In this document: positions 1 through 64,000 of the stretch, in pieces | Position numbering within the stretch: the first letter of the stretch is position 1 | Layout: every line of letters begins with the position of its first letter | Assembly (NCBI GenBank): GCA_024226735.1 | Contig: JAAELL010000079.1 | Coordinates: forward strand, 1-64,000 | DNA: 64,000 nucleotides | Direction of reading: 5' to 3' | DNA from: a bacterium | Lineage (GTDB): Bacteria; Planctomycetota; UBA1135; GCA-002686595 | The notes under the pieces: model-generated | The model's input: the letters and a program-made list of their open reading frames with translations, nothing else | The model's database searches: none | What the model was told of the DNA's origin: nothing | Position numbers and translations under genes: made by a program

Positions 1-193
1 GCGCCATGACGACATCCTCCACGCCCGGTCGGCACCTGAAAGCCTCCCCGAATCCACGAATTCGCCTACGTTTCCAGGCGCCAACCGGACGCGGATGCTG
101 TCGCCCTGGCATCCGAAGCACTTCTTCAACGGGCTGCTAGCACGACTTCGCGCCGCGCAACTCGCTCTCATCGCAAGCTCACCCCGATGCGTT
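1..193. other. Window edge, no confident gene
   Basis: The minus strand stays open from about 166 to the window edge, with a possible start at 166 and a C-F-G-C motif. Codon third positions there are not clearly G/C-biased as in the neighbouring genes. This could be the 5' end of another gene of the leftward operon or simply non-coding DNA. Nothing was recognised. Confidence 0.3.
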
Positions 194-808
194 TCAGCGC
201 ACGAGCTGCGCGAGCTGGTAGGCCGCGAAGCGCGCGAAGCGGCGCGGCGAGATGAGCACGAGCTCCCACCCGTTCTCGTTCAGGTCGCCGAGCTGACCCT
301 TGGCCCAGATCTCCAGACTCTTGCGCGTGTCCGCACTCGCCGCATCGAGGTGAACGGACGCCGCCCAGATCGTCTGTCCCGTCTCGCACGACACGAGGTC
401 GACCTGAACGCCGAGACGCTGGGGCGGGAAGACTTGTTCGTCGGTGAGCGTCGCGATCAGAAGCGCGTCGAGCTGGAAGCGCTTGGCGATGCCGCGGATC
501 GTGTGCCCTCGGTACCAGCCGCGCCGGTGGGCCTCCATCGGCGGAATCTCGGCCAGGTCACCAGCCTTGAGCTCGACCACTTCGTAGCGCGTCGCCATGC
601 TGAACTCGGCGAGCAATGCGGCCTGCAGGTCGCTCGAGCGTTCGAGGTCGAGGTTCGTCCCCGCGACGGGCACGAGACCGACTCGATCGATCGTGTACGA
701 GTCGAAGTCGGAAACGACGTGCGCGGAGCCGATGGGCGAGACCGATTGCTCGGTCGCCACGCAGGCCGCGAGGGCGAGCAATAGGAAGATCGACGTCAGC
801 CGCGTCAT
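194..808 (-). CDS. Predicted outer-membrane lipoprotein at the end of the flagellar export operon
   Basis: 204 aa. A signal peptide ends in the lipobox LALAA-C16, so the mature protein should be lipid-anchored in the envelope. The rest is a compact alpha/beta sequence with hydrophobic strands (residues about 37-46 and 110-120) and no cysteines beyond the lipobox and one near residue 141. The pattern recalls CsgG/FlgO/LpoB-type periplasmic lipoproteins (a region like VGLVPVAG, then LDALLIATLTD), but this is only a fold-level guess. Its start overlaps the stop of the preceding lipoprotein gene by 4 nt, so the two are translationally coupled and probably act together. It is the last clear gene of the leftward operon. 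The function is unknown, and a link to flagellar envelope rings is inferred from position alone. Confidence 0.75.
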   Translation of the reverse strand: MTRLTSIFLLLALAACVATEQSVSPIGSAHVVSDFDSYTIDRVGLVPVAGTNLDLERSSDLQAALLAEFSMATRYEVVELKAGDLAEIPPMEAHRRGWYRGHTIRGIAKRFQLDALLIATLTDEQVFPPQRLGVQVDLVSCETGQTIWAASVHLDAASADTRKSLEIWAKGQLGDLNENGWELVLISPRRFARFAAYQLAQLVR

Positions 809-1353
809 TGCGCGTCCTGCGTTTCGAGCGTCACCTCGAGCAGGAGCTTCTCCGCCTCGAGCCTGCGAATCTGTGCCGTCGTTAGCCGTGCCGCCAGGTC
901 GAGGTTCTGGACCTCGAGCTGCCCCTTCTCGGAACGGACGACCTCGAACTTGGCTTCCATCTCCTGGAATCGGCGCTCGAGCTCGGCGTACCGCGCGCGC
1001 TCGGAGGTCATGCTCTGCGTCATCGCTTGGACCTCCAGCCCGAGCTCGTCGCGTTCGTCGACGGCGATCTGGTACAGGTCGAGAAGCACGAGCCGGCTGC
1101 CCCCGGCCTCCTCGAGCGGATGTCCGACCGGCTCACCGATCTCGATCACGACTCCGGGCTTGGGCTGCGTGACGGGCGAGCCGTCGCGCGCGTACAAGAC
1201 AGATCCACCATTCGGCTGCGAGTCTTGCCACGCACCGAGCTCGGTCGGCTCGATCGCCGACGATCCCTCGAGTGGACCGGACGGAATCGACATGCAGCCA
1301 GCGAGAGAGAGGATGAGCACGCCGGAGACGAGCTGTGAGTTGGGGGTCTTCAT
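805..1353 (-). CDS. Coiled-coil lipoprotein
   Basis: 182 aa from the ATG at 1353; an in-frame upstream extension would only add an arginine-rich leader. The signal peptide has lipobox SLAG-C20. A proline/glycine-rich linker follows (about 22-90), then a long heptad-rich helix (about 95-180) likely to be a coiled coil. It overlaps the genes on both sides by 4 nt, so it belongs to the same translational unit as the small 83-residue protein and the downstream lipoprotein. A lipid anchor plus a periplasmic coiled coil suggests a structural or trimeric-tether role, but no family was recognised. Confidence 0.7.
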   Translation of the reverse strand: MKTPNSQLVSGVLILSLAGCMSIPSGPLEGSSAIEPTELGAWQDSQPNGGSVLYARDGSPVTQPKPGVVIEIGEPVGHPLEEAGGSRLVLLDLYQIAVDERDELGLEVQAMTQSMTSERARYAELERRFQEMEAKFEVVRSEKGQLEVQNLDLAARLTTAQIRRLEAEKLLLEVTLETQDAQ

Positions 1354-1601
1354 CGGGTTTCTTCGGTTGCTGCCGGCGCGGCTTCGGCATCGGCGTAGTC
1401 GAGCTCGACGACGGTCACTTCGCCGCACGAGCACGTGATCTCGATCGCACGCGCGAGCCCTTCCGACTCGAGCAAGCGCACGGCCTTCTCACACGTCGCC
1501 GACGGCTCGTCCAGGGCGAGCTCGCCGTCGCCGGCGGACTCGTGGAGCGCGGAAGTCGCCGCTTCGAAGCGGACGTTCTTGTTCTTGATGATCAAAGACA
1601 T
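1350..1601 (-). CDS. Small conserved-looking protein with a CSCG motif
   Basis: 83 aa, cytoplasmic, no signal or membrane segment. The N-terminus is a beta-like SLIIKNKNVRF. A T-C-S-C-G motif lies near residues 56-60, followed by an acidic, alanine-rich tail. The stop overlaps the start of the coiled-coil lipoprotein. Codon use is strongly G/C-ending, which supports real coding. Not recognised. The paired cysteines could bind metal or be a regulatory motif. Its place just after the sigma-28 gene suggests a regulator or chaperone of late flagellar genes, which is speculation. Confidence 0.55.
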   Translation of the reverse strand: MSLIIKNKNVRFEAATSALHESAGDGELALDEPSATCEKAVRLLESEGLARAIEITCSCGEVTVVELDYADAEAAPAATEETR

Positions 1602-1606
1602 CGCGA

Positions 1607-1849
1607 TTAGGCCGTCACATCCATGTGGGATCCCGCTTCGCCGTCCAGACGATGACCGACCGAGGTCTCCCCGCGCCGAACGTTCGGCGCCTCTGCTTCT
1701 TCTGGATGCTGCTCTTCCCCTGGACTCTCGTCGCTCTCGTTCTCGTCGAGACGGAAGCGTCGGCGGCCTTCCTCGCCTTCGCGGCGGGGCTTGGCACGGG
1801 TCGGGATGACTTGCGCAGGTTCCGGAATGTGGCGGATCGAGGGGTCCAT
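1607..1849 (-). CDS. Small charged protein, unknown
   Basis: 80 aa, predicted disordered, very rich in Arg and Glu and beginning MDPSIRHIPEP. A longer in-frame extension runs inside the sigma factor gene in another frame and looks spurious, so the ATG at 1849 is preferred. It lies 26 nt after fliA and 5 nt before the next gene, as expected of an operon member. Highly charged small proteins of this type occur at this place in other flagellar operons, but no family was identified. It may be an artefact. Confidence 0.45.
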   Translation of the reverse strand: MDPSIRHIPEPAQVIPTRAKPRREGEEGRRRFRLDENESDESPGEEQHPEEAEAPNVRRGETSVGHRLDGEAGSHMDVTA

Positions 1850-1875
1850 AGCGGTTTCCTCTGGCGGTGGATCGT

Positions 1876-2610
1876 TCAGGCTTCTGTGGTTCCAGTCATG
1901 GAGGTCAGGACGCGGTTGAGACGGTAGATCGCGCGCGAGTGAATCTGACTCACGCGGGATTCGGTGACGCCGAGGATCTCGGCGATGTCGCGCAGGAGCA
2001 GCTCCTCCGCGTAGTACAGGGTGATGACCGTTTGCTCCGAATCGGGCAACTCGGCAATCGTGTCGGCGAGAACGCCGCGCATCTCGGTCCACTCGGCGCT
2101 GCCGACGGGATCGGTGCTCTTGGGGTCGGACAGGAGGGCTCCGAGCTGTTCGGACGGACCGTCGTTGAGCGACGTCTGGTTCGCGCTCGCGGCGGACAGC
2201 AGGATGCGGTCGATCTCGCCCAGGTCGACGCCGAGCTCGTTCGCCAGCTCTTCGGGCGTCGGCGGTACGCCGCGTTCTTGCTCGCACCTGTGGATCGCCG
2301 CCTCGAGCTCGCGCACGCGCTCACGGCGACCGCGCGGCAAGAAGTCGGTCCGCCGCAGCTCGTCGAGGATCGCGCCACGGATCTTGGTGTAGGCGTACGT
2401 CGAGAACTTCAGCCCACGGCTCTTCTCCCACGAGTCCGCGGCCATCACGAGCCCGACCATGCCGTGCCCGTACAGGTCCTCGCGGTCCATCCCGCCCGGC
2501 ACGTCGAGCCACATGCGACCGACGATGTGCTTCAAGAGCGGGATGTGCTCGAGAATCAGGTGGTCCCGGTCGGTCTCGGTCTGAACGGCGCGATCGGTCC
2601 ATTCAGGCAT
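1876..2610 (-). CDS. fliA: RNA polymerase sigma factor for motility (sigma-28, FliA/WhiG family)
   Basis: 244 aa, the usual size for FliA. Region 2 (about residues 24-90) contains the signature DLYGHGMVGL, then KFSTYAYTKIRGAILDELRR. Region 3 follows (PPTPEELANELGVDLGEID). Region 4 ends with a helix-turn-helix, DIAEILGVTESRVSQIHSRAI (about 205-225). It should direct transcription of late flagellar genes from TAAA-N15-GCCGATAA promoters; one close match occurs upstream of motA at 31747. It lies in the leftward operon after flhG and a small membrane protein, the same flhF-flhG-fliA order seen in Pseudomonas and Vibrio. No anti-sigma FlgM was found in the window. Confidence 0.95.
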   Translation of the reverse strand: MPEWTDRAVQTETDRDHLILEHIPLLKHIVGRMWLDVPGGMDREDLYGHGMVGLVMAADSWEKSRGLKFSTYAYTKIRGAILDELRRTDFLPRGRRERVRELEAAIHRCEQERGVPPTPEELANELGVDLGEIDRILLSAASANQTSLNDGPSEQLGALLSDPKSTDPVGSAEWTEMRGVLADTIAELPDSEQTVITLYYAEELLLRDIAEILGVTESRVSQIHSRAIYRLNRVLTSMTGTTEA

Positions 2611-2703
2611 GACCCCCCCCTCTGCGTGCCGCGGCTGTCAGGCCGGGCGACGCAAGCCTGGAGGAGCGTGTTCCTCGGGTTCGGCTGGCTCGGCCGTGGT
2701 CAG

Positions 2704-2988
2704 TCATCCTTCGTTCTCGATTGCTGCAGGCTCGCCCATCTCGCCCTCGCCCGGCTCGTCAGCCGGCGGCACGACCGTGCGCGCCAACAGCCACGCAAAG
2801 CAGCGCGCGAGCGCAAACGTCGCCAACCAAGCGAACAGCCCACGTCGCGAAGCCACGAGGAGCGGCACGTCGCCGAGGAGAGAGATCAGGGCAGCGGAAG
2901 CCCCGGCCGCGACCGCGACTCGGTGGCCCAAGGCCATCCAGGTCGGGTGCAACGAGACTTCGTCGATACTGAGATCGGAAGGTTCCAT
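2704..2988 (-). CDS. Small membrane protein between flhG and fliA
   Basis: 94 aa. Two hydrophobic stretches (about residues 22-43 and 50-69) look like transmembrane helices, and an acidic proline-rich tail follows. It starts 18 nt after the flhG stop and ends 93 nt before fliA, so it is probably co-transcribed. No homologue recognised. It might tune the sigma factor or FlhG at the membrane, but only its position suggests that. Confidence 0.5.
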   Translation of the reverse strand: MEPSDLSIDEVSLHPTWMALGHRVAVAAGASAALISLLGDVPLLVASRRGLFAWLATFALARCFAWLLARTVVPPADEPGEGEMGEPAAIENEG

Positions 2989-3006
2989 CCGTAGCCTTGA
3001 GCGACT

Positions 3007-3825
3007 TCAGCGCGAAAGAGCCGGACGTCGGCACAACCGTCCCAGACGGCCCGTGATCTGTTTGAGACACAGCGTCTCGAGGTCTCGCCCGCGCCGGAGG
3101 GCGAACGGAGCCTGCGAGACGGCGCTGCGTTCGACGGCGCGCGAGCGCGGGATCCACCCCGCCTGGCGCGGCGAGCGGCAGAGGAAGCGCTCGCACACCC
3201 CACGCAGCTTGCCGGCGATCGCCTGGCCTTCCTCGACCCCGCTGGAGAGGTTCACGACGATCTCGGGCGTGGGGATGTCTTCCTGCGTGCGCGACCCGTA
3301 CTGGTCGAGCGCCTTGATCAGGCCGTACGCATCCGTCAGGGCGGCGACGTCGGGCGTCGTGACGACCAGCACGCGATCCGCGATCGACGCGAACGTGAGG
3401 ACGTCGGGCCCGATCCCCGCCGCGCTGTCGCCGAGCACGAGGTCGTACTCGAGCGCGACTTCGGCAAGCTCGGCGAGCAGTCGCCGACGCAGCTCCGGGT
3501 CGTGCCGCGCCATCTCCTCGTTGCCCGATCCCGCGGCGAGCACGTGGACTCCACCGGGTCCAGTGACGATGCATTCGCGCAGCTCTCCGCGGCCGGCGAG
3601 CGCGTCCTCGACCGTCGCACCGATCGGCAATCCGAGCAGCACGTTCAGGTTCGCGAGGCCCAGGTCGAGGTCGACGACGAGCACGCGCCTACCCTCCTGC
3701 GCGAGCTGGACACCGAGGTTGGCGGTAAGAGTCGTCTTGCCGACCCCTCCCTTGCCACCCGTCACGAGAATGAACGGAACGGGAAGACGCGGGGTCTCCG
3801 CTCTCGGCACGGTGGTGTTCGTCAC
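3007..3825 (-). CDS. flhG: Flagellar number regulator, MinD-type ATPase FlhG
   Basis: 272 aa from a GTG at 3825 whose GTGA overlaps the flhF stop, so the two are translationally coupled. The deviant Walker A motif KGGVGKTT spans residues 25-32, as in MinD/ParA/FlhG ATPases, and the Walker A' region has LVVDLDLGLANLNVLLG. The protein ends in a basic region that may contact the membrane. FlhG proteins restrict flagellar number and placement by acting on the SRP-like GTPase FlhF, which is next door. No DQAxxLR activator motif is visible at the N-terminus; that segment is short and proline-rich. Confidence 0.92.
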   Translation of the reverse strand: MTNTTVPRAETPRLPVPFILVTGGKGGVGKTTLTANLGVQLAQEGRRVLVVDLDLGLANLNVLLGLPIGATVEDALAGRGELRECIVTGPGGVHVLAAGSGNEEMARHDPELRRRLLAELAEVALEYDLVLGDSAAGIGPDVLTFASIADRVLVVTTPDVAALTDAYGLIKALDQYGSRTQEDIPTPEIVVNLSSGVEEGQAIAGKLRGVCERFLCRSPRQAGWIPRSRAVERSAVSQAPFALRRGRDLETLCLKQITGRLGRLCRRPALSR

Positions 3826-4823
3826 GCGACCCTCCCGCGCAGAACGAGGTCGGCGAAGGCCTCGCCGGTTCCCCGATGGAGGTGCCGCTCGAGGTCGGGT
3901 CCGTCGGACAAGAAGGCGATCGGGAGTTTCTCGTGCACGGCATGCTCCAGGGCAGTGACGGGCTGGTGGGTCTCGTCGAGCTTGGTGATGATGCAGCCAG
4001 ACAGCTTCAAGCCCGAGCACGCCTCGGCGGCAGCCTCGAGCGCGCTGATGCTGCTGGTCGCGGACACTACGCGGTAGACGTCGACCCGCACATTCGCACG
4101 CGCGGCGTGTGTCGCGAGGTCTTGGATCGACTCCATGTCGCGCGCGTCGGTACCCGACGTGTCGAGCAGGACGACCTCGGCTCCCCAGACCTGGTCCGGG
4201 TTGAGGACGCGCGCCGCGGCGTCGAGCGCGAGCGCGGGACATCCGAGCAGAGTGCCGTAGCCGCGCAGCTCCTCGATGGCGCCGATGCGCGTCGCGTCGA
4301 GCGTCGCGAGTGAGACGCGTCGTCCGGCGCGCCGCAGGCGCAGGGCGAGCTTCGCCAGAGTCGTCGTCTTGCCGACCCCGGCCGGTCCGACGAAGGCGAG
4401 GACCGTGGTCTGCCCCCGCTTGTGCTCGAGGTGCGCGACCGGGAAGACGTCCGAAAGCTCCTCGGCCGCCAAGTCGAGCGGATGCTTGTCCTCCGCCAGG
4501 CGACCGGCGACAGCCTCCGCGATTCGGTCGACGAGCCGGTCGGAGCAGCCGGTGCGGTGCATGCAGCGCTCGACGTCACGCGTGTCGGCGAGCAGCGGCG
4601 CGCCCGCACCGGCACGCTGTGGCGCGGCAAGGACGCGCCGCGCTTGGCTGCGGAGCGCCTCGAGCGCGCCAGCGGAGCGCGGAACCTCGTCGGAAACGAC
4701 GAGCGTCACGGCACCGCCCACCTGCGAGCTGTGGGAGATCACGACGGCTTTGTCGCCGATTTGGCTGCGCGCGCGCTCGAGCGCCTCGCGCAGGTTACGT
4801 CCCCGAACCTGGTGGATCTGCAT
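3822..4823 (-). CDS. flhF: SRP-type GTPase FlhF
   Basis: 333 aa. The N-terminus MQIHQVRGRNLREALERARSQ... is the typical FlhF B-domain start. The NG domain carries P-loop GPAGVGKTTT at 146-155, a DATRIGAIEEL segment, LLDTSGTD as the switch motif and TKLDET for guanine recognition. FlhF marks the site of flagellar assembly and recruits early components to the membrane. Here it sits between flhA and flhG, with only 3 nt to flhA and a 4-nt overlap with flhG. The linker between B and NG domains is short compared with Vibrio FlhF. Confidence 0.95.
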   Translation of the reverse strand: MQIHQVRGRNLREALERARSQIGDKAVVISHSSQVGGAVTLVVSDEVPRSAGALEALRSQARRVLAAPQRAGAGAPLLADTRDVERCMHRTGCSDRLVDRIAEAVAGRLAEDKHPLDLAAEELSDVFPVAHLEHKRGQTTVLAFVGPAGVGKTTTLAKLALRLRRAGRRVSLATLDATRIGAIEELRGYGTLLGCPALALDAAARVLNPDQVWGAEVVLLDTSGTDARDMESIQDLATHAARANVRVDVYRVVSATSSISALEAAAEACSGLKLSGCIITKLDETHQPVTALEHAVHEKLPIAFLSDGPDLERHLHRGTGEAFADLVLRGRVA

Positions 4824-4826
4824 CGA

Positions 4827-6923
4827 TCAGTCCTCCATCTTCACGACGGCGATGGTCTCCACCGCGCGCGCGGGGACGACCTCGTTGTAGGAGAGCACCG
4901 CAACCTTGGGCAGACCGGTTCGCACCAGCTCCCCCAGGAAACGACGTACGTTCGAACGAACGAGCAAGACGACGTCGCGCCCGCTCTGAGTCGTCTGTCC
5001 GACGGTCGCGCCGACGCGCTCGACGAGTGCGTGCAGCCAGGCCGGACTGACGGCCTTCTGGTCGGTATCCGCCGCCCCAACGGCGGCCGCGAGCCGACTC
5101 TCGACACCCGGATCGAGAGTGACGGCATAAACGACACCGCTCGGGTCGCTGTGGGCCTCGCAGATCGAGCGGCCGAGTCGTTGGCGGACGAGCTCGGTGA
5201 GCGCTTCGATGTCGCGCGTCTGCGCGACGTTGTCCGCGAGCACTTCCAGGATTGCGGGCATGTTGCGCACCGACACCTCTTCGCGCAGGAGGTTGCGCAA
5301 GACGCGCTGCACCTCGCCGTAGCTCATCTTCTCCGGGACGAGCTCCTCGACGATCGCGGGAGAGGTCGTCTTGACGTTGTCGATCAGCTCCTTGATGTCG
5401 TCGCGCGACAACAGGTTCGCGAGCTCGCCGCGCAACACCTCCGAGAGGTGCGTGACGAGCACGCTCGTCGGGTCGATCACGGTGTAGCCCATGATCTCGG
5501 CCTCGTCGCGGTGGGCCTCGGCGATCCACTTCGCGGGGAGACCGAACGCGGGATCGATCGTCTCACGCCCCTTGACGTCGCCCCCGGCCCCGCCCGAGTC
5601 CATCGCCAGGAACTCGCCTGGCTCGATCTCGCCACCCGCGACCTCCTCGCCGCCGATCATCAGGCGGTACGCCTTCGGTGCGAGCTTGATGTTGTCCTTG
5701 ATGCGCACGGGCGGAAGCACGAGCCCGTCCTTGAGCGCGAAGCGCCGCCGCAGCTGCGCGATGTGGTCGAGGATGCCCCCGCCGTTCTTGTCCTGCACCA
5801 GAGCGATCAGGCGATAGCCGATCTCGAGGCACACGCGATCGATCTTGAGGAGCTCGCCGACCTCGTCTTCCTCGCTGGTCTCTTCTGCTGCCTCGGCCTC
5901 GGCCACTTGCGCGGCGTGGACGGCCTGTTGCTCCTCGGCTTCGTTCGTCTTCGCGGCGTTCCAGAGGATCAACAGGACGGTGGCGAGCACGAAGAACGGC
6001 AGGCGCGGCATCCCGGGCAGCCAGCCGACGGCGAACATCGTCCCGGCCGCGATCAGCATCGCGCGCGGACGACCCGTCACCTGGCCCATGAGGGCGTAGC
6101 CGAGACTGTCCTTGCTGGTCTCCTTGGTCACGAGCACACCGGCCGCGGTCGAGATCAGGAGCGCCGGAATCTGGCTCACCAGACCATCGCCAATCGTCAG
6201 CTTCGAGTACGTATCGGCCGCCTCCCCGAGCGAGCGTCCACCGAGCGTCCCGATCGTGATGCCACCCACGAGGTTGAGAGCGGTGATGATCAGGCCGGCG
6301 ATCGCGTCGCCGCGCACGAACTTCGAAGCACCGTCCATCGCCCCGTAGAACTCCGCCTCGGACGCGATCTCCTCGCGCCGCCGGCGCGCCGTGTCGGAGT
6401 CGATCAGGCCGCCGTTCAGGTCGGCATCGATCGCCATCTGCTTGCCCGGCATCGCGTCCAGCACGAAGCGCGCAGCGACCTCGCTGATCCGCCCCGAGCC
6501 CTTGGTGATCACGACGAACTGGATGATGATCAGGATCAGGAAGACGACGAGGCCAACACCGAGGTTGTCGCCCCCCACGTACTCGCCGAACGCGGAGATG
6601 ACGTGGCCGGCATCGCCACCCGTCAGGATCAATCGCGTCGACGCGACGTTCAACCCCAACCGGAACAGCGTCGCGAACAACAGGATCGTCGGAAACGTCG
6701 ACAGCTCCGCGGAACGCTTCGCGTTCAGCGTGACCATGAGCAGCACGACACCCGTCGTCATGTTCATCGCCAGGAACAAGTCCAGCACCACCGGTGGCAT
6801 CGGCGTCACCAGCGTCACGAGGAGCCCGAGCACCCCGATCCCGAGCAACCAGTCGGAGTAGCGCGCCAGCATGTTCTGGAAGCCGGCGGATGAGCTCGTC
6901 TTCAGTTTGGGTTGGTCAGCCAT
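4827..6923 (-). CDS. flhA: Flagellar export gate protein FlhA
   Basis: 698 aa, full family length. The N-terminal half has about eight transmembrane helices with the conserved cytoplasmic loop (GRISEVAARFVLDAMPGKQMAIDADL...), typical of FlhA/InvA. The C-terminal half is the soluble nonameric ring that docks chaperone-substrate complexes. An acidic linker near residue 340 (EEQQAVHAAQVAEAEAAEETS) separates the two. It is an inner-membrane component of the type III flagellar secretion system, working with FlhB, FliP, FliQ and FliR encoded immediately upstream. Spacing is 9 nt from flhB and 3 nt to flhF. Confidence 0.97.
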   Translation of the reverse strand: MADQPKLKTSSSAGFQNMLARYSDWLLGIGVLGLLVTLVTPMPPVVLDLFLAMNMTTGVVLLMVTLNAKRSAELSTFPTILLFATLFRLGLNVASTRLILTGGDAGHVISAFGEYVGGDNLGVGLVVFLILIIIQFVVITKGSGRISEVAARFVLDAMPGKQMAIDADLNGGLIDSDTARRRREEIASEAEFYGAMDGASKFVRGDAIAGLIITALNLVGGITIGTLGGRSLGEAADTYSKLTIGDGLVSQIPALLISTAAGVLVTKETSKDSLGYALMGQVTGRPRAMLIAAGTMFAVGWLPGMPRLPFFVLATVLLILWNAAKTNEAEEQQAVHAAQVAEAEAAEETSEEDEVGELLKIDRVCLEIGYRLIALVQDKNGGGILDHIAQLRRRFALKDGLVLPPVRIKDNIKLAPKAYRLMIGGEEVAGGEIEPGEFLAMDSGGAGGDVKGRETIDPAFGLPAKWIAEAHRDEAEIMGYTVIDPTSVLVTHLSEVLRGELANLLSRDDIKELIDNVKTTSPAIVEELVPEKMSYGEVQRVLRNLLREEVSVRNMPAILEVLADNVAQTRDIEALTELVRQRLGRSICEAHSDPSGVVYAVTLDPGVESRLAAAVGAADTDQKAVSPAWLHALVERVGATVGQTTQSGRDVVLLVRSNVRRFLGELVRTGLPKVAVLSYNEVVPARAVETIAVVKMED

Positions 6924-6932
6924 CTAGTCTCC

Positions 6933-8018
6933 TCATACGGATGCTGTCTTGCCTTGCACGCGGTAGACGTAGGCCAGTACGTTCGCCACCGCCTGGAAGA
7001 GCTCCTCGGGGATCTCGTCGCCAATCTCGACTTGGCGGTGCAGAGCCCGCGCCAGCGGCGGGTCTTCGTAGACGAGCACGCCCGCATCGCGGGCCACGTC
7101 CTTGATGTTGCGCGCGACTTCGCCGACGCCCTTGGCGACGACCACGGGCGCGCCGCCGAGCCCACCGTCGTAGGAGAGCGCGACGGCGAAGTGCGTCGGG
7201 TTCGTGACGACGACCGTCGCATCCGGGACGTCGTCCATCATCCGTCGCGTCGCCATCTCGCGCTGGATCTGGCGGATGCGAGCGCGTACGTGCGGATCGC
7301 CTTCGGTCGACTTGTGCTCCTCGCGGACCTCTTTCTTGCTCATGCGCAGGTCACGCGTGTGCTGGAAGCGCTGGTAGATCACGTCGATCACGGCGAGCAC
7401 GACGATGACGATCAGGGCGGAGAGCGAGACGCGCGCCAGCACGATGCCGACTCCCGCCAGGGGCGGTCCGAGGTCGCCGCCCGTCATCGTGCTCATGCGG
7501 CCAACGTGGAACCAAGCGACCGCTCCGGCAGCCATCAACACGGCCGAGATCTTCGCCCCGGCCATCACCGTGCGCACGATCGAGCGCGTGCTGAAGACGC
7601 GCTTGACGCCCTTGACGGGGTCGAGCTTGGTCATGTCGAGCGACACGGCCTTCGTGCTGATCTTGAACCCGACCTGCGAGAATGCAGCGATCGCACCGAC
7701 GACGAGCATCGGCGTCACGAGGAACAAGAAGGCGGGCAGAACGGCGCGACCCAGCGCGCCGATCGACGCCGAGATGCCTCGCACCGTGAGCTCCTCCGTA
7801 CCCATGCTCGCCATGTCGAGCGTCGAGGCCTGGACGATGCGGCCGAGCGAGTGCGCGAGCCTTGGCCCCGCGAGCAAGAACGCAATCCCCGCTGCGGCGA
7901 GCATCGTGCCCGCCATCAGCTCGCTCGAGAATGCGACCTGACCGCGCTCGCGCGCCTCTTCACGCCGTCTTGGCGTCGCCTCTTCGGTCTTCTCTTCGTT
8001 TCCCGGTTCGTCAGCCAC
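6933..8018 (-). CDS. flhB: Flagellar export switch protein FlhB
   Basis: 361 aa. Four membrane helices are followed by the cytoplasmic domain with the self-cleavage motif N-P-T-H at 273-276 (VVVTNPTHFAVAL). Cleavage there switches export specificity from rod/hook to filament substrates. The N-terminus EEKTEEATPRRREEARERGQV is the family signature. One nucleotide separates it from fliR upstream, and flhA follows after 9 nt. Confidence 0.97.
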   Translation of the reverse strand: MADEPGNEEKTEEATPRRREEARERGQVAFSSELMAGTMLAAAGIAFLLAGPRLAHSLGRIVQASTLDMASMGTEELTVRGISASIGALGRAVLPAFLFLVTPMLVVGAIAAFSQVGFKISTKAVSLDMTKLDPVKGVKRVFSTRSIVRTVMAGAKISAVLMAAGAVAWFHVGRMSTMTGGDLGPPLAGVGIVLARVSLSALIVIVVLAVIDVIYQRFQHTRDLRMSKKEVREEHKSTEGDPHVRARIRQIQREMATRRMMDDVPDATVVVTNPTHFAVALSYDGGLGGAPVVVAKGVGEVARNIKDVARDAGVLVYEDPPLARALHRQVEIGDEIPEELFQAVANVLAYVYRVQGKTASV

Positions 8019-8019
8019 G

Positions 8020-8787
8020 TCAGACCTCCAGGGCGGCGAGACTCGCGTCGAGCCCTTCCATCAGGCGCTCGAGCAGTCCGTCGAAAGCGGGCGTCAACAG
8101 AGGCGAGAAGAGGGCCATCGCGAGGAGGCCGACGATGATCCGCAGGTTGAAACCGAACTCGAGCACGTTGATCTGCGGGACGGCGCGCGCGAGCAAGCCG
8201 ATCACGACCGAGATCAAGCTCAGCAGGACGAGGATCGGCGCCGCGAACGCGATTCCCGCCGCGAAGAGCTGCGTGAACTGCGTCAGCGCGACGTCGATCG
8301 CGGCCAGCTCGAAATCGATGCTGGCGACGGGCGCGCGCGTGAACGACTCGGCGAGCGCGCGCAGGATCCAGTGGTGACCGTCGACCGCGAGAAGCGCGAG
8401 GAACAGCAGCGTCTCGTACATGTGCGCAATCAGCGGCGTGCTCACGCCACTCGCGGGATCGATGATGTTCGACATGTTGAACGCCATCTCGTGCCCGATC
8501 AGCTCGGCCCCCACACGTACCGCGAGCACGACCGCGTGCAGGACGAACGCAAGCAGGAGCCCGACGACGACTTCGCGCAGCGCGAACACGCCGAACACGA
8601 CCACGCTGGGCTCCGCCGCGAGCGGGACGCCGCCGACCGAGTACAAGAGCAGCGACATCGCGAAGATCAAGCCGACCTTGTAGCCCGAGAAGCCCGCTCC
8701 GCTGCCCAACAGCGGCGACGCAAGGACCAGCGCGCTCGTGCGCACGAGGTACAGGCCGAAGGCTTCGAGGGTGCCGGGCAGGAACAT
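8020..8787 (-). CDS. fliR: Flagellar export gate protein FliR
   Basis: 255 aa, multi-spanning. Family-like segments include an N-terminal FGLYLVRTSALVLASPLLG and the NMSNIIDPASG loop. FliR forms the FliP5-FliQ4-FliR1 export pore. It lies between fliQ (5-nt gap) and flhB (1-nt gap), consistent with co-translation and assembly. Confidence 0.96.
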   Translation of the reverse strand: MFLPGTLEAFGLYLVRTSALVLASPLLGSGAGFSGYKVGLIFAMSLLLYSVGGVPLAAEPSVVVFGVFALREVVVGLLLAFVLHAVVLAVRVGAELIGHEMAFNMSNIIDPASGVSTPLIAHMYETLLFLALLAVDGHHWILRALAESFTRAPVASIDFELAAIDVALTQFTQLFAAGIAFAAPILVLLSLISVVIGLLARAVPQINVLEFGFNLRIIVGLLAMALFSPLLTPAFDGLLERLMEGLDASLAALEV

Positions 8788-8792
8788 GATCT

Positions 8793-9071
8793 TCAGGAGA
8801 GACCGAACTCGACGAGCTGACCGAGAACGCGAGTCGTGAAGTCACGCAGGAGCTGCAGCGCCGGCGCCAGGAGCAGCAACGTCACGACCATGACGGCGAG
8901 CATCTTGGGGACGAGCGTCATCGTCTGTTCCTGGATCGACGTCAGGGCTTGGAAGAGGCTGACCGTGACACCGACGAAGAGGCCGACGATCAAGATCGGT
9001 CCGGCGATGATGATGGTCGTCACCAGGAGGTCGCGCGCCATGTCGACGATCGTGAGGTCGATTTCACCCAT
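8793..9071 (-). CDS. fliQ: Flagellar export gate protein FliQ
   Basis: 92 aa, two transmembrane helices forming a hairpin (about 15-40 and 52-77) joined by the conserved SLFQALTSIQEQTMTLVPKM loop. The size and motif are standard for FliQ, four copies of which wrap around the FliP/FliR core. It sits 14 nt after fliP. Confidence 0.96.
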   Translation of the reverse strand: MGEIDLTIVDMARDLLVTTIIIAGPILIVGLFVGVTVSLFQALTSIQEQTMTLVPKMLAVMVVTLLLLAPALQLLRDFTTRVLGQLVEFGLS

Positions 9072-9085
9072 CGTGGTTTCCAGCT

Positions 9086-9859
9086 TCAGACGGAGATGAA
9101 CGACGTCACGATCGACTCGGCGATCAGGTGCCAGCCATCGACCAGTACGAAGATCAGCACTTTGATCGGCGTCGAGATCATCACGGGCGGCAGCATGAAC
9201 ATGCCCATCGAGAGCAGAACGCTCGAGACGACGAGGTCGATGACCAGGAACGGCAGGAACAACAGGAAACCCATCTGGAACGCCGTCTTGAGCTCCGAGA
9301 GGACAAATGCAGGAACGACGACCTGCAGCGGCAGCTTCTGCGCGGCCGCGGTCTCGTCGCCCTCGCTCTCGAGCGGATCGGGCTGCACCTCGGCCATCTC
9401 GGCCATCTCGGCGAAGAGCGCCAGCTCGCTCTCGCGCGTGTTCGCGACGAGAAATCCCGAGAGCTCGTTCCAGGCAGCGGCGGCTGCTTCGCCGGCCGTG
9501 ACCTCACCAGTGTCGTAGGGGACCCAGGCCTCGGCGTGCACGCGCTTGCCGACCGGCGCCATGACGAAGATCGTCAGGAACAGCGCCAGCCCGATCACGA
9601 CCGGGTTCGGCGGTAGCTCGTTGACCGAGAGCGCCCTGCGCACGAAGGACAGCACGATGACGATGCGCGTGAAGCTCGTGATCGTGATGAGCGCCGCGGG
9701 CAGAAGCGACAGAACCGTCAGGAGGAGCGCGATCTCGACCGCGGTCGACAAGCGGCTCGGCGCTTGGGTCGCAGCCTCTTGCGCGAGGGCGGGATCCGCG
9801 CCCGCCCCGCCCACGAGTGTGGCGGCGCAAACGACGAGCCAGAAGGCGCGACGCGTCAC
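9086..9859 (-). CDS. fliP: Flagellar export gate protein FliP
   Basis: 257 aa. A cleavable N-terminal signal (ending near ADPALAQ) is usual in FliP. Core motifs include SFTRIVIVLSFVRRAL, ELPPNPVVIGLALFLTIFVM and the C-terminal ELKTAFQMGFLLFLPFLVID with MGMFMLPP. Five copies form the export pore. Its start overlaps the fliO stop by 4 nt. The periplasmic insertion around 130-175 is acidic and somewhat longer than in E. coli. Confidence 0.97.
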   Translation of the reverse strand: MTRRAFWLVVCAATLVGGAGADPALAQEAATQAPSRLSTAVEIALLLTVLSLLPAALITITSFTRIVIVLSFVRRALSVNELPPNPVVIGLALFLTIFVMAPVGKRVHAEAWVPYDTGEVTAGEAAAAAWNELSGFLVANTRESELALFAEMAEMAEVQPDPLESEGDETAAAQKLPLQVVVPAFVLSELKTAFQMGFLLFLPFLVIDLVVSSVLLSMGMFMLPPVMISTPIKVLIFVLVDGWHLIAESIVTSFISV

Positions 9860-10311
9860 GCTCGCGGCTCCACGGCGGCTTCTACGCTCTCGCGCCGGCG
9901 CGTCCGGCGTGGCAGGCTCGAGCCGAGGCGCTCGCGGGCCACATCGAACAGGCGCAGGAACTCCTGATCGGGTTCGTCGCCTTCCTCGTCCTCGGTGTGG
10001 GCCGGGTCGATCTCGGCGATCAGCGCCACTTCACGCTCACCGACGCCCAGCGCGAACGTGCGGTCGTAGCAGCGCACGACCGAGAGCTGTCGCTTGCCGC
10101 CCAGCGGCAGGACGTCGATCACAGCCAGGTGGCGGCGGGCCGCCCGTGCCCGCGTCGTGCCGCGCACGAGACGCGGCAGAGCGATGGCGATCGCGACGAT
10201 CGCGGCGACCAGGATGCCCACGACGATCATGTAGCGCGACAGATCGGGACCGGCCGTACCGCCAAAGCCGCGGTCGTCGAGAAGTAGGGCGAAAAGGGAA
10301 CTCGTGTGCAT
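9856..10311 (-). CDS. fliO: FliO-like export gate assembly protein
   Basis: 151 aa. A single membrane helix (about 27-48) is followed by a basic stop-transfer stretch and a small beta-rich cytoplasmic domain containing LAVIDVLPLGGKRQLSVVRC, the typical FliO pattern. FliO is a chaperone for FliP oligomerisation. It is the first gene of the leftward export operon. A Shine-Dalgarno GGAGG lies 8 nt upstream of its ATG, and a perfect sigma-54 promoter lies at 10339-10355. Confidence 0.85.
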   Translation of the reverse strand: MHTSSLFALLLDDRGFGGTAGPDLSRYMIVVGILVAAIVAIAIALPRLVRGTTRARAARRHLAVIDVLPLGGKRQLSVVRCYDRTFALGVGEREVALIAEIDPAHTEDEEGDEPDQEFLRLFDVARERLGSSLPRRTRRRESVEAAVEPRA

Positions 10312-10338
10312 GACGAACCTCCGTCGGGTTCGCCATAG

Positions 10339-10355
10339 AGCAAGGGCCGTGCCAA
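10339..10355 (-). promoter_or_regulatory. Sigma-54 promoter for the fliO-led operon
   Basis: Read on the minus strand: TTGGCACGGCCCTTGCT, a match to the sigma-54 consensus TGGCAC-N5-TTGCW with the required GG-N10-GC spacing. The expected transcription start falls near 10330, which leaves room for the GGAGG ribosome site before the fliO ATG at 10311. A pair of palindromic activator sites lies about 60-85 bp upstream. Confidence 0.88.
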
Positions 10356-10408
10356 AGCCTCGGAGGCCCCTACAGCGCAGACAGAGCGATCAGCCCCGCG
10401 ATCCAGGG

Positions 10409-10444
10409 TGTCGAGAAACTCGACAGGTGCCGTCTTTCACGACA
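10409..10444. promoter_or_regulatory. Paired enhancer-type sites for a sigma-54 activator
   Basis: Site 1 (10409-10425) is the perfect palindrome TGTCGAGAAACTCGACA. Site 2 (10428-10444) reads TGTCGTGAAAGACGGCA on the minus strand and matches the same pattern TGTCG-N7-CG(A/G)CA. Site starts are 19 bp apart. The same pair with the same spacing occurs at 16963-16998 upstream of the other sigma-54 promoter. They probably bind one of the two sigma-54 response regulators encoded at 15579 and 23431. Confidence 0.72.
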
Positions 10445-10478
10445 ACCTGGCACCACTGCTGATGCCGCGGGAGAAGGC

Positions 10479-10865
10479 TCAGCCGCGGACGTCGCAGGAG
10501 CTTCCGGTCTTGCCGGATGCGCGTTGCGAGTCGACTCGGCTGCGGGCCTGGCGTGCCTGCTGAAGCCTCTCGAGCAACCGCTCCTTGTCGCGCGACGCAG
10601 CGACGGTCAGCAGCGCGTTGAGCCGCATCAGCTCCTCGAGGGACCGCACGAGCCGCGGCCGCTCGGACGCGTCGATACGACCCTCCAAGAGCTGGAGATC
10701 GCCGAGCTCATCAAATCCGCGCCGCACCTGCGCGAAGTTCTCGCGCAGCCGCTCGTCCTCCGGCGCTCCCCCATCGAGTGCGCCCAGGCACGCACGCATC
10801 CGCGCGGCGAGCTCGTCCAGGGCCGCGAACACGGAAGCGAACTCTGCGTCCCGCGCCGGCATCAC
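10479..10865 (-). CDS. FliT-like flagellar chaperone candidate
   Basis: 128 aa, almost entirely helical, with two long amphipathic helices and no membrane segment. Its start overlaps the fliS stop by 4 nt. The order fliD-fliS-(this gene) is exactly where fliT, the FliD chaperone, normally lies. Sequence identity to FliT is not obvious and FlgN is an alternative. The basic, serine-rich C-terminal tail (RVDSQRASGKTGSS) is unusual for both. Confidence 0.55.
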   Translation of the reverse strand: MMPARDAEFASVFAALDELAARMRACLGALDGGAPEDERLRENFAQVRRGFDELGDLQLLEGRIDASERPRLVRSLEELMRLNALLTVAASRDKERLLERLQQARQARSRVDSQRASGKTGSSCDVRG

Positions 10866-11257
10866 ACCCCGTCCGCCGTCCGCGTCATGTCGATCTCGAC
10901 CTGGCGCCAGGCGCTGAGCAGCGTGACCAGCACGTCTCGCGCACCGACCAGGGGCTCGGTGCTGCGGTCGAGCGACGCGCGCCCGATCTCGGTCTCGCAG
11001 AACAAGTAGAGCGCCTCGAGGTTGCCCGTGACCTCGGTCTCCGCCGAGTGATCGATCGCCAGGCGCAGTTCGGAGACGATCGCGTCAGTGCGATGCAGGA
11101 GGTTGACGAACTCGGACTTGGGGTCGCTCGGGTCCTCCTTGGCGGCGCGGTCGAGGAACCGTATGGCCCCTTCGAACAGCATGCGTACGATCTTGATCGG
11201 CGGTGCATTCTCGATCGAAGAACTGCGGTAGGCCTGAGCGGCGGCTTGAACGTCCAT
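10862..11257 (-). CDS. fliS: Flagellin chaperone FliS
   Basis: 131 aa, all-alpha. Family features are AAQAYRSSSIENAPPIKIVRMLFEGAIRFLDRA at the N-terminus and NLEALYLFCETEIGRAS in the middle. FliS binds the C-terminal D0 helix of flagellin in the cytoplasm and delivers it to FlhA. It follows fliD after 28 nt and overlaps the FliT-like gene. Confidence 0.95.
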   Translation of the reverse strand: MDVQAAAQAYRSSSIENAPPIKIVRMLFEGAIRFLDRAAKEDPSDPKSEFVNLLHRTDAIVSELRLAIDHSAETEVTGNLEALYLFCETEIGRASLDRSTEPLVGARDVLVTLLSAWRQVEIDMTRTADGV

Positions 11258-11285
11258 GTTTCGTCGTCTAGCGGAGCGTCAATGT

Positions 11286-12812
11286 CTACTGGGGCGACAA
11301 TCCGGCGAGTACGCTCGAGAGCGCCGCGCCTTGGGCGTTGAGCCCTCCCATGAGCTCCTCGAGCCGTGCGAAGCGCAGGATCAAGGACTCTTCGAAGCCT
11401 TCGAGTCGGCGCTCCATCGCCTCGATGCGATCGTCGAAGTCGGAAATGCGGCCACGGATCGCGTCTTCGCTCGATTCGAAAATGCCCGGCACCGACCCGG
11501 TCGCCGTCGGAATGTCCTTCAGCATGCGGTCGATGCTGCGCATGAGCGTCGCGGCCAGGCCGGAGTCGGCCGTGGTGTCGATGAACTGACCCGGATCGCC
11601 ATCGGGCACTCCGCCGTTGTCGAACCCGTCGCTGTCGACGAACAGGTCGGCGATGGCATCGATGTTCTCGCTCAGCTTCTCGTCGAAGACGGTGTCGTCG
11701 ATCGTCAGCGTCCCATCGTTGCTCTGGCTGATTCCGATCAAGGAAAGCGTCGAGAAGCCTTCCGTGTCGGCCTGCACGACACCGATGTCTACGTTGAAAA
11801 TCGACGAGGAGATCTCGGACTTGACGCGGCGCAGGATGTTGTCGCCGAAGAGCTCGGCCACGGTGCCGTTGCCGTCCTCGTCATCGGACGGCGTGTAGGT
11901 GCTCTGGCGGTTGATGAAGTCGACGACTCCGTTGTAGGCGTCGACGAACTCGTCGATGTTGGCGCGCAGCGCCTCGCGGTCCGCTTCGATCGTAAACGAC
12001 ACCTCACCGCCCGCGGCGGCATCGGTGGTCGAGAGCAGATCGATCGAGACGCCTTCGATCACGTCGCTAAAGTCGTTGTTCGTGCGTTCGACCCGCAGGC
12101 CGTCGATGATGGCGACCGCGTTCGCGCCGACCGTGATGTTGTTCGCGCTCTGCGAGTTGCCGGCCCCGTCGGGCCCGGTCGGGTCGATCGTCAGCCCGCT
12201 GACTGTGTTCACGATGCTGCCGATGCGCGAATCGGCGCCGCTCTCGATCGAAGCGAGCACGAGCTGGTAGCTAGGGCTCGACTCCGTACCCGTGTTGACG
12301 ACCGAAGCCGTCACCGCCTCGCCGGCCTCGCCGTTGATCAGGGCGGCGATGTCGTTGAGGCTCGAGGCTGCGGGGTCGACTCCGACCGTGTATGCGGCCG
12401 AGCCGACGGTGAACTTGATCTCCTCGCCAGCGCCGGAGGCCAGCGCCGTGGTCGGGTCGGCGACGCCGTCGAACGCCCAACGGTCGATCGAGGCGAGGCT
12501 GTCGACGTCGATCGTGTGGCTTCCGGCGGGCGCGCTGGAGGTGGCGCTGATCGCGGCAAAGCCCTCCTCGCTCAACCCGACGCTGTAGTCGAAGAAGCTC
12601 GAGGACGACGAGAGCGTGTCCGCGGAGCTCTGCAGCGCCTCGACGAGGCTCTTGAAGTTCCCCAGCACGTCGAGCCGGCTCTGCTCCTCTTCCTTGCGAG
12701 CCTCCAGTAGCCCGATCGGGATGCGCTCGAGCGAGACGAGCTGAGCGACGATCGCCTGGGTGTCCAGGCCGCTCGCGAGTCCGCTGAATGAGATTCCGTT
12801 GCCGTTGGTCAT
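11286..12812 (-). CDS. fliD: Flagellar filament cap protein FliD (HAP2)
   Basis: 508 aa. The N-terminal ISFSGLASGLDTQAIVAQLVSLER is the HAP2 signature, and the C-terminal ERRLEGFEESLILRFARLEELMGGLNAQGAAL matches the helical D0 end. The central domains are Thr/Ser/Asp-rich and variable, as usual. It caps the growing filament and promotes flagellin folding. A GGGAGA ribosome site precedes the ATG. It opens the fliD-fliS-fliT-like transcript. No convincing sigma-28 promoter was found just upstream. Confidence 0.95.
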   Translation of the reverse strand: MTNGNGISFSGLASGLDTQAIVAQLVSLERIPIGLLEARKEEEQSRLDVLGNFKSLVEALQSSADTLSSSSSFFDYSVGLSEEGFAAISATSSAPAGSHTIDVDSLASIDRWAFDGVADPTTALASGAGEEIKFTVGSAAYTVGVDPAASSLNDIAALINGEAGEAVTASVVNTGTESSPSYQLVLASIESGADSRIGSIVNTVSGLTIDPTGPDGAGNSQSANNITVGANAVAIIDGLRVERTNNDFSDVIEGVSIDLLSTTDAAAGGEVSFTIEADREALRANIDEFVDAYNGVVDFINRQSTYTPSDDEDGNGTVAELFGDNILRRVKSEISSSIFNVDIGVVQADTEGFSTLSLIGISQSNDGTLTIDDTVFDEKLSENIDAIADLFVDSDGFDNGGVPDGDPGQFIDTTADSGLAATLMRSIDRMLKDIPTATGSVPGIFESSEDAIRGRISDFDDRIEAMERRLEGFEESLILRFARLEELMGGLNAQGAALSSVLAGLSPQ

Positions 12813-13046
12813 GGTGTCTCCCGCTCGCCCACCGCTTGGGCGGCCAGGCTTCCGAGTGAGTTATCGGAAGGATGCGGCACTGCGTGAGAGTTAAACAGCT
12901 TCCTCAATGACGCGCTGGGAATGGCGGATCGGTCTCGCTGCGGAACATGTTTCCGATACGCTGCGCAAGTTCTTCCGGGCAGCTGCGCCCCGCGCTCCCC
13001 ACCGACTGGCGCCGCGTGGAAGATCTTTCGCTACCAAACGAAAAGG
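12813..13046. other. Intergenic region upstream of fliD and downstream of flagellin
   Basis: No gene seen. On the minus strand it should hold the fliD promoter. A TCCGATAA element resembling a sigma-28 -10 box (12861-12868) lacks a -35 partner at the right distance. A terminator for the flagellin gene follows at 13047. Confidence 0.5.
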
Positions 13047-13072
13047 AGGGGGCTCTGATGACAGAGCCCCCT
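13047..13072 (-). terminator. Rho-independent terminator of flagellin gene 1
   Basis: An 11-bp stem (AGGGGGCTCTG paired with CAGAGCCCCCT, loop ATGA) lies directly after the flagellin stop. On the minus strand it is followed by a T-rich CCTTTTCG run. Confidence 0.85.
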
Positions 13073-13094
13073 CGCCTCCCGATGTCGATCGAGC

Positions 13095-13910
13095 CTAGCC
13101 GAGCAGGCTCAAGGCGAGCTGCGGCTGCGCGTTCGCCTGGGCGAGCACGGAGGTCGCGGCTTGCTGCAAGATCGCGTTCCGCGTCAGGTCCGCCGTCTCC
13201 GACGCGACGTCGACGTCGCGGATTCGGCTCTCGGCGGCTGACAAGTTCTCGCGCACGTTCAGCACGCTTCGCAGCGCACTCGTGAGCCGGTTCTGGTCGG
13301 CGCCGAGCTGACCGCGGCCCGTGTTGACGAGCACGATCCCCGCGTCGATGTCGGCCAGGGCCGCGATGGCATTCGTCTGCGTGTCGACGGCCGAGGTGTC
13401 CACGCCCAGCGTGGCCGACGTTGCGTCGACCTGGTTGACGGCGATGGTGTCGCCGCTGTCGATGCCCACCTGGATGTCGATCGTCGAGCTCGTGTTGAGC
13501 AGCGACACGCCGTTGAACTCCGTGTCGTCGGCGATCCGCTGGATCTCGGTGTCCAGCGACTGGAACTCGACGTCCAGGGTGGCGCGATCGTCCGTGCTGA
13601 GCGTGCCGTTGGCCGACTGGATCGCCAGCTCACGCATCCGCGAGAGGATGCTCGCCACTTCGTTGAGGGCGCCTTCGGCGGTTTGCGCCGCCGAAATGCC
13701 GTCTTGCGTGTTGCGGGCGGCAACTCCGTACGAACGGATCTCGGATCGCATGCGCTCGGAGATGCCGAGGCCTGCCGCGTCGTCCGCGGCGGTCGCGATT
13801 CGCAGACCTGACGACAGTCGCGCGTAGTTTCCTTGCAGGCGCGACGTCACATTGAACAAGTTCCTCTGCGCCGTCATGGACGCGACGTTGGTATTGACTC
13901 GAAGTCCCAT
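13095..13910 (-). CDS. fliC: Flagellin 1
   Basis: 271 aa, a short flagellin made of the D0/D1 core with a small variable middle. The N-terminus MGLRVNTNVASMTAQRNL and the C-terminal LAQANAQPQLALSLLG are the conserved helices that form the filament core and bind FliS. It shares the whole architecture with the second flagellin upstream, so the two are tandem duplicates. A purine-rich AAGGA lies about 14 nt before the ATG, a longer spacing than usual. No clear sigma-28 promoter was found. Confidence 0.96.
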   Translation of the reverse strand: MGLRVNTNVASMTAQRNLFNVTSRLQGNYARLSSGLRIATAADDAAGLGISERMRSEIRSYGVAARNTQDGISAAQTAEGALNEVASILSRMRELAIQSANGTLSTDDRATLDVEFQSLDTEIQRIADDTEFNGVSLLNTSSTIDIQVGIDSGDTIAVNQVDATSATLGVDTSAVDTQTNAIAALADIDAGIVLVNTGRGQLGADQNRLTSALRSVLNVRENLSAAESRIRDVDVASETADLTRNAILQQAATSVLAQANAQPQLALSLLG

Positions 13911-14336
13911 ATTCTAACTTTGATTCCTTGGATGAAATTGCGGACGGGAGGTGTTCCCTAAGTGCTTCCGGCTTCGGTACCTGTCCGAGGGGCACTACGC
14001 TGTCCGCGAACGGCGTGCGGGGCCTCGAACCCACGAATCCGACTCTCACCTAGGTGACGCGTCGACCCTCCGCCGCTCGGTCGACTCCGGAGGAGTCGTA
14101 CGGCACGTAACGAGCGGGGGGGCGCACGTCGAGTCGAAGAACGTTTTTGGCACGGCGTTCCTCGCCCAGGCGTGATTCTCGAAACCCATGGGACGGTGCG
14201 CGTCCCTGGGGCTTCCGGATTGCGGAAGGTGTTCTAGTTGTAAAGAGCTCTGTCGTCTGCGAGGTCGCGGATCGGGGGACCGCCACCCGGCGGCCCCCCA
14301 CTCAGCGATCGGCCCGTAACAGGCCGCTTTGCCTCA
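13911..14336. other. Intergenic region between the two flagellin genes
   Basis: About 426 bp with no gene supported. It contains a strong hairpin at 14274-14299 and a second imperfect one at 14185-14211 (GGGACG paired with CGTCCC plus outer CCC/GGG pairs). Both lie downstream of flagellin 2 on the minus strand. The rest should carry the flagellin 1 promoter, which I could not define. Confidence 0.6.
14274..14299 (-). terminator. GC-rich terminator hairpin after flagellin 2
   Basis: Stem GGGGG-CCGCC with loop ACCC and GGCGG-CCCCC, one internal mismatch, 38 nt after the flagellin 2 stop. No T-run follows on the minus strand, so termination may need a factor. Confidence 0.55.
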
Positions 14337-15158
14337 CTATCCTTGGAGCAGCGACAGTGCGATCTGGGGTTGCGTATTGGCTTGCTGCAAGACCGACACG
14401 GCGGCCTGCTGCATGATCGTGTTGCGCGTCAGATCAGCCGATTCCGCGGCGACGTCGACGTCGCGGATCCGGCTCTCTGCCGCCGAGAGATTCTCACGTG
14501 CGTTGAAGATGCTGCGCAGCGCACTCGCCAGTCGGTTCTGCGAAGCGCCCAAGTTGCCGCGCGCCGTATTCAGCGTGCCGATGGCAGCGTCGAGGACCGC
14601 GAGGCTGTCGACCGCACCGGTCACGTCGAGCACGTCGAGCAAGTCGACGCCTAGAGCGGTGGAAGTCGTGTCCTCGAGCGGGACGACGATTGTGTCTCCG
14701 CTCTCGAGGCCGACCTGCATCGTGACGCTGGCCAGCGATCCATCGAGCAGCGCGAGCCCGTTGAACTCCGTCTCGTCCGCCAAGCGGTCGACTTCCAAGG
14801 TCAGCTCCTGGAACTCGACGTCGAGCGTCCCGCGGTCGGCCAGCGAGAGCGTCCCGTTGGCCGACTGCATGCTGAGCTCGCGCATGCGGTTGAGGATGGA
14901 GTTCACCTCGTTCAAGGCACCTTCGGCAGTCTGCGTGAGCGAGATGCCGTCCTGTGCGTTCCGAGCGGCCACGCCGTAGGAGCGGATCAGGGAGCGCATG
15001 CGCTCCGAGATCGCCAGGCCGGCCGCATCGTCCGCTGCGTTCGCAATCCGCATTCCGGATGACAAGCGCTGGAAGTTGCCGTTGAGTCGAGTGGTAACGT
15101 TGTGCAAGTTACGCTGCGCCGTGAGTGACGCAATATTGGTATTGACGCGAAGACCCAT
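14337..15158 (-). CDS. fliC: Flagellin 2
   Basis: 273 aa from the ATG at 15158, chosen because an ideal AGGAGGT lies 6 nt upstream and the protein then begins MGLRVNTNIASLTAQRNL. A longer in-frame extension is arginine-rich and non-homologous. D0/D1 helices are present at both ends, with C-terminal LQQANTQPQIALSLLQG. It is closely similar to flagellin 1 over the ends and diverges in the middle. Two flagellins may be used in different filament zones or amounts. The much better ribosome site suggests this is the major one. Confidence 0.96.
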   Translation of the reverse strand: MGLRVNTNIASLTAQRNLHNVTTRLNGNFQRLSSGMRIANAADDAAGLAISERMRSLIRSYGVAARNAQDGISLTQTAEGALNEVNSILNRMRELSMQSANGTLSLADRGTLDVEFQELTLEVDRLADETEFNGLALLDGSLASVTMQVGLESGDTIVVPLEDTTSTALGVDLLDVLDVTGAVDSLAVLDAAIGTLNTARGNLGASQNRLASALRSIFNARENLSAAESRIRDVDVAAESADLTRNTIMQQAAVSVLQQANTQPQIALSLLQG

Positions 15159-15402
15159 TACGGGACCTCCTGCAAAGCGGTTTATTCGGTCGAAAGCTGA
15201 GTATTCGCCCGGGCCGGCCGATGACGGTCGGCGCCGCGCGAGTGCCAGTCCTGATACCGCTCGGCCGGAGCCGCTCGGTACCTCTTCGGGCACGGCGCTG
15301 TTCTCGGAGGGCACGCGCGAAGGATGAGCGGCGGAAGGATTTTTTCTCGTGCTGCCCGGCCATCGGAAGAATTTTCCGGCGTGGGTTCGGCGTGTCAGAG
15401 CA
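15159..15402. other. Upstream region of flagellin 2
   Basis: No gene seen. It should contain the flagellin 2 promoter on the minus strand. Only a degenerate ACCGAATAA near 15186 resembles a sigma-28 -10 box, and no matching -35 was found. Confidence 0.5.
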
Positions 15403-15569
15403 CTAGGAGTGGGCCATCGATGTCGAACCCGCAGGCGGCGCCGTCGCACGCGCAGGCGGCGTTGCCGCAGGCACCCAGTAGCGCAGCGACTACGGGGAAC
15501 CTACGGCGTCTTGCCTGCCCGCGCGACGCCACCACCTGCGGGTTCGACATCGATGGCCCACACTCCTAG
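15403..15569. repeat. Long inverted repeat between divergent flagellin and regulator genes
   Basis: The left arm (15403-15435) and right arm (15535-15569) are exact reverse complements over 33 nt, apart from a 2-nt insertion in the right arm. Both include the core CCATCGATGTCGAACCCGC on one strand or the other. Similarity continues inward for about 22 more nt at roughly three quarters identity, leaving a centre of about 55 nt. The right arm ends 9 nt before the ATG of the sigma-54 regulator. It could be an invertible segment, an attenuator hairpin, or a MITE-like element. No recombinase gene lies nearby. Confidence 0.85.
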
Positions 15570-15578
15570 GATCCTGCG

Positions 15579-16931
15579 ATGCCCGCCCGGATCCTGATCG
15601 CCGACGACGACGCGGGGGTGCGCGCCGGACTCGTTTGCGTGTGTCGGGCCGCGGGGCACGAGACGCTCGAGGCCCAAACGGGCCGTGAGGCGCTCGAGCT
15701 GTCGCGCGCGACGGATCCAGACCTCGTTCTGCTCGATCTCGACATGCCCGAGGGCGGCGGGCTGGACGTCCTCCCCGATCTCATCGGGCTCGAGCGGGCG
15801 CCGGCGGTCGTGATCCTGACCGGCTACGCGGACGTCGGCACCGCCGTGCGCGCGATGCAGATGGGAGCGGCAACCCTCCTGGAGAAGCCCGCTTCCCCCG
15901 AGGCACTGAGCGAGACCCTCAGCCGCGTGCTCGAGGCGCGCGGGACCCGCGTCGCGCACGACCGCATGCGGGACGAAGTCTCCGTCCTGCGCGCCGGACC
16001 CGTGATCGGCCGTTCCCGGGCGATCCACCGCGTCCTGGAACAGGTCGGGCGCGTCGCCTCGACGCCGCGTTCCACGGTTCTGATCACTGGCGAATCCGGG
16101 GTCGGCAAGGAGCTGGTCGCGCGCGCCGTGCACGAAAATTCTTCCCTGCGCGACGGCCCGTTCGTGGCTGTCAATTGCGCGGCACTCGCCGAGAGCCTCT
16201 TGGAAGCCGAGCTCTTCGGATACGAGGCTGGCGCCTTCACGGGTGGCAACCCGAAGGGACATGACGGGCTACTCGCGGCAGCGGAGGGCGGGACCCTGTT
16301 CCTGGACGAAGTCGGTGAGCTCGTCCCCCAGCTGCAGGCCAAACTCCTGCGCGTCCTCCAGGAACGCGTCTACCGGCGCGTCGGCGGCAACGAGGACCTC
16401 GAAATGGACGTCCGCATCGTCGCCTCGACGAATCGCGACCTGATGGCCATGGTCGAGGAGGGCGCCTTCCGTGAGGACCTCTTCTATCGCCTGAACGTCC
16501 TCTCAATCGTCGTCCCCCCGCTGCGCGAGCGCCCCGAGGACATCACTCCCATTTCGACCCACTTCCTCGCCCACTTCGGCTCCGAGCTCGGCCGCGACTT
16601 CACGGGCTTCTCCGAGGGCGCCCTCGAGCGCCTGCGCAGCCACGTCTGGCCGGGTAACGTCCGCGAGCTGCGCAACACGATCGAAAGGGCGGCGATCCTC
16701 GCCGACGAAGGCCAGATCCTGCCCGAACACCTCGGCCTCGCCCCATCGAGCCGCGCCGCGGAGCCCTCCGCCCAGACGGCTGTCGAGACTTTCGATCTGC
16801 GCTCGATGGAGGAGCTCGTGATCCGCCGCGCCCTCGAAGCCTGCGCGGGCAACCGCAGCCAGGCGGCCCGCAAGCTCGGCATCAACCGCACGACCCTCTA
16901 CAACAAGATCAAGGCCTACGGCCTGGAATAG
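15579..16931 (+). CDS. Sigma-54-dependent response regulator (FleR/FlrC type)
   Basis: 450 aa, NtrC architecture. The receiver domain (1-120) has the acidic pocket at DDD9-11, phospho-acceptor D53, T81 and K103. The AAA+ domain has Walker A GESGVGKE (171-178), GAFTG loop (218-222) contacting sigma-54, and Walker B GGTLFLDE (237-244). A Fis-type HTH follows at the C-terminus (NRSQAARKLGINRTTLYNKI). All residues needed for activity are present. It probably activates the two sigma-54 promoters seen at 10339 and 17108. It has no kinase directly beside it; a degenerate kinase and a functional PAS kinase lie in the following operon. A long inverted repeat sits immediately upstream of its start. Confidence 0.93.
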   Translation: MPARILIADDDAGVRAGLVCVCRAAGHETLEAQTGREALELSRATDPDLVLLDLDMPEGGGLDVLPDLIGLERAPAVVILTGYADVGTAVRAMQMGAATLLEKPASPEALSETLSRVLEARGTRVAHDRMRDEVSVLRAGPVIGRSRAIHRVLEQVGRVASTPRSTVLITGESGVGKELVARAVHENSSLRDGPFVAVNCAALAESLLEAELFGYEAGAFTGGNPKGHDGLLAAAEGGTLFLDEVGELVPQLQAKLLRVLQERVYRRVGGNEDLEMDVRIVASTNRDLMAMVEEGAFREDLFYRLNVLSIVVPPLRERPEDITPISTHFLAHFGSELGRDFTGFSEGALERLRSHVWPGNVRELRNTIERAAILADEGQILPEHLGLAPSSRAAEPSAQTAVETFDLRSMEELVIRRALEACAGNRSQAARKLGINRTTLYNKIKAYGLE

Positions 16932-16947
16932 AGGTGGGGCGCGTCGT

Positions 16948-16969
16948 CTCGACGGCTGAGGCCGTCGAG
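16948..16969 (+). terminator. Hairpin after the sigma-54 regulator gene
   Basis: A perfect 9-bp stem CTCGACGGC/GCCGTCGAG with a TGAG loop lies 17 nt after the stop codon. An A-rich rather than T-rich tract follows, so intrinsic termination is uncertain. Its 3' half overlaps the first activator palindrome. Confidence 0.5.
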
Positions 16970-16998
16970 AAAATCGACAGGTGTCGAAAAACGCGACC
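16963..16998. promoter_or_regulatory. Paired enhancer-type sites upstream of the second sigma-54 promoter
   Basis: Site A (16963-16979) CGTCGAGAAAATCGACA and site B (16982-16998) TGTCGAAAAACGCGACC match the palindrome TGTCGAGAAACTCGACA at 15/17 and 14/17 positions. Their starts are 19 bp apart, identical to the pair at 10409-10444. They lie about 110-150 bp before the promoter, typical for a sigma-54 activator. Confidence 0.72.
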
Positions 16999-17107
16999 CG
17001 GAACGATTGGCAAGTCCCGTTCTCGCACACCCGTGAGGCGAGAAATGCTTTCCGGATTCCTGCTCTGGGGCATCAAGCGATAAGGGCACCTCGTCCGAAA
17101 GGCTTGC

Positions 17108-17124
17108 TTGGCACCGACGTTGCG
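17108..17124 (+). promoter_or_regulatory. Sigma-54 promoter of the kinase-TPR-flgB-fliF operon
   Basis: TTGGCACCGACGTTGCG matches TGGCAC-N5-TTGC with exact GG-N10-GC spacing. The predicted transcription start (near 17135) lies inside a longer possible reading frame, which shows that the first gene must start at the ATG at 17164. Confidence 0.85.
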
Positions 17125-17163
17125 CCGGTGAAAACGCACCCGATCGGGAAGTCCTTTCGTTCC

Positions 17164-17808
17164 ATGCACCAAGCCTCTCTCAACGGTACACACAAGCCTT
17201 CGGCGCGCGAGCTCGAAGCCGCTCTCTCGCGCGGCGTGCGCACGCCGATGGCGGCATTGCGCGCTGCGCTCGAGGACCTGAGGCAGGCGAGTGACGGCCG
17301 AGAACAGAGCACACGTCTCGTCACGGGCGCGCTGCGCGAGCTGACCGACCTCGACCGGCACCTGGAGATGCTGCTGGAGTACGTCGCCCCGGCGCAGCTG
17401 CGCCCGCTGCGCTGCAGCGTCGCCGAGATCCTGTACGCGGCGCGCGGAAGCCTCGAAGCCGACGAGCGCACGCGTGTGCTCATCGCATCCGAGGAGCTCG
17501 AGTCGGGCTTCGCGGTCGATGGACCGCAGCTCGTCCGTGTGCTGATGCGCCTCCTGTGCGAGACCCTGCGCGACAATCAGGGTGACGTCCTGCTGCGTGC
17601 ACGCGAAGACGGGAACGAGCTGGTCTTCACGATCGTCGAGCACGCCCAGCCACGTCCCAGGCCGACGGCGTCGGCATGGGACGACCTCGAGATCCTGCTC
17701 GCCAAGCGCGAAGTCGAGCGCATGGGTGGCCGCACCGCGGTCCGCGACTCGCTGAGCAGCCACCGGCGCCTAGAGGTCCGCATGCCGATCGTGGGGAGTG
17801 AACGATGA
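17164..17808 (+). CDS. Degenerate histidine-kinase-like protein
   Basis: 214 aa from the ATG at 17164, the first good start after the sigma-54 promoter. Residues 16-60 resemble a HisKA dimerisation helix. The expected H-box S-H-E-x-R-T-P is S22-R-G-V-R-T-P, so the phospho-acceptor histidine is replaced by arginine. The following ATPase-like part keeps a helix LVRVLMRLLCETLRDNQG where the N-box should be, but lacks the catalytic asparagine and clear G-boxes. It therefore looks like a kinase fold without kinase activity, perhaps a phosphotransfer scaffold or an inhibitor that docks to a response regulator. The next gene overlaps its stop by 4 nt. Confidence 0.7.
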   Translation: MHQASLNGTHKPSARELEAALSRGVRTPMAALRAALEDLRQASDGREQSTRLVTGALRELTDLDRHLEMLLEYVAPAQLRPLRCSVAEILYAARGSLEADERTRVLIASEELESGFAVDGPQLVRVLMRLLCETLRDNQGDVLLRAREDGNELVFTIVEHAQPRPRPTASAWDDLEILLAKREVERMGGRTAVRDSLSSHRRLEVRMPIVGSER

Positions 17809-18782
17809 GCCCGCTCGACGTGCTCGTTGTCGAAGACGAAATCCCGGTCGCGTGTGTGGTTGCCGACGTCCTCGAGCGTCGCGGTCACCGCGTCAGCATC
17901 GCACACAGCGCCGAGCGCGCCCTGCATCTCGAGGTGCCCGACATCCTCGTGTGTGACGTCCACTTGCCGGGACAGAGCGGCTTCGACCTGCTCGAGATCT
18001 ACCAGGCGCGCGGCAAGAGCCCACACACGATCTTCCTCACGGGACTCGTGACCGTCGACGACTGCCGGCGCGCGATGCGGCTCGGTGCGCTCGAGGTGCT
18101 GCCCAAGCCGCTCGAGACCGACGAGCTGTTGGCTCTCGTGGAACAGGCGGACGAGACGCCGGCAACGAAGACGACCGGCTCTTACCGCCGCGAGTACATC
18201 GCGGAACCGACGGCAGTCGACCGAGCGGCGCGCGACTTGGCCGCCTACGCTCTGCGCTGTGGCGTCGGCCCAGCCGCGCGCACGCGCATCGCCAGCGCTT
18301 GCGCCGAGGCCGTCGACAACGTCGTCGTCCACGCCTACACGACCGACGTCGCCGACGAACGTCGTGTCGAGATCGAGGCGACGATCGACGCCCGCCGGCT
18401 CGTGGTCCGTGTGCGTGATCACGGCGTCGGCTTCGACTCGGTCGACCTCGGGCTCGAAGGCCTGCACCGCTGCGTCGACGGCGGGTTGTCGCGCATGTGC
18501 GCCCTCGCCGAGGATGTCCGCATCGACTCCATGATCGGGCGCGGCACCGAAGTTGAGCTGCACTTCGGCGTTCATCGTGCGCACTTCGACACCGACGTCA
18601 CGCTCGACTTGACCGAGCTCGACTTCTTCACGCCAGCGACCGCACGGATGGTCCTGGACGCTCTTGCCGAAGAGAACGAGCGCGAGCCGTTTCACCTCTC
18701 CCCCGCCCTAGCCGTCGCGGTGGGCAGGCTGCTGGCGGGACCCGATCCGCGCCAGGTGCTGCAAACCGCTCTTTGGAGCTAG
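17805..18782 (+). CDS. Response regulator receiver fused to an RsbW-like ATPase
   Basis: 325 aa. The receiver domain (about 1-118) has E10-D11, phospho-acceptor D51, T79 and K101, all expected for activity. It is followed by an anti-sigma/serine-kinase type HATPase (about 128-255) with N-box E168-AVDN172 and G-box D205-HGVGFD. A C-terminal tail of about 65 residues was not recognised. RsbW/SpoIIAB-type ATPases bind sigma factors or phosphorylate STAS antagonists. Fused to a receiver, such a domain would couple phosphorylation to partner switching. Candidate targets are FliA or a distant STAS protein, since none is encoded here. It is coupled by ATGA to the degenerate kinase gene. Confidence 0.82.
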   Translation: MSPLDVLVVEDEIPVACVVADVLERRGHRVSIAHSAERALHLEVPDILVCDVHLPGQSGFDLLEIYQARGKSPHTIFLTGLVTVDDCRRAMRLGALEVLPKPLETDELLALVEQADETPATKTTGSYRREYIAEPTAVDRAARDLAAYALRCGVGPAARTRIASACAEAVDNVVVHAYTTDVADERRVEIEATIDARRLVVRVRDHGVGFDSVDLGLEGLHRCVDGGLSRMCALAEDVRIDSMIGRGTEVELHFGVHRAHFDTDVTLDLTELDFFTPATARMVLDALAEENEREPFHLSPALAVAVGRLLAGPDPRQVLQTALWS

Positions 18783-18790
18783 TCCCCCCC

Positions 18791-19840
18791 ATGGCCCTCG
18801 AAGACTTCGTCAGCGAAGAAGATGAGAAGCGGGTCGACTTCCGGTCCGTTCAGTATCCGATCGACTTCTCCGATCCGGAGAACGAAGACCTCTTCGATTT
18901 CGAGGACATGACGATCCTCTCGAAGGGATCGGCGGATCTTCCGACGCCGGCCGCGGCCGCACCGGCCGCTCGAGTGGAGGCCGAGCCGGAAGTCGCGGTT
19001 CTGGCCGAGGCCCCGGAACCCCAGCCGGACCTCACGCCGAAGGCGGCTCCCGCGCCGGACCCAGTTACAGCCGCACCGGTCGCCGCCGCACCGGTCGCCG
19101 CCGCACCGGTCGCCGCCGCACCGGTCGCCGCCGCACCGGTCGCCGCCGCGCCCGTCGCCGCCAACGCGGAAGGCGATCTGCTCGACGAGATCGAGCCACA
19201 GCCGAACGCCGACGTCGCCACGGATCCCCTGACCGCGGCGCCCGGCGAGCCCGTCGGAACGGCGCCGCCCGCCGCGGACCTGGCGCCGGCACGCACGCCG
19301 CACGGGCGTCTCGTCTTCACCGAGGACGAGCTTCCGACGCTCGTCGTGCCATCCGGCCAAGACGGCGAGCGCACTGGCCACGGCTTGCCGGCGCTGCTGA
19401 TCGCGGGCTTCGCGGTGATCAACGTCTCACTGCTCTTCTTCGCATGGCGCGCCAGCCGCAGTTTCGAGACGACGATGGAATCGATCACCGAGACGGTCTC
19501 CGACGCGGTGCTCGAGAGCTCGACGCGCGCCGGTCTCGCTAGCGCCCGCATCGACCCGGAGCCGCAAACGGAGCTCGAACGCGATCCGATCGAGGACCTC
19601 GAGCCGATCCTGATTCCGTCCGCTGTCGAGAACTACCACGAGTGGTCGCTGAAGATCGCGCGTGACCACCTCGACGAGGGCGCCTTCTCGGAGGCACGGC
19701 TGACTCTGAACCACATGCTCGCGAACAAGGCGCGCGCTGACGTGCCGCCGCAGCTGCAGGCACGCGCCGAGTTCCTGATCGCCGAGTCGTACCACCGCGA
19801 GGCGATCGCGATCTCCGAAGGCACGGAGGCCAGTCGATGA
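18791..19840 (+). CDS. Membrane-anchored protein with an APVAA repeat and TPR-like C-terminus
   Basis: 349 aa from the ATG at 18791; an upstream in-frame start would overlap the previous gene for no reason. The acidic N-terminus (about 1-50) is cytoplasmic-looking. A low-complexity Ala/Pro region with six tandem APVAA repeats follows (about 93-124). One transmembrane helix (about 202-222, LPALLIAGFAVINVSLLFFAW) leads to a helical C-terminus resembling one or two TPR units. No known flagellar family was recognised. It is coupled to the TPR protein that follows (ATGA overlap), suggesting a membrane complex with it. Confidence 0.75.
   Translation: MALEDFVSEEDEKRVDFRSVQYPIDFSDPENEDLFDFEDMTILSKGSADLPTPAAAAPAARVEAEPEVAVLAEAPEPQPDLTPKAAPAPDPVTAAPVAAAPVAAAPVAAAPVAAAPVAAAPVAANAEGDLLDEIEPQPNADVATDPLTAAPGEPVGTAPPAADLAPARTPHGRLVFTEDELPTLVVPSGQDGERTGHGLPALLIAGFAVINVSLLFFAWRASRSFETTMESITETVSDAVLESSTRAGLASARIDPEPQTELERDPIEDLEPILIPSAVENYHEWSLKIARDHLDEGAFSEARLTLNHMLANKARADVPPQLQARAEFLIAESYHREAIAISEGTEASR
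19070..19159 (+). repeat. 15-bp tandem repeat encoding APVAA
   Basis: Six copies of the unit GCCGCACCGGTCGCC, the first five nearly identical and the last diverged. They lie in frame within the preceding membrane protein. Copy number can vary without breaking the frame, giving a linker of adjustable length. Confidence 0.9.
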
Positions 19841-21357
19841 TCCACGCCGCCACATGGCTCCTGAGCGCCCTGGCGCTCGCTCCGCCGCAGACGCAGGGCG
19901 ACGAGCGCCGCGCCTATCCCTTCGAGGTGACCCGCGTCGGCTCGCTCGACACGCCACGCCTCACGATTCGCGCCGACAATGCCCCCATCGAGCGCGTCAT
20001 GCTCAAGGTCGCGCACGAGCTTGGGCGCGAGCTCAAAGGCTTCGATGCGATCATGCGGCGGCCGGACATCACCGCACGGTTGGAAGGCGAGCCCGCGAAG
20101 AACGCGGTCCGCTGGGTGCTCGGCTCCGTCAACATGCGCGCCGTGATCGACCAGCACGAGATCTACGTGATGGAGGACGTCTCCGCGTTCCCCGACCCCG
20201 AAGAGCTCCTGAAGCGCGCCAACACCCGCTACCTGCGGGCGCTGATCGACTTCCCCGACTTTCGGGATGCGGACCACGCCGAGTTCGCGCGTGGCCAAGT
20301 GAACGAAGCGCTCGGTGGCGAGTTCACGAGCGACGCGATCTACAGCTACGACTCGCTCGTCGAAAACTACCCGCGCTCCGTGCTCGCGCCTGACGCGCTG
20401 TACCGCGCAGCGCGGCTGCTGCGCACACAAGGGGACAACGAGGGTGCCGCCCTGCGCTACGAGCGACTCGCCGAGCTCGAGTCCGGCCACGAGCTCCATG
20501 CGGACGCGCGGATCGAGCTGGCGCTCAGCCTGTGCAAGCTCGCCGAAGAGACGAGAGTCGACGGCGCGCGGCTCGACCGCGCGCACAAGGCGCTCTACGT
20601 GCTCGACGCACTCGACGACCGGATCGTGACGCGCACGGACCAGGAGCGCCGCGCCCGGCTGCTCGTCCGCGCCCGCGCCCTCGCCTTGACCGAGAAGCCG
20701 ATCGACGCGCTCAAGGCGCTCGATCTCGCCGCGCGCTACTCCCAGAGCGGTCAGAACGACTCGGAAATGCTCGAGCTGCGCGCGATGGCGCTCTCGCGCG
20801 CCGGAGAGCACGGCGCGTCATCGACGGCGTGGCTCGCGTACGCCAGGGAACAGACCGGTGACGAGCTGGTGCGCGCATACGTCAACGCGGCCGAGGAAGC
20901 GTTGCGCGGTGGCCACGAGCTAGCGACGATCGCAATCGAGGCCCAGGCGCGAGCGAGAGGGTTCGGCGACGCCCTCGCGGTGCCCGCCGGGGAGGCGCGG
21001 GCACGGTTGGGCCTGATCGAGAAGAGCGCTACGGAGCTGGACCTGATGCAGCGCATTCGCCGCGGCGAGCGCTTCCTGCAGAACGACGACATCGAGCTCG
21101 CGGTCCAAGCCCTGCGCCCCGTCCATGCCCAACGCGGCGCACTCGCGGACGAGGGGACCGTGCGACTCGCCGAGGCCTACGCGCAGGCGCTCGACAAGAA
21201 CGGGATGTTCGTCGACGCGATCGGCGTGTTGCGCACCGCCGCCGGTGAGCTCGGGCGCGTCACCGACAGGCGCCGCATCTACATCCTCGCGTCCGAGCTG
21301 TACGAGCGGCACGGGCACTGGGACAAGGCCGTCGACGCGATCCAAGGAAAACTGTGA
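19837..21357 (+). CDS. Exported TPR protein with an STN-like N-terminus
   Basis: 506 aa. A signal peptide (about 1-20) is followed by LTIRADNAPIERVMLKVAHELGRELKG...IDQHEIYVMED, which resembles the short STN/secretin N-terminal fold. A long series of helix pairs (about 125-500) consistent with tetratricopeptide or Sel1-type repeats follows (for example AIYSYDSLVENYPRSVLAPDALYRAARLL). It is probably a periplasmic scaffold. It is embedded in the flagellar operon between two other TPR-like proteins, which suggests a lineage-specific flagellar basal-body or envelope part. That role is inferred only from location. Confidence 0.75.
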   Translation: MIHAATWLLSALALAPPQTQGDERRAYPFEVTRVGSLDTPRLTIRADNAPIERVMLKVAHELGRELKGFDAIMRRPDITARLEGEPAKNAVRWVLGSVNMRAVIDQHEIYVMEDVSAFPDPEELLKRANTRYLRALIDFPDFRDADHAEFARGQVNEALGGEFTSDAIYSYDSLVENYPRSVLAPDALYRAARLLRTQGDNEGAALRYERLAELESGHELHADARIELALSLCKLAEETRVDGARLDRAHKALYVLDALDDRIVTRTDQERRARLLVRARALALTEKPIDALKALDLAARYSQSGQNDSEMLELRAMALSRAGEHGASSTAWLAYAREQTGDELVRAYVNAAEEALRGGHELATIAIEAQARARGFGDALAVPAGEARARLGLIEKSATELDLMQRIRRGERFLQNDDIELAVQALRPVHAQRGALADEGTVRLAEAYAQALDKNGMFVDAIGVLRTAAGELGRVTDRRRIYILASELYERHGHWDKAVDAIQGKL

Positions 21358-22172
21358 TGATGAAGTTTCAATACCTGACGAGTCTCCTGACGGGAGGCGT
21401 CCTGCTCGTCCCCGCCGTCGCGCTGCGCGGACAGGACGGACCGGTCAGTATCACGGACGCACTGTCGAAGACCGTCTCCGCCCTCGAGGAGCTGACCGGC
21501 ATCCGTGACCAGGTCGCCAACGGCGACACGACGGGGGTCCGCCGCATTCTGCATGCGACCGAGATGCCCATTCTGGACCCGCGCGGCCGCGACGAACGGC
21601 TCGTGACGCTGCGCGGCGAGCTCAGTGCGCTGCAGCTGATGCTCGATGAGTTGCGGAGCTCGCGCGCCAAGGGCCAGCCTGTTCCGACCGGGTTCGGCGG
21701 CCAGCCGGGGGCCCAACCCAGGATTCCGACGGCCACCCAGCTGGTCTCCGAGCCTCCGGCGCCGAGCACGGCAACGACGGGCTTGTCCGAGAGCCTGCGC
21801 GCATCGATCGCACGCCGCTCGCGCGGCGAGGTCGAGAAGCCGGTCCTGCCGTCGGCCGAGACAGTCGAGCACGAGGCCCCCGGATTCTCGGCGGACGTGA
21901 AGCGCCAGGGGATCCTGCTCGTGCGCGGTGGGCGTCACCTGGATGCGATCCGCGTCTTGATGCCGATCGAGAAGGACCCTGAGGCGAAGTATTGGATCGC
22001 GCGCTCCTTCCAGCGTCTCGGCCGCGACCAAGAGGCGCGCGAGCTGTTGCGCCAAATCATCGACGACCAGACGAGCAACGTCTTCGGAACCCGCGCCCAG
22101 CACGACCTCGAGTTCCTCGAGATCAAGGCGCAGATCGAGACGAGCCGTCAGCCCCGTGGAGACGGCAAGTGA
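21357..22172 (+). CDS. Exported TPR-like protein
   Basis: About 271 aa. Tandem start codons GTG-ATG-ATG overlap the previous stop; the ATG at 21357 lies 8 nt after AAGGA. The signal peptide ends near VALRGQ. A helical domain (about 28-100), a proline-rich linker (about 105-145) and a C-terminal TPR-like pair (about 178-255, RQGILLVRGGRHLDAIRVLM...FQRLGRDQEARELLRQII) follow. Third of the three TPR-type proteins in this operon. Its stop overlaps the GTG start of the histidine kinase gene. Confidence 0.72.
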   Translation: MMKFQYLTSLLTGGVLLVPAVALRGQDGPVSITDALSKTVSALEELTGIRDQVANGDTTGVRRILHATEMPILDPRGRDERLVTLRGELSALQLMLDELRSSRAKGQPVPTGFGGQPGAQPRIPTATQLVSEPPAPSTATTGLSESLRASIARRSRGEVEKPVLPSAETVEHEAPGFSADVKRQGILLVRGGRHLDAIRVLMPIEKDPEAKYWIARSFQRLGRDQEARELLRQIIDDQTSNVFGTRAQHDLEFLEIKAQIETSRQPRGDGK

Positions 22173-23434
22173 ACCAGACCCGCGGAGAGAGCGGCGTCCG
22201 ACACGACGTCGAGAGCGCCATCCAGGCGTTCACGGGCGTTCTGGAGGAGCTGCAGGTCAGCCACCGGGCGCTCGAGGAGCGCGCGCAGCGCGTCGAGGCG
22301 GAGCTGTGCCAGGCCAACGCCGAGCTGGCGTCGAAAGTCACCGAGCTCGACGAGGTCAACCGCCACCTCGAGGCGATCCTGTCCTCGCTGCCGACCGGCG
22401 TCGTCGTCCGCGACGCGCACGGAGCCGTCGTGCGCGTCAACGAGGCCGCGGCAGACATCCTCGGAGTCGACGCCGATGACTTGATCGGCGCGGACACTTG
22501 GCCCGGCCTCGCCGGCGAGAGCGCGAACGGCGAGCCGCAGCCGCTCGTGCGCGACGACGGTTCGCGGCACGTGCTGGCGTCCCTCTACTCGCCGATGCAG
22601 TGCGCTGACGGCGAGGACCTCGGGTCGGTCGAGATCATCGACGACCGCACCGAGTTGACGCGGATGACCGAGCGCGCACAGCGCCTCGACAAGATGGCTG
22701 CCCTCGGCACGATGGCCGGCGGCATCGCGCACGAGATCCGCAATCCGATGAACGCGATTCGCGGCTTCGCGACGCTGCTCGAGCGGCGGATGGAGGCCGG
22801 TTCCAAGGAGTCGCGCTGGTCCCACCTGATCAAGAGCGGCGTCGACGAAGCGGACGCGATCATCGCGAGCATGCTGACGTTCGCGGAGCCCGAGCGCCTG
22901 CGGCTCGAGGAAGTGCATCTCGTGACCATCGTCGAGGAGGCCGTGTCCGCGGTCCGGCGCAGCCTCGAGCACGAAGGGCGCGAGAGCGACTACGAAATCA
23001 CGACGTACGTCGAAGAAGCACTCCTGCGCGCCGACCGTATCAAGCTGCGACAGTCGATCCGCAACCTCGTCGCGAACGCGCTCGACGCACAGCCCACCGG
23101 CGGCGCGGTCGAGGTCGAGGCGACGAGTGTCGCAGACGAGATCCTCATCCACGTTCGCGACGCCGGACCCGGTATCCCGATCGAGTGGATCGGCCGAGTT
23201 GCCGATCCGTTCTTTACGACGCGCAGTGACGGCACGGGCCTCGGCCTCGCGCTCGTGCACACGATCGCCGGTCTCCACGGAGGCGCGCTCGACATTCGCC
23301 GCGGACCGTGCGAGCTGGGCGGCGCCGAAGTGACCCTTCGCATTCCTCAGTCCGTGCCGATCCCTTCCAAGTCCGTGAATCCAACTTCCAAGTCCGTGCA
23401 TTGGCCCGCAACAGACCGAGCCACGAACCGATGA
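22169..23434 (+). CDS. PAS-domain sensor histidine kinase (FleS/FlrB type)
   Basis: 421 aa from a GTG whose GTGA overlaps the preceding stop. It has no membrane helix, so it is a cytoplasmic kinase. An N-terminal coiled coil (10-70) leads to a PAS domain (about 65-165). The H-box is GIAHEIRNPMNAIRGF with H188. The HATPase has N303 in the N-box, DAGPGI (331-336) and GTGLGL (355-360). The order kinase then sigma-54 regulator then flgBC-fliE matches FleS-FleR of Pseudomonas and FlrB-FlrC of Vibrio, which act in a mid-assembly checkpoint. The C-terminal tail repeats PSKSV twice, from a duplicated CTTCCAAGTCCGTG. Confidence 0.92.
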   Translation: MNQTRGESGVRHDVESAIQAFTGVLEELQVSHRALEERAQRVEAELCQANAELASKVTELDEVNRHLEAILSSLPTGVVVRDAHGAVVRVNEAAADILGVDADDLIGADTWPGLAGESANGEPQPLVRDDGSRHVLASLYSPMQCADGEDLGSVEIIDDRTELTRMTERAQRLDKMAALGTMAGGIAHEIRNPMNAIRGFATLLERRMEAGSKESRWSHLIKSGVDEADAIIASMLTFAEPERLRLEEVHLVTIVEEAVSAVRRSLEHEGRESDYEITTYVEEALLRADRIKLRQSIRNLVANALDAQPTGGAVEVEATSVADEILIHVRDAGPGIPIEWIGRVADPFFTTRSDGTGLGLALVHTIAGLHGGALDIRRGPCELGGAEVTLRIPQSVPIPSKSVNPTSKSVHWPATDRATNR

Positions 23435-24834
23435 GCGTTCAACGCATCCTCGTCGTCGACGACGACGCCCTGTCCCGCGAGTTCCTCGTCGAGGCCGTGC
23501 ACTCCCTCGGGTACAACGCGGTCTGCGCGGCGAACGCCGAAGAGGGACTCCAGCGCGTGGAGCAGGATCAGCCCGACATGGTGATCTCCGACATGCGCAT
23601 GCCCGGCATGGACGGCATCGAGCTTGCCGAGCAGATCCGCGAGCGCTGGCCGGACCTGCCGGTCGTGCTCATCACCGCCCACGGAACAGTCGAGACGGCG
23701 GTCAAGGCGATCCGCGACGGCGTGCAGGACTTCCTGCTCAAGCCGTGCTCGCCGGATGCCATCGGCCTCGTGATCGAGCGAGTAAGCCGGACGAAGCGGC
23801 TCGAGCAGGAGAACGCCTACCTGCGCGACGAGGTCTCGGGGACCGGATCGGCGCCGATGGTCGCCGAGAGCCGCGCGATGCTCGAGCTCCTGCGCTCGGC
23901 CGCCCGGATCTCGCGTTCATGCGGCACGGTCCTGATCACGGGCGAGAGCGGGACGGGCAAGGAGCGCGTCGCGCAGTACATCCATCAGGCCAGCCCGCGC
24001 GCGAGCGGTCCGTTCATCCGCGTCAACTGCGCGGCTCTCTCCGAGCAGCTCCTGGAGTCCGAGCTCTTCGGACACGAGCGCGGCGCCTTCACCGGCGCCC
24101 ACAAGATGCGCTCGGGGCGCTTCGAGCTCGCCGACGGTGGAACGCTCCTGCTCGACGAGCTGGGCGAGATCTCGAGCAAGATGCAGGCGAAGCTCTTGCG
24201 CGTTCTGCAGGAGGACGAGTTCGAGCGCGTCGGCGGCCAGAAGACACTGCGTGTCGACGTGCGCGTGATCGCTTCGACCAACCGCAACCTCGCTGCCGAG
24301 GTGGCCGAGGGCCGCTTCCGCGAAGACCTCTACTACCGCCTGCACGTTCTGCCGCTGCACGTCGCTCCGTTGCGGGAGCGCGAAGAGGACATCCTCCCGC
24401 TCGCGCGCCACTTCACCGACATCTATGCGCGCCGCAACGGGCTCACGCCTCCGGCCATGGGGGATGAGGCCATCGAGCGCCTGCTCGACTGGACTTGGCC
24501 GGGCAACGTACGCGAGCTCGAGAACGTCGTGCAGCGTGCCGTCATCCTCGGCAACGAGGGCTGTATCCGGCCCGAGGACCTCGTCTTCGGTCCGGCCATG
24601 TCGATCGAGAGCGCCACGCCCACCAAGGCCGCCCAGGACCTGAAGCTCCACGACCCCGAGTTCGCACTGGCGCTGGCCGACAACCCGATGTCGGAGATCG
24701 AGCGGGTCGCGATCCTGGCGACGCTCGAGTCGACGCGTGGCAACAAGACCGAGGCGGCGCGCCGACTGGGCCTCACCGCCCGCACCCTTTCCAACAAGAT
24801 GAAGATCTGGAGGCAGGCCGGCCTGGTGGCCTGA
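23431..24834 (+). CDS. Sigma-54-dependent response regulator (second, FleR/FlrC/FlgR type)
   Basis: 467 aa, start ATG overlapping the kinase stop (ATGA). The receiver has D54, T82 and K104. The AAA+ domain has Walker A GESGTGKE (171-178), GAFTGA (218-223) and Walker B GGTLLLDE. The C-terminal Fis-type helix-turn-helix reads NKTEAARRLGLTARTLSNKM. Coupling to the PAS kinase makes it the likely cognate regulator. It and the activator at 15579 share the same architecture but have different HTH recognition helices (RTTLYNKI against ARTLSNKM), so they may read different sites. Confidence 0.94.
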   Translation: MSVQRILVVDDDALSREFLVEAVHSLGYNAVCAANAEEGLQRVEQDQPDMVISDMRMPGMDGIELAEQIRERWPDLPVVLITAHGTVETAVKAIRDGVQDFLLKPCSPDAIGLVIERVSRTKRLEQENAYLRDEVSGTGSAPMVAESRAMLELLRSAARISRSCGTVLITGESGTGKERVAQYIHQASPRASGPFIRVNCAALSEQLLESELFGHERGAFTGAHKMRSGRFELADGGTLLLDELGEISSKMQAKLLRVLQEDEFERVGGQKTLRVDVRVIASTNRNLAAEVAEGRFREDLYYRLHVLPLHVAPLREREEDILPLARHFTDIYARRNGLTPPAMGDEAIERLLDWTWPGNVRELENVVQRAVILGNEGCIRPEDLVFGPAMSIESATPTKAAQDLKLHDPEFALALADNPMSEIERVAILATLESTRGNKTEAARRLGLTARTLSNKMKIWRQAGLVA

Positions 24835-24841
24835 AGCAGCG

Positions 24842-25201
24842 ATGGACCTCGGTGGACCCAACGGCGATCTCTTGTTGCGGCTGATGTCGGCCACCTCGCT
24901 GCGCGCGAAGGTGATCGCTGGCAACGTCAGCAACCAGAACACTCCCGGATTCCAGCGCCGCAAGGTCGAGTTCGAGGAAGCCCTCGTTCGCGAGCTCGAG
25001 CGCGGCAAGCCGGACGTCGAGCGCATCCAGCCCGAGGTCGTCGTCGACCCCGACGCTTCGCCGCGCGCCGATGGCAACACCGTCCAAATGGAGGACGAGG
25101 TCGCCGCGATGCGCCAGAACCGGATCCTGTACGAAATCTACGCCAGCATCATGAGCGGCCGCGGGCGCCTCCTGCGCTCCGCGATTCATGGTGACCGCTA
25201 A
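24842..25201 (+). CDS. flgB: Flagellar proximal rod protein FlgB
   Basis: 119 aa, slightly short. The rod signature LRAKVIAGNVSNQNTPGFQRRKVEFEEAL is the N-terminal ANxNTPGF motif shared by axial proteins. FlgB joins FlgC, FliE and FlgF/G to form the rod through the periplasm. It is the first structural gene after the two-component pair, with 7 nt between them. Confidence 0.93.
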   Translation: MDLGGPNGDLLLRLMSATSLRAKVIAGNVSNQNTPGFQRRKVEFEEALVRELERGKPDVERIQPEVVVDPDASPRADGNTVQMEDEVAAMRQNRILYEIYASIMSGRGRLLRSAIHGDR

Positions 25202-25218
25202 CGGATGGAGCCCCTGAC

Positions 25219-25650
25219 ATGACCGCCATCGACAAGCTGTTCTCCGGAATGCGTATCGCGGCCTCGGCCCTCAAAGCCGAGCGTGCGCGCGTCGATACGA
25301 TCGCCAAGAACATCGCCAACGCGCGGACGACGAGCGTGCCCGGTACGGGCGAGGCCTATCGGCGCGAGACGTTGCGCTTCGAGCCCATCTTCGAGAAGAC
25401 CGTCAATGGGCCGCGGCTGGGCGGAGTACGCGTCGCGGGCATCCAGAAGGACTACTCGACTCCGTTCCAGGAGGTCTACGACCCCGGCCATCCGGACGCC
25501 GACGCGAAGGGCATCGTGCGCATGCCGAACGTGAACACGATGCAAGAGATGGCCGACCTGATCACCGCGGTGCGCTCCTACGAAGCGAACCTCAAGGTGC
25601 AGGAAAACTTCGAGCGCATGGCGGATCGCGCCTTGCGCCTCGCCGAGTAG
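25219..25650 (+). CDS. flgC: Flagellar proximal rod protein FlgC
   Basis: 143 aa. It contains FSGMRIAASALKAERARVDTIAKNIANARTT at the N-terminus, the C-terminal MPNVNTMQEMADLITAVRSYEANLKV typical of FlgC, and VYDPGHPDADAKGIV. It follows flgB by 17 nt. Confidence 0.96.
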   Translation: MTAIDKLFSGMRIAASALKAERARVDTIAKNIANARTTSVPGTGEAYRRETLRFEPIFEKTVNGPRLGGVRVAGIQKDYSTPFQEVYDPGHPDADAKGIVRMPNVNTMQEMADLITAVRSYEANLKVQENFERMADRALRLAE

Positions 25651-25668
25651 GCGGCACGGAGCATCGTC

Positions 25669-26016
25669 ATGGTCGACTCGATCGGATCCGGCGGCGCCTC
25701 GCGCGCCACGCTCGACACACTCCTGCGCAAGATGCAGGAGAAGAAGGCGCAGCTCGCGGGCCTCGACACGCCCGCGGCCGGCGCGGGGGAAGCGGCGGGA
25801 GGCGGCTTCGCCGAGGCTGTCTCGAAGAGCATCTCCGAGGTCGACACCGCCGTGAAAGACGCGGAGTCGCTGCACATCGAGACGCTGAAAGGCAACGTCG
25901 ACTTCCATGAGGTCGCGGCGCGCATCAAGGAGTCCGAACTGTCGTTCGACTTCACGATGCAGGTGCGCAACAAGTTCATCGAGGCCTATCGCGAAGTCAT
26001 GCGAATGAACGTCTGA
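25669..26016 (+). CDS. fliE: Hook-basal body protein FliE
   Basis: 115 aa. The C-terminal half carries the FliE motif TLKGNVDFHEVAARIKESELSFDFTMQVRNKFIEAYREVMRMNV. FliE links the MS ring to the rod and is an early export substrate. Only 3 nt separate it from fliF. Confidence 0.95.
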   Translation: MVDSIGSGGASRATLDTLLRKMQEKKAQLAGLDTPAAGAGEAAGGGFAEAVSKSISEVDTAVKDAESLHIETLKGNVDFHEVAARIKESELSFDFTMQVRNKFIEAYREVMRMNV

Positions 26017-26019
26017 TCG

Positions 26020-27564
26020 ATGAAGGAACTCCTCGGCAACTTGGTGCAGCTCTTGAAGAGCGCGAGCGGTCCGACGCGCGTCGTCCTAGGCGCCGGCGTC
26101 GCAACGCTGGTCCTCGTGACGGGCTTCTCGGCCTACCGCGCGCGGAACCCGCACATGTCGTTCCTGGTCGGCGGTCTGAGCAACGCCGAGTTCAGCGCCG
26201 TCACGTCCGCGCTCGGCACCGCCGGTATCCGCTTCGACACGAGCTCGGGCCACGCGCCCTACTCCGTCTTCGTCGAGGCGAGCAAGAAGTACGACGCCCG
26301 CAACGCGATCGCCCTCGAGGGCGCCATGGCTTCGGGTCCGCGCGGCATCACGGCCGCAATGGGCTCCAGCAGCGTGTTCAAGTCCAGTGGCGAACGGGCG
26401 CAGGAGATGAACGCGCGGTTCTGGCAAGAGGTCGAGATGCAGCTCGAGCGCTTGAGCTGGGTCGCCGCCGCGACGGTCACCGCTTCGACTCCGGTGCGCA
26501 GCCCGCTCGGCCGCGCGCGGCCTCCGCAAGTCGCTGTCTTGTTGGAGACGCGCGGCCTGATCGAGCCTAGCCCACAGCAGCGCCAGACGGCCGCGACGCT
26601 CGTCCAGCGTGCGTTCGGTGTCCCGGCCGAGAACATCGTCGTAACCGATCAGAATGGCACGACGCTCTTCGACGGGAGCCAGGACCCGCGCCTGGCGGAC
26701 GTCCTGGAGTTCGAGCAGAACTTCACCGCTACCGAGACGCGGCGCGCGCAGGAGAAGCTCGACCAGGCGTTCGGCCCCGGCATGGCCGTCGTCAGCGTCA
26801 AGGGCGAGTGGCTCCACGACCGCATGGAGTCGGTCGGCGAACGGCTCGACCCGAAGAAGCTCCTCTTGTCGGAGTCGACGACCGATACGTCGACGCCGGC
26901 CTCGACGCCACCCCCGGGTGGCCCCGCCGGAGTGCAAGCCAACATCACGCTGAACGATCCGACCACTGCTAGCCGCGCTTCGGACGACCCCGCGACGACC
27001 AACGAGACCCGCAGGGACTACGACTACGCGCGCACGACGACCCACACGCTGCAGGACAAGCCGACGCTGCAACGGCTCTCGGTGACGTTGCTGGTCGACG
27101 CCTCGATGGAGGACCAGAAGACTGTTGCCGCGGACTTCGTCAAGAACCTGGTCGGGTACCGCGAGGGCCGCGACGAGTTCCAGGTCGGTGCCGTCCCGCT
27201 CGCCACCGTCGAACGCGACGAGGAGGGCAACCCGCTCGCCCCCGTGCCCGTCGTGGTCGAGGCGCCGAACGCGATGCTGACCCTCCTGCTCGAGCGAGGC
27301 GTCGAGATCGTCGCTGCGCTCGCGTTCATCGTGCTCTTGGCGCGCAGCCTCAAGCGCACCAAGCCCAAGCCCGCGCCGGCCACCGAAACCCGAGTGGCCG
27401 CCGACGTCGACGAGGCGGAGGAAGAGATCGACCTCGAGCTGCTCGCGCAGAGGCGCGTCGACGAGATCCTCGAGAACGACCCGGAGAAGGTCGGCGCCTT
27501 GCTCAGCCGTTGGGCTCTCGGCGAGAGCTACTACGAGGAGGAGGAGGAGGCCGTCGCGAAGTAG
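26020..27564 (+). CDS. fliF: Flagellar MS-ring protein FliF
   Basis: 514 aa. Two transmembrane helices (about 21-41 and 424-444) flank a periplasmic region with two ring-building motifs (RBM1/RBM2). The latter includes RPPQVAVLLETRGLIEPSPQQRQTAATLVQRAFGVPAENIVVTDQNG. The acidic C-terminus (ILENDPEKVGALLSRWALG) is the FliG-binding tail. A Pro/Thr-rich insertion near 285-315 is longer than average. FliF nucleates basal-body assembly. Confidence 0.96.
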   Translation: MKELLGNLVQLLKSASGPTRVVLGAGVATLVLVTGFSAYRARNPHMSFLVGGLSNAEFSAVTSALGTAGIRFDTSSGHAPYSVFVEASKKYDARNAIALEGAMASGPRGITAAMGSSSVFKSSGERAQEMNARFWQEVEMQLERLSWVAAATVTASTPVRSPLGRARPPQVAVLLETRGLIEPSPQQRQTAATLVQRAFGVPAENIVVTDQNGTTLFDGSQDPRLADVLEFEQNFTATETRRAQEKLDQAFGPGMAVVSVKGEWLHDRMESVGERLDPKKLLLSESTTDTSTPASTPPPGGPAGVQANITLNDPTTASRASDDPATTNETRRDYDYARTTTHTLQDKPTLQRLSVTLLVDASMEDQKTVAADFVKNLVGYREGRDEFQVGAVPLATVERDEEGNPLAPVPVVVEAPNAMLTLLLERGVEIVAALAFIVLLARSLKRTKPKPAPATETRVAADVDEAEEEIDLELLAQRRVDEILENDPEKVGALLSRWALGESYYEEEEEAVAK

Positions 27565-27576
27565 GCGCGTCGAGTC

Positions 27577-28596
27577 ATGTCCAACGAGAAGATCACTGGA
27601 CCGCAGAAAGTCGCGGCCTTCCTGCTCAGCCTCGATCAGGAAGTGGCCACGAAGGTCATGCGGCACCTCGACCCCAAGGTCGTACCGGAGATCGCGGCCG
27701 CGATGACCGAGCTCGATCCCGAGATCTGCACGCCTGAAGCGGTCGACGAGCTGCTCTCCGATCTCAAGCACACGCTCTTGGGAGGCGGCGGCGTCGAGGC
27801 CAAGGACGACGTTCAGCTCTTTGCGATCCTCGACCGGTCGTTCGGTGTCCAGGAGGCCGAGCGCGTCATCCGCGACATCCACGACCGCCGCCGCAAGGCA
27901 CAACCGTTCGCCTTCCTCGACAACGCCGCGCCCGACGCCCTCGCGCGCGTGCTGAGCGAGGAGTCGCCCGCGGTCGTGGCGCTCGTTCTCGCGCACGCCT
28001 CGCCCGCCGTCTCGGCCCGAGTCCTGGGCAGCTTCGACGAGGAGACCTCGCTCGACATCGTCAAGCGCATGACCAGCATCTCGCCGCCCGCCGTCGAGAC
28101 GATGCTCGCCATCGCGGACGACCTGCAGCAGCGCATGCGGGCCTCGGCGGCAATCCCGTCGCCTCCGAGTCAGGAGGAGACGCTGCGCACCGTGGCCGAC
28201 CTGATGAACTTCTCCGACGGCGAAACCGAGCGCGTCGTGCTGGAAGGCCTGGAGACGATCGACGAAGAGGTCGCCAAGCAGGTGCGCGACTTCATGTTCA
28301 CGTGGACCGATCTCGGCACGATCGATAAGCGCGCGATGCAGAAGATCCTCGCCTCGGTCGACACGCGGACGCTGTCGATGTCTCTCAAGGCGTGCCCCCC
28401 CGACGTCGAAGCCAACATCATGGACAACCTGTCGTCCCGCGTCCGCGAGATGGTGGCCGACGAGCGCGACCTGTCGGGCGCCGTGCCATTCAGCGAAGTC
28501 CAAGAGGCGCGCGCCGAGATCATGAACGCCGTCCGTGCGTTGATCGAAGCGGGCGAGTTCGCCCCCGCGAAGTCGGGCGAAGAGCTGGTGACCTGA
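27577..28596 (+). CDS. fliG: Flagellar motor switch protein FliG
   Basis: 339 aa. The N-terminal domain binds FliF (ITGPQKVAAFLLSLDQEVATKVMRHLDP). The middle domain carries the EHPQ-like region (EESPAVVALVLAHASP), and the C-terminal domain has the charged torque helix (DLGTIDKRAMQKILASVDTRTLSMSLKACPPDVEANIMDNLSSR). It forms the rotor face contacting MotA, encoded at 31816. Confidence 0.96.
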   Translation: MSNEKITGPQKVAAFLLSLDQEVATKVMRHLDPKVVPEIAAAMTELDPEICTPEAVDELLSDLKHTLLGGGGVEAKDDVQLFAILDRSFGVQEAERVIRDIHDRRRKAQPFAFLDNAAPDALARVLSEESPAVVALVLAHASPAVSARVLGSFDEETSLDIVKRMTSISPPAVETMLAIADDLQQRMRASAAIPSPPSQEETLRTVADLMNFSDGETERVVLEGLETIDEEVAKQVRDFMFTWTDLGTIDKRAMQKILASVDTRTLSMSLKACPPDVEANIMDNLSSRVREMVADERDLSGAVPFSEVQEARAEIMNAVRALIEAGEFAPAKSGEELVT

Positions 28597-28597
28597 G

Positions 28598-29152
28598 GTG
28601 GCCGCTGTGCTACGAGTCCGCACCAGCGTCGCGCCTCTCGGCGCCCGCCTGTCCACGCGCGCCCTCGACGAGGTCGACGTCGAGCTCGACCGTGCGCGCA
28701 TCGAATCCGCGTACCAGCGCGGACGCACGGACGCTGTACGCGAGGCCGAGCTCGGAGCCGCACGAGCACTCGCTGATCAGGCCGCGGAGCTCGAGGCCGC
28801 CCGCGAGCGCGCGACGCAGGAGATCTCGCGTGACGCAGTTCTGCTCGCGGTCGAGATCGCGGGGCAACTGCTCAAGGTCCGCATCGCCGAGGGCGAGTAC
28901 GACCTCGAGCGCATCGTGCGCTCCGCGCTCGACGACTCGGGCGTCGGTCGCTCGAGCTGCACCGTGCACCTGCACCCCGACGACTTCGCGCGGGTCCAGG
29001 AGGTCGACTTCCGCTCGGGCACACTGCTGGAATCGGACAGCGAGATGAAGCGTGGCGAGGTGCACGTCTCCACGCCGCGCGGCCTCCTGGTGCGTGACCT
29101 CGGCGCGGCGCTCGAGACCGTTCGCGAGCAGCTCCTGGAGGATCTGGCGTGA
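28598..29152 (+). CDS. fliH: Flagellar export ATPase regulator FliH
   Basis: 184 aa from a GTG at 28598. A central coiled coil (about 45-80) leads to a C-terminal domain with the typical VRSALDDSGVGRSSCTVHLHPDDF segment. FliH dimers bind FliI and FliN, both encoded nearby. It overlaps the fliI GTG start by 4 nt. Confidence 0.88.
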   Translation: MAAVLRVRTSVAPLGARLSTRALDEVDVELDRARIESAYQRGRTDAVREAELGAARALADQAAELEAARERATQEISRDAVLLAVEIAGQLLKVRIAEGEYDLERIVRSALDDSGVGRSSCTVHLHPDDFARVQEVDFRSGTLLESDSEMKRGEVHVSTPRGLLVRDLGAALETVREQLLEDLA

Positions 29153-30480
29153 GCATCGACATCGAGGCCGCGAAGCTGACGATCAAGAAGGCGACCCGCC
29201 CCTTCTTCCGCGGGCGCGTCGACATCGTGTCGGGCGTGATCGTCGAGGCACGCGGCGTCCCCGCCGCGCTTGGCGAGCTGTGTCGCATCGAGCGCCCCTC
29301 GCTCGGCCCGATCCACGCCGAGGTCGTCGGCTTTCGCGGGGACTCGACCCTGTTGATGCCGCACGGCGACCTGACGGGAATCGCGCCAGCTCAGCCCGTC
29401 TACGCGCTCGGCAAGCCGTTCTCGGTTTGCACCGGCCGCGACTTGCTCGGCCGGATGGTCGACGGGCTCGGCACTCCGCTCGACGAAGGTCCACCGATCC
29501 TCGCGACGGAGTACCGGCCTTTGCGCTCCCCGGCGCCGGGACCGCTCGAGCGCCGGCCGATCACCGACGTGCTGCAGACGGGCGTACGCGCGATCGACTC
29601 GATGACGACGCTCGGCCGCGGACAGCGGCTCGGCATCTTCGCCGGGTCGGGCGTCGGCAAGTCGACGCTCCTGGGCCAGATCACGCGCGGAACCAACGCG
29701 GACGTCGTCGTGTGCTGCCTCGTCGGCGAGCGCGGGCGCGAGGTCGGTGTCTACCGCGACGAGGTGCTGGGAACGGAGTCGGTGCAGAGCTCGGTCATGG
29801 TCGTCGCCACCTCCGACCGTCCGCCGATCGAGCGCTACGCCGCGCCCTTCACCGCGGTCACGATCGCCGAACACTTCCGCGACCAGGGGCTCGACGTCCT
29901 GCTCGTGATGGACTCGGTCACGCGCTTCGCCGCGGCGGCGCGCGAGATCGGCCTTGCGGCCGGCGAGCCACCGACCGTGCGCGGCTACCCGCCGAGCTTC
30001 TTCACGTCGGTGCCCAAGCTCGTCGAGCGGATGGGACGCACGGTGCGCGGCAGCATCACCGGCCTCATCACCGTCCTGCTCGACGGCGACGACGAGCATG
30101 AGCCGGTTGCCGACACGATGCGCGGGCTCCTCGACGGCCACGTCATGCTTTCGCGCGATCTGGCACGCGCGGGTCGCTTCCCCGCGATCGACGTGCTGGG
30201 CAGCCTCTCGCGCCTGATGACCGACCTCGTCGGGGAAGAGCACCGCGCCGCCGCGCAGCGCATCCGCGAGACGCTCGCCGTTCATGCGAGCGGACGCGAC
30301 CTGATCGACATCGGCGCCTACCGACCGGGCGCCAACCCGGCGCTCGACGACGCCGTCGTGCGCGTGCCGGTGATCGAGGCCTTCCTCGCGCAGGGCGCGA
30401 ACGAGAATACACCGCTGGCGGAGACGCTCGACATGCTGCGCGCGATCGCGGACGCCGGAACCGGTGAGGTTAGCGCATGA
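29149..30480 (+). CDS. fliI: Flagellar type III export ATPase FliI
   Basis: 443 aa from a GTG overlapping fliH. It belongs to the F1-ATPase beta family, with Walker A GSGVGKST at 166-173, Walker B LLVMDSVTRFA and the FliI-specific VRGYPPSFFTSVPKLVERMG. It unfolds and delivers export substrates with FliH and FliJ. Confidence 0.97.
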   Translation: MSIDIEAAKLTIKKATRPFFRGRVDIVSGVIVEARGVPAALGELCRIERPSLGPIHAEVVGFRGDSTLLMPHGDLTGIAPAQPVYALGKPFSVCTGRDLLGRMVDGLGTPLDEGPPILATEYRPLRSPAPGPLERRPITDVLQTGVRAIDSMTTLGRGQRLGIFAGSGVGKSTLLGQITRGTNADVVVCCLVGERGREVGVYRDEVLGTESVQSSVMVVATSDRPPIERYAAPFTAVTIAEHFRDQGLDVLLVMDSVTRFAAAAREIGLAAGEPPTVRGYPPSFFTSVPKLVERMGRTVRGSITGLITVLLDGDDEHEPVADTMRGLLDGHVMLSRDLARAGRFPAIDVLGSLSRLMTDLVGEEHRAAAQRIRETLAVHASGRDLIDIGAYRPGANPALDDAVVRVPVIEAFLAQGANENTPLAETLDMLRAIADAGTGEVSA

Positions 30481-30941
30481 ACGCGAGCCGCAAACGACTC
30501 GCCCGCGTGCGTCGCGTGCGCGAGATCCAAGAGGAGCTGGCGCGCGCCGACTGGCTCACCGCCGAACGTAGCGCGGACGCCGCCGAGGAAGCGAGCGCAG
30601 CCGGCTTCGCGGAGGTCGCGCAAGCGCGTGAACAGCTGGGCCAGCGGATGGAGAGCGGCCTCTCCGCGCCGACCGAGACACTGCACGCGTTCACCGCGAT
30701 CGACCGCATCGAGGACACTGCGCGCCTCTGGCGCGAGCGGGCGCGAACGCTGCGATTCCAGGCCGACCAGAAACGCGCGCCGTGGGAGGAGCGCCGGCGC
30801 GACGTACGTGCCCTCGAGCTGCTCGAAGACCGAGCGCGCGAGGCCGAGATCCAGGAAGAATTCGAGGCCGAAACCCTAGAGCTCGACGAAGTCGCGCTCC
30901 GCCGCGCGACGTCGAAGCAAGCAGGTCCGAAAAGGACGTAG
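30477..30941 (+). CDS. fliJ: FliJ-like export ATPase stalk protein
   Basis: 154 aa, one long antiparallel coiled coil with no other fold, overlapping fliI by 4 nt as fliJ does. Sequence similarity in this family is low, so the call rests on position, size and coiled coil. Confidence 0.8.
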   Translation: MNASRKRLARVRRVREIQEELARADWLTAERSADAAEEASAAGFAEVAQAREQLGQRMESGLSAPTETLHAFTAIDRIEDTARLWRERARTLRFQADQKRAPWEERRRDVRALELLEDRAREAEIQEEFEAETLELDEVALRRATSKQAGPKRT

Positions 30942-30944
30942 ACC

Positions 30945-31664
30945 ATGAACACAGTACTCAAGTACCTCGCCTACGCGATCAGCGGCATCTCGATCCTGAC
31001 GGTGTCCTTCCTCGGCTTCGCCTTGATGTCCGGCACGCCGATGAACGAGATGGCGGGCGTCGGCAAGTTCTTCCCGCAGCCCGAGGAGGCGGAGGAGGTG
31101 GCCGATCAGGAACAGCCGGACGTCGAGCACGAGCTCGCCAGCGACCACCGTTCGGCGGAGCAGATGCTCGACGAGTCGACCTCGCCCCTGAAGGCATTCA
31201 TGCTGCCCAGCGGATTCTCGGCGACCGAGCTCGAGGAGCTCGAGAAGGCGCTGCAGACGCGCATGGCCGAGCTGGACCAGCGCGAGCGTGCGCTCGACGA
31301 GCGCGAAGATGAGCTGCTCGAGACGGATCGCCACTACCAGGATCTGTACGGACGCCTGGAGAGCCTGCGCAACTCCGTCTTGGAAGAGGAGGCCGAGGTC
31401 AGCGCTCAGAAGGAGGAGGCGGCCCGCGACCGGCTCGCCGGCGAAGAGCGCGAGACGCAGAGCTACAAGAAGATGGCCGGCATCTTTCAGGAAGGAAAGG
31501 CGAGCGACTCGGCGCGGCTGTTGATCGACGTGTACGACCCCACCGAGGCGGCGCGCATCCTCAGCGCCCTCGAGGAGGAGCGCGCCGGCCAGATCCTTGC
31601 GGCGATCCACTCGCTCGCCCCGGAGCGCTCCAAGGCCTACCACCAGGCATTCCGCACGCAGTAG
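30945..31664 (+). CDS. MotE-like coiled-coil membrane protein
   Basis: 239 aa. An N-terminal membrane helix (about 7-28), a periplasmic acidic linker and a long coiled coil (about 85-165) precede a C-terminal MgtE-N/FliG-M-like motif (YKKMAGIFQEGKASDSARLLIDVYDPTEAARILSALEEERAGQILAAI). That layout matches the MotE family, which chaperones MotC in rhizobia and occurs after fliJ in many flagellar operons. It is the last gene of the sigma-54-driven operon; a sigma-28 promoter follows. Confidence 0.72.
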   Translation: MNTVLKYLAYAISGISILTVSFLGFALMSGTPMNEMAGVGKFFPQPEEAEEVADQEQPDVEHELASDHRSAEQMLDESTSPLKAFMLPSGFSATELEELEKALQTRMAELDQRERALDEREDELLETDRHYQDLYGRLESLRNSVLEEEAEVSAQKEEAARDRLAGEERETQSYKKMAGIFQEGKASDSARLLIDVYDPTEAARILSALEEERAGQILAAIHSLAPERSKAYHQAFRTQ

Positions 31665-31746
31665 AGAGCCGTACGCCGCCCCTAACGCCTTTCTCGCCAA
31701 TGGGTTGCCAAGAGGCCGAGGAAGCCTCCGGGTATCGGGGCGGCGT

Positions 31747-31773
31747 TAAGGTCCTCCGCCCTTCGGCCGATAA
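31747..31773 (+). promoter_or_regulatory. Sigma-28 promoter for motA-motB-fliL-fliM-fliN
   Basis: -35 TAAG at 31747-31750, a 15-nt spacer, and -10 GCCGATAA at 31766-31773. The -10 box and spacer match the FliA consensus exactly and the -35 differs by one base. It lies 42 bp before the motA ATG. Confidence 0.82.
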
Positions 31774-31815
31774 CGAGAACGGCCCGTCCCCTCTCTTTCT
31801 GGGCCTCCTCCCGCA

Positions 31816-32586
31816 ATGGATCTCAATACCGCCATCGGTACGGCCCTCGCCTTCGGCCTCGTCCTCTTCGCGATGGCGGTCGGTCCCGGCGGAGTCGGAA
31901 TCTTCATCCACATCCCCTCGATGGTCATCGTGTTCGGCGGAACGATGGCCGTGACGATGATGGCGTTCCCGACTTCGGACCTGAAGCCGGTCATCAAGGT
32001 GATGCTGGTGACGGCGATCCGCAAGCAGAGCACGCCGACCGAGGAGATCGAGCGGGTCGTCACCTACGCGAACCTCGCGCGCAAGGAAGGCCTGCTCGCG
32101 CTCGAGACCAAGCTGCAAGAAGTTGACGACGCGTTCTTTTCGAAGGGCATCCAGCTCGTGATCGACGGCTTCGGCGCCGACACGGTGCGCGACATCATGG
32201 AGCTCGAGGCCGAGTGGGAGGGCCAGCGCCACGGCACCGGCCGCAAGATCATGGACCAGATGGCGGCCTTCGCGCCGGCGTTCGGAATGATCGGAACGCT
32301 CGTCGGACTGGTGCAGATGCTCCAGGACCTCTCCGATCCGAGCGCCATCGGCATCGGCATGGCGACGGCGCTCCTGACGACGCTCTACGGCGCGATGGGC
32401 GCGAACATGGTCTTCATCCCGCTCGCCGGCAAGCTCGAGATGGTGGCGAAGCAGGACTCGCTCCTGCGCAGCCTGATGATCGAGGGAATCGTCGCGATCC
32501 AGTCCGGCGAGAAGCCGCAGCTGATCAAGGAGAAGCTCAAGGGCTTCCTCCCGCCCAGCGTGCGCGAGTCGGTCGAGGCCACATGA
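31816..32586 (+). CDS. motA: Flagellar stator protein MotA (PomA/LafT type)
   Basis: 256 aa, four membrane helices. Family motifs are FIHIPSMVIVFGGTMAVTMMAFP at the N-terminus and PAFGMIGTLVGLVQMLQDLSDPSAIGIGMATALLTTLYGAMGAN in helices 3-4. It conducts ions with MotB and pushes on FliG. It is the first gene after the sigma-28 promoter. Confidence 0.95.
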   Translation: MDLNTAIGTALAFGLVLFAMAVGPGGVGIFIHIPSMVIVFGGTMAVTMMAFPTSDLKPVIKVMLVTAIRKQSTPTEEIERVVTYANLARKEGLLALETKLQEVDDAFFSKGIQLVIDGFGADTVRDIMELEAEWEGQRHGTGRKIMDQMAAFAPAFGMIGTLVGLVQMLQDLSDPSAIGIGMATALLTTLYGAMGANMVFIPLAGKLEMVAKQDSLLRSLMIEGIVAIQSGEKPQLIKEKLKGFLPPSVRESVEAT

Positions 32587-32595
32587 GGTGAAGCC

Positions 32596-33375
32596 GTGGC
32601 GAACGACGACGTCATCATCAAGATCAAGGAGGTCGAGGACGGCATCGAGGGCGCGCCGCCTTGGATCACGACCTTCGTCGACATGGTGTCGCTGCTCGTG
32701 ACCTTCTTCATCCTCCTGTTCACGTTCTCGGCAATCCAGGACTTCGAGGTCTTCACGCTGCCTCAGCAGCTCGTCGGAACCTCGGGAATGTCGAAGAAGA
32801 GCGGCGATACGATGGAGGCGCCCGAAACCGACGTCATGCAGGCGATGGACATCGCCCGCGGCGCGCGCAACCCGCATTCGCGGCCCAAGGACCAGCTCTC
32901 CGAGAACCTCGAGGAGATGGGCCAGAAGATGACCGAGGAGCACCTGGAGCTCGACGCGAGCAACGTCGCCGACGGGCTGCGCATCACCTTCGACGAACGC
33001 GGAGCGTTCGCGCCTGGCTCGGCGGTCATCAATCCGGTGCTGGCCAAGTCGCTGCGCGAGTTCGGCGGCGTGATGGAGCACTACCGGCACATGGTCGTCG
33101 TCGAGGGCTTCACCGACTCCCAGTTCAAGCCGACCCCCACGTACCCGACGGCCGAATCCCTGTCGCTCGCGCGCGCCTCGGCGGCCGCCAGGGTCATCTT
33201 GGAGAGCTCGAACACCTCCGCGCACCTCCTGCAGGTCGGCGGCATGGGCGCGACGGGCGGCGAGCCCGACGAGACCAGCCTCGACCGGCGCCGCAAGCGA
33301 CGGGTCGAGGTCCGCATCCTCTCGCTCAGCAAGGCGCGCGCCGCCGCGATCGAGGCCGAGGAGCAGGGGGACTGA
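32596..33375 (+). CDS. motB: Flagellar stator protein MotB, copy 1
   Basis: 259 aa from a GTG start. One membrane helix (about 24-46) carries the ion-binding D29 in PPWITTFVDMVSLLVTFFIL. The C-terminal OmpA-like peptidoglycan-binding domain is intact (VVVEGFTDSQFKP...SLARASAAARVIL...DRRRKRRVEVRI). The residues around D29 (T-F-V-D-M) differ from the usual T-F-A-D. It ends exactly where the second MotB begins. Confidence 0.9.
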   Translation: MANDDVIIKIKEVEDGIEGAPPWITTFVDMVSLLVTFFILLFTFSAIQDFEVFTLPQQLVGTSGMSKKSGDTMEAPETDVMQAMDIARGARNPHSRPKDQLSENLEEMGQKMTEEHLELDASNVADGLRITFDERGAFAPGSAVINPVLAKSLREFGGVMEHYRHMVVVEGFTDSQFKPTPTYPTAESLSLARASAAARVILESSNTSAHLLQVGGMGATGGEPDETSLDRRRKRRVEVRILSLSKARAAAIEAEEQGD

Positions 33376-34079
33376 TGCCCAGGGTCAAGACGGTCATCAA
33401 GCTCGTCAAGGGCAAGGGCGCACCTGCGTACATGGTGTCCTTCGGGGACATGATGACGCTGATCCTGTGCTTCTTCATCCTGCTCGTGTCGCTCGCCGAG
33501 GAGCGCAGCTACGGCCTGATGGCGAAGGGTCTCGGCTCGTTCGTCATCGCCACCAAGTCCCACGGCCTGACCGGCATCCTCGATGGGCACGAGAAGCAGC
33601 AGATCTTCAACCAGGTGCGGCGGCGCTTCAACCTGCCCCCCGAGGAGGACCCCGAACGGCGCGAGATGCACGAGCAGTCGAGCAAGTTCGAGCTCCTGCG
33701 CGCCGAGGCGCTCCAAGCGCTCGAACCCCACGACGAGGTCCGTCAACCGCGCGTCGCGACGTTCGATCCCGGAAGTGCGACTCTCTCCGCGAAGGCGCGC
33801 GACTACCTCGATTCCTGGTCCGACACCTTGCGACCGAGCCCGGGCCAGGCGCTGCTCCTCGAGGGGCACGCGTTGCCACAGGAGACGTCCCGGGCCAGGG
33901 AGCAACTCGCGTTCGAGCGCGCGGGCGCCGCGCGCCAGTACCTGATCGAGGAGCACGGATTCGAGCCGTCGCGGGTCGAGGCGCGGGCCTGGCTCGAGGA
34001 GATCGTCGCGGACGCGAGCAAGATCACGCGTTCCGTCGACGCACGGCTCATCCTTCCGCCGAAATCGGCCGAAAGGTGA
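33375..34079 (+). CDS. Flagellar stator protein MotB, copy 2
   Basis: 234 aa, ATG at 33375 sharing one nucleotide with the previous stop. The membrane helix has the canonical AYMVSFGDMMTLILCFFILLVS with ion-binding D25. The C-terminal region is OmpA-like (EGHALPQETSRAREQLAFERAGAARQYLIEEHGF) but lacks the R-R-V-E-V end. It diverges strongly from copy 1, so it is an old paralogue. With a single motA, a heterodimeric MotB (as in MotPS or PomAB-MotX systems) or two alternative stators are possible. Confidence 0.85.
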   Translation: MPRVKTVIKLVKGKGAPAYMVSFGDMMTLILCFFILLVSLAEERSYGLMAKGLGSFVIATKSHGLTGILDGHEKQQIFNQVRRRFNLPPEEDPERREMHEQSSKFELLRAEALQALEPHDEVRQPRVATFDPGSATLSAKARDYLDSWSDTLRPSPGQALLLEGHALPQETSRAREQLAFERAGAARQYLIEEHGFEPSRVEARAWLEEIVADASKITRSVDARLILPPKSAER

Positions 34080-34141
34080 TCGGCAGCCCACTTCAGGAAT
34101 AGCCCGACGAGGCAGCTCCACGAAGGCAGCCCCCAACAGAC

Positions 34142-34933
34142 ATGGCAGAGGAAGAAAAGGAAGAACCGGACGACGAACAGGCCGGCGAGGGATCCGAGGA
34201 GTCCTCCGAGGAGGAGAAGGACCGCGGGCCGGTGAAGCTGGTCGGCGGAATCGTCGGAATCGTCGCCGTGGGTGCGATCCTGGCGATCATGGCAGCCCCG
34301 TCCACCGAAGAGAGAATGGTGCTGACGGGCCCCTTCCCGTTCCAGATCCTCGAAGCCCCGTTCCAGGCCAATGCGCTCGACGGCAACCTGACGCGCTACG
34401 TACGCTTCACCCCGCACTGCGAGTTCTTCGCGTACGAGGAGGCCTACCTCGCGACGCGCGCCACCGACCCGCTCTACCTCCCCGAGCTCAAGACCGCCCT
34501 GAGCCAGTCGGCGGCGAACAAAACGATCGCGGAGATGCTCGAGGGCATCCAGCGCGAGCTCTTCCCCGTCGAGATCCAGGAGAACATCGCGCCGGTGCTG
34601 TTCCCCTTGCACATCGGCGAGACGACCTTCCACCGCGAGACCGATGCGACGAGCGGTCTACGTCCGGGCTTCTCGTTCGAGAAGGCGACGTTCCGCGGCC
34701 TGTTCCACGACCACGTTCTGAAACTCGACGCCATTGCCAAGACGCTACAGCTCGACGATGGCGTCGAGATGACGTTCACCGGCGACGAGCAGGACCTCAT
34801 CGTGCGTAGCCTCGCCGGCGACACGCTCTACGTCGACGTATCCGCTGTCGATCCCGAGTTTCAAGGCGAGGTCCAAGTCGGCGTTCACGGCCGGGTGCGC
34901 AAGGTCATGATCGTCGACGCGATGGCCCAATAG
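34142..34933 (+). CDS. fliL: FliL-like basal body protein
   Basis: 263 aa. An acidic cytoplasmic N-terminus (1-30, EEKEEPDDEQAGEGSEESSEEE), one membrane helix (about 33-51) and a periplasmic domain (about 55-260) make it larger than typical FliL (about 160). The position directly before fliM and after motB supports FliL, which supports stator function. Similarity to FliL is limited to layout, so it may be a distinct stator-associated protein. Confidence 0.6.
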   Translation: MAEEEKEEPDDEQAGEGSEESSEEEKDRGPVKLVGGIVGIVAVGAILAIMAAPSTEERMVLTGPFPFQILEAPFQANALDGNLTRYVRFTPHCEFFAYEEAYLATRATDPLYLPELKTALSQSAANKTIAEMLEGIQRELFPVEIQENIAPVLFPLHIGETTFHRETDATSGLRPGFSFEKATFRGLFHDHVLKLDAIAKTLQLDDGVEMTFTGDEQDLIVRSLAGDTLYVDVSAVDPEFQGEVQVGVHGRVRKVMIVDAMAQ

Positions 34934-34950
34934 GAACCAGAGAGAGACCA

Positions 34951-35925
34951 TTGAGCGACGGCGTCGAACAGGAAGAGGTCGAGGCGATCCGCGAAGCGGT
35001 CGAGCCTCTGGCCGTGCAGCGGAAAGCGGTGGAGACCCGCGACTTCCGCCGCCCCCGCCGTCTGTCGCGCGCCCACCTCTCGGCTGTCAAGCACTCGCTG
35101 GAAGTCGCGATGCCCAAGGCCGCGGCCGCCATCGCCACACCCCTGCGCAAGACCCACAAACTGACCATCGCGTCGGTCAGCGAGACGGACGCCGGCGAGC
35201 TCTTTGATTCCCTCGTGCCGCCGTTCCTCGTCTACGGCTTCCCCTGCGGCATGGGTCGCGGCTGGCTCGTCTGGGACACCGCGCCCGCGGCGGCCACGTG
35301 CGAGACGATCCTGTCGGGAACCGTCGAGGGCGACGGCGATGCCGCGGCGCGATCGCTCTCGCCGACCGAGCGGCGCGTCGCGCGTTCCCTGCTCGATGCG
35401 CTCGTCGCGCCGATCACGCGCTCCCTGGGTCTGCACGCTCGCTCCGGTGCGCTCGCGCTCGAGCGCGACGAGCTCTCGACCCTCGCCGAGGAATCACCGA
35501 CCGCGGACACGCGCCGTCTGCTCGTGCACATGATGTTCGAGGGCCCCGGGGCGCCGAGCGAGATGCGCGTCTACGTCCCGGCCAAGTTCCCCGCGATCGA
35601 CCCGTTCGAGGTCGAAGACGAGGCGCCCGAGCACCTCGAAGAGGTCCCCTTCGAGCTCAGCGCGACCCTCGGCTCGGTCGAAGTCTCGCTCGCGGAGCTG
35701 ATGAGGCTCGAAGTCGGCGACGTCATCCCGCTCGGCGTCACCAAGGGGGAATCGATTCAGATCCACATCGGAGAGCGCGCCCGTGCCACCGCGCAATGGG
35801 GCCGGCACCAGGGGCGCCTCGCCATTCGTATCGAAGATCTTCAACAGATGCCCCCCGCGAGCGGGGCCCAGTCCGCGGGGACACCGCCCACCGGGAAACC
35901 GTCCCGCTCTTCAGGTGAACGCTAG
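34951..35925 (+). CDS. fliM: Flagellar motor switch protein FliM
   Basis: 324 aa from a TTG start with a purine-rich GAGAGAGA just upstream. The N-terminal segment VEQEEVEAIREAVEPL looks like a diverged CheY-P binding motif (normally LSQDEIDALL). A middle domain follows, and a C-terminal SpoA domain (about 215-300, LGSVEVSLAELMRLEVGDVIPLG) matches the FliN fold. It forms the C-ring with FliG and FliN. Confidence 0.9.
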   Translation: MSDGVEQEEVEAIREAVEPLAVQRKAVETRDFRRPRRLSRAHLSAVKHSLEVAMPKAAAAIATPLRKTHKLTIASVSETDAGELFDSLVPPFLVYGFPCGMGRGWLVWDTAPAAATCETILSGTVEGDGDAAARSLSPTERRVARSLLDALVAPITRSLGLHARSGALALERDELSTLAEESPTADTRRLLVHMMFEGPGAPSEMRVYVPAKFPAIDPFEVEDEAPEHLEEVPFELSATLGSVEVSLAELMRLEVGDVIPLGVTKGESIQIHIGERARATAQWGRHQGRLAIRIEDLQQMPPASGAQSAGTPPTGKPSRSSGER

Positions 35926-35931
35926 AACGCC

Positions 35932-36324
35932 ATGGCCGACAACACCGAAACCCAAGACGTCGAGAAGGCGATCGACCAGGCGACCGAAGCCGTCGCGGCG
36001 CAGATCGGAACGCTCGATGCGCTCGGCGAGCTGACCGGCGAGCCGCTCGGGCTCGACAGTCTCCTCGACGTGCCCGTGCGCGTCACCGTTCAGATCGGCC
36101 GCGCCAGCATGTCGCTCGGCGAGCTGATGAAGCTCGGCCCCGGCGCCCTCGTGTCCCTCGACCGCGAGGCGCACGAGCCCGCCGACATCCTGGTCAACGG
36201 CAAGGTGGTCGCGCGCGGCGAAGTCGTGACGATCGAGAACTCCTACGGCGTGCGCATCACGTCCGTCGAGCGCAGGCCCGGCGAAGCGCCGGCAGCCGAA
36301 TCGGAGCCGCCGGCGGCCGAGTAG
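35932..36324 (+). CDS. fliN: Flagellar motor switch protein FliN
   Basis: 130 aa. The C-terminal SpoA domain reads LLDVPVRVTVQIGRASMSLGELMKLGPGALVSLDREAHEPADILVNGKVVARGEVV, the full FliN signature. The N-terminus is a short acidic linker. Last gene of the sigma-28 unit. Its stop directly abuts a long palindromic element. Confidence 0.96.
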   Translation: MADNTETQDVEKAIDQATEAVAAQIGTLDALGELTGEPLGLDSLLDVPVRVTVQIGRASMSLGELMKLGPGALVSLDREAHEPADILVNGKVVARGEVVTIENSYGVRITSVERRPGEAPAAESEPPAAE

Positions 36325-36508
36325 CTACTGGTGTGATGCAGACAGTTGCGGTCTTATCCCGAGTTCGCGTGTGCGTGCCACAAGGCGTGGCGACGACGCA
36401 ACTTCGCTGCCAATACGGCGATACTGGGATTGGTCGCAGGAGCCGCAACGCCGAGGCGCGTGCATGCGGGCCGGGATACGACTGCGAATGTCTGCATCAC
36501 ACCACTAG
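36325..36508. repeat. Long imperfect palindrome between convergent fliN and oxidase genes
   Basis: Arms 36325-36361 and 36472-36508 are reverse complements at 32 of 37 positions, including a 16-nt exact block TGGTGTGATGCAGACA. Weaker pairing continues inward, and several mismatches are compatible with G-U pairs in RNA. The right arm contains the stop codon of the oxidase gene on the minus strand. It could act as a bidirectional terminator or be a MITE-like element. Confidence 0.85.
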
Positions 36509-37740
36509 ACCTTCTGGAAGCGCGACAGCGAGAAGAACTCGGGGTCGATCGCGCTCACCGGTTGACCGAGGATCATCTGCGCGACCCCCTCGCCGATCGA
36601 CGGCGCCAGCTGGAAGTCGTTGCCCGAGAAACCGGTGACGACGTAGAGGCCGGGGATCTGCTCGACCGGTCCGACGATCGGACGCTGGTCGGGGGTGAGG
36701 GTGACCCAGCCCGACTGTCCGCCGAGCTCCTCCAGGTCCTTGTAGACGGGCAGGCGCGCGCCGAGCGCCGAGCGCATCTCGGCCTGGAACGCGGGATCGA
36801 CGACGTCGTCCTGTGCCGGCGGGACCGGGACCTCCTCGAGTCCGTCGAAGCCGATGCGGCCGACGCGCGAACGACGCTCCTTCGGCTCGCAGCGGACGTG
36901 GATCCTCTGTTCCATGTCGAAGACGACCGGGTGCGCGACCGGCATCGCATCGAGCGGGTCAGGAATGAAGCGCGTCTCGAAGTCCGCCGATTCGCCCTCG
37001 TGCGCCGGGTCCTCGTCCTCGACCAACACCTCGGGCATGCGCACGAAGGTCTCTTGGGTCCGCACGACGCTGAGCGGCAGCTCGACGCCGAGTGACTTCA
37101 GGATCGCCGGCGTCCACGGGCCCGTCGCGAGCACGACGTTCGGCGCGTGGAAGGTCCCGGCGCTCGTCTCCACGCCGACCGCGCGCCCGTCCTCGACGAG
37201 GATCGTCGGGTTCTTGACGCCGATGCGCGTGACCGCGCCGCGGTTGCGCGCGAGGACGGCGAAGGCCTCGATCGTGCGTCCGGGGTCGACGAAACCGCCG
37301 TCGGGCTCGTACGAGCCGAACGCGTCGTCCGCCACCTCGATCCCGGGCGCGATCTGGCGGATCTCCTCGGCGCCGACCGCGCGCACGTCGATGCCGATGC
37401 TGCCCTGCATCGCCGTGTCCAGCTCGAGCTGCTGCGCAGCAGCACTGCCCTTCTTGCCCGCGAGCGTCAGCACGCCGGTGCGCCGGTAGCCGACGGGCCG
37501 GCCCGTGTTCGACTTCATCCCCGCGTACACCTTGAGCGCGTCGCGCGCCATGCCGGCCATCGCGCGATCGGAGTAGCCCTGGTGCACGATGGCGCCGACG
37601 CGCCCGGACGAACCGGAGCCGAGCTGGTTGCGCTCGATCAGGATGACGGGTTCGCGCAGCGGGTCGCAGCGGGAGGCCGCGTGCAGGGCGATGCAGGTGC
37701 CCATGGCACCGCCGCCGACGATGAGGATCTTGGCCTTCAA
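36505..37740 (-). CDS. FAD-dependent amino-acid/amine oxidoreductase (DAO family)
   Basis: 411 aa from a TTG at 37740 with GGAG seven nt before it. A longer in-frame extension is poor in quality. The Rossmann dinucleotide motif KILIVGGGAMGTCIALHAA starts at residue 3. The C-terminal FAD region is RPIVGPVEQIPGLYVVTGFSGNDFQLAPSIGEGVA, with GxSG as in DadA, sarcosine oxidase beta and glycine oxidase. The substrate cannot be told from sequence. It stands alone, converging on fliN. Confidence 0.85.
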   Translation of the reverse strand: MKAKILIVGGGAMGTCIALHAASRCDPLREPVILIERNQLGSGSSGRVGAIVHQGYSDRAMAGMARDALKVYAGMKSNTGRPVGYRRTGVLTLAGKKGSAAAQQLELDTAMQGSIGIDVRAVGAEEIRQIAPGIEVADDAFGSYEPDGGFVDPGRTIEAFAVLARNRGAVTRIGVKNPTILVEDGRAVGVETSAGTFHAPNVVLATGPWTPAILKSLGVELPLSVVRTQETFVRMPEVLVEDEDPAHEGESADFETRFIPDPLDAMPVAHPVVFDMEQRIHVRCEPKERRSRVGRIGFDGLEEVPVPPAQDDVVDPAFQAEMRSALGARLPVYKDLEELGGQSGWVTLTPDQRPIVGPVEQIPGLYVVTGFSGNDFQLAPSIGEGVAQMILGQPVSAIDPEFFSLSRFQKV

Positions 37741-37897
37741 AGGATTCTCCAAACGGTCGTGTGAGCGGCGACCATTGTAGGGCCTCGGAGCCTGCGCCCC
37801 ATACAAATAGGCCCTGCTAGGCCATCGCGTCCGTCCGACGACACGGATGGCACGATACGGGATAAGCTCGCTGGAAGGCCAACAAGGAGCTGTTTCA

Positions 37898-38475
37898 GTG
37901 CGAATCCTGATTCTACTCCTCTGCATGTCATCGGCTGCGGCACAGACGTCGGTCGTCGTGCCTGCCCTGAACGCGCAGTTCCCGGGCGGCGGAGGGAATC
38001 TCATTCCGTCCTCGCAGTCGGTCGCCGACAACGTCTCTCGCTACCAACAGGTCTACAGCGCGACCGACCTGTCGGCCGTCGACGGCCACCTGCTGGGCGA
38101 GGTCGCGTTCCGACTCCGATCGGGTGACGACAGCATCGCCGGTGGATTCGCCTACGACCAGCTGATCATCCGCATGTCGACGACCCTCCGTGACGCCGAC
38201 AGCTTGTCAACCGATCTCGACACGGTTTCCCTATGCCGGTGGCAACCTCCTCCTCGACATCGAGATCATTCCCGTACCGAACTTTCCGAGTTCGTCGTGG
38301 TTCAGCCTGGACGCCGTGTACGGCTCGAGCGACGTGATGAGCCGCGCCTTCGTATCGAACGGAACCGGCTTCACCGATACGGTGGGACTCGTCACCCGGA
38401 TGGAACTTCCAGTGCTGGTTCCGCGACCTCGGCTCGAACAACTTCACCGATGCCGTCTCGGTGACGTTCCTGTGA
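37898..38475 (+). pseudogene. Frameshifted secreted protein with the NFTDAVSVTF domain
   Basis: A GTG start with AAGGAG upstream gives a signal peptide (MRILILLLCMSSAAAQ) and about 95 residues in frame. Near 38220 the coding frame moves (RFPYAGGNLLLDIEIIPVP...), and near 38400 it moves again to end as WNFQCWFRDLGSNNFTDAVSVTFL with a stop at 38473. At least two frame changes are needed, and residues before WNFQ seem lost. The C-terminal motif is shared with the protein at 46382-47233 and the fragment at 46022. Sequencing error could explain one shift but less easily both. Confidence 0.75.
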
Positions 38476-38491
38476 TGTCCCCGGAATAGGC

Positions 38492-38527
38492 CCAGCCCCC
38501 CCCAAGGCGCGGAATGGGGAGGGCTGG
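38492..38527 (+). terminator. Strong hairpin downstream of the broken secreted-protein gene
   Basis: CCAGCCC...GGGCTGG plus four more G-C pairs with one internal mismatch; the loop is about 12 nt. No T-run follows. It separates the pseudogene from ispG. Confidence 0.6.
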
Positions 38528-38763
38528 TCGCGGGTGGACGAACCGCCCGCTTATGAAAAGGCACCGGACCGCAGGGACGCCTCGAAGGAGAGAGGGGAGT
38601 CTCTTTCGGGCCGTGACGCAGCCCGGAGCCTTAGCTTTGTGTTCGCTGTTCAGCCCCACGTCCGAGGTTTCGCTCGGCGGGGGGGCAGAAAGCCACGGTT
38701 TTTTTCGCGCGGCCGGGCGAGGCGGATCTTGTCCTATAGACTTCCCGGCCCGTCGATTTCGCC

Positions 38764-39891
38764 ATGCTGCCCACGCGTCAGACACGAACCATCCACGTCC
38801 GAGACCTTCCGATCGGGGGCGCCGCCCCGATCGCCGTGCAGAGCATGGCGGCCACCCAGACGCGCAACGTCGCGGCGACATTGCGGCAGGTTCAGCTGCT
38901 CGAGGAAGCGGGCGCGGACCTGATTCGCGTCGCGGTCGACAGCGCCGCCGATGTCGAGGCCCTGGCGGAGATCCGCGGCGCGTCGAGCGCGCCGTTCTCG
39001 GTCGACCTGCAGGAGAACTACCGCCTGGCCGAGACCGTCGCGCGCCACGTCAACAAGATCCGCTACAACCCCGGGCACCTGCACCACCACGAGAAGTCGA
39101 AGCCGATCGAGGACAAGGTGCGCTGGCTGGTGGACGTCGCGCGCGCCGAAAGCTGCGCGATGCGCATCGGCGTCAACGCGGGTTCGATCGCGCCCGACTA
39201 CAAGGAGCGCTTCCCCGGTGACGCGGTCAGCGCCATCGTCGCGAGCGCCGCGGACCACTGCACGCTGCTCGACGAGGCCGGCTTCACGGACTACGTGGTC
39301 TCGATCAAGGACTCCGACCCGCGCCTGGTCGTCGAGGCGAACACGCGTTTCGCGGAGCGGCGCCCCGACGTTCCGCTGCACCTGGGCGTGACCGAGGCGG
39401 GCATGCCGCCCGAGGGCGTCATCAAGACGCGCATCGCGTTCGAGCAGCTCGTCTCGCGCGGCATCGGCGATACGGTCCGGGTCTCCCTGACCGTGCCCTT
39501 CGACGACAAGGGGACCGAGATCGACGTCGGGCGCTCGATCCTGGCGGACATCGAGGCGGGTCGCTTCCGCTCCGTCCCGCCCAACTTCTTCGACGGCCTC
39601 AACATCATCGCCTGCCCCTCCTGCAGCCGCGTGGAGAACGAGCGCTTCATCGAGCTCGCCGAGGAGGTCAAGCGCGCGACCAAGTACGCCAAGGAACACG
39701 ACCTGACGATCGCCATCATGGGCTGCCGCGTGAACGGCCCGGGCGAGACCGACGACGCCGACATCGGGATGTGGTGCGGCCCGAAGACCGTCAACCTCAA
39801 GCGGGGCGAGGAGACGATCGGGACGTACTCCTACGACGCGGTGATGGGCGAGCTGCACAAGGAGCTCGACCGGCAGATCGCGTCGCGCTGA
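38764..39891 (+). CDS. ispG: 4-hydroxy-3-methylbut-2-enyl diphosphate synthase (IspG/GcpE)
   Basis: 375 aa, close to the bacterial length. It catalyses the reductive ring-opening of ME-cPP to HMBPP, the penultimate step of the MEP isoprenoid pathway. The N-terminal TIM barrel has [10 protein letters not shown] and [25 protein letters not shown]. The [4Fe-4S] domain has C284-P-S-C287 and C321-RVNGPGE with the ligand glutamate. No other MEP gene is adjacent. There is no obvious ribosome site before the ATG, and the upstream region carries a TATAGACT stretch that may be a -10 box. Confidence 0.97.
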
Positions 39892-40160
39892 CGAACAAAG
39901 GACCCCGCCGCACGGACACAGGGGTGCCGAGCCGAGCAGCGGTGAGGATCCTTGGCTCCGAGCCGGGCTCCCCGAGAGGGTGTTTGTCTCCGCGCCGGCC
40001 GATGGTCGAATGTTCTCTCGCGCGGGTCGTCCGCGCGAAAGCCGCGCATTCCCCCAACCGTTCATGGCCTTCGAGACACCTACCGGCTCCGGAGCGCAGC
40101 TCAGATATGCCCCGCGAACGGTTGGATCATTATCCAAAAAAGCCCGACCCGGTCCGTGGC
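39892..40160. other. Convergent intergenic region with an inverted repeat
   Basis: No gene seen between ispG and the leftward secreted-protein gene. A perfect 10-bp inverted repeat (CCAACCGTTC at 40054-40063 and GAACGGTTGG at 40116-40125) encloses 52 nt. A run of six A on the plus strand (40136-40141) could serve as the T-run of a leftward terminator. Confidence 0.6.
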
Positions 40161-41192
40161 CTACTCGCGGGGCTCGGTGAACGCGAGCTTCGAGCGAAAC
40201 TCCCCCTCGAGCCCGACGCGGATGCGCATGCTCCCAGCGACGCTCAGAACGAGCAAGAGCTCGGCCTCGGCCGTACCCGCGACCTCCGCGGCGCACGGTC
40301 TCGACTTCGCCGTCGACCAGAGCGCGCTTCCTTCCGCCTTCACGCGGACGTCCAAGACGACTTCTTCCAACCAGTCGACGGTCCGCTCGTCGATCTCGAG
40401 CTGCGCCGCAGTCTCGAGGGCGCGCTGGATCAGATCGAGACGCTCGCTGCCGCAGGCCTCGAGCTCGAGCTCGGCGACTCCATCGTCTTGGTCGACGTAG
40501 CTAGCGGTGATCGCCTCGTCGTTCCACTGCAGGAGCTCGCCCGTATCGAGCAAGCGCGTCAAGAGCAGGAACAAGTCGTCGAACTCACCGTCGAAGCGGT
40601 CGAAACCCACCCCCGGCCGGCCGACCGGCTGCAGCATCTCGCGCAGCGCCGAGCCATCGATGTACCAGTGCTCGCCGACCGAGGCGGGCTCCTCCGGCCG
40701 CAGGCCGGACCAGCCGACAGCGCCCGCGAGCCCCGCCCAGTCGCGCTCCTTCAGGCCGCGTTCGTCGAGCGGCTCGACGTTCCAACCCGCGCCGTCCGAA
40801 CCGTGCTGCACGCGGAACTCCTCGCCGACGAGCGAGCACGCGAGGCGCGCGGTCTCGGTTCCGTTGTTGGTTCCGTACAACCACTTCCAATCGTCCTCGT
40901 TCGCGATCTTCTCGAAGCGGCGCGTGTAGCGCGTCGGTGCACCGCCCTCGACGCTCTCCCACTCGTCGGTCCAGACGGCGCTGCGCTTGCCGCCGAGCTC
41001 GAGCGCCGGGTTGTAGCTGGCGACGTCGAACTCCTGGCCGTCCCACTCGACGATGATCGACTCGAAGGTCCACCGGTACTCACTCGCGAGCTCGCCGCGC
41101 AGCGCTCCTCCAGCCGCGACCCGGAACACGAAGTCGTCGCCAGCGGGGAGGGCGAAAAGGACGACGGGCGGGAGGAGATGGAACAGGCGCAT
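40161..41192 (-). CDS. Secreted protein of unknown function
   Basis: 343 aa, with a signal peptide (about 1-16, ending near FALPAG). The mature part is acidic and beta-rich, with repeated tryptophans and two cysteines (about 113 and 243) that might form a disulfide. No known domain was recognised. It stands alone, 88 nt downstream (leftward) of the thioredoxin-like gene's end, and may share its transcript. Confidence 0.65.
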   Translation of the reverse strand: MRLFHLLPPVVLFALPAGDDFVFRVAAGGALRGELASEYRWTFESIIVEWDGQEFDVASYNPALELGGKRSAVWTDEWESVEGGAPTRYTRRFEKIANEDDWKWLYGTNNGTETARLACSLVGEEFRVQHGSDGAGWNVEPLDERGLKERDWAGLAGAVGWSGLRPEEPASVGEHWYIDGSALREMLQPVGRPGVGFDRFDGEFDDLFLLLTRLLDTGELLQWNDEAITASYVDQDDGVAELELEACGSERLDLIQRALETAAQLEIDERTVDWLEEVVLDVRVKAEGSALWSTAKSRPCAAEVAGTAEAELLLVLSVAGSMRIRVGLEGEFRSKLAFTEPRE

Positions 41193-41280
41193 GGCGCCGA
41201 TTGTCGGCTGGGCGGTGCGCGTTCGTCGACGTCAAAGCGCTACATCGTCGATAAGCGCGGACTATCGCCGGGCCAGGCCG

Positions 41281-41739
41281 CTACCTACGAAAAGGGGCGA
41301 GGAAGCGCACGAACTCGTCCTCCCCGCTCGCACCGAGCTGCATGCCGAGCGACTCCTCGCTGTCGGGATCGATCACCACGTACGCCGGTACGGCGCGCCC
41401 ACTCGTCAGGGCCTGCATGAGCTCCTGGCTCGCCTCTGCGCCCGGCTCGTCGACGTACATGCGCGCCTCGACGAAACCGGCGAGCGCCCTTTCGACCTCG
41501 GCCTCCGCGAAGACCTGCGCCTCCATCCTGCGGCAGTTGACGCACGTCCTGCCGCTGAAGTTGGCCAGGACGAGCTTGCCCTCCGCCCGCGCGCGGGCGA
41601 GCGCAGTCTCGAAGTCCTCGACGATCACGCGCGGTTCGGCTTCGCTCTCGATCGCGTGTCGTTCGTCGGGCACGGAGCGACAGCTGAATGCGAGCAGGGA
41701 GCAGGCGGCGAGAAGGGGGGTCGTGTTCTTGGTGCTCAT
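41281..41739 (-). CDS. Thioredoxin-like lipoprotein (DsbD C-terminal/thioredoxin_7 type)
   Basis: 152 aa from the ATG at 41739; longer in-frame extensions run into other genes. The N-terminus is a lipoprotein signal with candidate lipobox LLAA-C or LAFS-C. The thioredoxin fold carries the redox motif C-V-N-C followed by RRMEAQVF, as in the C-terminal domain of DsbD (normally CVACK), and a cis-proline-like RAVPAYVVID. It should act as a periplasmic thiol reductase or oxidase. It probably forms a unit with the 48-residue membrane protein encoded 8 nt upstream. Confidence 0.8.
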   Translation of the reverse strand: MSTKNTTPLLAACSLLAFSCRSVPDERHAIESEAEPRVIVEDFETALARARAEGKLVLANFSGRTCVNCRRMEAQVFAEAEVERALAGFVEARMYVDEPGAEASQELMQALTSGRAVPAYVVIDPDSEESLGMQLGASGEDEFVRFLAPFRR

Positions 41740-41747
41740 GCCGCTTG

Positions 41748-41894
41748 CTACGAGGCGACCTCGGCATCGTTGGCGGCTTGCCGCGCATCGCGGCCGCGGC
41801 GCCGCAGGCGCGCACCGAGCAGCGCGACCGCGAGCCCACCGATGCCCTGGACGATGGCTTTGGGCAACACGTCGTGTACGTCGCGCTTGACCAT
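41748..41894 (-). CDS. Small single-helix membrane protein
   Basis: 48 aa, MVKRDVHDVLPKAIVQGIGG..., with one likely membrane helix (about 13-28) followed by a very basic tail (ARLRRRGRDARQAAND). The ATG at 41894 is the last reasonable start. It lies 8 nt before the thioredoxin-like lipoprotein, so the two may be cotranscribed. The short length and basic tail leave room for doubt. Confidence 0.4.
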   Translation of the reverse strand: MVKRDVHDVLPKAIVQGIGGLAVALLGARLRRRGRDARQAANDAEVAS

Positions 41895-42009
41895 GTTGTA
41901 CGAACGCCGATCGGAAAACTCGTGCCGGGCACGGACACCGTAGCCCGACCGAGAGTGTAGCCCGTCCTTCAACCGCCTCGCCGCGAGGAGTAGAGTCCGT
42001 CTTCACGCC

Positions 42010-43290
42010 ATGACGTTCCGCTTCCTGCATCTGGCCGACCTGCACCTCGAGACGCCGTTCGGCGGGCTGCCCGCGACGCGCGATCGGCTGCGGCGGGCGA
42101 CGCTCGAGGCGTTCGGGCGTGCGGTTGACTTCGCGTTGGAGGAACGCCTGCACGCCGTCCTGGTCGCTGGCGACGCGTTCGACGACCCGCTCTTGTCGCT
42201 GCGCACCGAGATCGCGTTCCGGCGCCAGATCCAGCGGCTCGCCGAGGGCGGTGTCTGGTTCCTCTACGTGTGCGGCAACCACGACCCGGGCGAAGGCACC
42301 AAGCGAGCGGCGCAGCTCGGGCTCGAGGACACGGGGCTCGGCGAGCCCTGGCGCAAACGCGTGCACGTCTTTCGCAAGGCCAAGCCCAAGCCCGTCGTCG
42401 TGACCGACGCGCAGGGCGAGGAGGTCGGCGTCGTCGTCGGCGCCGGCCACGTCAAGGAGCACGAGGAGCGCAACCTCGCCTCGAAGTTCACGCGCCTCGA
42501 CACGGAGCTGCCCGTCGTCGGGCTCCTGCACACCCAGATCGAGTCGGCGCGCAAGGCGGAGCGCCACGACCGTTACGCCCCGTCGACGGCGGACGACCTC
42601 GGCGTCGTGCAGTACGACTACTGGGCTCTCGGACACGTCCACCTCCGCCAGCAGCCCGTCGAGGGCCTCGCGGCGTGGTACGCCGGCAACCTCGTCGGCC
42701 GCAACCCCAAGGAGACCGGCCCGAAGGGCGGGCTCGCGGTCGAGCTCGAGGCGGGCGTGGCGCCGGAGCCGCGCTTCGTTCCGTTCGCGCCCGTGCGCTG
42801 GGAACGCTTCACGGTGCGCGACCTGGGCGACTGCCCGAACACACACGAGCTCGCGGACCGTCTCGGCCGGCGCGTGGAGAAGCTCGCGGCCGAGACGCCA
42901 GAGGAGCTCGTCGTCGTGATCGAGCTAGCGGGCGAGTGCCCCGTCGCCGCCCAGCTCACGCCGAGCGCCGACCGCGCCGATCTCGGTGAGGCCATCGCGG
43001 AAGCGACCGGTGTACTCGAGGTCCAGCTCTGGCTCAGCGGTGTGCGCCTGCCGCGCGACCAGGGTGAGCTGCGCCGGGTTCCGTCGGTGCTCGGCCGCGC
43101 GCTCCAGCTGTGCGAGGAGGCGGCGGGCGACCTCGAGCTGCTCGATGAATTGGCGCCGGACGACCTCGCGGGGCTCGAGGGCCGCGGGCCCCTCGGCGAC
43201 GCCGAGCGCGCGAGCTACCTCGCGAGCCTCGTCGATGGCATCGACGAGGACCTGATCACGCGCTGCCTCGGAGAGGAGCCGGACGAATGA
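42010..43290 (+). CDS. Calcineurin-like exonuclease subunit (YhaO/SbcD family)
   Basis: 426 aa. Metallophosphatase motifs are D10-L-H12, G54-D55-x-x-D58, G-N90-H91-D92, the LLHTQIE histidine and GHVH. The two-metal centre is complete. A C-terminal alpha/beta cap of about 170 residues matches YhaO rather than classical SbcD. It works with the SMC-like ATPase encoded next (ATGA overlap) to process DNA ends or hairpins. Confidence 0.92.
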   Translation: MTFRFLHLADLHLETPFGGLPATRDRLRRATLEAFGRAVDFALEERLHAVLVAGDAFDDPLLSLRTEIAFRRQIQRLAEGGVWFLYVCGNHDPGEGTKRAAQLGLEDTGLGEPWRKRVHVFRKAKPKPVVVTDAQGEEVGVVVGAGHVKEHEERNLASKFTRLDTELPVVGLLHTQIESARKAERHDRYAPSTADDLGVVQYDYWALGHVHLRQQPVEGLAAWYAGNLVGRNPKETGPKGGLAVELEAGVAPEPRFVPFAPVRWERFTVRDLGDCPNTHELADRLGRRVEKLAAETPEELVVVIELAGECPVAAQLTPSADRADLGEAIAEATGVLEVQLWLSGVRLPRDQGELRRVPSVLGRALQLCEEAAGDLELLDELAPDDLAGLEGRGPLGDAERASYLASLVDGIDEDLITRCLGEEPDE

Positions 43291-45974
43291 GGCTGCTCGG
43301 CCTCGACGCCAAGTGCTGGGGACCGCTGCGCGATCGCCATTTCGCGCTCTCGGAGCGCATCTTCCTCGTCTACGGCCGCAACGAAGCGGGCAAGTCGTCG
43401 TTCCGCTCCGCTCTCGAGACGCTCCTGTACGGCTTCTCGCCCGCGCAGCGCGACAGCCATCCGCTGGCGACGTGGAGCAGCGACGGCGCGAACCTGCACA
43501 TCGAAGCTGAGCTCGTCCTCGACGACGAGACGACGATTGCCGTCGAGCGCACGATGCAGTCGCGCGGGACGCTGCGCATCGCGCGCGGGGGCGAGGAGTT
43601 CCAAGGGCGCAAGTCGGCGTCGAAGAACGCGCCCTTGCCGCAGCTCGCCGCGATTCCGCGCGACTTGTTCCGCGCGGTCTACTGCTTGACGACGAGTGAC
43701 GTCATCGAGCTCGACGGCGACGTGCGGCGGCACGTCGACGAGCTCCTGCTCGGCGAGAAGACGATCGAGGGTCTGCGCCCGACGTACCTCGTGCGCGAGG
43801 AGCTGATCGAGGACGCCGGCGCCTTGTGGCGTAGCACCGATATCGGCAAGCCGCGCTCGAAGGAAGTGCGGGCCGAGTTGCGGGAGGCGCGGCGCGCGCT
43901 GCGCCGGGCGCGCACGAACGAGGAGGAGCTGCGCGGCGTGCTCGAGGAGTACGCAGAGCTCGAGGACGAGCTCGACGAGCTCAAGGTGCGCCGGCGCGCG
44001 CTGGCGCGTGAAGCCGAGGAAGCGCGTTTCCTCGGCGCGCTCGCGGAGCTCGAGCGACGCACCGCGCCCGTCCCGGAGCTCGCCGTCGCGACGCTCGAGA
44101 AGGATCCACTCGTCGACCCGGTCGAGCTCGAGACGATGGTGCACCGGCTCGACCAACGCCTCGCCGAGCCCCGAGCCCGGCTCGAGCGCGAGGCGCTCAC
44201 GCTGCCGGCCTCCGCACGCCGAATCCTCGCCTGTGGGCCGGCGATCGAGTCGGCGGCGGGCGAGCTCGCTCGCCACGAGCTCGAGGAAGAGGCCGAGGCG
44301 GACACGCGCGCAGGCGCGGACGAGCTCTTCGACGAAGTGCAGGGCGCCCTCGTGCGCGTCTGCGGTTGCCCGCCCGAGGAAGTCGACGAGGAGACGCTCG
44401 GGGCGTTCCCGCTCGACGGCCTGCGCGCCGCCGGCGAGGCGTGGCAGGAGGCGCTCGACGACGACCGCACGCGCAGCACGCGACCGCCGCTGTGGCTGGT
44501 CGTCGCCGCGGCGGTCGGGGCCGGCGTCGCGCTCGCGTCACTCGACGGTTTGCTGTCGCCGTTCGTCGGCGCGCTCGGCCTGGCGATGCTCGCGACAGCG
44601 CTCTTCGTCGCGGTTGCGCGCTCCCGCGTCGAGGACGCTGCGCCCGAGGCGCGCAAGGACGTCCTGCGGCTGATCCAGCGCCTCTCGATCGACCCGAGCG
44701 CAGCGTCGACTCCCGCCTCGCTCGGCCGGCTCATCGAACGCCTCGAGGACCAGCGCACGAAGCTGGAGAACGCCTACCGCGCGAACGGCCGCGCGCTCGA
44801 CCTAGCGCGTCGGATCGCCGAACGCACCGAACGTGCCGAGGAGCTCGCCGGGCGTGCGGGCATCGAGGGACTAGGCGGTGCGCCGGCGAGCGAGATCCTG
44901 ACCCGTCTCGATGCCGCGTTGGACGACGCGCGCGAAGCGGCCGCGGCTGACCTCGCCGACCGCGCCGACCGCGAGCGCGCACAGGCCGACCTCGCGACGC
45001 ACGGACCAGAGCTCGAGCGGCTCGCCAAGAGGCTCGAGCGCGTGATCGCCGCGCTGGGGGAGAGCTTCCCCCACCTCGCCGCCGATCCGGGCGCCGCTTT
45101 CCGGGCATGGCGCGAGGCCGAGAAAGAAGCCGAGTTCGTCCTGCGCCGGCGTGCGGAGCTCGAGGCCGACCCCCTGTACGCGCGTCTCGCGGACGACCCG
45201 CGCCTCGACGCGGGCTTGACCGAGCCGCCGTGGCATCCGAGCTCGATGCGCGCGCGCGATGACGAGCTCGGCGAGATCGAGAACCGAATGGAAGGTGTTC
45301 AACGTCGCCTCGGTGAAATCCAGCGCCAGCTGGACGACGACGAGGGCAGCAGCGTCGCGCGGGCCCACGAGCTCGTCCGCGAGCTCGAGGCGCAGTACGA
45401 GTCCGTCTGCATCCAACGCGACCGGCTCGCGTTGATGGAGCGCGTCCTCGCGGAGGCCGACCGACTGCACCGCGAGGAGCATCAGCCCGACGTCCTGCGG
45501 CGCGCGAGCCGCTACCTCGAGTCGATCACCACCGGCCGCTACACGCGCCTCGACTATCCCGAAGGGGACGTCGCGGGTCTCCACGTGTTCTCGGCCGAGA
45601 GGAACGAGGCGATTCCGGTCGGCGAGCCGCTCTCGCGAGGCACCCGCGACCAGATCTACATGTGCCTGCGGCTCGGTCTGCTCGACCACCTCGACGTCGG
45701 ACGCGAGAGCCTTCCACTGATCCTCGACGAGACGCTGGTGCACTGGGATCGCGGCCGCCGCGCCGAGCTCTACCCGGTCCTCGAGGAGGTCGCCGAGCGG
45801 CGCCAGGTGATCCTGTTCACCTGCCACGAGAGCTTCGCGGAGGAATCCGAATCCGCGATGGAGCTCGTGCGCATCGACCTGTCCGAGGTTCCCTCGGGCG
45901 CGGCGGTCAAGGCCCACCGCACGACGCGCAAGAAGCGCGCGTCGAAGAGCGACGGGCCGAACCTGTTCTCCTAG
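43287..45974 (+). CDS. SMC-like ATPase (YhaN/SbcC/Rad50 family)
   Basis: 895 aa. The N-terminal half-ATPase has Walker A GRNEAGKS at 30-37. Long coiled coils (about 195-260 and 490-660) flank a hydrophobic region (about 398-445, LWLVVAAAVGAGVALASLDGLLSPFVGALGLAMLATALFVAVA) of the kind seen in YhaN proteins. The C-terminal half-ATPase has the signature LSRGTRDQIYMCLRLGLLDHL and Walker B SLPLILDETLVHWD. Paired with the YhaO-type nuclease upstream. The end is lysine-rich. A strong hairpin terminator follows. Confidence 0.93.
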   Translation: MRLLGLDAKCWGPLRDRHFALSERIFLVYGRNEAGKSSFRSALETLLYGFSPAQRDSHPLATWSSDGANLHIEAELVLDDETTIAVERTMQSRGTLRIARGGEEFQGRKSASKNAPLPQLAAIPRDLFRAVYCLTTSDVIELDGDVRRHVDELLLGEKTIEGLRPTYLVREELIEDAGALWRSTDIGKPRSKEVRAELREARRALRRARTNEEELRGVLEEYAELEDELDELKVRRRALAREAEEARFLGALAELERRTAPVPELAVATLEKDPLVDPVELETMVHRLDQRLAEPRARLEREALTLPASARRILACGPAIESAAGELARHELEEEAEADTRAGADELFDEVQGALVRVCGCPPEEVDEETLGAFPLDGLRAAGEAWQEALDDDRTRSTRPPLWLVVAAAVGAGVALASLDGLLSPFVGALGLAMLATALFVAVARSRVEDAAPEARKDVLRLIQRLSIDPSAASTPASLGRLIERLEDQRTKLENAYRANGRALDLARRIAERTERAEELAGRAGIEGLGGAPASEILTRLDAALDDAREAAAADLADRADRERAQADLATHGPELERLAKRLERVIAALGESFPHLAADPGAAFRAWREAEKEAEFVLRRRAELEADPLYARLADDPRLDAGLTEPPWHPSSMRARDDELGEIENRMEGVQRRLGEIQRQLDDDEGSSVARAHELVRELEAQYESVCIQRDRLALMERVLAEADRLHREEHQPDVLRRASRYLESITTGRYTRLDYPEGDVAGLHVFSAERNEAIPVGEPLSRGTRDQIYMCLRLGLLDHLDVGRESLPLILDETLVHWDRGRRAELYPVLEEVAERRQVILFTCHESFAEESESAMELVRIDLSEVPSGAAVKAHRTTRKKRASKSDGPNLFS

Positions 45975-45992
45975 CCCGAATCCGCAGACGGC

Positions 45993-46012
45993 GCCACGGC
46001 CAGGGCCGTGGC
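45993..46012 (+). terminator. Perfect-stem terminator after the YhaN-type gene
   Basis: GCCACGGCC-AG-GGCCGTGGC: a 9-bp perfect stem with a 2-nt loop, 18 nt after the stop. There is no T-run, but the hairpin is very stable. Confidence 0.7.
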
Positions 46013-46021
46013 ACCTGGCCG

Positions 46022-46249
46022 TCATTGGAAGCTCACCGAGACCCCGCTCGAGAAGTTCGAGGTCGACGTCGGGTTGTTGTCGCGGAACCACGCCGGGAAG
46101 AACCGCGTCTCCCCCGCGAGGACGGGCGCGACGCCAGTCGGCGTCGGCGTCTGGGGCAACGAGAGCTGCAACGACGCCGTGCCGCGGGGGCCGACGAACC
46201 GGATCTGGCCCGCGCGGTTGTAGCGGCCGATCGGGCCCGCGACACAGAG
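46022..46249 (-). pseudogene. Fragment of a WNFQ/NFTDA-type secreted-protein C-terminus
   Basis: On the minus strand about 75 codons read LCVAGPIGRYNRAGQIRFVG...VLAGETRFFPAWFRDNNPTSTSNFSSGVSVSF before a stop at 46022. This aligns end to end with the last 75 residues of the next leftward gene (FLCVTGNIGRLNSPGMIIQG...PGESWNFQCWYRDVGNTSNFTDAIEITF). No start or N-terminal part exists; a stop codon lies just upstream. It is a truncated duplicate. Confidence 0.75.
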
Positions 46250-46250
46250 T

Positions 46251-46395
46251 GGTGTGATTCACTCTGACAGGGCATTATCGGCGGTTCGTACGGGAGCCTC
46301 GGGCTCGGGGCCACGCGCCTCGCAAGTGGTGGGGATTGCGCGGGCTCGGTACCACCCGGACGCGAATGGCCAAACTCCCTATCAGGAGAACGTGA
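46251..46395. repeat. Imperfect palindrome spanning the stop of the cytochrome-like gene
   Basis: A left part near 46262-46305 and a right part near 46345-46391 show gapped reverse-complement similarity (CTC-TGA-AGGG, TT, GGC, TTCG, CGGG blocks), weaker than the elements at 15403 and 36325. Its left end AGTGGTGTGAT is also the outer end of one arm of the 36325-36508 element, and its right arm likewise covers a stop codon. Probably a more decayed relative. Confidence 0.4.
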
Positions 46396-47233
46396 TCTCG
46401 ATCGCGTCCGTGAAGTTGCTCGTGTTGCCGACGTCGCGGTACCAGCACTGGAAGTTCCAGGACTCCCCGGGCATCACGGGGGAGGTCGGGTTGATGGGGA
46501 TCGCGGTGAGGTCGATCGCGGTGCTTCCGCTCGGGCCTTGGATGATCATGCCCGGTGAGTTGAGGCGACCGATGTTGCCCGTGACGCACAGGAAGCCGCT
46601 CGAGTTGGGAGGCATCACCATGCCCTGCGTCCGACTGGCGAGGAAGTAGCCGAACTGTCCCGGCGGCAGATCAGACGCCGCGAGCGTCACGTTGTTCTGC
46701 GCGACCTCCGGGCTTCCGAGCGCGTCGATCCTCCCCGGCATGCCCGTCGAGTTGACGTTCGCCGGCGAGCAGTATCGCGTGTCGATGGGCGACGGGTCAT
46801 AGTCCCCGTCGCAGTCCGGCGCCGGCTGGTTCGTCACGGGCGTGCCGTCGGCGTACAAGACCGTGTTGTCGTTTCCGGGGATCCAGCCAGGCTGCGTCGA
46901 GCCGGCGATCTCATCGAGGTTCGACGTGCCCGTCACGTCGTTGTCCGAGTCGAACGTCTCCGCCAGCATCATCGCCATGTCGATGTCGCCAGTCGCAATC
47001 CACCCTATGCGAACGCGGAAGCCGTACGGGTTCCACGGCGCGCCGCCCGCCGAGGCCTGGTGACAGACTTGGCACCCGGTCCCTCCGGCGCTGATCAACA
47101 GATCGTCCGTCATCGAAGCCGGATATCTGGCGGTCCAGGAGTTGTAGAAGAACGGGAACGGGGTCGCGACGCTCGAGATGCACACGGCGGCGAGAGAGCC
47201 TGCAGTCAGGATGGAGAGGACTCGGTGCTTCAT
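46382..47233 (-). CDS. Secreted c-type cytochrome-like protein with NFTDA C-terminal domain
   Basis: 283 aa. The signal peptide (about 1-23) is followed by a single haem-binding motif C54-Q-V-C57-H58 in GGTGCQVCHQASAGGAPWNPYG. A calcium-loop-like D-S-D-N-D-V segment lies near residue 94. The last 75 residues form the WNFQCWYRD...NFTDAIEITF domain that also occurs, decayed, at 37898-38475 and 46022-46249. It probably resides outside the inner membrane and may carry one haem or be a haem-binding remnant. No electron-transfer partner lies nearby. Confidence 0.75.
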   Translation of the reverse strand: MKHRVLSILTAGSLAAVCISSVATPFPFFYNSWTARYPASMTDDLLISAGGTGCQVCHQASAGGAPWNPYGFRVRIGWIATGDIDMAMMLAETFDSDNDVTGTSNLDEIAGSTQPGWIPGNDNTVLYADGTPVTNQPAPDCDGDYDPSPIDTRYCSPANVNSTGMPGRIDALGSPEVAQNNVTLAASDLPPGQFGYFLASRTQGMVMPPNSSGFLCVTGNIGRLNSPGMIIQGPSGSTAIDLTAIPINPTSPVMPGESWNFQCWYRDVGNTSNFTDAIEITFS

Positions 47234-47251
47234 GAGCCCGATTCTAACCGA

Positions 47252-48718
47252 CTATTCGCGCTCCGCTTTCATTCCGCGCAGGAGCCGGGACTGCAGCTCC
47301 GAGCGTGTCTTGTGAGAGGGGATTCCCTCGATCACCTCCGTCAATCGTTCGAACGCGGCGTGGGACAAGTCCGTACGCGCCACGAGCACCTCCAGCGGCT
47401 TCGCGCGCTGCGAAGACGACGACAGTCCATCGATCGAATCGAGACAAGCCATCAGGAATGCTTCGTCGGCGGGCTTGATCTTCGCGAGCCGCGCCAAGAG
47501 GCGGCTGCGCTCCGATTCGGAGGGAACATTGGCCATGCCCTTCGCGGCTTTTGTCCAGGTTGCCAGGTCGACGCCCGCCTTCTCGAACAGAGCGTCAAAC
47601 GCCTGGCCTTGGAGGCTGGAGGAGCTGATGCCCACCGCGGCGGTGACGTACGCGTCGAGCACGTCCGCGTCGCTCGGCGCGCGCTCGATCGCGCACACGA
47701 GAGCTTCGGTCCGCGCCGAGGACGACGCGATGGTCGACGAGGCCTCGATCAGCCTGCGGTAGGTCACGGGGGCAAGCTCGGCGGTCGACGCCAGCGCGGC
47801 CAGCGCCTCACCCTTGTTGCTGGACGACGAGAGGTCGACGGCGACGGACAGGTAGCTCTCGTGCACGCCCTCTTCGCTGGGGGACGCGGCGAGGAGTGCG
47901 AGGAGCACTTCCTTGCGCGAGCTGTCAGAAGTGACGTGGCGCGCCGCCTGGATCGCGTGCGCGGCGAGCGGTCCGTCGAAATGCCGCCGCTCCGCGATCG
48001 CCTCCAAGAGCGCACGCTGGTTCGAGCTGGAGCTGATGCCCTCGATGGTCTGGAGCAGCGCGCCCGTCACGGCGCGGTCCTGCGGCGACAGCCCCGCCGC
48101 CTTGACGAGCAGGCGCGTGCGCGTCGAGTTCGACGAGATCCCTCCGAAGCTGTGGGTCGCCGCGATGAGGGCGTCGCTCGAGAGCTCTTGGTCGAGCGCC
48201 AGGTCGGCGTAGACGGCACACGCGGAGCTGCTCTCGATCGCTGCGATCTCGTGCACGAGCCCCTCGGGCCCGTGCTCCGACAGGATACGCTGGGCTCGCG
48301 CGTCGGCTCCGATCGTCGTGCGCCGCACGAGCTTGCCGACGACCTCGGCGAGCCACAGGTTGGCCTCGTCCGACCACTCGGCGGCCTGACCGTCCACGAG
48401 GAAGACGCGTTCGATCCCCGTCGGGGTCTGGCGCAGCTCGAGCGCGCGACCGTTGCGCGTGACGTGCACCTCGTCACCCGGGGCGGCAAGGCTCGCGATC
48501 GCGGTGTCGTCGTCGTTGAACGTCACGTCACCGTCGAGCCGGATGCGCGTGACGACGCCACGGTCGTTCCACGCGACCTGGATCCCGTCGTCGTCGTGCG
48601 ACGAATAGAAACTCCCCTCGCCCAGGACGAAGTCCGCCCGTCCACCGTGGGACGTGTAGCGGCATGCGCACAGGACGAGAAGGATCGGCAGCGCAAGCTG
48701 TGTGGCGTGTCGGAACAT
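47252..48718 (-). CDS. Repetitive lipoprotein with a BlaR1/M56-tail-like domain
   Basis: 488 aa from the ATG at 48718. The lipoprotein signal is ILLVLCAC (C17 or C19). Residues about 60-150 (RLDGDVTFNDDDTAIASL...ERVFLVDGQAAEWSDEANLWLAEVVGKLVRRTTIGADARAQRIL) resemble the sequence found after M56/BlaR1 peptidases in other phyla, here without a peptidase. The rest (about 150-480) is helical repeats of about 36 residues, each marked by a serine-rich turn (ISSSSNQRALLEAI, LSSSSNKGEALAAL, IASSSARTEALVCAI, ISSSSLQGQAFDAL, LSSSSQRAKPLEVL). A scaffold or sensor role in the envelope is plausible. It starts opposite the DUF3179-family gene. Confidence 0.7.
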   Translation of the reverse strand: MFRHATQLALPILLVLCACRYTSHGGRADFVLGEGSFYSSHDDDGIQVAWNDRGVVTRIRLDGDVTFNDDDTAIASLAAPGDEVHVTRNGRALELRQTPTGIERVFLVDGQAAEWSDEANLWLAEVVGKLVRRTTIGADARAQRILSEHGPEGLVHEIAAIESSSACAVYADLALDQELSSDALIAATHSFGGISSNSTRTRLLVKAAGLSPQDRAVTGALLQTIEGISSSSNQRALLEAIAERRHFDGPLAAHAIQAARHVTSDSSRKEVLLALLAASPSEEGVHESYLSVAVDLSSSSNKGEALAALASTAELAPVTYRRLIEASSTIASSSARTEALVCAIERAPSDADVLDAYVTAAVGISSSSLQGQAFDALFEKAGVDLATWTKAAKGMANVPSESERSRLLARLAKIKPADEAFLMACLDSIDGLSSSSQRAKPLEVLVARTDLSHAAFERLTEVIEGIPSHKTRSELQSRLLRGMKAERE

Positions 48719-48804
48719 TTGGTCTATCACACTCCCTGCATCGACTTCCGTCAACGCGGTGGCGAATCGGTCACGTTTTCGGCCTCCTTTCGCATGCTGT
48801 GGGT

Positions 48805-49794
48805 ATGATCCCCCATCACGCTCTGCTCGTTCCCCTGGCCCTGTTGGTCCCTGGCTGCCGCGGCGACGGTCACGAAGAGGTCGAGCCGTCACGCGCGGAA
48901 CGGCTCGCCGGCCCCTGGCGCCAGATCGAGGGCGAGGACCTCGTCGAGGTCCTGCCGCGCGACGGCATTCCCGCGATCGACGACCCGACGTACGTCTCCG
49001 CGCAGGAAGCCGAAGCGTTCCTCGCACCCGACGAGGCCGTCCTGGGCGTCGTCGGCAAGAACGGGACCGCGCGCGCCTACTCCGCGTGGCAGCTCGACCG
49101 GCACGAGATCGTCAATGACGACCTCGACGGTGAGCCGATCGCGGCGACCTGGTGACCTCTGGCCAACGCGGGGGTCGTGTACTCCCGCAACGTCGAGGCT
49201 GACGATGGAACCCTGCGTACGGTCCTCGATTTCGGTGTCAGCGGCAACCTGTGGCACGGCGTGCTCGTGATGTACGACCGCCAGTCCGGATCGTTCTGGA
49301 CACAGCTCGACGGTCGTTCGATCGAGGGGGACTACGCGGGCACACGGCTCGAGCACGTCGCGTCGACGTTCACGACTTGGGAGCGCTGGAAGGCCGCACA
49401 TCCGGACACCGAAGTCCTGTTCAAGCCCGAAGACGAGCGCGGTCAGGGCGAGTCCAACTACGCGAGTTACTTCGCCGACCCCGATCGGCTCTTCCTCGAT
49501 CGACTGGGCGAAGGCCTGGGGGGCAGCGTCGGACCGAAGACGACCGTCCACGGCGTCGTCATCGGCGAGACGGCATGGGCGGTCACCGAGGAACTCGTGG
49601 CCGCCGACGGCGCCGTGACATTCGGCGCCGCGGGCGAGCTCGTCACTCTGCACTACGACCCTGATACCGAGCGCGTACGCGGCGTGGCCAGGTCGCGCGG
49701 CGGCGACGACCAAGGACGCAGCGTCCGCGTCGATCGAGCGTTCTGGTACGCCTGGTCCCGCTCCCATCCCGGCTCACGCATAATGACGCGATGA
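48805..49794 (+). CDS. DUF3179-family lipoprotein with in-frame TGA (possible selenocysteine)
   Basis: 329 residues if the TGA at 49153-49155 (codon 117) is read through. Ordinary annotation would split it into 48805-49155 and a GTG-started 49177-49794. The start ATG at 48805 gives a lipoprotein signal (LLVPG-C). The family normally has T-(Y/W)-C-P-L-C; here it is T-W-[TGA]-P-L-A, so the stop is exactly at the conserved cysteine. The frame stays intact for another 213 codons with normal G/C-rich codon use (NAGVVYSRNVEADDG, SGNLWHGVLVMYDRQSGSFWTQLDGRSIEGDYAG, and the end AFWYAWSRSHPGSRI). A single TGC-to-TGA mutation making a pseudogene is the alternative. It overlaps a deiodinase-family remnant by ATGA. 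Confidence 0.75.
49168..49188 (+). promoter_or_regulatory. Candidate SECIS-like hairpin after the in-frame TGA
   Basis: Stem GCGGG (49168-49172) with CCCGC (49184-49188) and loop GGTCGTGTACT. The stem begins 12 nt after the TGA, and the loop starts with GGTC about 17 nt after it. The E. coli formate dehydrogenase element has its GGUC loop at nearly the same distance. A five-pair stem can arise by chance in such GC-rich DNA. Confidence 0.35.
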
Positions 49795-50147
49795 GGACCC
49801 CCCCTACCTGATCGCCCTTGCGCTCGGCTTCAGCGCCTGCAACACGACACGCGACGCGACCTCCGACACGGCGCTTCCGGTCGTCATCGACGAGTCGGTC
49901 GTGGCCGGCGGGCGGTGGCCGGCATCCGGTGGTCGAGGACCCGGTCACGCTAGAGGAGCGGCTCGACCTCGCGCCGCTGCCGACTGTGGTCGACGGGATG
50001 GACGATCGCGTCAACAAGAGCTACGGCGCCTGGCCCGAGCGGCTGTACCTGATCGCGAAAGGCGGCCAAGTCGCCTACCGCGGCGGTCCGGGGCCGTTCG
50101 AGTTCGACCCCGACGGGCTCGTGGAGGCGATCGAAGCGCTGCGCTGA
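49791..50147 (+). pseudogene. Broken iodothyronine-deiodinase-family lipoprotein
   Basis: The ATG at 49791 overlaps the preceding gene. A run of seven C (49798-49804) puts the frame out by one; one more C would give a lipoprotein signal (YLIALALGFSAC). The frame changes again near 49910 at a duplicated GTGGCCGGC. It then ends as PVTLEERLDLAPLPTVVDGMDDRVNKSYGAWPERLYLIAKGG...GGPGPFEFDPDGLVEAI, the C-terminus of the deiodinase-like family. The catalytic segment with Cys or Sec (GSxT(C/U)PPF) is absent, apparently deleted between the 9-bp repeats. Confidence 0.72.
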
Positions 50148-50151
50148 CGGA

Positions 50152-51534
50152 TCAGCGCACCACGTCGAACTCCTTCTCCGTCTGAATCTTCCCGGCGAGC
50201 GGGCCCGTGTCGAACTCGACCCGCACGGTGACCTTCTCGGGCACGTTTTGTTCCGGCACTCGCACGGAGGCCGGGCAGAACGTGCCTCAGGCAAAGCCGG
50301 AGTCCGTCACGTCGAGCCGAGCGCCGTCGGGGCCCAGGAGGATGACGTTCGCGGACAGATCGGAGTAGAAGCTCGGCGCCGTGCGGCCGCGGTAGGCGGT
50401 GTTGATCAAGAGCCCATCCTGCGTGTACAGGCCCGGCGAGCCCGAGAGGAGCTCGCCGGCCTTGCACGTCTTCGCCGCGGGCTTCAGGCCGACTTCGAAG
50501 CGCAGCTCGCCGATCGGGTCGATCGTGCACGTCGCGTCACGCTCGAGATCGTGCCAGACGAGCTCGCGGTCGCCACCGGGCTCGGAGAAGACGTAGCTCC
50601 AGTCGCGGCCGCCCCCGGGGTCGGCGAGGCGCAGCGTGACCATCCCGATCCGGTAGCGGCCTACCGGCACCTCCAGCGACTCGCCCTGGGCGCGTACCAG
50701 GGCTGCCGAGCCGTCCGAACCGACGAGCAGCACATTCATCGACGTGACGCGACGCTCTTCGCCCGCGCCTTCGAGCGCGAGCTCGATCTTGCCGAGTCCG
50801 TCGACCTTCTCGATCGCGAGCTCGGCCCCGAGCCGATCCGAGCGCAAGGCGAAGCGCTCCCCCGCAATCGTCAGGATCGGCGCGTACAGGAACAGCTCAC
50901 GGAACGGAGCCCACTCGCCATCGCTGTCGAGGTCGAGCCACAGCTGGTCGCGGCTGTCGGTGAAGAAGCCGTTCCCGTTCCCGTCGATGCGGCGCACGCG
51001 CAGCTCGCCCACGCCGAACGGCACGCTGCCCTCGAGGTAGCCGAGCGTCGCGTAGGAGAAGATCGAACCCGTTTTTCCGAGGGTGAACATCACGCGCCGC
51101 GGCACGTGCTCGGTCAGCCCGCCCTCCAGGACAGTCTCGACGGCGACCGACGTCTCCCAGCGACCGCCTTGGAACGGCACGAGATCGTCCTCCTGGATCA
51201 TGAAGTCACGCCCCGTGTCGACGTAGAGGTCGATCTCGGTGTCGGAGACGTGATCGAGCACGACGAAGACGCGCAGGGAGTCGGCGTCGCCGTAGCGCAG
51301 GCGTCCGAAGCGCTGGAAGTCGCCGCGAAACTCGACCTTCTCGATCAGCTCCTCGGGCTTCTCGGTGCCGAGGGCGAGCGCCGTCGGCAGCGCGTGCCGC
51401 TGCGGGGCGTCCGCGGGGGGCACGACGTAGCGCCATTCGACTTCGTGCTCTTGCGTGGGGCGCTCCTGCGCGGGCGCCAGCGTCGTCAGCGTCGTCAGCG
51501 TCGTCAGCGTGAGCAGTGCGATCGGGGCCCGCAT
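50152..51534 (-). CDS. Secreted protein with in-frame TGA near the C-terminus (possible selenocysteine)
   Basis: Start ATG at 51534, overlapping the stop of the upstream large gene (ATGA). Ordinary translation stops at 50287 (415 aa, ending DVTDSGFA). In the same frame after that TGA come GTFCPASVRVPEQNVPEKVTVRVEFDTGPLAG... and a stop at 50152, giving 460 residues with position 416 as TGA. The tail has normal codon use and reads as a beta-strand domain, with TGA four positions before a cysteine (x-G-T-F-C), so Cys or Sec at 416 could pair with it. The signal peptide is built of LTT repeats. The middle contains a calcium-loop-like DGNGNGFFTDSRDQLWLDLDSDGE. No family was named with confidence. 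Confidence 0.65.
51482..51508. repeat. 9-bp tandem repeat in a signal-peptide coding region
   Basis: Three exact copies of GTCGTCAGC (plus strand), encoding L-T-T on the minus strand within the hydrophobic core of the signal peptide of the gene ending at 50152. Copy changes would lengthen or shorten the signal in frame. Confidence 0.85.
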
Positions 51535-54500
51535 CAGATGTCCTCCTTGCCGACGATCCAAAGGTTGACGTACTCATCTTGGACGAACCGCCGGCGTTCG
51601 TCTCCCGTGCGCCCGAGAACGTCGCCGATCGTACGCAGCGCGTCCGCCGGGAGCTCGCCCGAGCGGCTCAACTCGAGGGCGCGCTCGGGGTCGATGACCG
51701 CCAAGGCTGCCCAGACCGGGCGCCACTCCCAGTCGAGCTCGCCGCCCTCCATCTTCAGCAGGGTCGCGATCACCGGCTCGAGCAGACGAAGCGCGAGCTC
51801 GCGGTCGAACCGCTCGACGTAGAACGCGAGGACGCCGTCGTTCTGCCAGAGCGAGTCGCCCGCCCCCAGGTGGTTCAACTCGTTCTGCTTATCGCAGATG
51901 GCGACGGCGCGCCAAACGTACGACTCCAGACGCTCGGCATCGTGCGCCTCGACCTCCGCCGCGACCGCGAGCAGCGCACCGGCGACGCGGGCGGGAGGAT
52001 AGGCCCAGCTCTGTTCTCTCGAGTCCCGTGCGGCCTCGACGCGGTCGAAGGCGTCCGCGAGGATCTGGCTCACACGCTCGCGCCGGTCCGCGAGCTGTTC
52101 TTCCCGCACCAGCGCCAGCGCGATCATCCCGTGCGTGAACCCCGACGGCTCCTCCTTCTCCGCGAGCGCCAGTGCACGCTCCAGATCGATCGGCGCCATC
52201 GCGTAGGCCATGCGCGGAACGAAGCGGTCGCGCCGCCACGAACCGTTCGAGCCGATGCGCTTCAAGAGCTCCTCCGCGCGCTGCGGGTCGACCCCGGCCA
52301 GCTTGTGGGCAATGTTGCCGTAGTGCCGGTTGACGTCCCCGGCGAGCAGCTCGAGGGCGGCATCGAGGTCGACGACGGCGAGCTCCTCGGCGAACGAGCA
52401 GCGCGCGAACGCCGCCCATTCCTCCGTCGGCAGGTCGCGGGCGACGCCTTGGCCCTCCGTGAGCACGGCTTCGGCGGCCTCCCTCTCGCCGAGTGCGAGC
52501 AGGCGGCGCCCGACCCAGCCGTAGAGGACGACGCGGTGCGCGGGAGACGACACTTGCCGCACCTTGGCGTACGCGAGCGCGAGGATCTCCAGCTTGCGCT
52601 CGCGGTCGGCGTCGGGCAGCTCGTCGAAGACCCACATGTTGCCCATCGACGAGGAGTAGCTCGAGTCGTTGAGCTCGGCGACCGCTAGCGCCTCGTCCGG
52701 ACTCTTCGAAGCGAGCGAGCGGACGACGGCGTTCACGACGATCCCGCTCAGTCGCTCTTCGACGGTGCCGCGCCGGAGCTCGTCGAGCACGAACGAGGGG
52801 TCGACCCACGCCATCGCGCTGAGAACGCGGTAGGGGCGGCCGTCGCCCTCCAGCGCACGCGCCAGGCCGACCTTCAGGATCTCGTGCGCGATCTCGAGCT
52901 CTCGCGCGCGGGGGGTGCGAGCGGACGCACGCGGCGCTTCGGGGAGATCGATCGTCTCGCCGAACGTCCACTCCAGCTCGCCGCCACCCGCATCGTAGAT
53001 GCCGTCGAAGTTGCCGTGCGCATCCTCGCAGAACAGGAATCCACCGCCCGGCGCGACGCCGTCGAGCGTGAACGTGCCGTCCGCCGCGGTCGTGGTCTCG
53101 ACGGCCGCCAGCAGCCCGGGGCGTGACGCGACCCGCGCGCCCGCGACCGGTTTGCCGTACGGGTCGACGACGCGTCCCGACACGGATCGGGCCGCCTGCG
53201 CCTCGACGTCGAAGCCGGCCGCGAGCTCGGCGCCGCTCGTCCAACCCACGCGCGCCGGAATGACTCCCGGGCCGGACAGCGTTACGCAGTAACGCCCGTC
53301 CGGATCGAGCACCGACGCGCCCGCGAAGGCGCCTTGGGCGTCGGTCACGAGCTTCTCGTGTGACCCGAATGCGACCTTCCTCTCGCCCCCGCGCACGCCT
53401 TCGGGCGACGACTTCCAGACGACGACCTCGACGTCGGCGAGCGGCTGTCCGTGCACGTCGGCCACGTGCCCGCGCGGCGCGACGAACTCGGCGAGCCGCA
53501 GCTCCACGGACGCACCGCCGGCGTGCGCCTTGACCGGCTCGGACGTGAACAGGCTCGCGAAACGCGCGGAGAGGTCGACGACCTGGTCGGCCGGCGCGTC
53601 GATGCGGAAGCGCCCGCTGGCGTCCGCGACGCCGGCGACCGGCTGGTTGGTGAAACCGCCGCCACCGAACGAGACGCGGAAGCTACCCGATACCCACGCG
53701 CCGGGTGCCGGCTCGCCGCTCGGGAGCAGAACCGTGCCGGTCACGGGCGCGGTCGCCTGCACGATGTCGCCGAAGTCCACCTCGTCTGCGTCCGTCTCGA
53801 CCGTGAGCTTGCGGTTGTTGCTGCCCGAGCGGTCGAGGTCGGACCCGTAGCTGAGCCGCAGCGGCCCGGCCTTGGCGCGCACCGCGAAGCGGCCCTGCGC
53901 GTCGGTCGTGAGGACCGCCCGAAAAGGAGGCGAATGAAGCGTCAGCTCGAGTCCGGGCACGGGTGCGCCGGCCGCATCCACGATGCGCCCGACCGCCGTG
54001 GCGACGCCCTTGCCCTCGACGATCATGCGCTTGCCCGCGCCCGCGGCGCGATCCTCGTAGCGCACGCCGCACGCGAGCAGCGCGGGGTGGCCACCGCCGA
54101 AGTTCATCGGTGGACCCGCGATGATGTGCAGCAGCGCACCGCTCTCGTCGGGCCGCACGCGCGCGTACCCCGCGCGCTGCAATCCGTTCGGCCCGTCGGT
54201 CTGAACCCACGTCCGGGCCTCGAACACGAAGTCGGACGGAAGGTCCGTGTCGACGAACACGAGCTCGAGCGCATCGGCTGCGTGCAGCTCGAGCTCGCCC
54301 TCGAACCAACCGGGTCGGCCGAAGTCGTCCGAGACCTGCTGCGTTCCGTAGCTGCCCGCCGTGACGCGCAGCGTCCCGGCATCCTTCGGGTTCCAGTGCA
54401 TGGGTACGGCGACTCCGTCGTCCCCCGTGCGCGCTTCCGCGATCTCCGCGGCGATCTCCGCGAGCGGCACACCGGTCGTCTTCGACAGGCCCAGGTTGCG

Positions 54501-54953
54501 CGGCTGGACGCGCGCACCCGCGACGGGTGCTCCGTCGGGACCGAGCACGAGCACACGCCGCTGCGCTTCGGGAGCGAGCGCTCCGAGCCGGACGTCGAAG
54601 CTCTCGCCGATCGGCAAGTCGGCCGCGTCGAGCCTGGCGACCGCCGCGGCGTCGCCCGCGCGCAGGGCGTAGACGTAGAGCACCATCCACTCGCTGCCCC
54701 GCACCCAGCGCTCGGGCACGGTGAAGCGAAAGCCACCGTCCTCGCCGACCTCGGCCCTGCCGAAGAGGTCGGGCGAGGCGAACGTCTCGACGGGATTGCC
54801 GGCCAGGAACACGTGGGCTCCCGCCGCGGGCTGGCCGGCGGAGTCGAGCACACGGCCCTCGAGGACGGGCCCCTGGCGCGCGGCTCCACGGGCCGCGGGA
54901 GCCAAGAGCGAGAGCAGGACGAGACCCAGGGTGGGGAGCGCAGCGAGCGGCAT
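51534..54953 (-). CDS. Very large secreted protein with carboxypeptidase-regulatory-like domains
   Basis: 1139 aa from the ATG at 54953, chosen because the signal peptide (MPLAALPTLGLVLLSLLAPAARG) begins there. The N-terminal two thirds hold at least four CarboxypepD_reg-type beta domains with the recurrent pattern G-x-V-x-D-x-x-G-x-P-x-x-G-A-x-V (residues about 32, 130, 330 and 620) and TTxADGTFxLDGVAPG. The C-terminal part (about 700-1120) is helical, with repeated A-L-x-L-A motifs like TPR/HEAT arrays. It is likely cell-surface or periplasmic. It is coupled to the smaller protein after it, so the two may form a pair. Confidence 0.75.
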   Translation of the reverse strand: MPLAALPTLGLVLLSLLAPAARGAARQGPVLEGRVLDSAGQPAAGAHVFLAGNPVETFASPDLFGRAEVGEDGGFRFTVPERWVRGSEWMVLYVYALRAGDAAAVARLDAADLPIGESFDVRLGALAPEAQRRVLVLGPDGAPVAGARVQPRNLGLSKTTGVPLAEIAAEIAEARTGDDGVAVPMHWNPKDAGTLRVTAGSYGTQQVSDDFGRPGWFEGELELHAADALELVFVDTDLPSDFVFEARTWVQTDGPNGLQRAGYARVRPDESGALLHIIAGPPMNFGGGHPALLACGVRYEDRAAGAGKRMIVEGKGVATAVGRIVDAAGAPVPGLELTLHSPPFRAVLTTDAQGRFAVRAKAGPLRLSYGSDLDRSGSNNRKLTVETDADEVDFGDIVQATAPVTGTVLLPSGEPAPGAWVSGSFRVSFGGGGFTNQPVAGVADASGRFRIDAPADQVVDLSARFASLFTSEPVKAHAGGASVELRLAEFVAPRGHVADVHGQPLADVEVVVWKSSPEGVRGGERKVAFGSHEKLVTDAQGAFAGASVLDPDGRYCVTLSGPGVIPARVGWTSGAELAAGFDVEAQAARSVSGRVVDPYGKPVAGARVASRPGLLAAVETTTAADGTFTLDGVAPGGGFLFCEDAHGNFDGIYDAGGGELEWTFGETIDLPEAPRASARTPRARELEIAHEILKVGLARALEGDGRPYRVLSAMAWVDPSFVLDELRRGTVEERLSGIVVNAVVRSLASKSPDEALAVAELNDSSYSSSMGNMWVFDELPDADRERKLEILALAYAKVRQVSSPAHRVVLYGWVGRRLLALGEREAAEAVLTEGQGVARDLPTEEWAAFARCSFAEELAVVDLDAALELLAGDVNRHYGNIAHKLAGVDPQRAEELLKRIGSNGSWRRDRFVPRMAYAMAPIDLERALALAEKEEPSGFTHGMIALALVREEQLADRRERVSQILADAFDRVEAARDSREQSWAYPPARVAGALLAVAAEVEAHDAERLESYVWRAVAICDKQNELNHLGAGDSLWQNDGVLAFYVERFDRELALRLLEPVIATLLKMEGGELDWEWRPVWAALAVIDPERALELSRSGELPADALRTIGDVLGRTGDERRRFVQDEYVNLWIVGKEDI

Positions 54954-55116
54954 GTTCTGAGAGTTGTGTAACGGGATTCGGCGCCGGTAACGCCTATGAG
55001 TGCCGGTCCTCATTATTGCCGCACCGGCCGATCCCGGGCCCTCTCAGCCGTATACTCCCGCATCGGGCGTCACCCCTCCACGCTCGACCACCGTCCCGCC
55101 CGAAGACCAGCCGTCC

Positions 55117-56163
55117 ATGACCCCCCGCGAGCGATTCCTGGCCGCGTGCCGCAAAGCCGACGTCGACCGACCCCCCGCATGGATGATGCGGCAGGCGGGC
55201 CGTTACCTGCCCGAGTACCGCGCGATGCGCGCGGGCAAGAGTTTCTTGGACATGGTCCACGATCCGGCGATCGCCGCCGAGCTCACCCTCCAGCCGATCC
55301 GGCGCTTCGGCATGGACGCGGCCGTCGTCTTCTGTGACATCCTCGTTCCGCCCGCCGCCATGGGCGTCGGCGTCGAGTTCGTCTCGGGTCGCGGCCCGGT
55401 CTTGACGCCCGCGGTCCGGACGGCCGCGGACTTCGACGCGCTGCACGACTTCGAGGCCACGGAGGCGACGGGCTTCCTCGCCGAGACGCTGCGCTTGGTG
55501 CGCACCGAGCTCGGCGACGAGCGCGCCTTGATCGGTTTCTGCGGCGCACCGTTCACGGTGGCGAGCTACATGATCGAGGGTCAGAGCTCGCGCAACTTCG
55601 AACACACCAAGGCGATGATGCTCGGCGAGCCCGAGCTCTTCGACCGCTTGCTCGATCGCGTCGTCGACGTTTCGATTCCCTACCTTGCAATGCAGACGCA
55701 GGCGGGCGCCGACGTCCTGCAGATCTTCGATTCCTGGGGCGGCGCGCTCGACGCCGAGACGTACCGCACGCGCATCCTCCCGGGCCTGACCCGGCTCGTC
55801 GCGGGCGCGAAGGCGACCGGGGTCCCAGTGATCGTCTACGCCAACGGCGGCGGGCACCTGCTCGAGCTCCTGGCGAGCACGGGCACTGACGTCGTATCGA
55901 TCGACTGGCGGGTCGACCCGCGCGATGCGATCGCCCGCATCGGCGGCAAGGTCGCGCTGCAGGGCAACCTCGATCCGTGCACGCTGTTCGCTCCGCCCGA
56001 GGTCGTCGAGCGCGAAGCGCGCAAGGTGCTCACGGGCTTCGAAGGACCGGCTGGGTACATCTTCAACCTCGGCAGCGGAATCCTGCCGAAGACCCCCCTC
56101 GACTCGGTCGAGGCTCTGTGGCGCACGGTGCTCGGCCGCGAACTGGATACGATCCCGTCATGA
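55117..56163 (+). CDS. hemE: Uroporphyrinogen III decarboxylase
   Basis: 348 aa from the ATG at 55117 (MTPRERFLAACRKADVDRPPAWMMRQAGRYLPEYR). An earlier in-frame ATG would add a proline-rich extension. It converts uroporphyrinogen III to coproporphyrinogen III in the cytoplasm. The RQAGRYLPEYR arginine motif and FCGAPFTVASYMIEG are conserved. A TATACT at 55051 may be the -10 box of the haem operon promoter; a matching -35 is poor. Its end overlaps hemN by 4 nt. Confidence 0.97.
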   Translation: MTPRERFLAACRKADVDRPPAWMMRQAGRYLPEYRAMRAGKSFLDMVHDPAIAAELTLQPIRRFGMDAAVVFCDILVPPAAMGVGVEFVSGRGPVLTPAVRTAADFDALHDFEATEATGFLAETLRLVRTELGDERALIGFCGAPFTVASYMIEGQSSRNFEHTKAMMLGEPELFDRLLDRVVDVSIPYLAMQTQAGADVLQIFDSWGGALDAETYRTRILPGLTRLVAGAKATGVPVIVYANGGGHLLELLASTGTDVVSIDWRVDPRDAIARIGGKVALQGNLDPCTLFAPPEVVEREARKVLTGFEGPAGYIFNLGSGILPKTPLDSVEALWRTVLGRELDTIPS

Positions 56164-57551
56164 GCTCGCTCGCCGTCTCGCCCGATCTCCTGACGCGGTA
56201 CGCGACCAACGCGCCGCGCTACACGTCGTACCCGACCGCGATCGACTGGGATCGAGATTTCGACGCGAGCATCTACGGCGACCGACTCGAGCGCGCGGGC
56301 ACACGCAACGATCCGCTGTCGGTCTACTTCCACCTGCCGTTCTGCCAAGAGCTGTGCCTGTTCTGCGGCTGCAACGTCGTGATCACACGCAAGGAGGAAC
56401 GCATCGAGGCGTACCTCCAGCGCCTGATGCGCGAGATCGAGTTCGTCGCCGCACGCGGCCTCGGCCAGCGTCCGGTGCGCCAATACCACTGGGGCGGCGG
56501 CACGCCGACGCACCTGTCGCTCGACCAGATCGAGCGCCTCCAGACCGCTTTCCTCACTGCGTTTCAGCTCGCCCCCGATGCCGAGGTCGCGATCGAGGTC
56601 GACCCGCGCGTCACGACTGTCGAGCAGATCGAGCTCCTCGCACGCGTCGGCTTCAACCGCGTGTCGATGGGCGTGCAAGACTTCGACCCCGTGGTCCAGA
56701 AGCACATCAAGCGCGTCCAGTCCGAGGAGGAGACGCGCGCGATCGTCGACGCGGCCCGCGAGAACGGCATGGAGTCCGTCAACATCGACCTGATGTACGG
56801 CTTGCCGCACCAGAGCGCCGCCGCGTTCGCTCGTACGATCGAAACCGTGCTCGACATGCGGCCCGAGCGCGTAGCGCTCTTCCACTACGCGCACGTGCCG
56901 TGGATGAAGAAGCACCAGACCGCGATGGACGAGGACGCCATCCCCGAGGCCGGCGCGAAGATCGGGATCTTCCTCGACGCCTTGGAGGCCTTCCAGTCCG
57001 CCGGCTACCGCCATATCGGTCTCGACCACTTCGCGCTGCCCGACGATGAGCTCTCCGTCGCTGCGTCGAAGGGCGAGCTGCAGCGCAACTTCATGGGCTA
57101 CACGACGCGCCGCGGTACTGACATGGTCTCGCTTGGATCGTCCGCGATCGGTGAGGTCGACGGCTGCTTCTTTCAGAACGACCCGAACGAACGACAGTAC
57201 AACGAGCGCATCGACGAGCATGGCTTCGCTTCGATCCGCGGGCACGAGATGAGCGTGGACGACAGGTTGCGACGCGACGTGATTCTGTCCCTGATGTGCA
57301 ACGGGCTCATCGACAAGCGCGCGATCGGCGGGACGTACGGGCTCGACTTCGACGCGACGTTCGCGGGCGAGCTCGGCGAGCTCGCGCCGATGGTCGCGGA
57401 CGGACTCGTCGAGCTCGACGCGGATGTGGTGCGCTTGACGGCGATGGGTCAACTGTTCATGCGCAACGTCGCGCTGCCCTTCGACAGGTATTTCCGCCTG
57501 CGTGCGGAACGAGGGGAGACGGGCCGCGGCACGTTCTCCAAGACCCTGTGA
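56160..57551 (+). CDS. hemN: Oxygen-independent coproporphyrinogen III oxidase HemN
   Basis: 463 aa, ATG overlapping hemE. The radical SAM motif is C62-x3-C66-x2-C69-G-C71, the HemN-specific arrangement. The N-terminus LTRYATNAPRYTSYPTA is the HemN start, and YHWGGGTPTHLS follows. Length and C-terminal winged-helix-like region fit true HemN rather than HemW. It makes protoporphyrinogen IX without oxygen. Confidence 0.97.
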   Translation: MSSLAVSPDLLTRYATNAPRYTSYPTAIDWDRDFDASIYGDRLERAGTRNDPLSVYFHLPFCQELCLFCGCNVVITRKEERIEAYLQRLMREIEFVAARGLGQRPVRQYHWGGGTPTHLSLDQIERLQTAFLTAFQLAPDAEVAIEVDPRVTTVEQIELLARVGFNRVSMGVQDFDPVVQKHIKRVQSEEETRAIVDAARENGMESVNIDLMYGLPHQSAAAFARTIETVLDMRPERVALFHYAHVPWMKKHQTAMDEDAIPEAGAKIGIFLDALEAFQSAGYRHIGLDHFALPDDELSVAASKGELQRNFMGYTTRRGTDMVSLGSSAIGEVDGCFFQNDPNERQYNERIDEHGFASIRGHEMSVDDRLRRDVILSLMCNGLIDKRAIGGTYGLDFDATFAGELGELAPMVADGLVELDADVVRLTAMGQLFMRNVALPFDRYFRLRAERGETGRGTFSKTL

Positions 57552-57567
57552 CCCGGGGCGCTGACGC

Positions 57568-58983
57568 ATGACGACCGCGCTCGTGATCGGCGGCGGGATC
57601 TCCGGCCTCGCGTGCGCCCAGCGCTTGACGCGGGCTGGCGTCGAGGTGCGCGTCGTCGAGGCCGAGAGCCGCGCCGGCGGAGTGATCGGCACCGCTCTGA
57701 TCGACGGGTTCCGTTTCGAGCGCGGCCCGAACACCGTGCAGGCTTCCGCACGCAGCTTCCGAGCGCTGTGCGACGACCTCGGCATCGCCGACCAGCTCGT
57801 GACCTCGCGCAGCGAGGCGAAGCGGCGCTACCTCTTCCACGAAGGCGAGCTACGCGCACTGCCTTCCGGACCGGGCAGCCTCCTCACCAGCCCGCTCCTG
57901 TCGTTCGGAGGCAAGCTGCGCCTGTTGAGCGAGCCGGTGCGCGGGCGCGGGGCACGCGACGGCGACGAGCCGACGTTCGAAGCGTTTCTCGAGCGCCGCA
58001 TCGGCCGCGAAGCGACGCGCACACTCGCCGGATCGTTCGTGCGCGGCGTGTACGCGGCGGAGATCGGGGAGCTCGGCGCCGCGAGCGCCTTCCCACGCCT
58101 GTGGGATCTCGTGCACGATCACGGCGGGCTCGTGCGCGGCATGATCGCGATGCGCAAGGCGCGTCGCGGGTCCGACAAACTGCCCGGCCCCGCGACGTCG
58201 CCGAGCGACCTGTTGAGCTTCGAGGGCGGGCTCGGCGAGTTGCCCGCCGCTCTGGCACGCGAGCTCGGCGACCGGCTCTTGCTCGACAGCGCGGTCCAGG
58301 ACATCGAACGCGGCGCGGGTGGATGGAGCGTCAGCCTCGAGGACGGGCGCGACTTGAGCGCGGACGTCATCGTGCTCGCGGTACCTGCGCGCGCGGCGCA
58401 CCGCATGCTGGCGATGGCGGCACCCGAGCGCCTCGGGCTCGATGCGCTGCTCGGTATCGGACACGCTTCGCTGTGTGTGGTGCACCTGGGCCTCGAGAGC
58501 ACGCAGCTGCCCCCGGGATTCGGCTTCCTCGTGCCCCCCGACGAGGCCGCGCGCACGCCGGACGCACCGAGCGTGCTCGGCACGCTGTTCACGTCGAATC
58601 TGTTCGACGACCGCGCGCCCGCGGGCTGCGCGAGCATCACGTCGATGTATCGCAGCGCCGACGTGGACGATGGCGACGACGCGAAGCTCGTCGAGCGTGC
58701 ACGCGCGGACCTCGTTCGCGCGATCGGCGCCGACAGCGTCGGCTCCGTGCGCGTCTCCCACGTCGATCGCTGGAACGAGGTCATCCCGCGCTACGGCGTC
58801 GGACACCGCGGGCGCATGGACGAGCTCGAGAGCAGCCTCGACCGCGCGCTGCCGGGCCTGTGGCTGTGCGGCAGCTACGTCGGCGGGGTCTCAGTCGACG
58901 ACTGCATCGCGCGCGGAAGGACCGTCGCGGACGGGATCGTCGCCGGCCAGGGCAAGCACGATGCACACGGAGGCGCGGCGTGA
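57568..58983 (+). CDS. hemY: Protoporphyrinogen oxidase (HemY/HemG type)
   Basis: 471 aa. FAD-binding GGGISGLACAQRLTRAGVEVRVVEAESRAGG is at the N-terminus, and the C-terminal GLWLCGSYVGGVSVDDCIARG closes the flavin site. It oxidises protoporphyrinogen IX (or coproporphyrinogen III in some bacteria) with oxygen. The combination with oxygen-independent HemN is noted separately. Its stop overlaps the next GTG start. Confidence 0.94.
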   Translation: MTTALVIGGGISGLACAQRLTRAGVEVRVVEAESRAGGVIGTALIDGFRFERGPNTVQASARSFRALCDDLGIADQLVTSRSEAKRRYLFHEGELRALPSGPGSLLTSPLLSFGGKLRLLSEPVRGRGARDGDEPTFEAFLERRIGREATRTLAGSFVRGVYAAEIGELGAASAFPRLWDLVHDHGGLVRGMIAMRKARRGSDKLPGPATSPSDLLSFEGGLGELPAALARELGDRLLLDSAVQDIERGAGGWSVSLEDGRDLSADVIVLAVPARAAHRMLAMAAPERLGLDALLGIGHASLCVVHLGLESTQLPPGFGFLVPPDEAARTPDAPSVLGTLFTSNLFDDRAPAGCASITSMYRSADVDDGDDAKLVERARADLVRAIGADSVGSVRVSHVDRWNEVIPRYGVGHRGRMDELESSLDRALPGLWLCGSYVGGVSVDDCIARGRTVADGIVAGQGKHDAHGGAA

Positions 58984-59801
58984 ACACGTGGATCCAGTGC
59001 GTGACCGTCCTGCTGCCCGTCGCCTACATGAGCACGGCGCTGCTGCACGGCATGGCGTTCGCCGGAGACAAGCAGCCTCCCATTGCCGGCTGGCGACGGG
59101 CGAGTCTGTGGACGGCGCTGGCCTTGCACGCGGTGCTCTTCGCTCTGCATGCGCGCGTCGCCGGCGGCTTCCCCGAGCTCGATCCGTGGCTGATCGTATC
59201 CTCGGTCAGCCTGACGGTGACGCTGCTCTGGACCGCGGTGACCGTGCGTAGCCGCCAGGCCTCGGCGGGAGCGATCGTGCTCGGAGTCGTCGGCCTTCTG
59301 CAGCTCCTCGCGTCCGCGTTCGGACCCGTGACCGCGAACGTCCTGGCGCCCCTGAACGCCGCGCGCATCCTGCACGTCGTGACGAGCGTGTTCGCCGCCG
59401 CGGCACTCGTGCTGTCGGGCCTGTACGGGCTCCTGCACTTGATGCTGTACCGGCAGATGCGCGCGAAGCGCTTCGGTCCGATCTTCCGCCAGCTCCCGAA
59501 TCTCGAACAACTGTCGCGCACGACGCGCCGCGCCGCGCTCGCCGGGTTCCTGTTCCTGACGGCCGGCCTGAACATCGGGATCGGGATGGCGCACGCACAG
59601 GACGTATCCGGTTTCGACTACCGCGATCCGCAGGTGGTGCTCACGATCGCGCTGTGGATCCACTTCGGCATGATCGCCTTCAGTCACGTGATCCGAGGCC
59701 TGACGGCACGACGCACGTCGATCGCGGCTCTCGCTGGCCTGATCACGTTGATCGCGACGCTGCTCATGGCGCTCATCCCGGGCATCACCTTCCACGAATA
59801 G
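58980..59801 (+). CDS. HemX/CcsA-like membrane protein
   Basis: 273 aa from a GTG overlapping hemY. It has about eight membrane helices. The pattern matches CcsA/HemX cytochrome-assembly-like proteins: LHVVTSVFAAAALVLSGLYGLLHLMLYRQMR and IALWIHFGMIAFSHVIRG contain the conserved histidines. In Bacillus, HemX lowers HemA levels. The gene sits directly before hemA, which favours HemX over a cytochrome c maturation role. Confidence 0.85.
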   Translation: MNTWIQCVTVLLPVAYMSTALLHGMAFAGDKQPPIAGWRRASLWTALALHAVLFALHARVAGGFPELDPWLIVSSVSLTVTLLWTAVTVRSRQASAGAIVLGVVGLLQLLASAFGPVTANVLAPLNAARILHVVTSVFAAAALVLSGLYGLLHLMLYRQMRAKRFGPIFRQLPNLEQLSRTTRRAALAGFLFLTAGLNIGIGMAHAQDVSGFDYRDPQVVLTIALWIHFGMIAFSHVIRGLTARRTSIAALAGLITLIATLLMALIPGITFHE

Positions 59802-59808
59802 AAGGCGA

Positions 59809-61062
59809 ATGGACAGCGTTCAGGACCTTATTCTCGTCGGCTTCTCGCACCGCACCGCGCCGGTCAACGTGCGCGAGCAGTACGCGGTGCGCGGCGAGGA
59901 TCTCGAGCCGTGTCTGCGCGCGATCGCGTCCGCCGACGGAGTCGACGAAGCCTGCGTTCTGTCGACGTGCAACCGCACCGAGGTGCTCGTGATCGGAACC
60001 GGACGCGAGACGGCGACCGCGCTCGCGCGGCAGCACCTGTTCCGCAGCATGGGTGACGAGCACCTGTACGCCTTCGAGGGCGTGCACGCCGTGATCCATC
60101 TGTTCCGCGTCGCAGGCGGGCTCGACAGCCTCGTCCTGGGCGAGAGCGAGATTCTCGCACAGGTCAAGCACGCACTCGACCAAGCGCGCAAGGCGGATGC
60201 GATCAAGCGCCTCCTGCACCCGCTCCTGACGCACGCGATCGCCGTCGGCAAGCGGATCCGCACCGAGACGGAGCTGGGCCGCGGAACGCTCTCGGTCGCT
60301 CGGGTCGGCGTCGATGTCGCCAAGCAGGTCTTCGGCAGCCTCGAGGCCGCGCACGCACTGATCATCGGGGCCGGCGAGACGGCCCAGCTCGTCGCCCGTC
60401 ACCTTGCGAGCGAGCGCGTCGGCAGCATGGACTTCGCGAACCGCACACTCCAGCGGGCCGAGCTCGTCGCAAGCGAGTTCGGCGGCGTCGCCTACGGTCT
60501 CGGTGACCTGAAGCAGGCTCTGCTCCGCGCGGATCTCGTCGTCGCCTGCATCGACGGGGACGGCGGACTCGTCGGCACGGACCTGTTCAGCGCGCGCGAG
60601 CTCAACCGGCGCGCCCGGCCGATGCTCGTCGTCGACCTGTCGGTTCCGCGCGCCGTCGACAGGCGCGCCGCCGATCTCGGCAACTTGCTGGTCTACGACC
60701 TGGACGACCTCGAACCCGTCGTCGAAAGCAACCTGAAGAACCGCGGCGCCGCGATGACGCAGGCGGACGAGATCCTGGTCGCCGAGGTCCACAAGTTCCT
60801 CGCCCTGCGCACCTACGCCGCGTTCTCGCCCGTGATCGGCGAGCTCGCGCAGCGTTTCGACACTGCGCGCGAGCAAGTGCTCGACACGGTCGCGGGGGGG
60901 AGCGCGAGCGCGCGCGAGATGCAGATTGCGCACGAGCTGGTGAAGAAGCTGCTCGACATCGCCCTCTCGACGATGAAAGAGGGCGCGCGCAACGCGCGCT
61001 CCGAAGCGGTCCTCGACCGCGAGTACCAGCGTTTCCTGGACAACCTGGAGAGTCCCTCTTGA
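59809..61062 (+). CDS. hemA: Glutamyl-tRNA reductase
   Basis: 417 aa. Catalytic C54 lies in VLSTCNRTEVL. GGLDSLVLGESEILAQVKHALDQAR is the family signature and ALIIGAGETAQLVARHL is the NADPH site. It makes glutamate-1-semialdehyde, so tetrapyrroles are built by the C5 pathway. The C-terminal dimerisation helix is complete. The hemC TTG start overlaps its stop. Confidence 0.97.
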   Translation: MDSVQDLILVGFSHRTAPVNVREQYAVRGEDLEPCLRAIASADGVDEACVLSTCNRTEVLVIGTGRETATALARQHLFRSMGDEHLYAFEGVHAVIHLFRVAGGLDSLVLGESEILAQVKHALDQARKADAIKRLLHPLLTHAIAVGKRIRTETELGRGTLSVARVGVDVAKQVFGSLEAAHALIIGAGETAQLVARHLASERVGSMDFANRTLQRAELVASEFGGVAYGLGDLKQALLRADLVVACIDGDGGLVGTDLFSARELNRRARPMLVVDLSVPRAVDRRAADLGNLLVYDLDDLEPVVESNLKNRGAAMTQADEILVAEVHKFLALRTYAAFSPVIGELAQRFDTAREQVLDTVAGGSASAREMQIAHELVKKLLDIALSTMKEGARNARSEAVLDREYQRFLDNLESPS

Positions 61063-61976
61063 GCCTCACCCTAGCGACCCGCGGGAGCCCTCTCGCCCTT
61101 TGGCAAGCACACACGACGCGCGATCGGCTCGCCTCGATCGCGGACCGTAGCGACGTTGAGCTCGTCAAGGTCGTCTCCAGCGGCGACGCCGACCGCGTCA
61201 GCGACATCGCTCGCTTCGGACGGATCGGCGTGTTCACCGTCGAGGTCGATCGTGCGGTGCTCGACGGGCGCGCACAGGCGGGTGTGCACAGCCTCAAGGA
61301 CATGACGACGACGCTCGAGGACGGCGTCATGCTGGCCGCCGTGCTGCCGCGCGGACCGGTCGAGGACGTTCTGATCTCGCGCTCCGGCGCCGTGTTGAAG
61401 GACCTGCCGCGCGGCGCGCGGGTCGCGACCGGCAGCATGAGGCGCGAAGCGATGGTCCGGCGCGCGCGTCCAGACCTGGAGATCACCGGCGTGCGCGGCA
61501 ACGTCGACACCCGACTCGCAAAGCTCGCCGCCGGCGAGGCCGACGCGCTCGTCGTGGCCCGCGCTGGACTCGTACGCCTCGGGCTCTCCTCCCAGATCAC
61601 CGAAGTGCTCGACACGCAGCGCTTCTTACCGGCCGTCGGCCAGGGCATCGTCGGACTGACGTGCCGCGCGGACGACGACGCGACGGCCGCGGTGCTGCGC
61701 GCGATCGGGGACGAGGACGCGTGGGCCGCCGCGACGGCCGAGCGCGCGCTGCTGCGCACCCTGCACGGGGGCTGCAACGTTCCGGTCGGCGGACACGCGA
61801 CGCTCGGCGGCGGCGAGCTGCGCCTAGCCGCGCGCGTGCTCTCGACCGACGGCTCGCGCGTGCTCGAGGGCGAACGGTCGGGCACGGCGAGCGATGCCGA
61901 GGCGATCGGCAGCGCGCTGGGCGCCGAGCTCCTCGCCGCCGGGGCCGCCGAGCTCTTCGCGGAGGCGCGCGCGTGA
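61059..61976 (+). CDS. hemC: Porphobilinogen deaminase
   Basis: 305 aa from a TTG overlapping the hemA stop. D81 in HSLKDM is the catalytic aspartate, and C239 in LHGGCNVPVGGHA attaches the dipyrromethane cofactor. It polymerises porphobilinogen to hydroxymethylbilane. All key residues are present. Confidence 0.97.
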   Translation: MSLTLATRGSPLALWQAHTTRDRLASIADRSDVELVKVVSSGDADRVSDIARFGRIGVFTVEVDRAVLDGRAQAGVHSLKDMTTTLEDGVMLAAVLPRGPVEDVLISRSGAVLKDLPRGARVATGSMRREAMVRRARPDLEITGVRGNVDTRLAKLAAGEADALVVARAGLVRLGLSSQITEVLDTQRFLPAVGQGIVGLTCRADDDATAAVLRAIGDEDAWAAATAERALLRTLHGGCNVPVGGHATLGGGELRLAARVLSTDGSRVLEGERSGTASDAEAIGSALGAELLAAGAAELFAEARA

Positions 61977-62686
61977 GTGACGTGTGGCGGGTGCTCGTCA
62001 CCGGCCCCGTCACCGGCCTCGAGGACTGGCTCGCGGTCGCGCGCGACGTGGGTTGGGAGGCGCACGCGCTTCCGCTCGTGCGCGTCGTACCCGTCGACGC
62101 GCCGGAGCTCGACGCCGTCCCGCTCCCCGATTGGATCGCCGTCACGAGCTCGAACGCCCTCGGCCCCCTCGTGCGAGCGTCGGCCACTCGCTCGGAGCTG
62201 CGCGGAGTGCGGTTGGCCGCGATCGGCGACGCGACGGCCGAGCGCGCGCTCCAGGCGGGCCTCAACCCGGTCCTCATCCCACCGGGGGGGGGCGCGACGG
62301 CCGCGGGGCTCGCGCGCGAGCTGGTCGCAGCCAGCGCCGAGGGCACGCGCGTCCTGTGGCCGCGCGGCGACAAGGCGCACGAGCTCGGTGAGGCGTTGCG
62401 CGCGGCCGGGCGGGTCGTCGACGATCCGATCGTCTACCGCACCGAGCCCGTCGCCATCTCCGGCGCCGTGCCCGAAGCGGACGCAGTGTTCTTCGCGAGT
62501 CCTTCGGCCGTACGATCTTGGGTGAGCAGCGCACCGAGCCTGCGCCCCGCCGCGATCGCGATCGGCTGGACGACCTACGATGAGCTACTCGCCTCCGAAC
62601 AGCACTTCTCGACTCTCCTCCCCCTCACCGAGCCTTCGACCGCCGCGTTTCGACTCGCCCTCGAGTCGTTCTTCCCCAGTGTCTGA
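61973..62686 (+). CDS. hemD: Uroporphyrinogen III synthase
   Basis: 237 aa from a GTG overlapping hemC. The family is poorly conserved, but two alternating alpha/beta domains are seen, with IAVTSSNALGPLV, ...RVLWPRGDKAHELGEALRAAGRVVDDPIVYRTEP and VFFASPSAVRSWVS, the usual HemD markers. It closes hydroxymethylbilane to uroporphyrinogen III, the substrate for HemE. Confidence 0.92.
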   Translation: MSDVWRVLVTGPVTGLEDWLAVARDVGWEAHALPLVRVVPVDAPELDAVPLPDWIAVTSSNALGPLVRASATRSELRGVRLAAIGDATAERALQAGLNPVLIPPGGGATAAGLARELVAASAEGTRVLWPRGDKAHELGEALRAAGRVVDDPIVYRTEPVAISGAVPEADAVFFASPSAVRSWVSSAPSLRPAAIAIGWTTYDELLASEQHFSTLLPLTEPSTAAFRLALESFFPSV

Positions 62687-62689
62687 CCG

Positions 62690-63691
62690 ATGATCGACGA
62701 CGCATTCGAGATTCCCGAGCACGCCCTGGTCGCCCGACCCCGGCGGCTGCGCTCGCACCCCGCGTTGCGCAGAATGGTGCGCGAGACGACGCTCACCCGC
62801 AATGACCTCGTCCTTCCGCTGTTCGCTGTGCCCGGAGGCGGCGTGCGCAAGGAGGTGAGCTCGATGCCTGGCGTGTTCCAGGAGTCGATCGAGAAGATCG
62901 CCGAGTCGGCGCGAGAGGCCCAGGACCTCGGCATTCCGGCCGTGATCCTGTTCGGCATCCCTTCCGAGAAGGACGCGGAGGGCAGCCCGTCGTGGGCCAC
63001 CAACGGGATCGTGCAGCGCGCGCTCGAAGCGGTGTCGAAGGCGGCTCCGGAGCTCTTGCGGATCGTCGACTTGTGCTTCTGCGAATACACCGATCACGGG
63101 CACTGCGGCGTCTTGACCGCGGAAGGCGACGTCGACAACGACCCGACGCTCGTCAACCTCGCGCGCCAGGCCGTTTCGCTAGCCGGGGCCGGGGCGCAGG
63201 TCATCGCTCCGAGCGGGATGATGGACGGCATGGTCGCGGCGATCCGCGACGGCCTCGACGAGCACGACCACGAGGGGCTACCGATCCTGTCGTACGCGGC
63301 GAAGTACGCGAGCAGCTTCTACGGCCCGTTCCGTGACGCCGCCGACTCGACGCCGGCGTTCGGGGACCGCCGCACCTACCAGCAGGATCCAAGCAACGCG
63401 GAAGAAGCCCTGCGTGAAGTGCGCATGGACATCGAACAGGGCGCCGACATGGTCATGGTCAAACCCGCGATGCCCTGCCTCGACATCGTGCAGCGCGTCT
63501 GGTCGATGGTCGACGTTCCCCTCGGTGCGTACCAGGTCTCCGGCGAGTATGCGATGCTGAAGGCAGCGAGCGCGCGCGGGTGGCTCGACGAGGAGCGCGT
63601 CATGGAGGAGTCGCTCGTTGCGATCAAGCGCGCCGGCGCCGACTTCATCCTCACCTACTACGCGCGCGAGATGGCGCGCCGGTTGCGCTGA
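62690..63691 (+). CDS. hemB: Delta-aminolevulinic acid dehydratase (porphobilinogen synthase)
   Basis: 333 aa. Schiff-base lysines K205 (SYAAKYAS) and K258 ([13 protein letters not shown]) are present. The metal-site region has D-L-C129-F-C131-E-Y-T-D-H-G-H-C139, the cysteine-rich form typical of zinc enzymes. It makes porphobilinogen. It is 3 nt after hemD. Confidence 0.97.
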
Positions 63692-63731
63692 TTCCATGCG
63701 TGGCGCAGATCCCACCACCCGCGACAAACCT

Positions 63732-64000
63732 ATGAACTTGGCCAAGAGTCTGTCGATCTTCGAATCCGCCCAACAGCTGATTCCCGGGGGCGTCAACAGC
63801 CCGGTGCGGGCCTACCGCACCGTCGGGGGAACGCCCCCCCACATCGCCCGCGGCTCCGGGTCCAGCGTGTGGGACGTCGATGGGAACGAGTACGTCGACA
63901 TGGTCCTCGCCTACGGTCCGTTGATCCTGGGGCACGGCAACGAGCGCGTGCGAGCAGCTCTGCACGCAGCGGTCGACGGCGGCACCGCGTTCGGCGCTCC
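63732..64000 (+). CDS. hemL: Glutamate-1-semialdehyde 2,1-aminomutase, 5' part
   Basis: The gene runs off the window. From the ATG at 63732 it reads [33 protein letters not shown]..., the standard HemL N-terminus. An ATG at 63696 would add 12 residues and cannot be excluded. The PLP lysine lies beyond the window. It supplies 5-aminolevulinate to HemB. Confidence 0.94.

Follow-up and report, generated by a model that had tools for sequence, protein, structure and literature searches.

The internal UGA codon of a DUF3179 gene from a Planctomycetota metagenome-assembled genome (MAG) is almost certainly read as selenocysteine (Sec), judging from its conservation, the Sec machinery of the genome and a covarying hairpin downstream. 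It is highly probable that this UGA, at codon 117, is served by SelB-hairpin Sec insertion, and that the product is a DUF3179 selenoprotein, exported and probably lipid-anchored. The gene lies in a window of 64,000 nucleotides (the whole stretch of DNA that was analysed) on contig C79 of a 9.0 Mb MAG, which consists of 612 contigs and is 88.8% complete. A preliminary description had proposed a Sec-containing DUF3179 protein at this position, a reading now supported by the machinery, the conserved UGA and the covarying hairpin.

The DUF3179 gene and its protein

The features of the locus are as follows.

48805-49794, + strand: DUF3179 (PF11376) lipoprotein gene, 329 residues, predicted Sec at residue 117, terminal stop TGA at 49792-49794
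48805-48858, + strand: signal peptide with a lipobox-like end, LVPGC, and Cys18 as placed by alignment
49153-49155, + strand: in-frame UGA, predicted Sec (residue 117), in the invariant Cys column of the family
49168-49188, + strand: predicted bSECIS hairpin, stem 49168-49175 with 49181-49188, loop CGUGU at 49176-49180
49791-50147, + strand: remnant of an iodothyronine deiodinase-like gene (PF00837, 4e-10)

A single TGA had been described within a frame of about 330 codons, and its coordinates were correct: with the TGA read as a residue, the gene comprises 329 codons, one internal TGA at codon 117 and a TGA terminus. The product matches PF11376 over residues 52-318 with 213.5 bits (5.6e-63), exceeding the gathering cut-off of 27, and the DUF3179 match thus spans the internal TGA. 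The closest named genes, retrieved with the part of the alignment that follows the Sec codon, stand at the Planctomycetota MAG loci L044-L046 and show 51-55% protein identity. As the three closest relatives all have the equivalent of Cys18 in the alignment, and LVPGC may be read as a lipobox, the protein is likely an exported lipoprotein. On the minus strand, a lipoprotein-like gene points away from the DUF3179 gene. No NCBIfam model matches the protein, the PDB holds no solved relative, and an AlphaFold model built from a four-sequence alignment is poor (mean pLDDT 56).

The motif around the predicted Sec is U-P-L-A, with Ala120 at position +3 from residue 117. Cys18 is the sole cysteine of the mature protein, and the alignment of UPLA proteins contains no second Cys column common to them. 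Glu101, Asn104, Gly147 and Asp158 are invariant around residue 117 in 17 aligned homologues, and His100 is shared by all of the four closest proteins.

Selenocysteine machinery

The search for selA, selB, selC and selD proposed in the preliminary description found all four in the same genome. The tRNA-Sec gene (selC) is located at C32:2183-2276 (74.6 bits) and is called by ARAGORN as tRNA-SeC with anticodon tca (UCA), while SelA is encoded at C32:6243-7610 (489 bits) and SelB at C28:5967-7862 (364 bits). SelD, at C32:5076-6023 (locus L078, 330 bits), has one in-frame TGA of its own and is therefore probably a selenoprotein itself. With selA, selC and selD on contig C32, selB on C28 and the DUF3179 gene on C79, their linkage rests on binning. 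This worry is largely answered by the close relatives G027, G008 and G020, since each of these genomes holds the DUF3179 gene, tRNA-Sec and SelB together. Among the 61 genomes of the bacterial family and order, own genome included, tRNA-Sec scored above the cut-off in 58, and so did SelB in 58; as a rule, this lineage uses Sec.

One in-frame TGA, taken alone, could equally fit a UGA codon reassigned throughout the genome (to Trp, for example), or simple read-through that needs no selenium. Yet the full Sec pathway with a UCA tRNA-Sec is present, the terminal stop of the gene is itself a TGA, TGA-less homologues carry Cys in that column, and the hairpin described below is specific to TGA genes. 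Such a reading is therefore very improbable.

Conservation of the UGA and selection on both halves

DUF3179 matches were found in 17 of the 61 family and order genomes, most of them with exactly one in-frame TGA. The TGA of residue 117 aligns in an invariant column of 17 homologues, where non-Sec homologues have Cys. Both the proposal that the TGA occupies the conserved Cys of the DUF3179 motif and the suggested comparison of this column among relatives (TGA or Cys) were thereby borne out. At the loci fetched, the TGA occupies the same motif column in 27 distinct Sec genes from many bacterial families, which fall into three motif types, U-P-L-A, U-P-L-C and U-P-L-T. The U-P-L-A type comprises the window gene and seven others (L018-L020, L028, L080, L088 and L102), and the motif of 22 Cys genes is C-P/T/S-L-C or C-P-L-A.

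More widely, DUF3179 was matched in 34 of 154 genomes of the class and in 136 of 392 genomes of the phylum sample, where, among the matches listed, 56 genomes have a DUF3179 gene with an in-frame TGA. A clear tRNA-Sec is present in 47 of these 56 genomes vs 34 of 63 with only TGA-less DUF3179 genes (Fisher P = 7e-4), a comparison among the matches listed that leaves out weak, unlisted ones. The phylum scan applied strict filters and scored ten candidates per genome, and under these filters the nine TGA genomes without a clear tRNA-Sec are mostly fragmented MAGs. In genome G310, contig C23:156826-160500 holds several DUF3179 genes in a row, only some of which have an in-frame TGA.

Purifying selection acts on both sides of the UGA. 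Among the four closest genes, amino-acid identity is ~47-58% upstream and downstream alike, and third codon positions are the most variable on both sides; downstream of the TGA they differ at 0.49-0.59, vs 0.27-0.33 at the first two positions. Equal identity on both sides together with this third-position excess indicates that the 3' half is translated and under selection, in agreement with the coding character that had been noted there. A TGC-to-TGA null mutation, leaving a pseudogene with an untranslated 3' half, had been named as the rival explanation. Decay does occur nearby, as the broken deiodinase-like remnant at 49791-50147 illustrates, but decay of the 3' half, which was to be expected of a dead gene, is absent. 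As this half is conserved as much as the 5' half, a null mutation is excluded for practical purposes; moreover, the same TGA recurs in four divergent genera, at 51-55% protein identity, and in genomes from across the phylum, and the SECIS covaries. An error of sequencing or assembly at a genuine Cys codon might be suspected in a single MAG with frame breaks in the adjacent remnant. It is, however, the least probable reading of all, with independent assemblies sharing the TGA at the same codon along with a covarying hairpin.

The bSECIS hairpin

In the minimum-energy fold, an 8-bp stem begins 12 nt past the UGA (-21.3 kcal/mol for a stretch of 48 nt; z = -2.1). The hairpin noted earlier near the place of bacterial SECIS elements was thus correctly located, with a stem starting at that distance, but its loop is CGUGU and not the GGTC first reported; a GGUCU loop stands at the same place in UPLT relatives. 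Rfam gave no SECIS match at the window hairpin, and published bSECIS criteria were therefore applied by hand. These call for an apical loop of 3-9 nt and an upper stem of 4-16 bp, a G within the first two positions of the loop, with G or U as the usual next base, a spacing of 16-37 nt between UGA and apical loop, and a minimum free energy of at most -7.5 kcal/mol (PMC13188914). The window hairpin agrees with all four, with a loop of 5 nt, a stem of 8 bp, a spacing of 20 nt and -14.0 kcal/mol for the hairpin alone.

The folding search suggested beforehand showed that the hairpin is present, and alignments showed that it covaries in TGA genes only. In an ungapped alignment of the 27 Sec genes, the loop nucleotides G28 and U29 (alignment numbering) are invariant and 96.8% of the cells of the seven core pairs are paired, while shifting the partner by 1-3 columns lowers pairing to 32-46%. 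Cells changed on both sides number 42 in Sec genes vs a shuffled mean of 13.3, and the covariation score is 0.613 vs 0.200 in shuffles, none of 500 reaching as high. In the same columns of the 22 Cys genes, 47.4% of cells are paired, which is the chance level given by shuffles, and the mean local hairpin energy is -10.9 kcal/mol in Sec genes vs -4.8 in Cys genes (P = 1e-7). Similar residues are encoded at this place in the Cys genes, which means that coding constraint is not by itself a sufficient explanation of the hairpin. A null mutation, an error of sequencing and a reassigned code were each rejected on the conserved TGA and frame, the Sec machinery and the hairpin.

Exchange between Sec and Cys

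With the Sec/Cys column masked, an unrooted maximum-likelihood tree requires two state changes. One group holds 19 Cys genes, while the CPLA Cys genes L092, L094 and L105 fall within the Sec group, beside the UPLA gene L088 (100/98). The strict-filter scan found no clear tRNA-Sec in the genomes of these three genes (G470, G495 and G410). Their placement fits a Sec-to-Cys reversion, the direction of which would be an inference since the tree is unrooted. L105, with its motif codon near 1716, forms all seven hairpin pairs, and the full hairpin is missing in L092 and L094. The L105 hairpin may be a relic of a SECIS, and relics of this sort have been described (PMC1794560).

Deiodinase-like neighbours

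The start of the deiodinase-like remnant overlaps the DUF3179 stop as ATGA. The remnant is frameshifted, with a lipoprotein-type signal peptide and a C-terminal part in different frames, and it lacks the half that bears the catalytic Sec in relatives. Two related loci have a deiodinase-like frame with a motif of its own.

L044:3439-4665: EF-hand and deiodinase-like frame, in-frame TGA at 4249-4251, FGSYT-U-PPFRR (T-U-P-P-F)
L028:113-767, - strand: deiodinase-like selenoprotein gene, FGSFT-U-PPF

The L044 frame is directly upstream of DUF3179, overlapping its start as GTGA, and the two apparently form an operon of two selenoproteins, one of them with an EF-hand fusion. The L028 gene is adjacent to and divergent from a UPLA DUF3179 gene. 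In total, a deiodinase-like gene adjoins DUF3179 in three of five UPLA loci of the window's bacterial family. No deiodinase-like neighbour was seen in the other loci among the window and the 40 wider loci examined, which limits the link to this bacterial family; a family-wide link between DUF3179 and deiodinases is not claimed.

Possible mechanism and function

We infer that Sec is inserted at residue 117 in the following way. SelA and SelD would make Sec-tRNA(Sec). SelB would bind the hairpin that begins 12 nt past the UGA and deliver this tRNA to the ribosome at codon 117, so that Sec would replace the conserved Cys of the DUF3179 family. The protein may then act as a redox or selenol-nucleophile enzyme. 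The lack of a second cysteine in the mature UPLA protein rules out an intramolecular U-C pair, which is possible in UPLC members. More likely would be either a site with a single selenol that an external thiol returns to its reduced state or a metal site.

It could also be that Sec is inserted but binds a metal or has a structural role, and does not act as a redox nucleophile. This would suit a mature protein without a partner cysteine, as well as the invariant Glu101 and Asn104 and the His100 shared by the four closest proteins. Nevertheless, Sec is redox-active in most characterised selenoproteins, and the UPLC and CPLC members retain a CxxC-type pair, making a purely metal-binding or structural role unlikely. 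Returning to the redox reading, it could be speculated that UPLA proteins form a distinct DUF3179 branch of one-selenol exported enzymes. In some lineages their genes would share a transcript with that of a deiodinase-like selenoprotein, and the two proteins would act jointly in one extracytoplasmic redox or dehalogenation step. This proposal is doubtful as it stands, if slightly less so than the metal or structural role.

Relation to known selenoproteins and significance

DUF3179 is already listed as a selenoprotein family, UxxC/T (PMC9312934, PMC13188914), and these reviews trace the listing to Zhang and Gladyshev 2007 and the Olavius algarvensis Delta 1 symbiont. The listed proteins share with the window gene the Pfam family, Sec at the conserved Cys column and an in-gene bSECIS. 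However, they have C or T at +3, where the window gene, from Planctomycetota, has the Ala120 of U-P-L-A and thus no redox residue, placing it outside the UxxC/T definition. In RefSeq, proteins such as WP_338918211.1 (Salinirubellus) and WP_254705406.1 (Ruegeria) are named 'DUF3179 domain-containing (seleno)protein'; these belong to the same family, and NCBI has already flagged the possible Sec, but the Salinirubellus match has Cys in its motif (WCPIC), unlike the window gene. The Planctomycetota CPLA homologues L092, L094 and L105 share its subclade and the Ala at +3, yet they differ in having a Cys codon in genomes without a clear tRNA-Sec.

While the DUF3179 selenoprotein family is thus known, the window gene is a further well-supported member with an unlisted UxxA motif, and it adds to the family a well-supported Sec branch that is widespread in Planctomycetota. 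Read as a stop, the TGA truncates the gene at residue 116, and the protein is therefore easily mis-annotated in such MAGs. Finally, the pairs of UPLA and CPLA genes, together with the deiodinase-like neighbours, provide a concrete starting point for work on the function of DUF3179.
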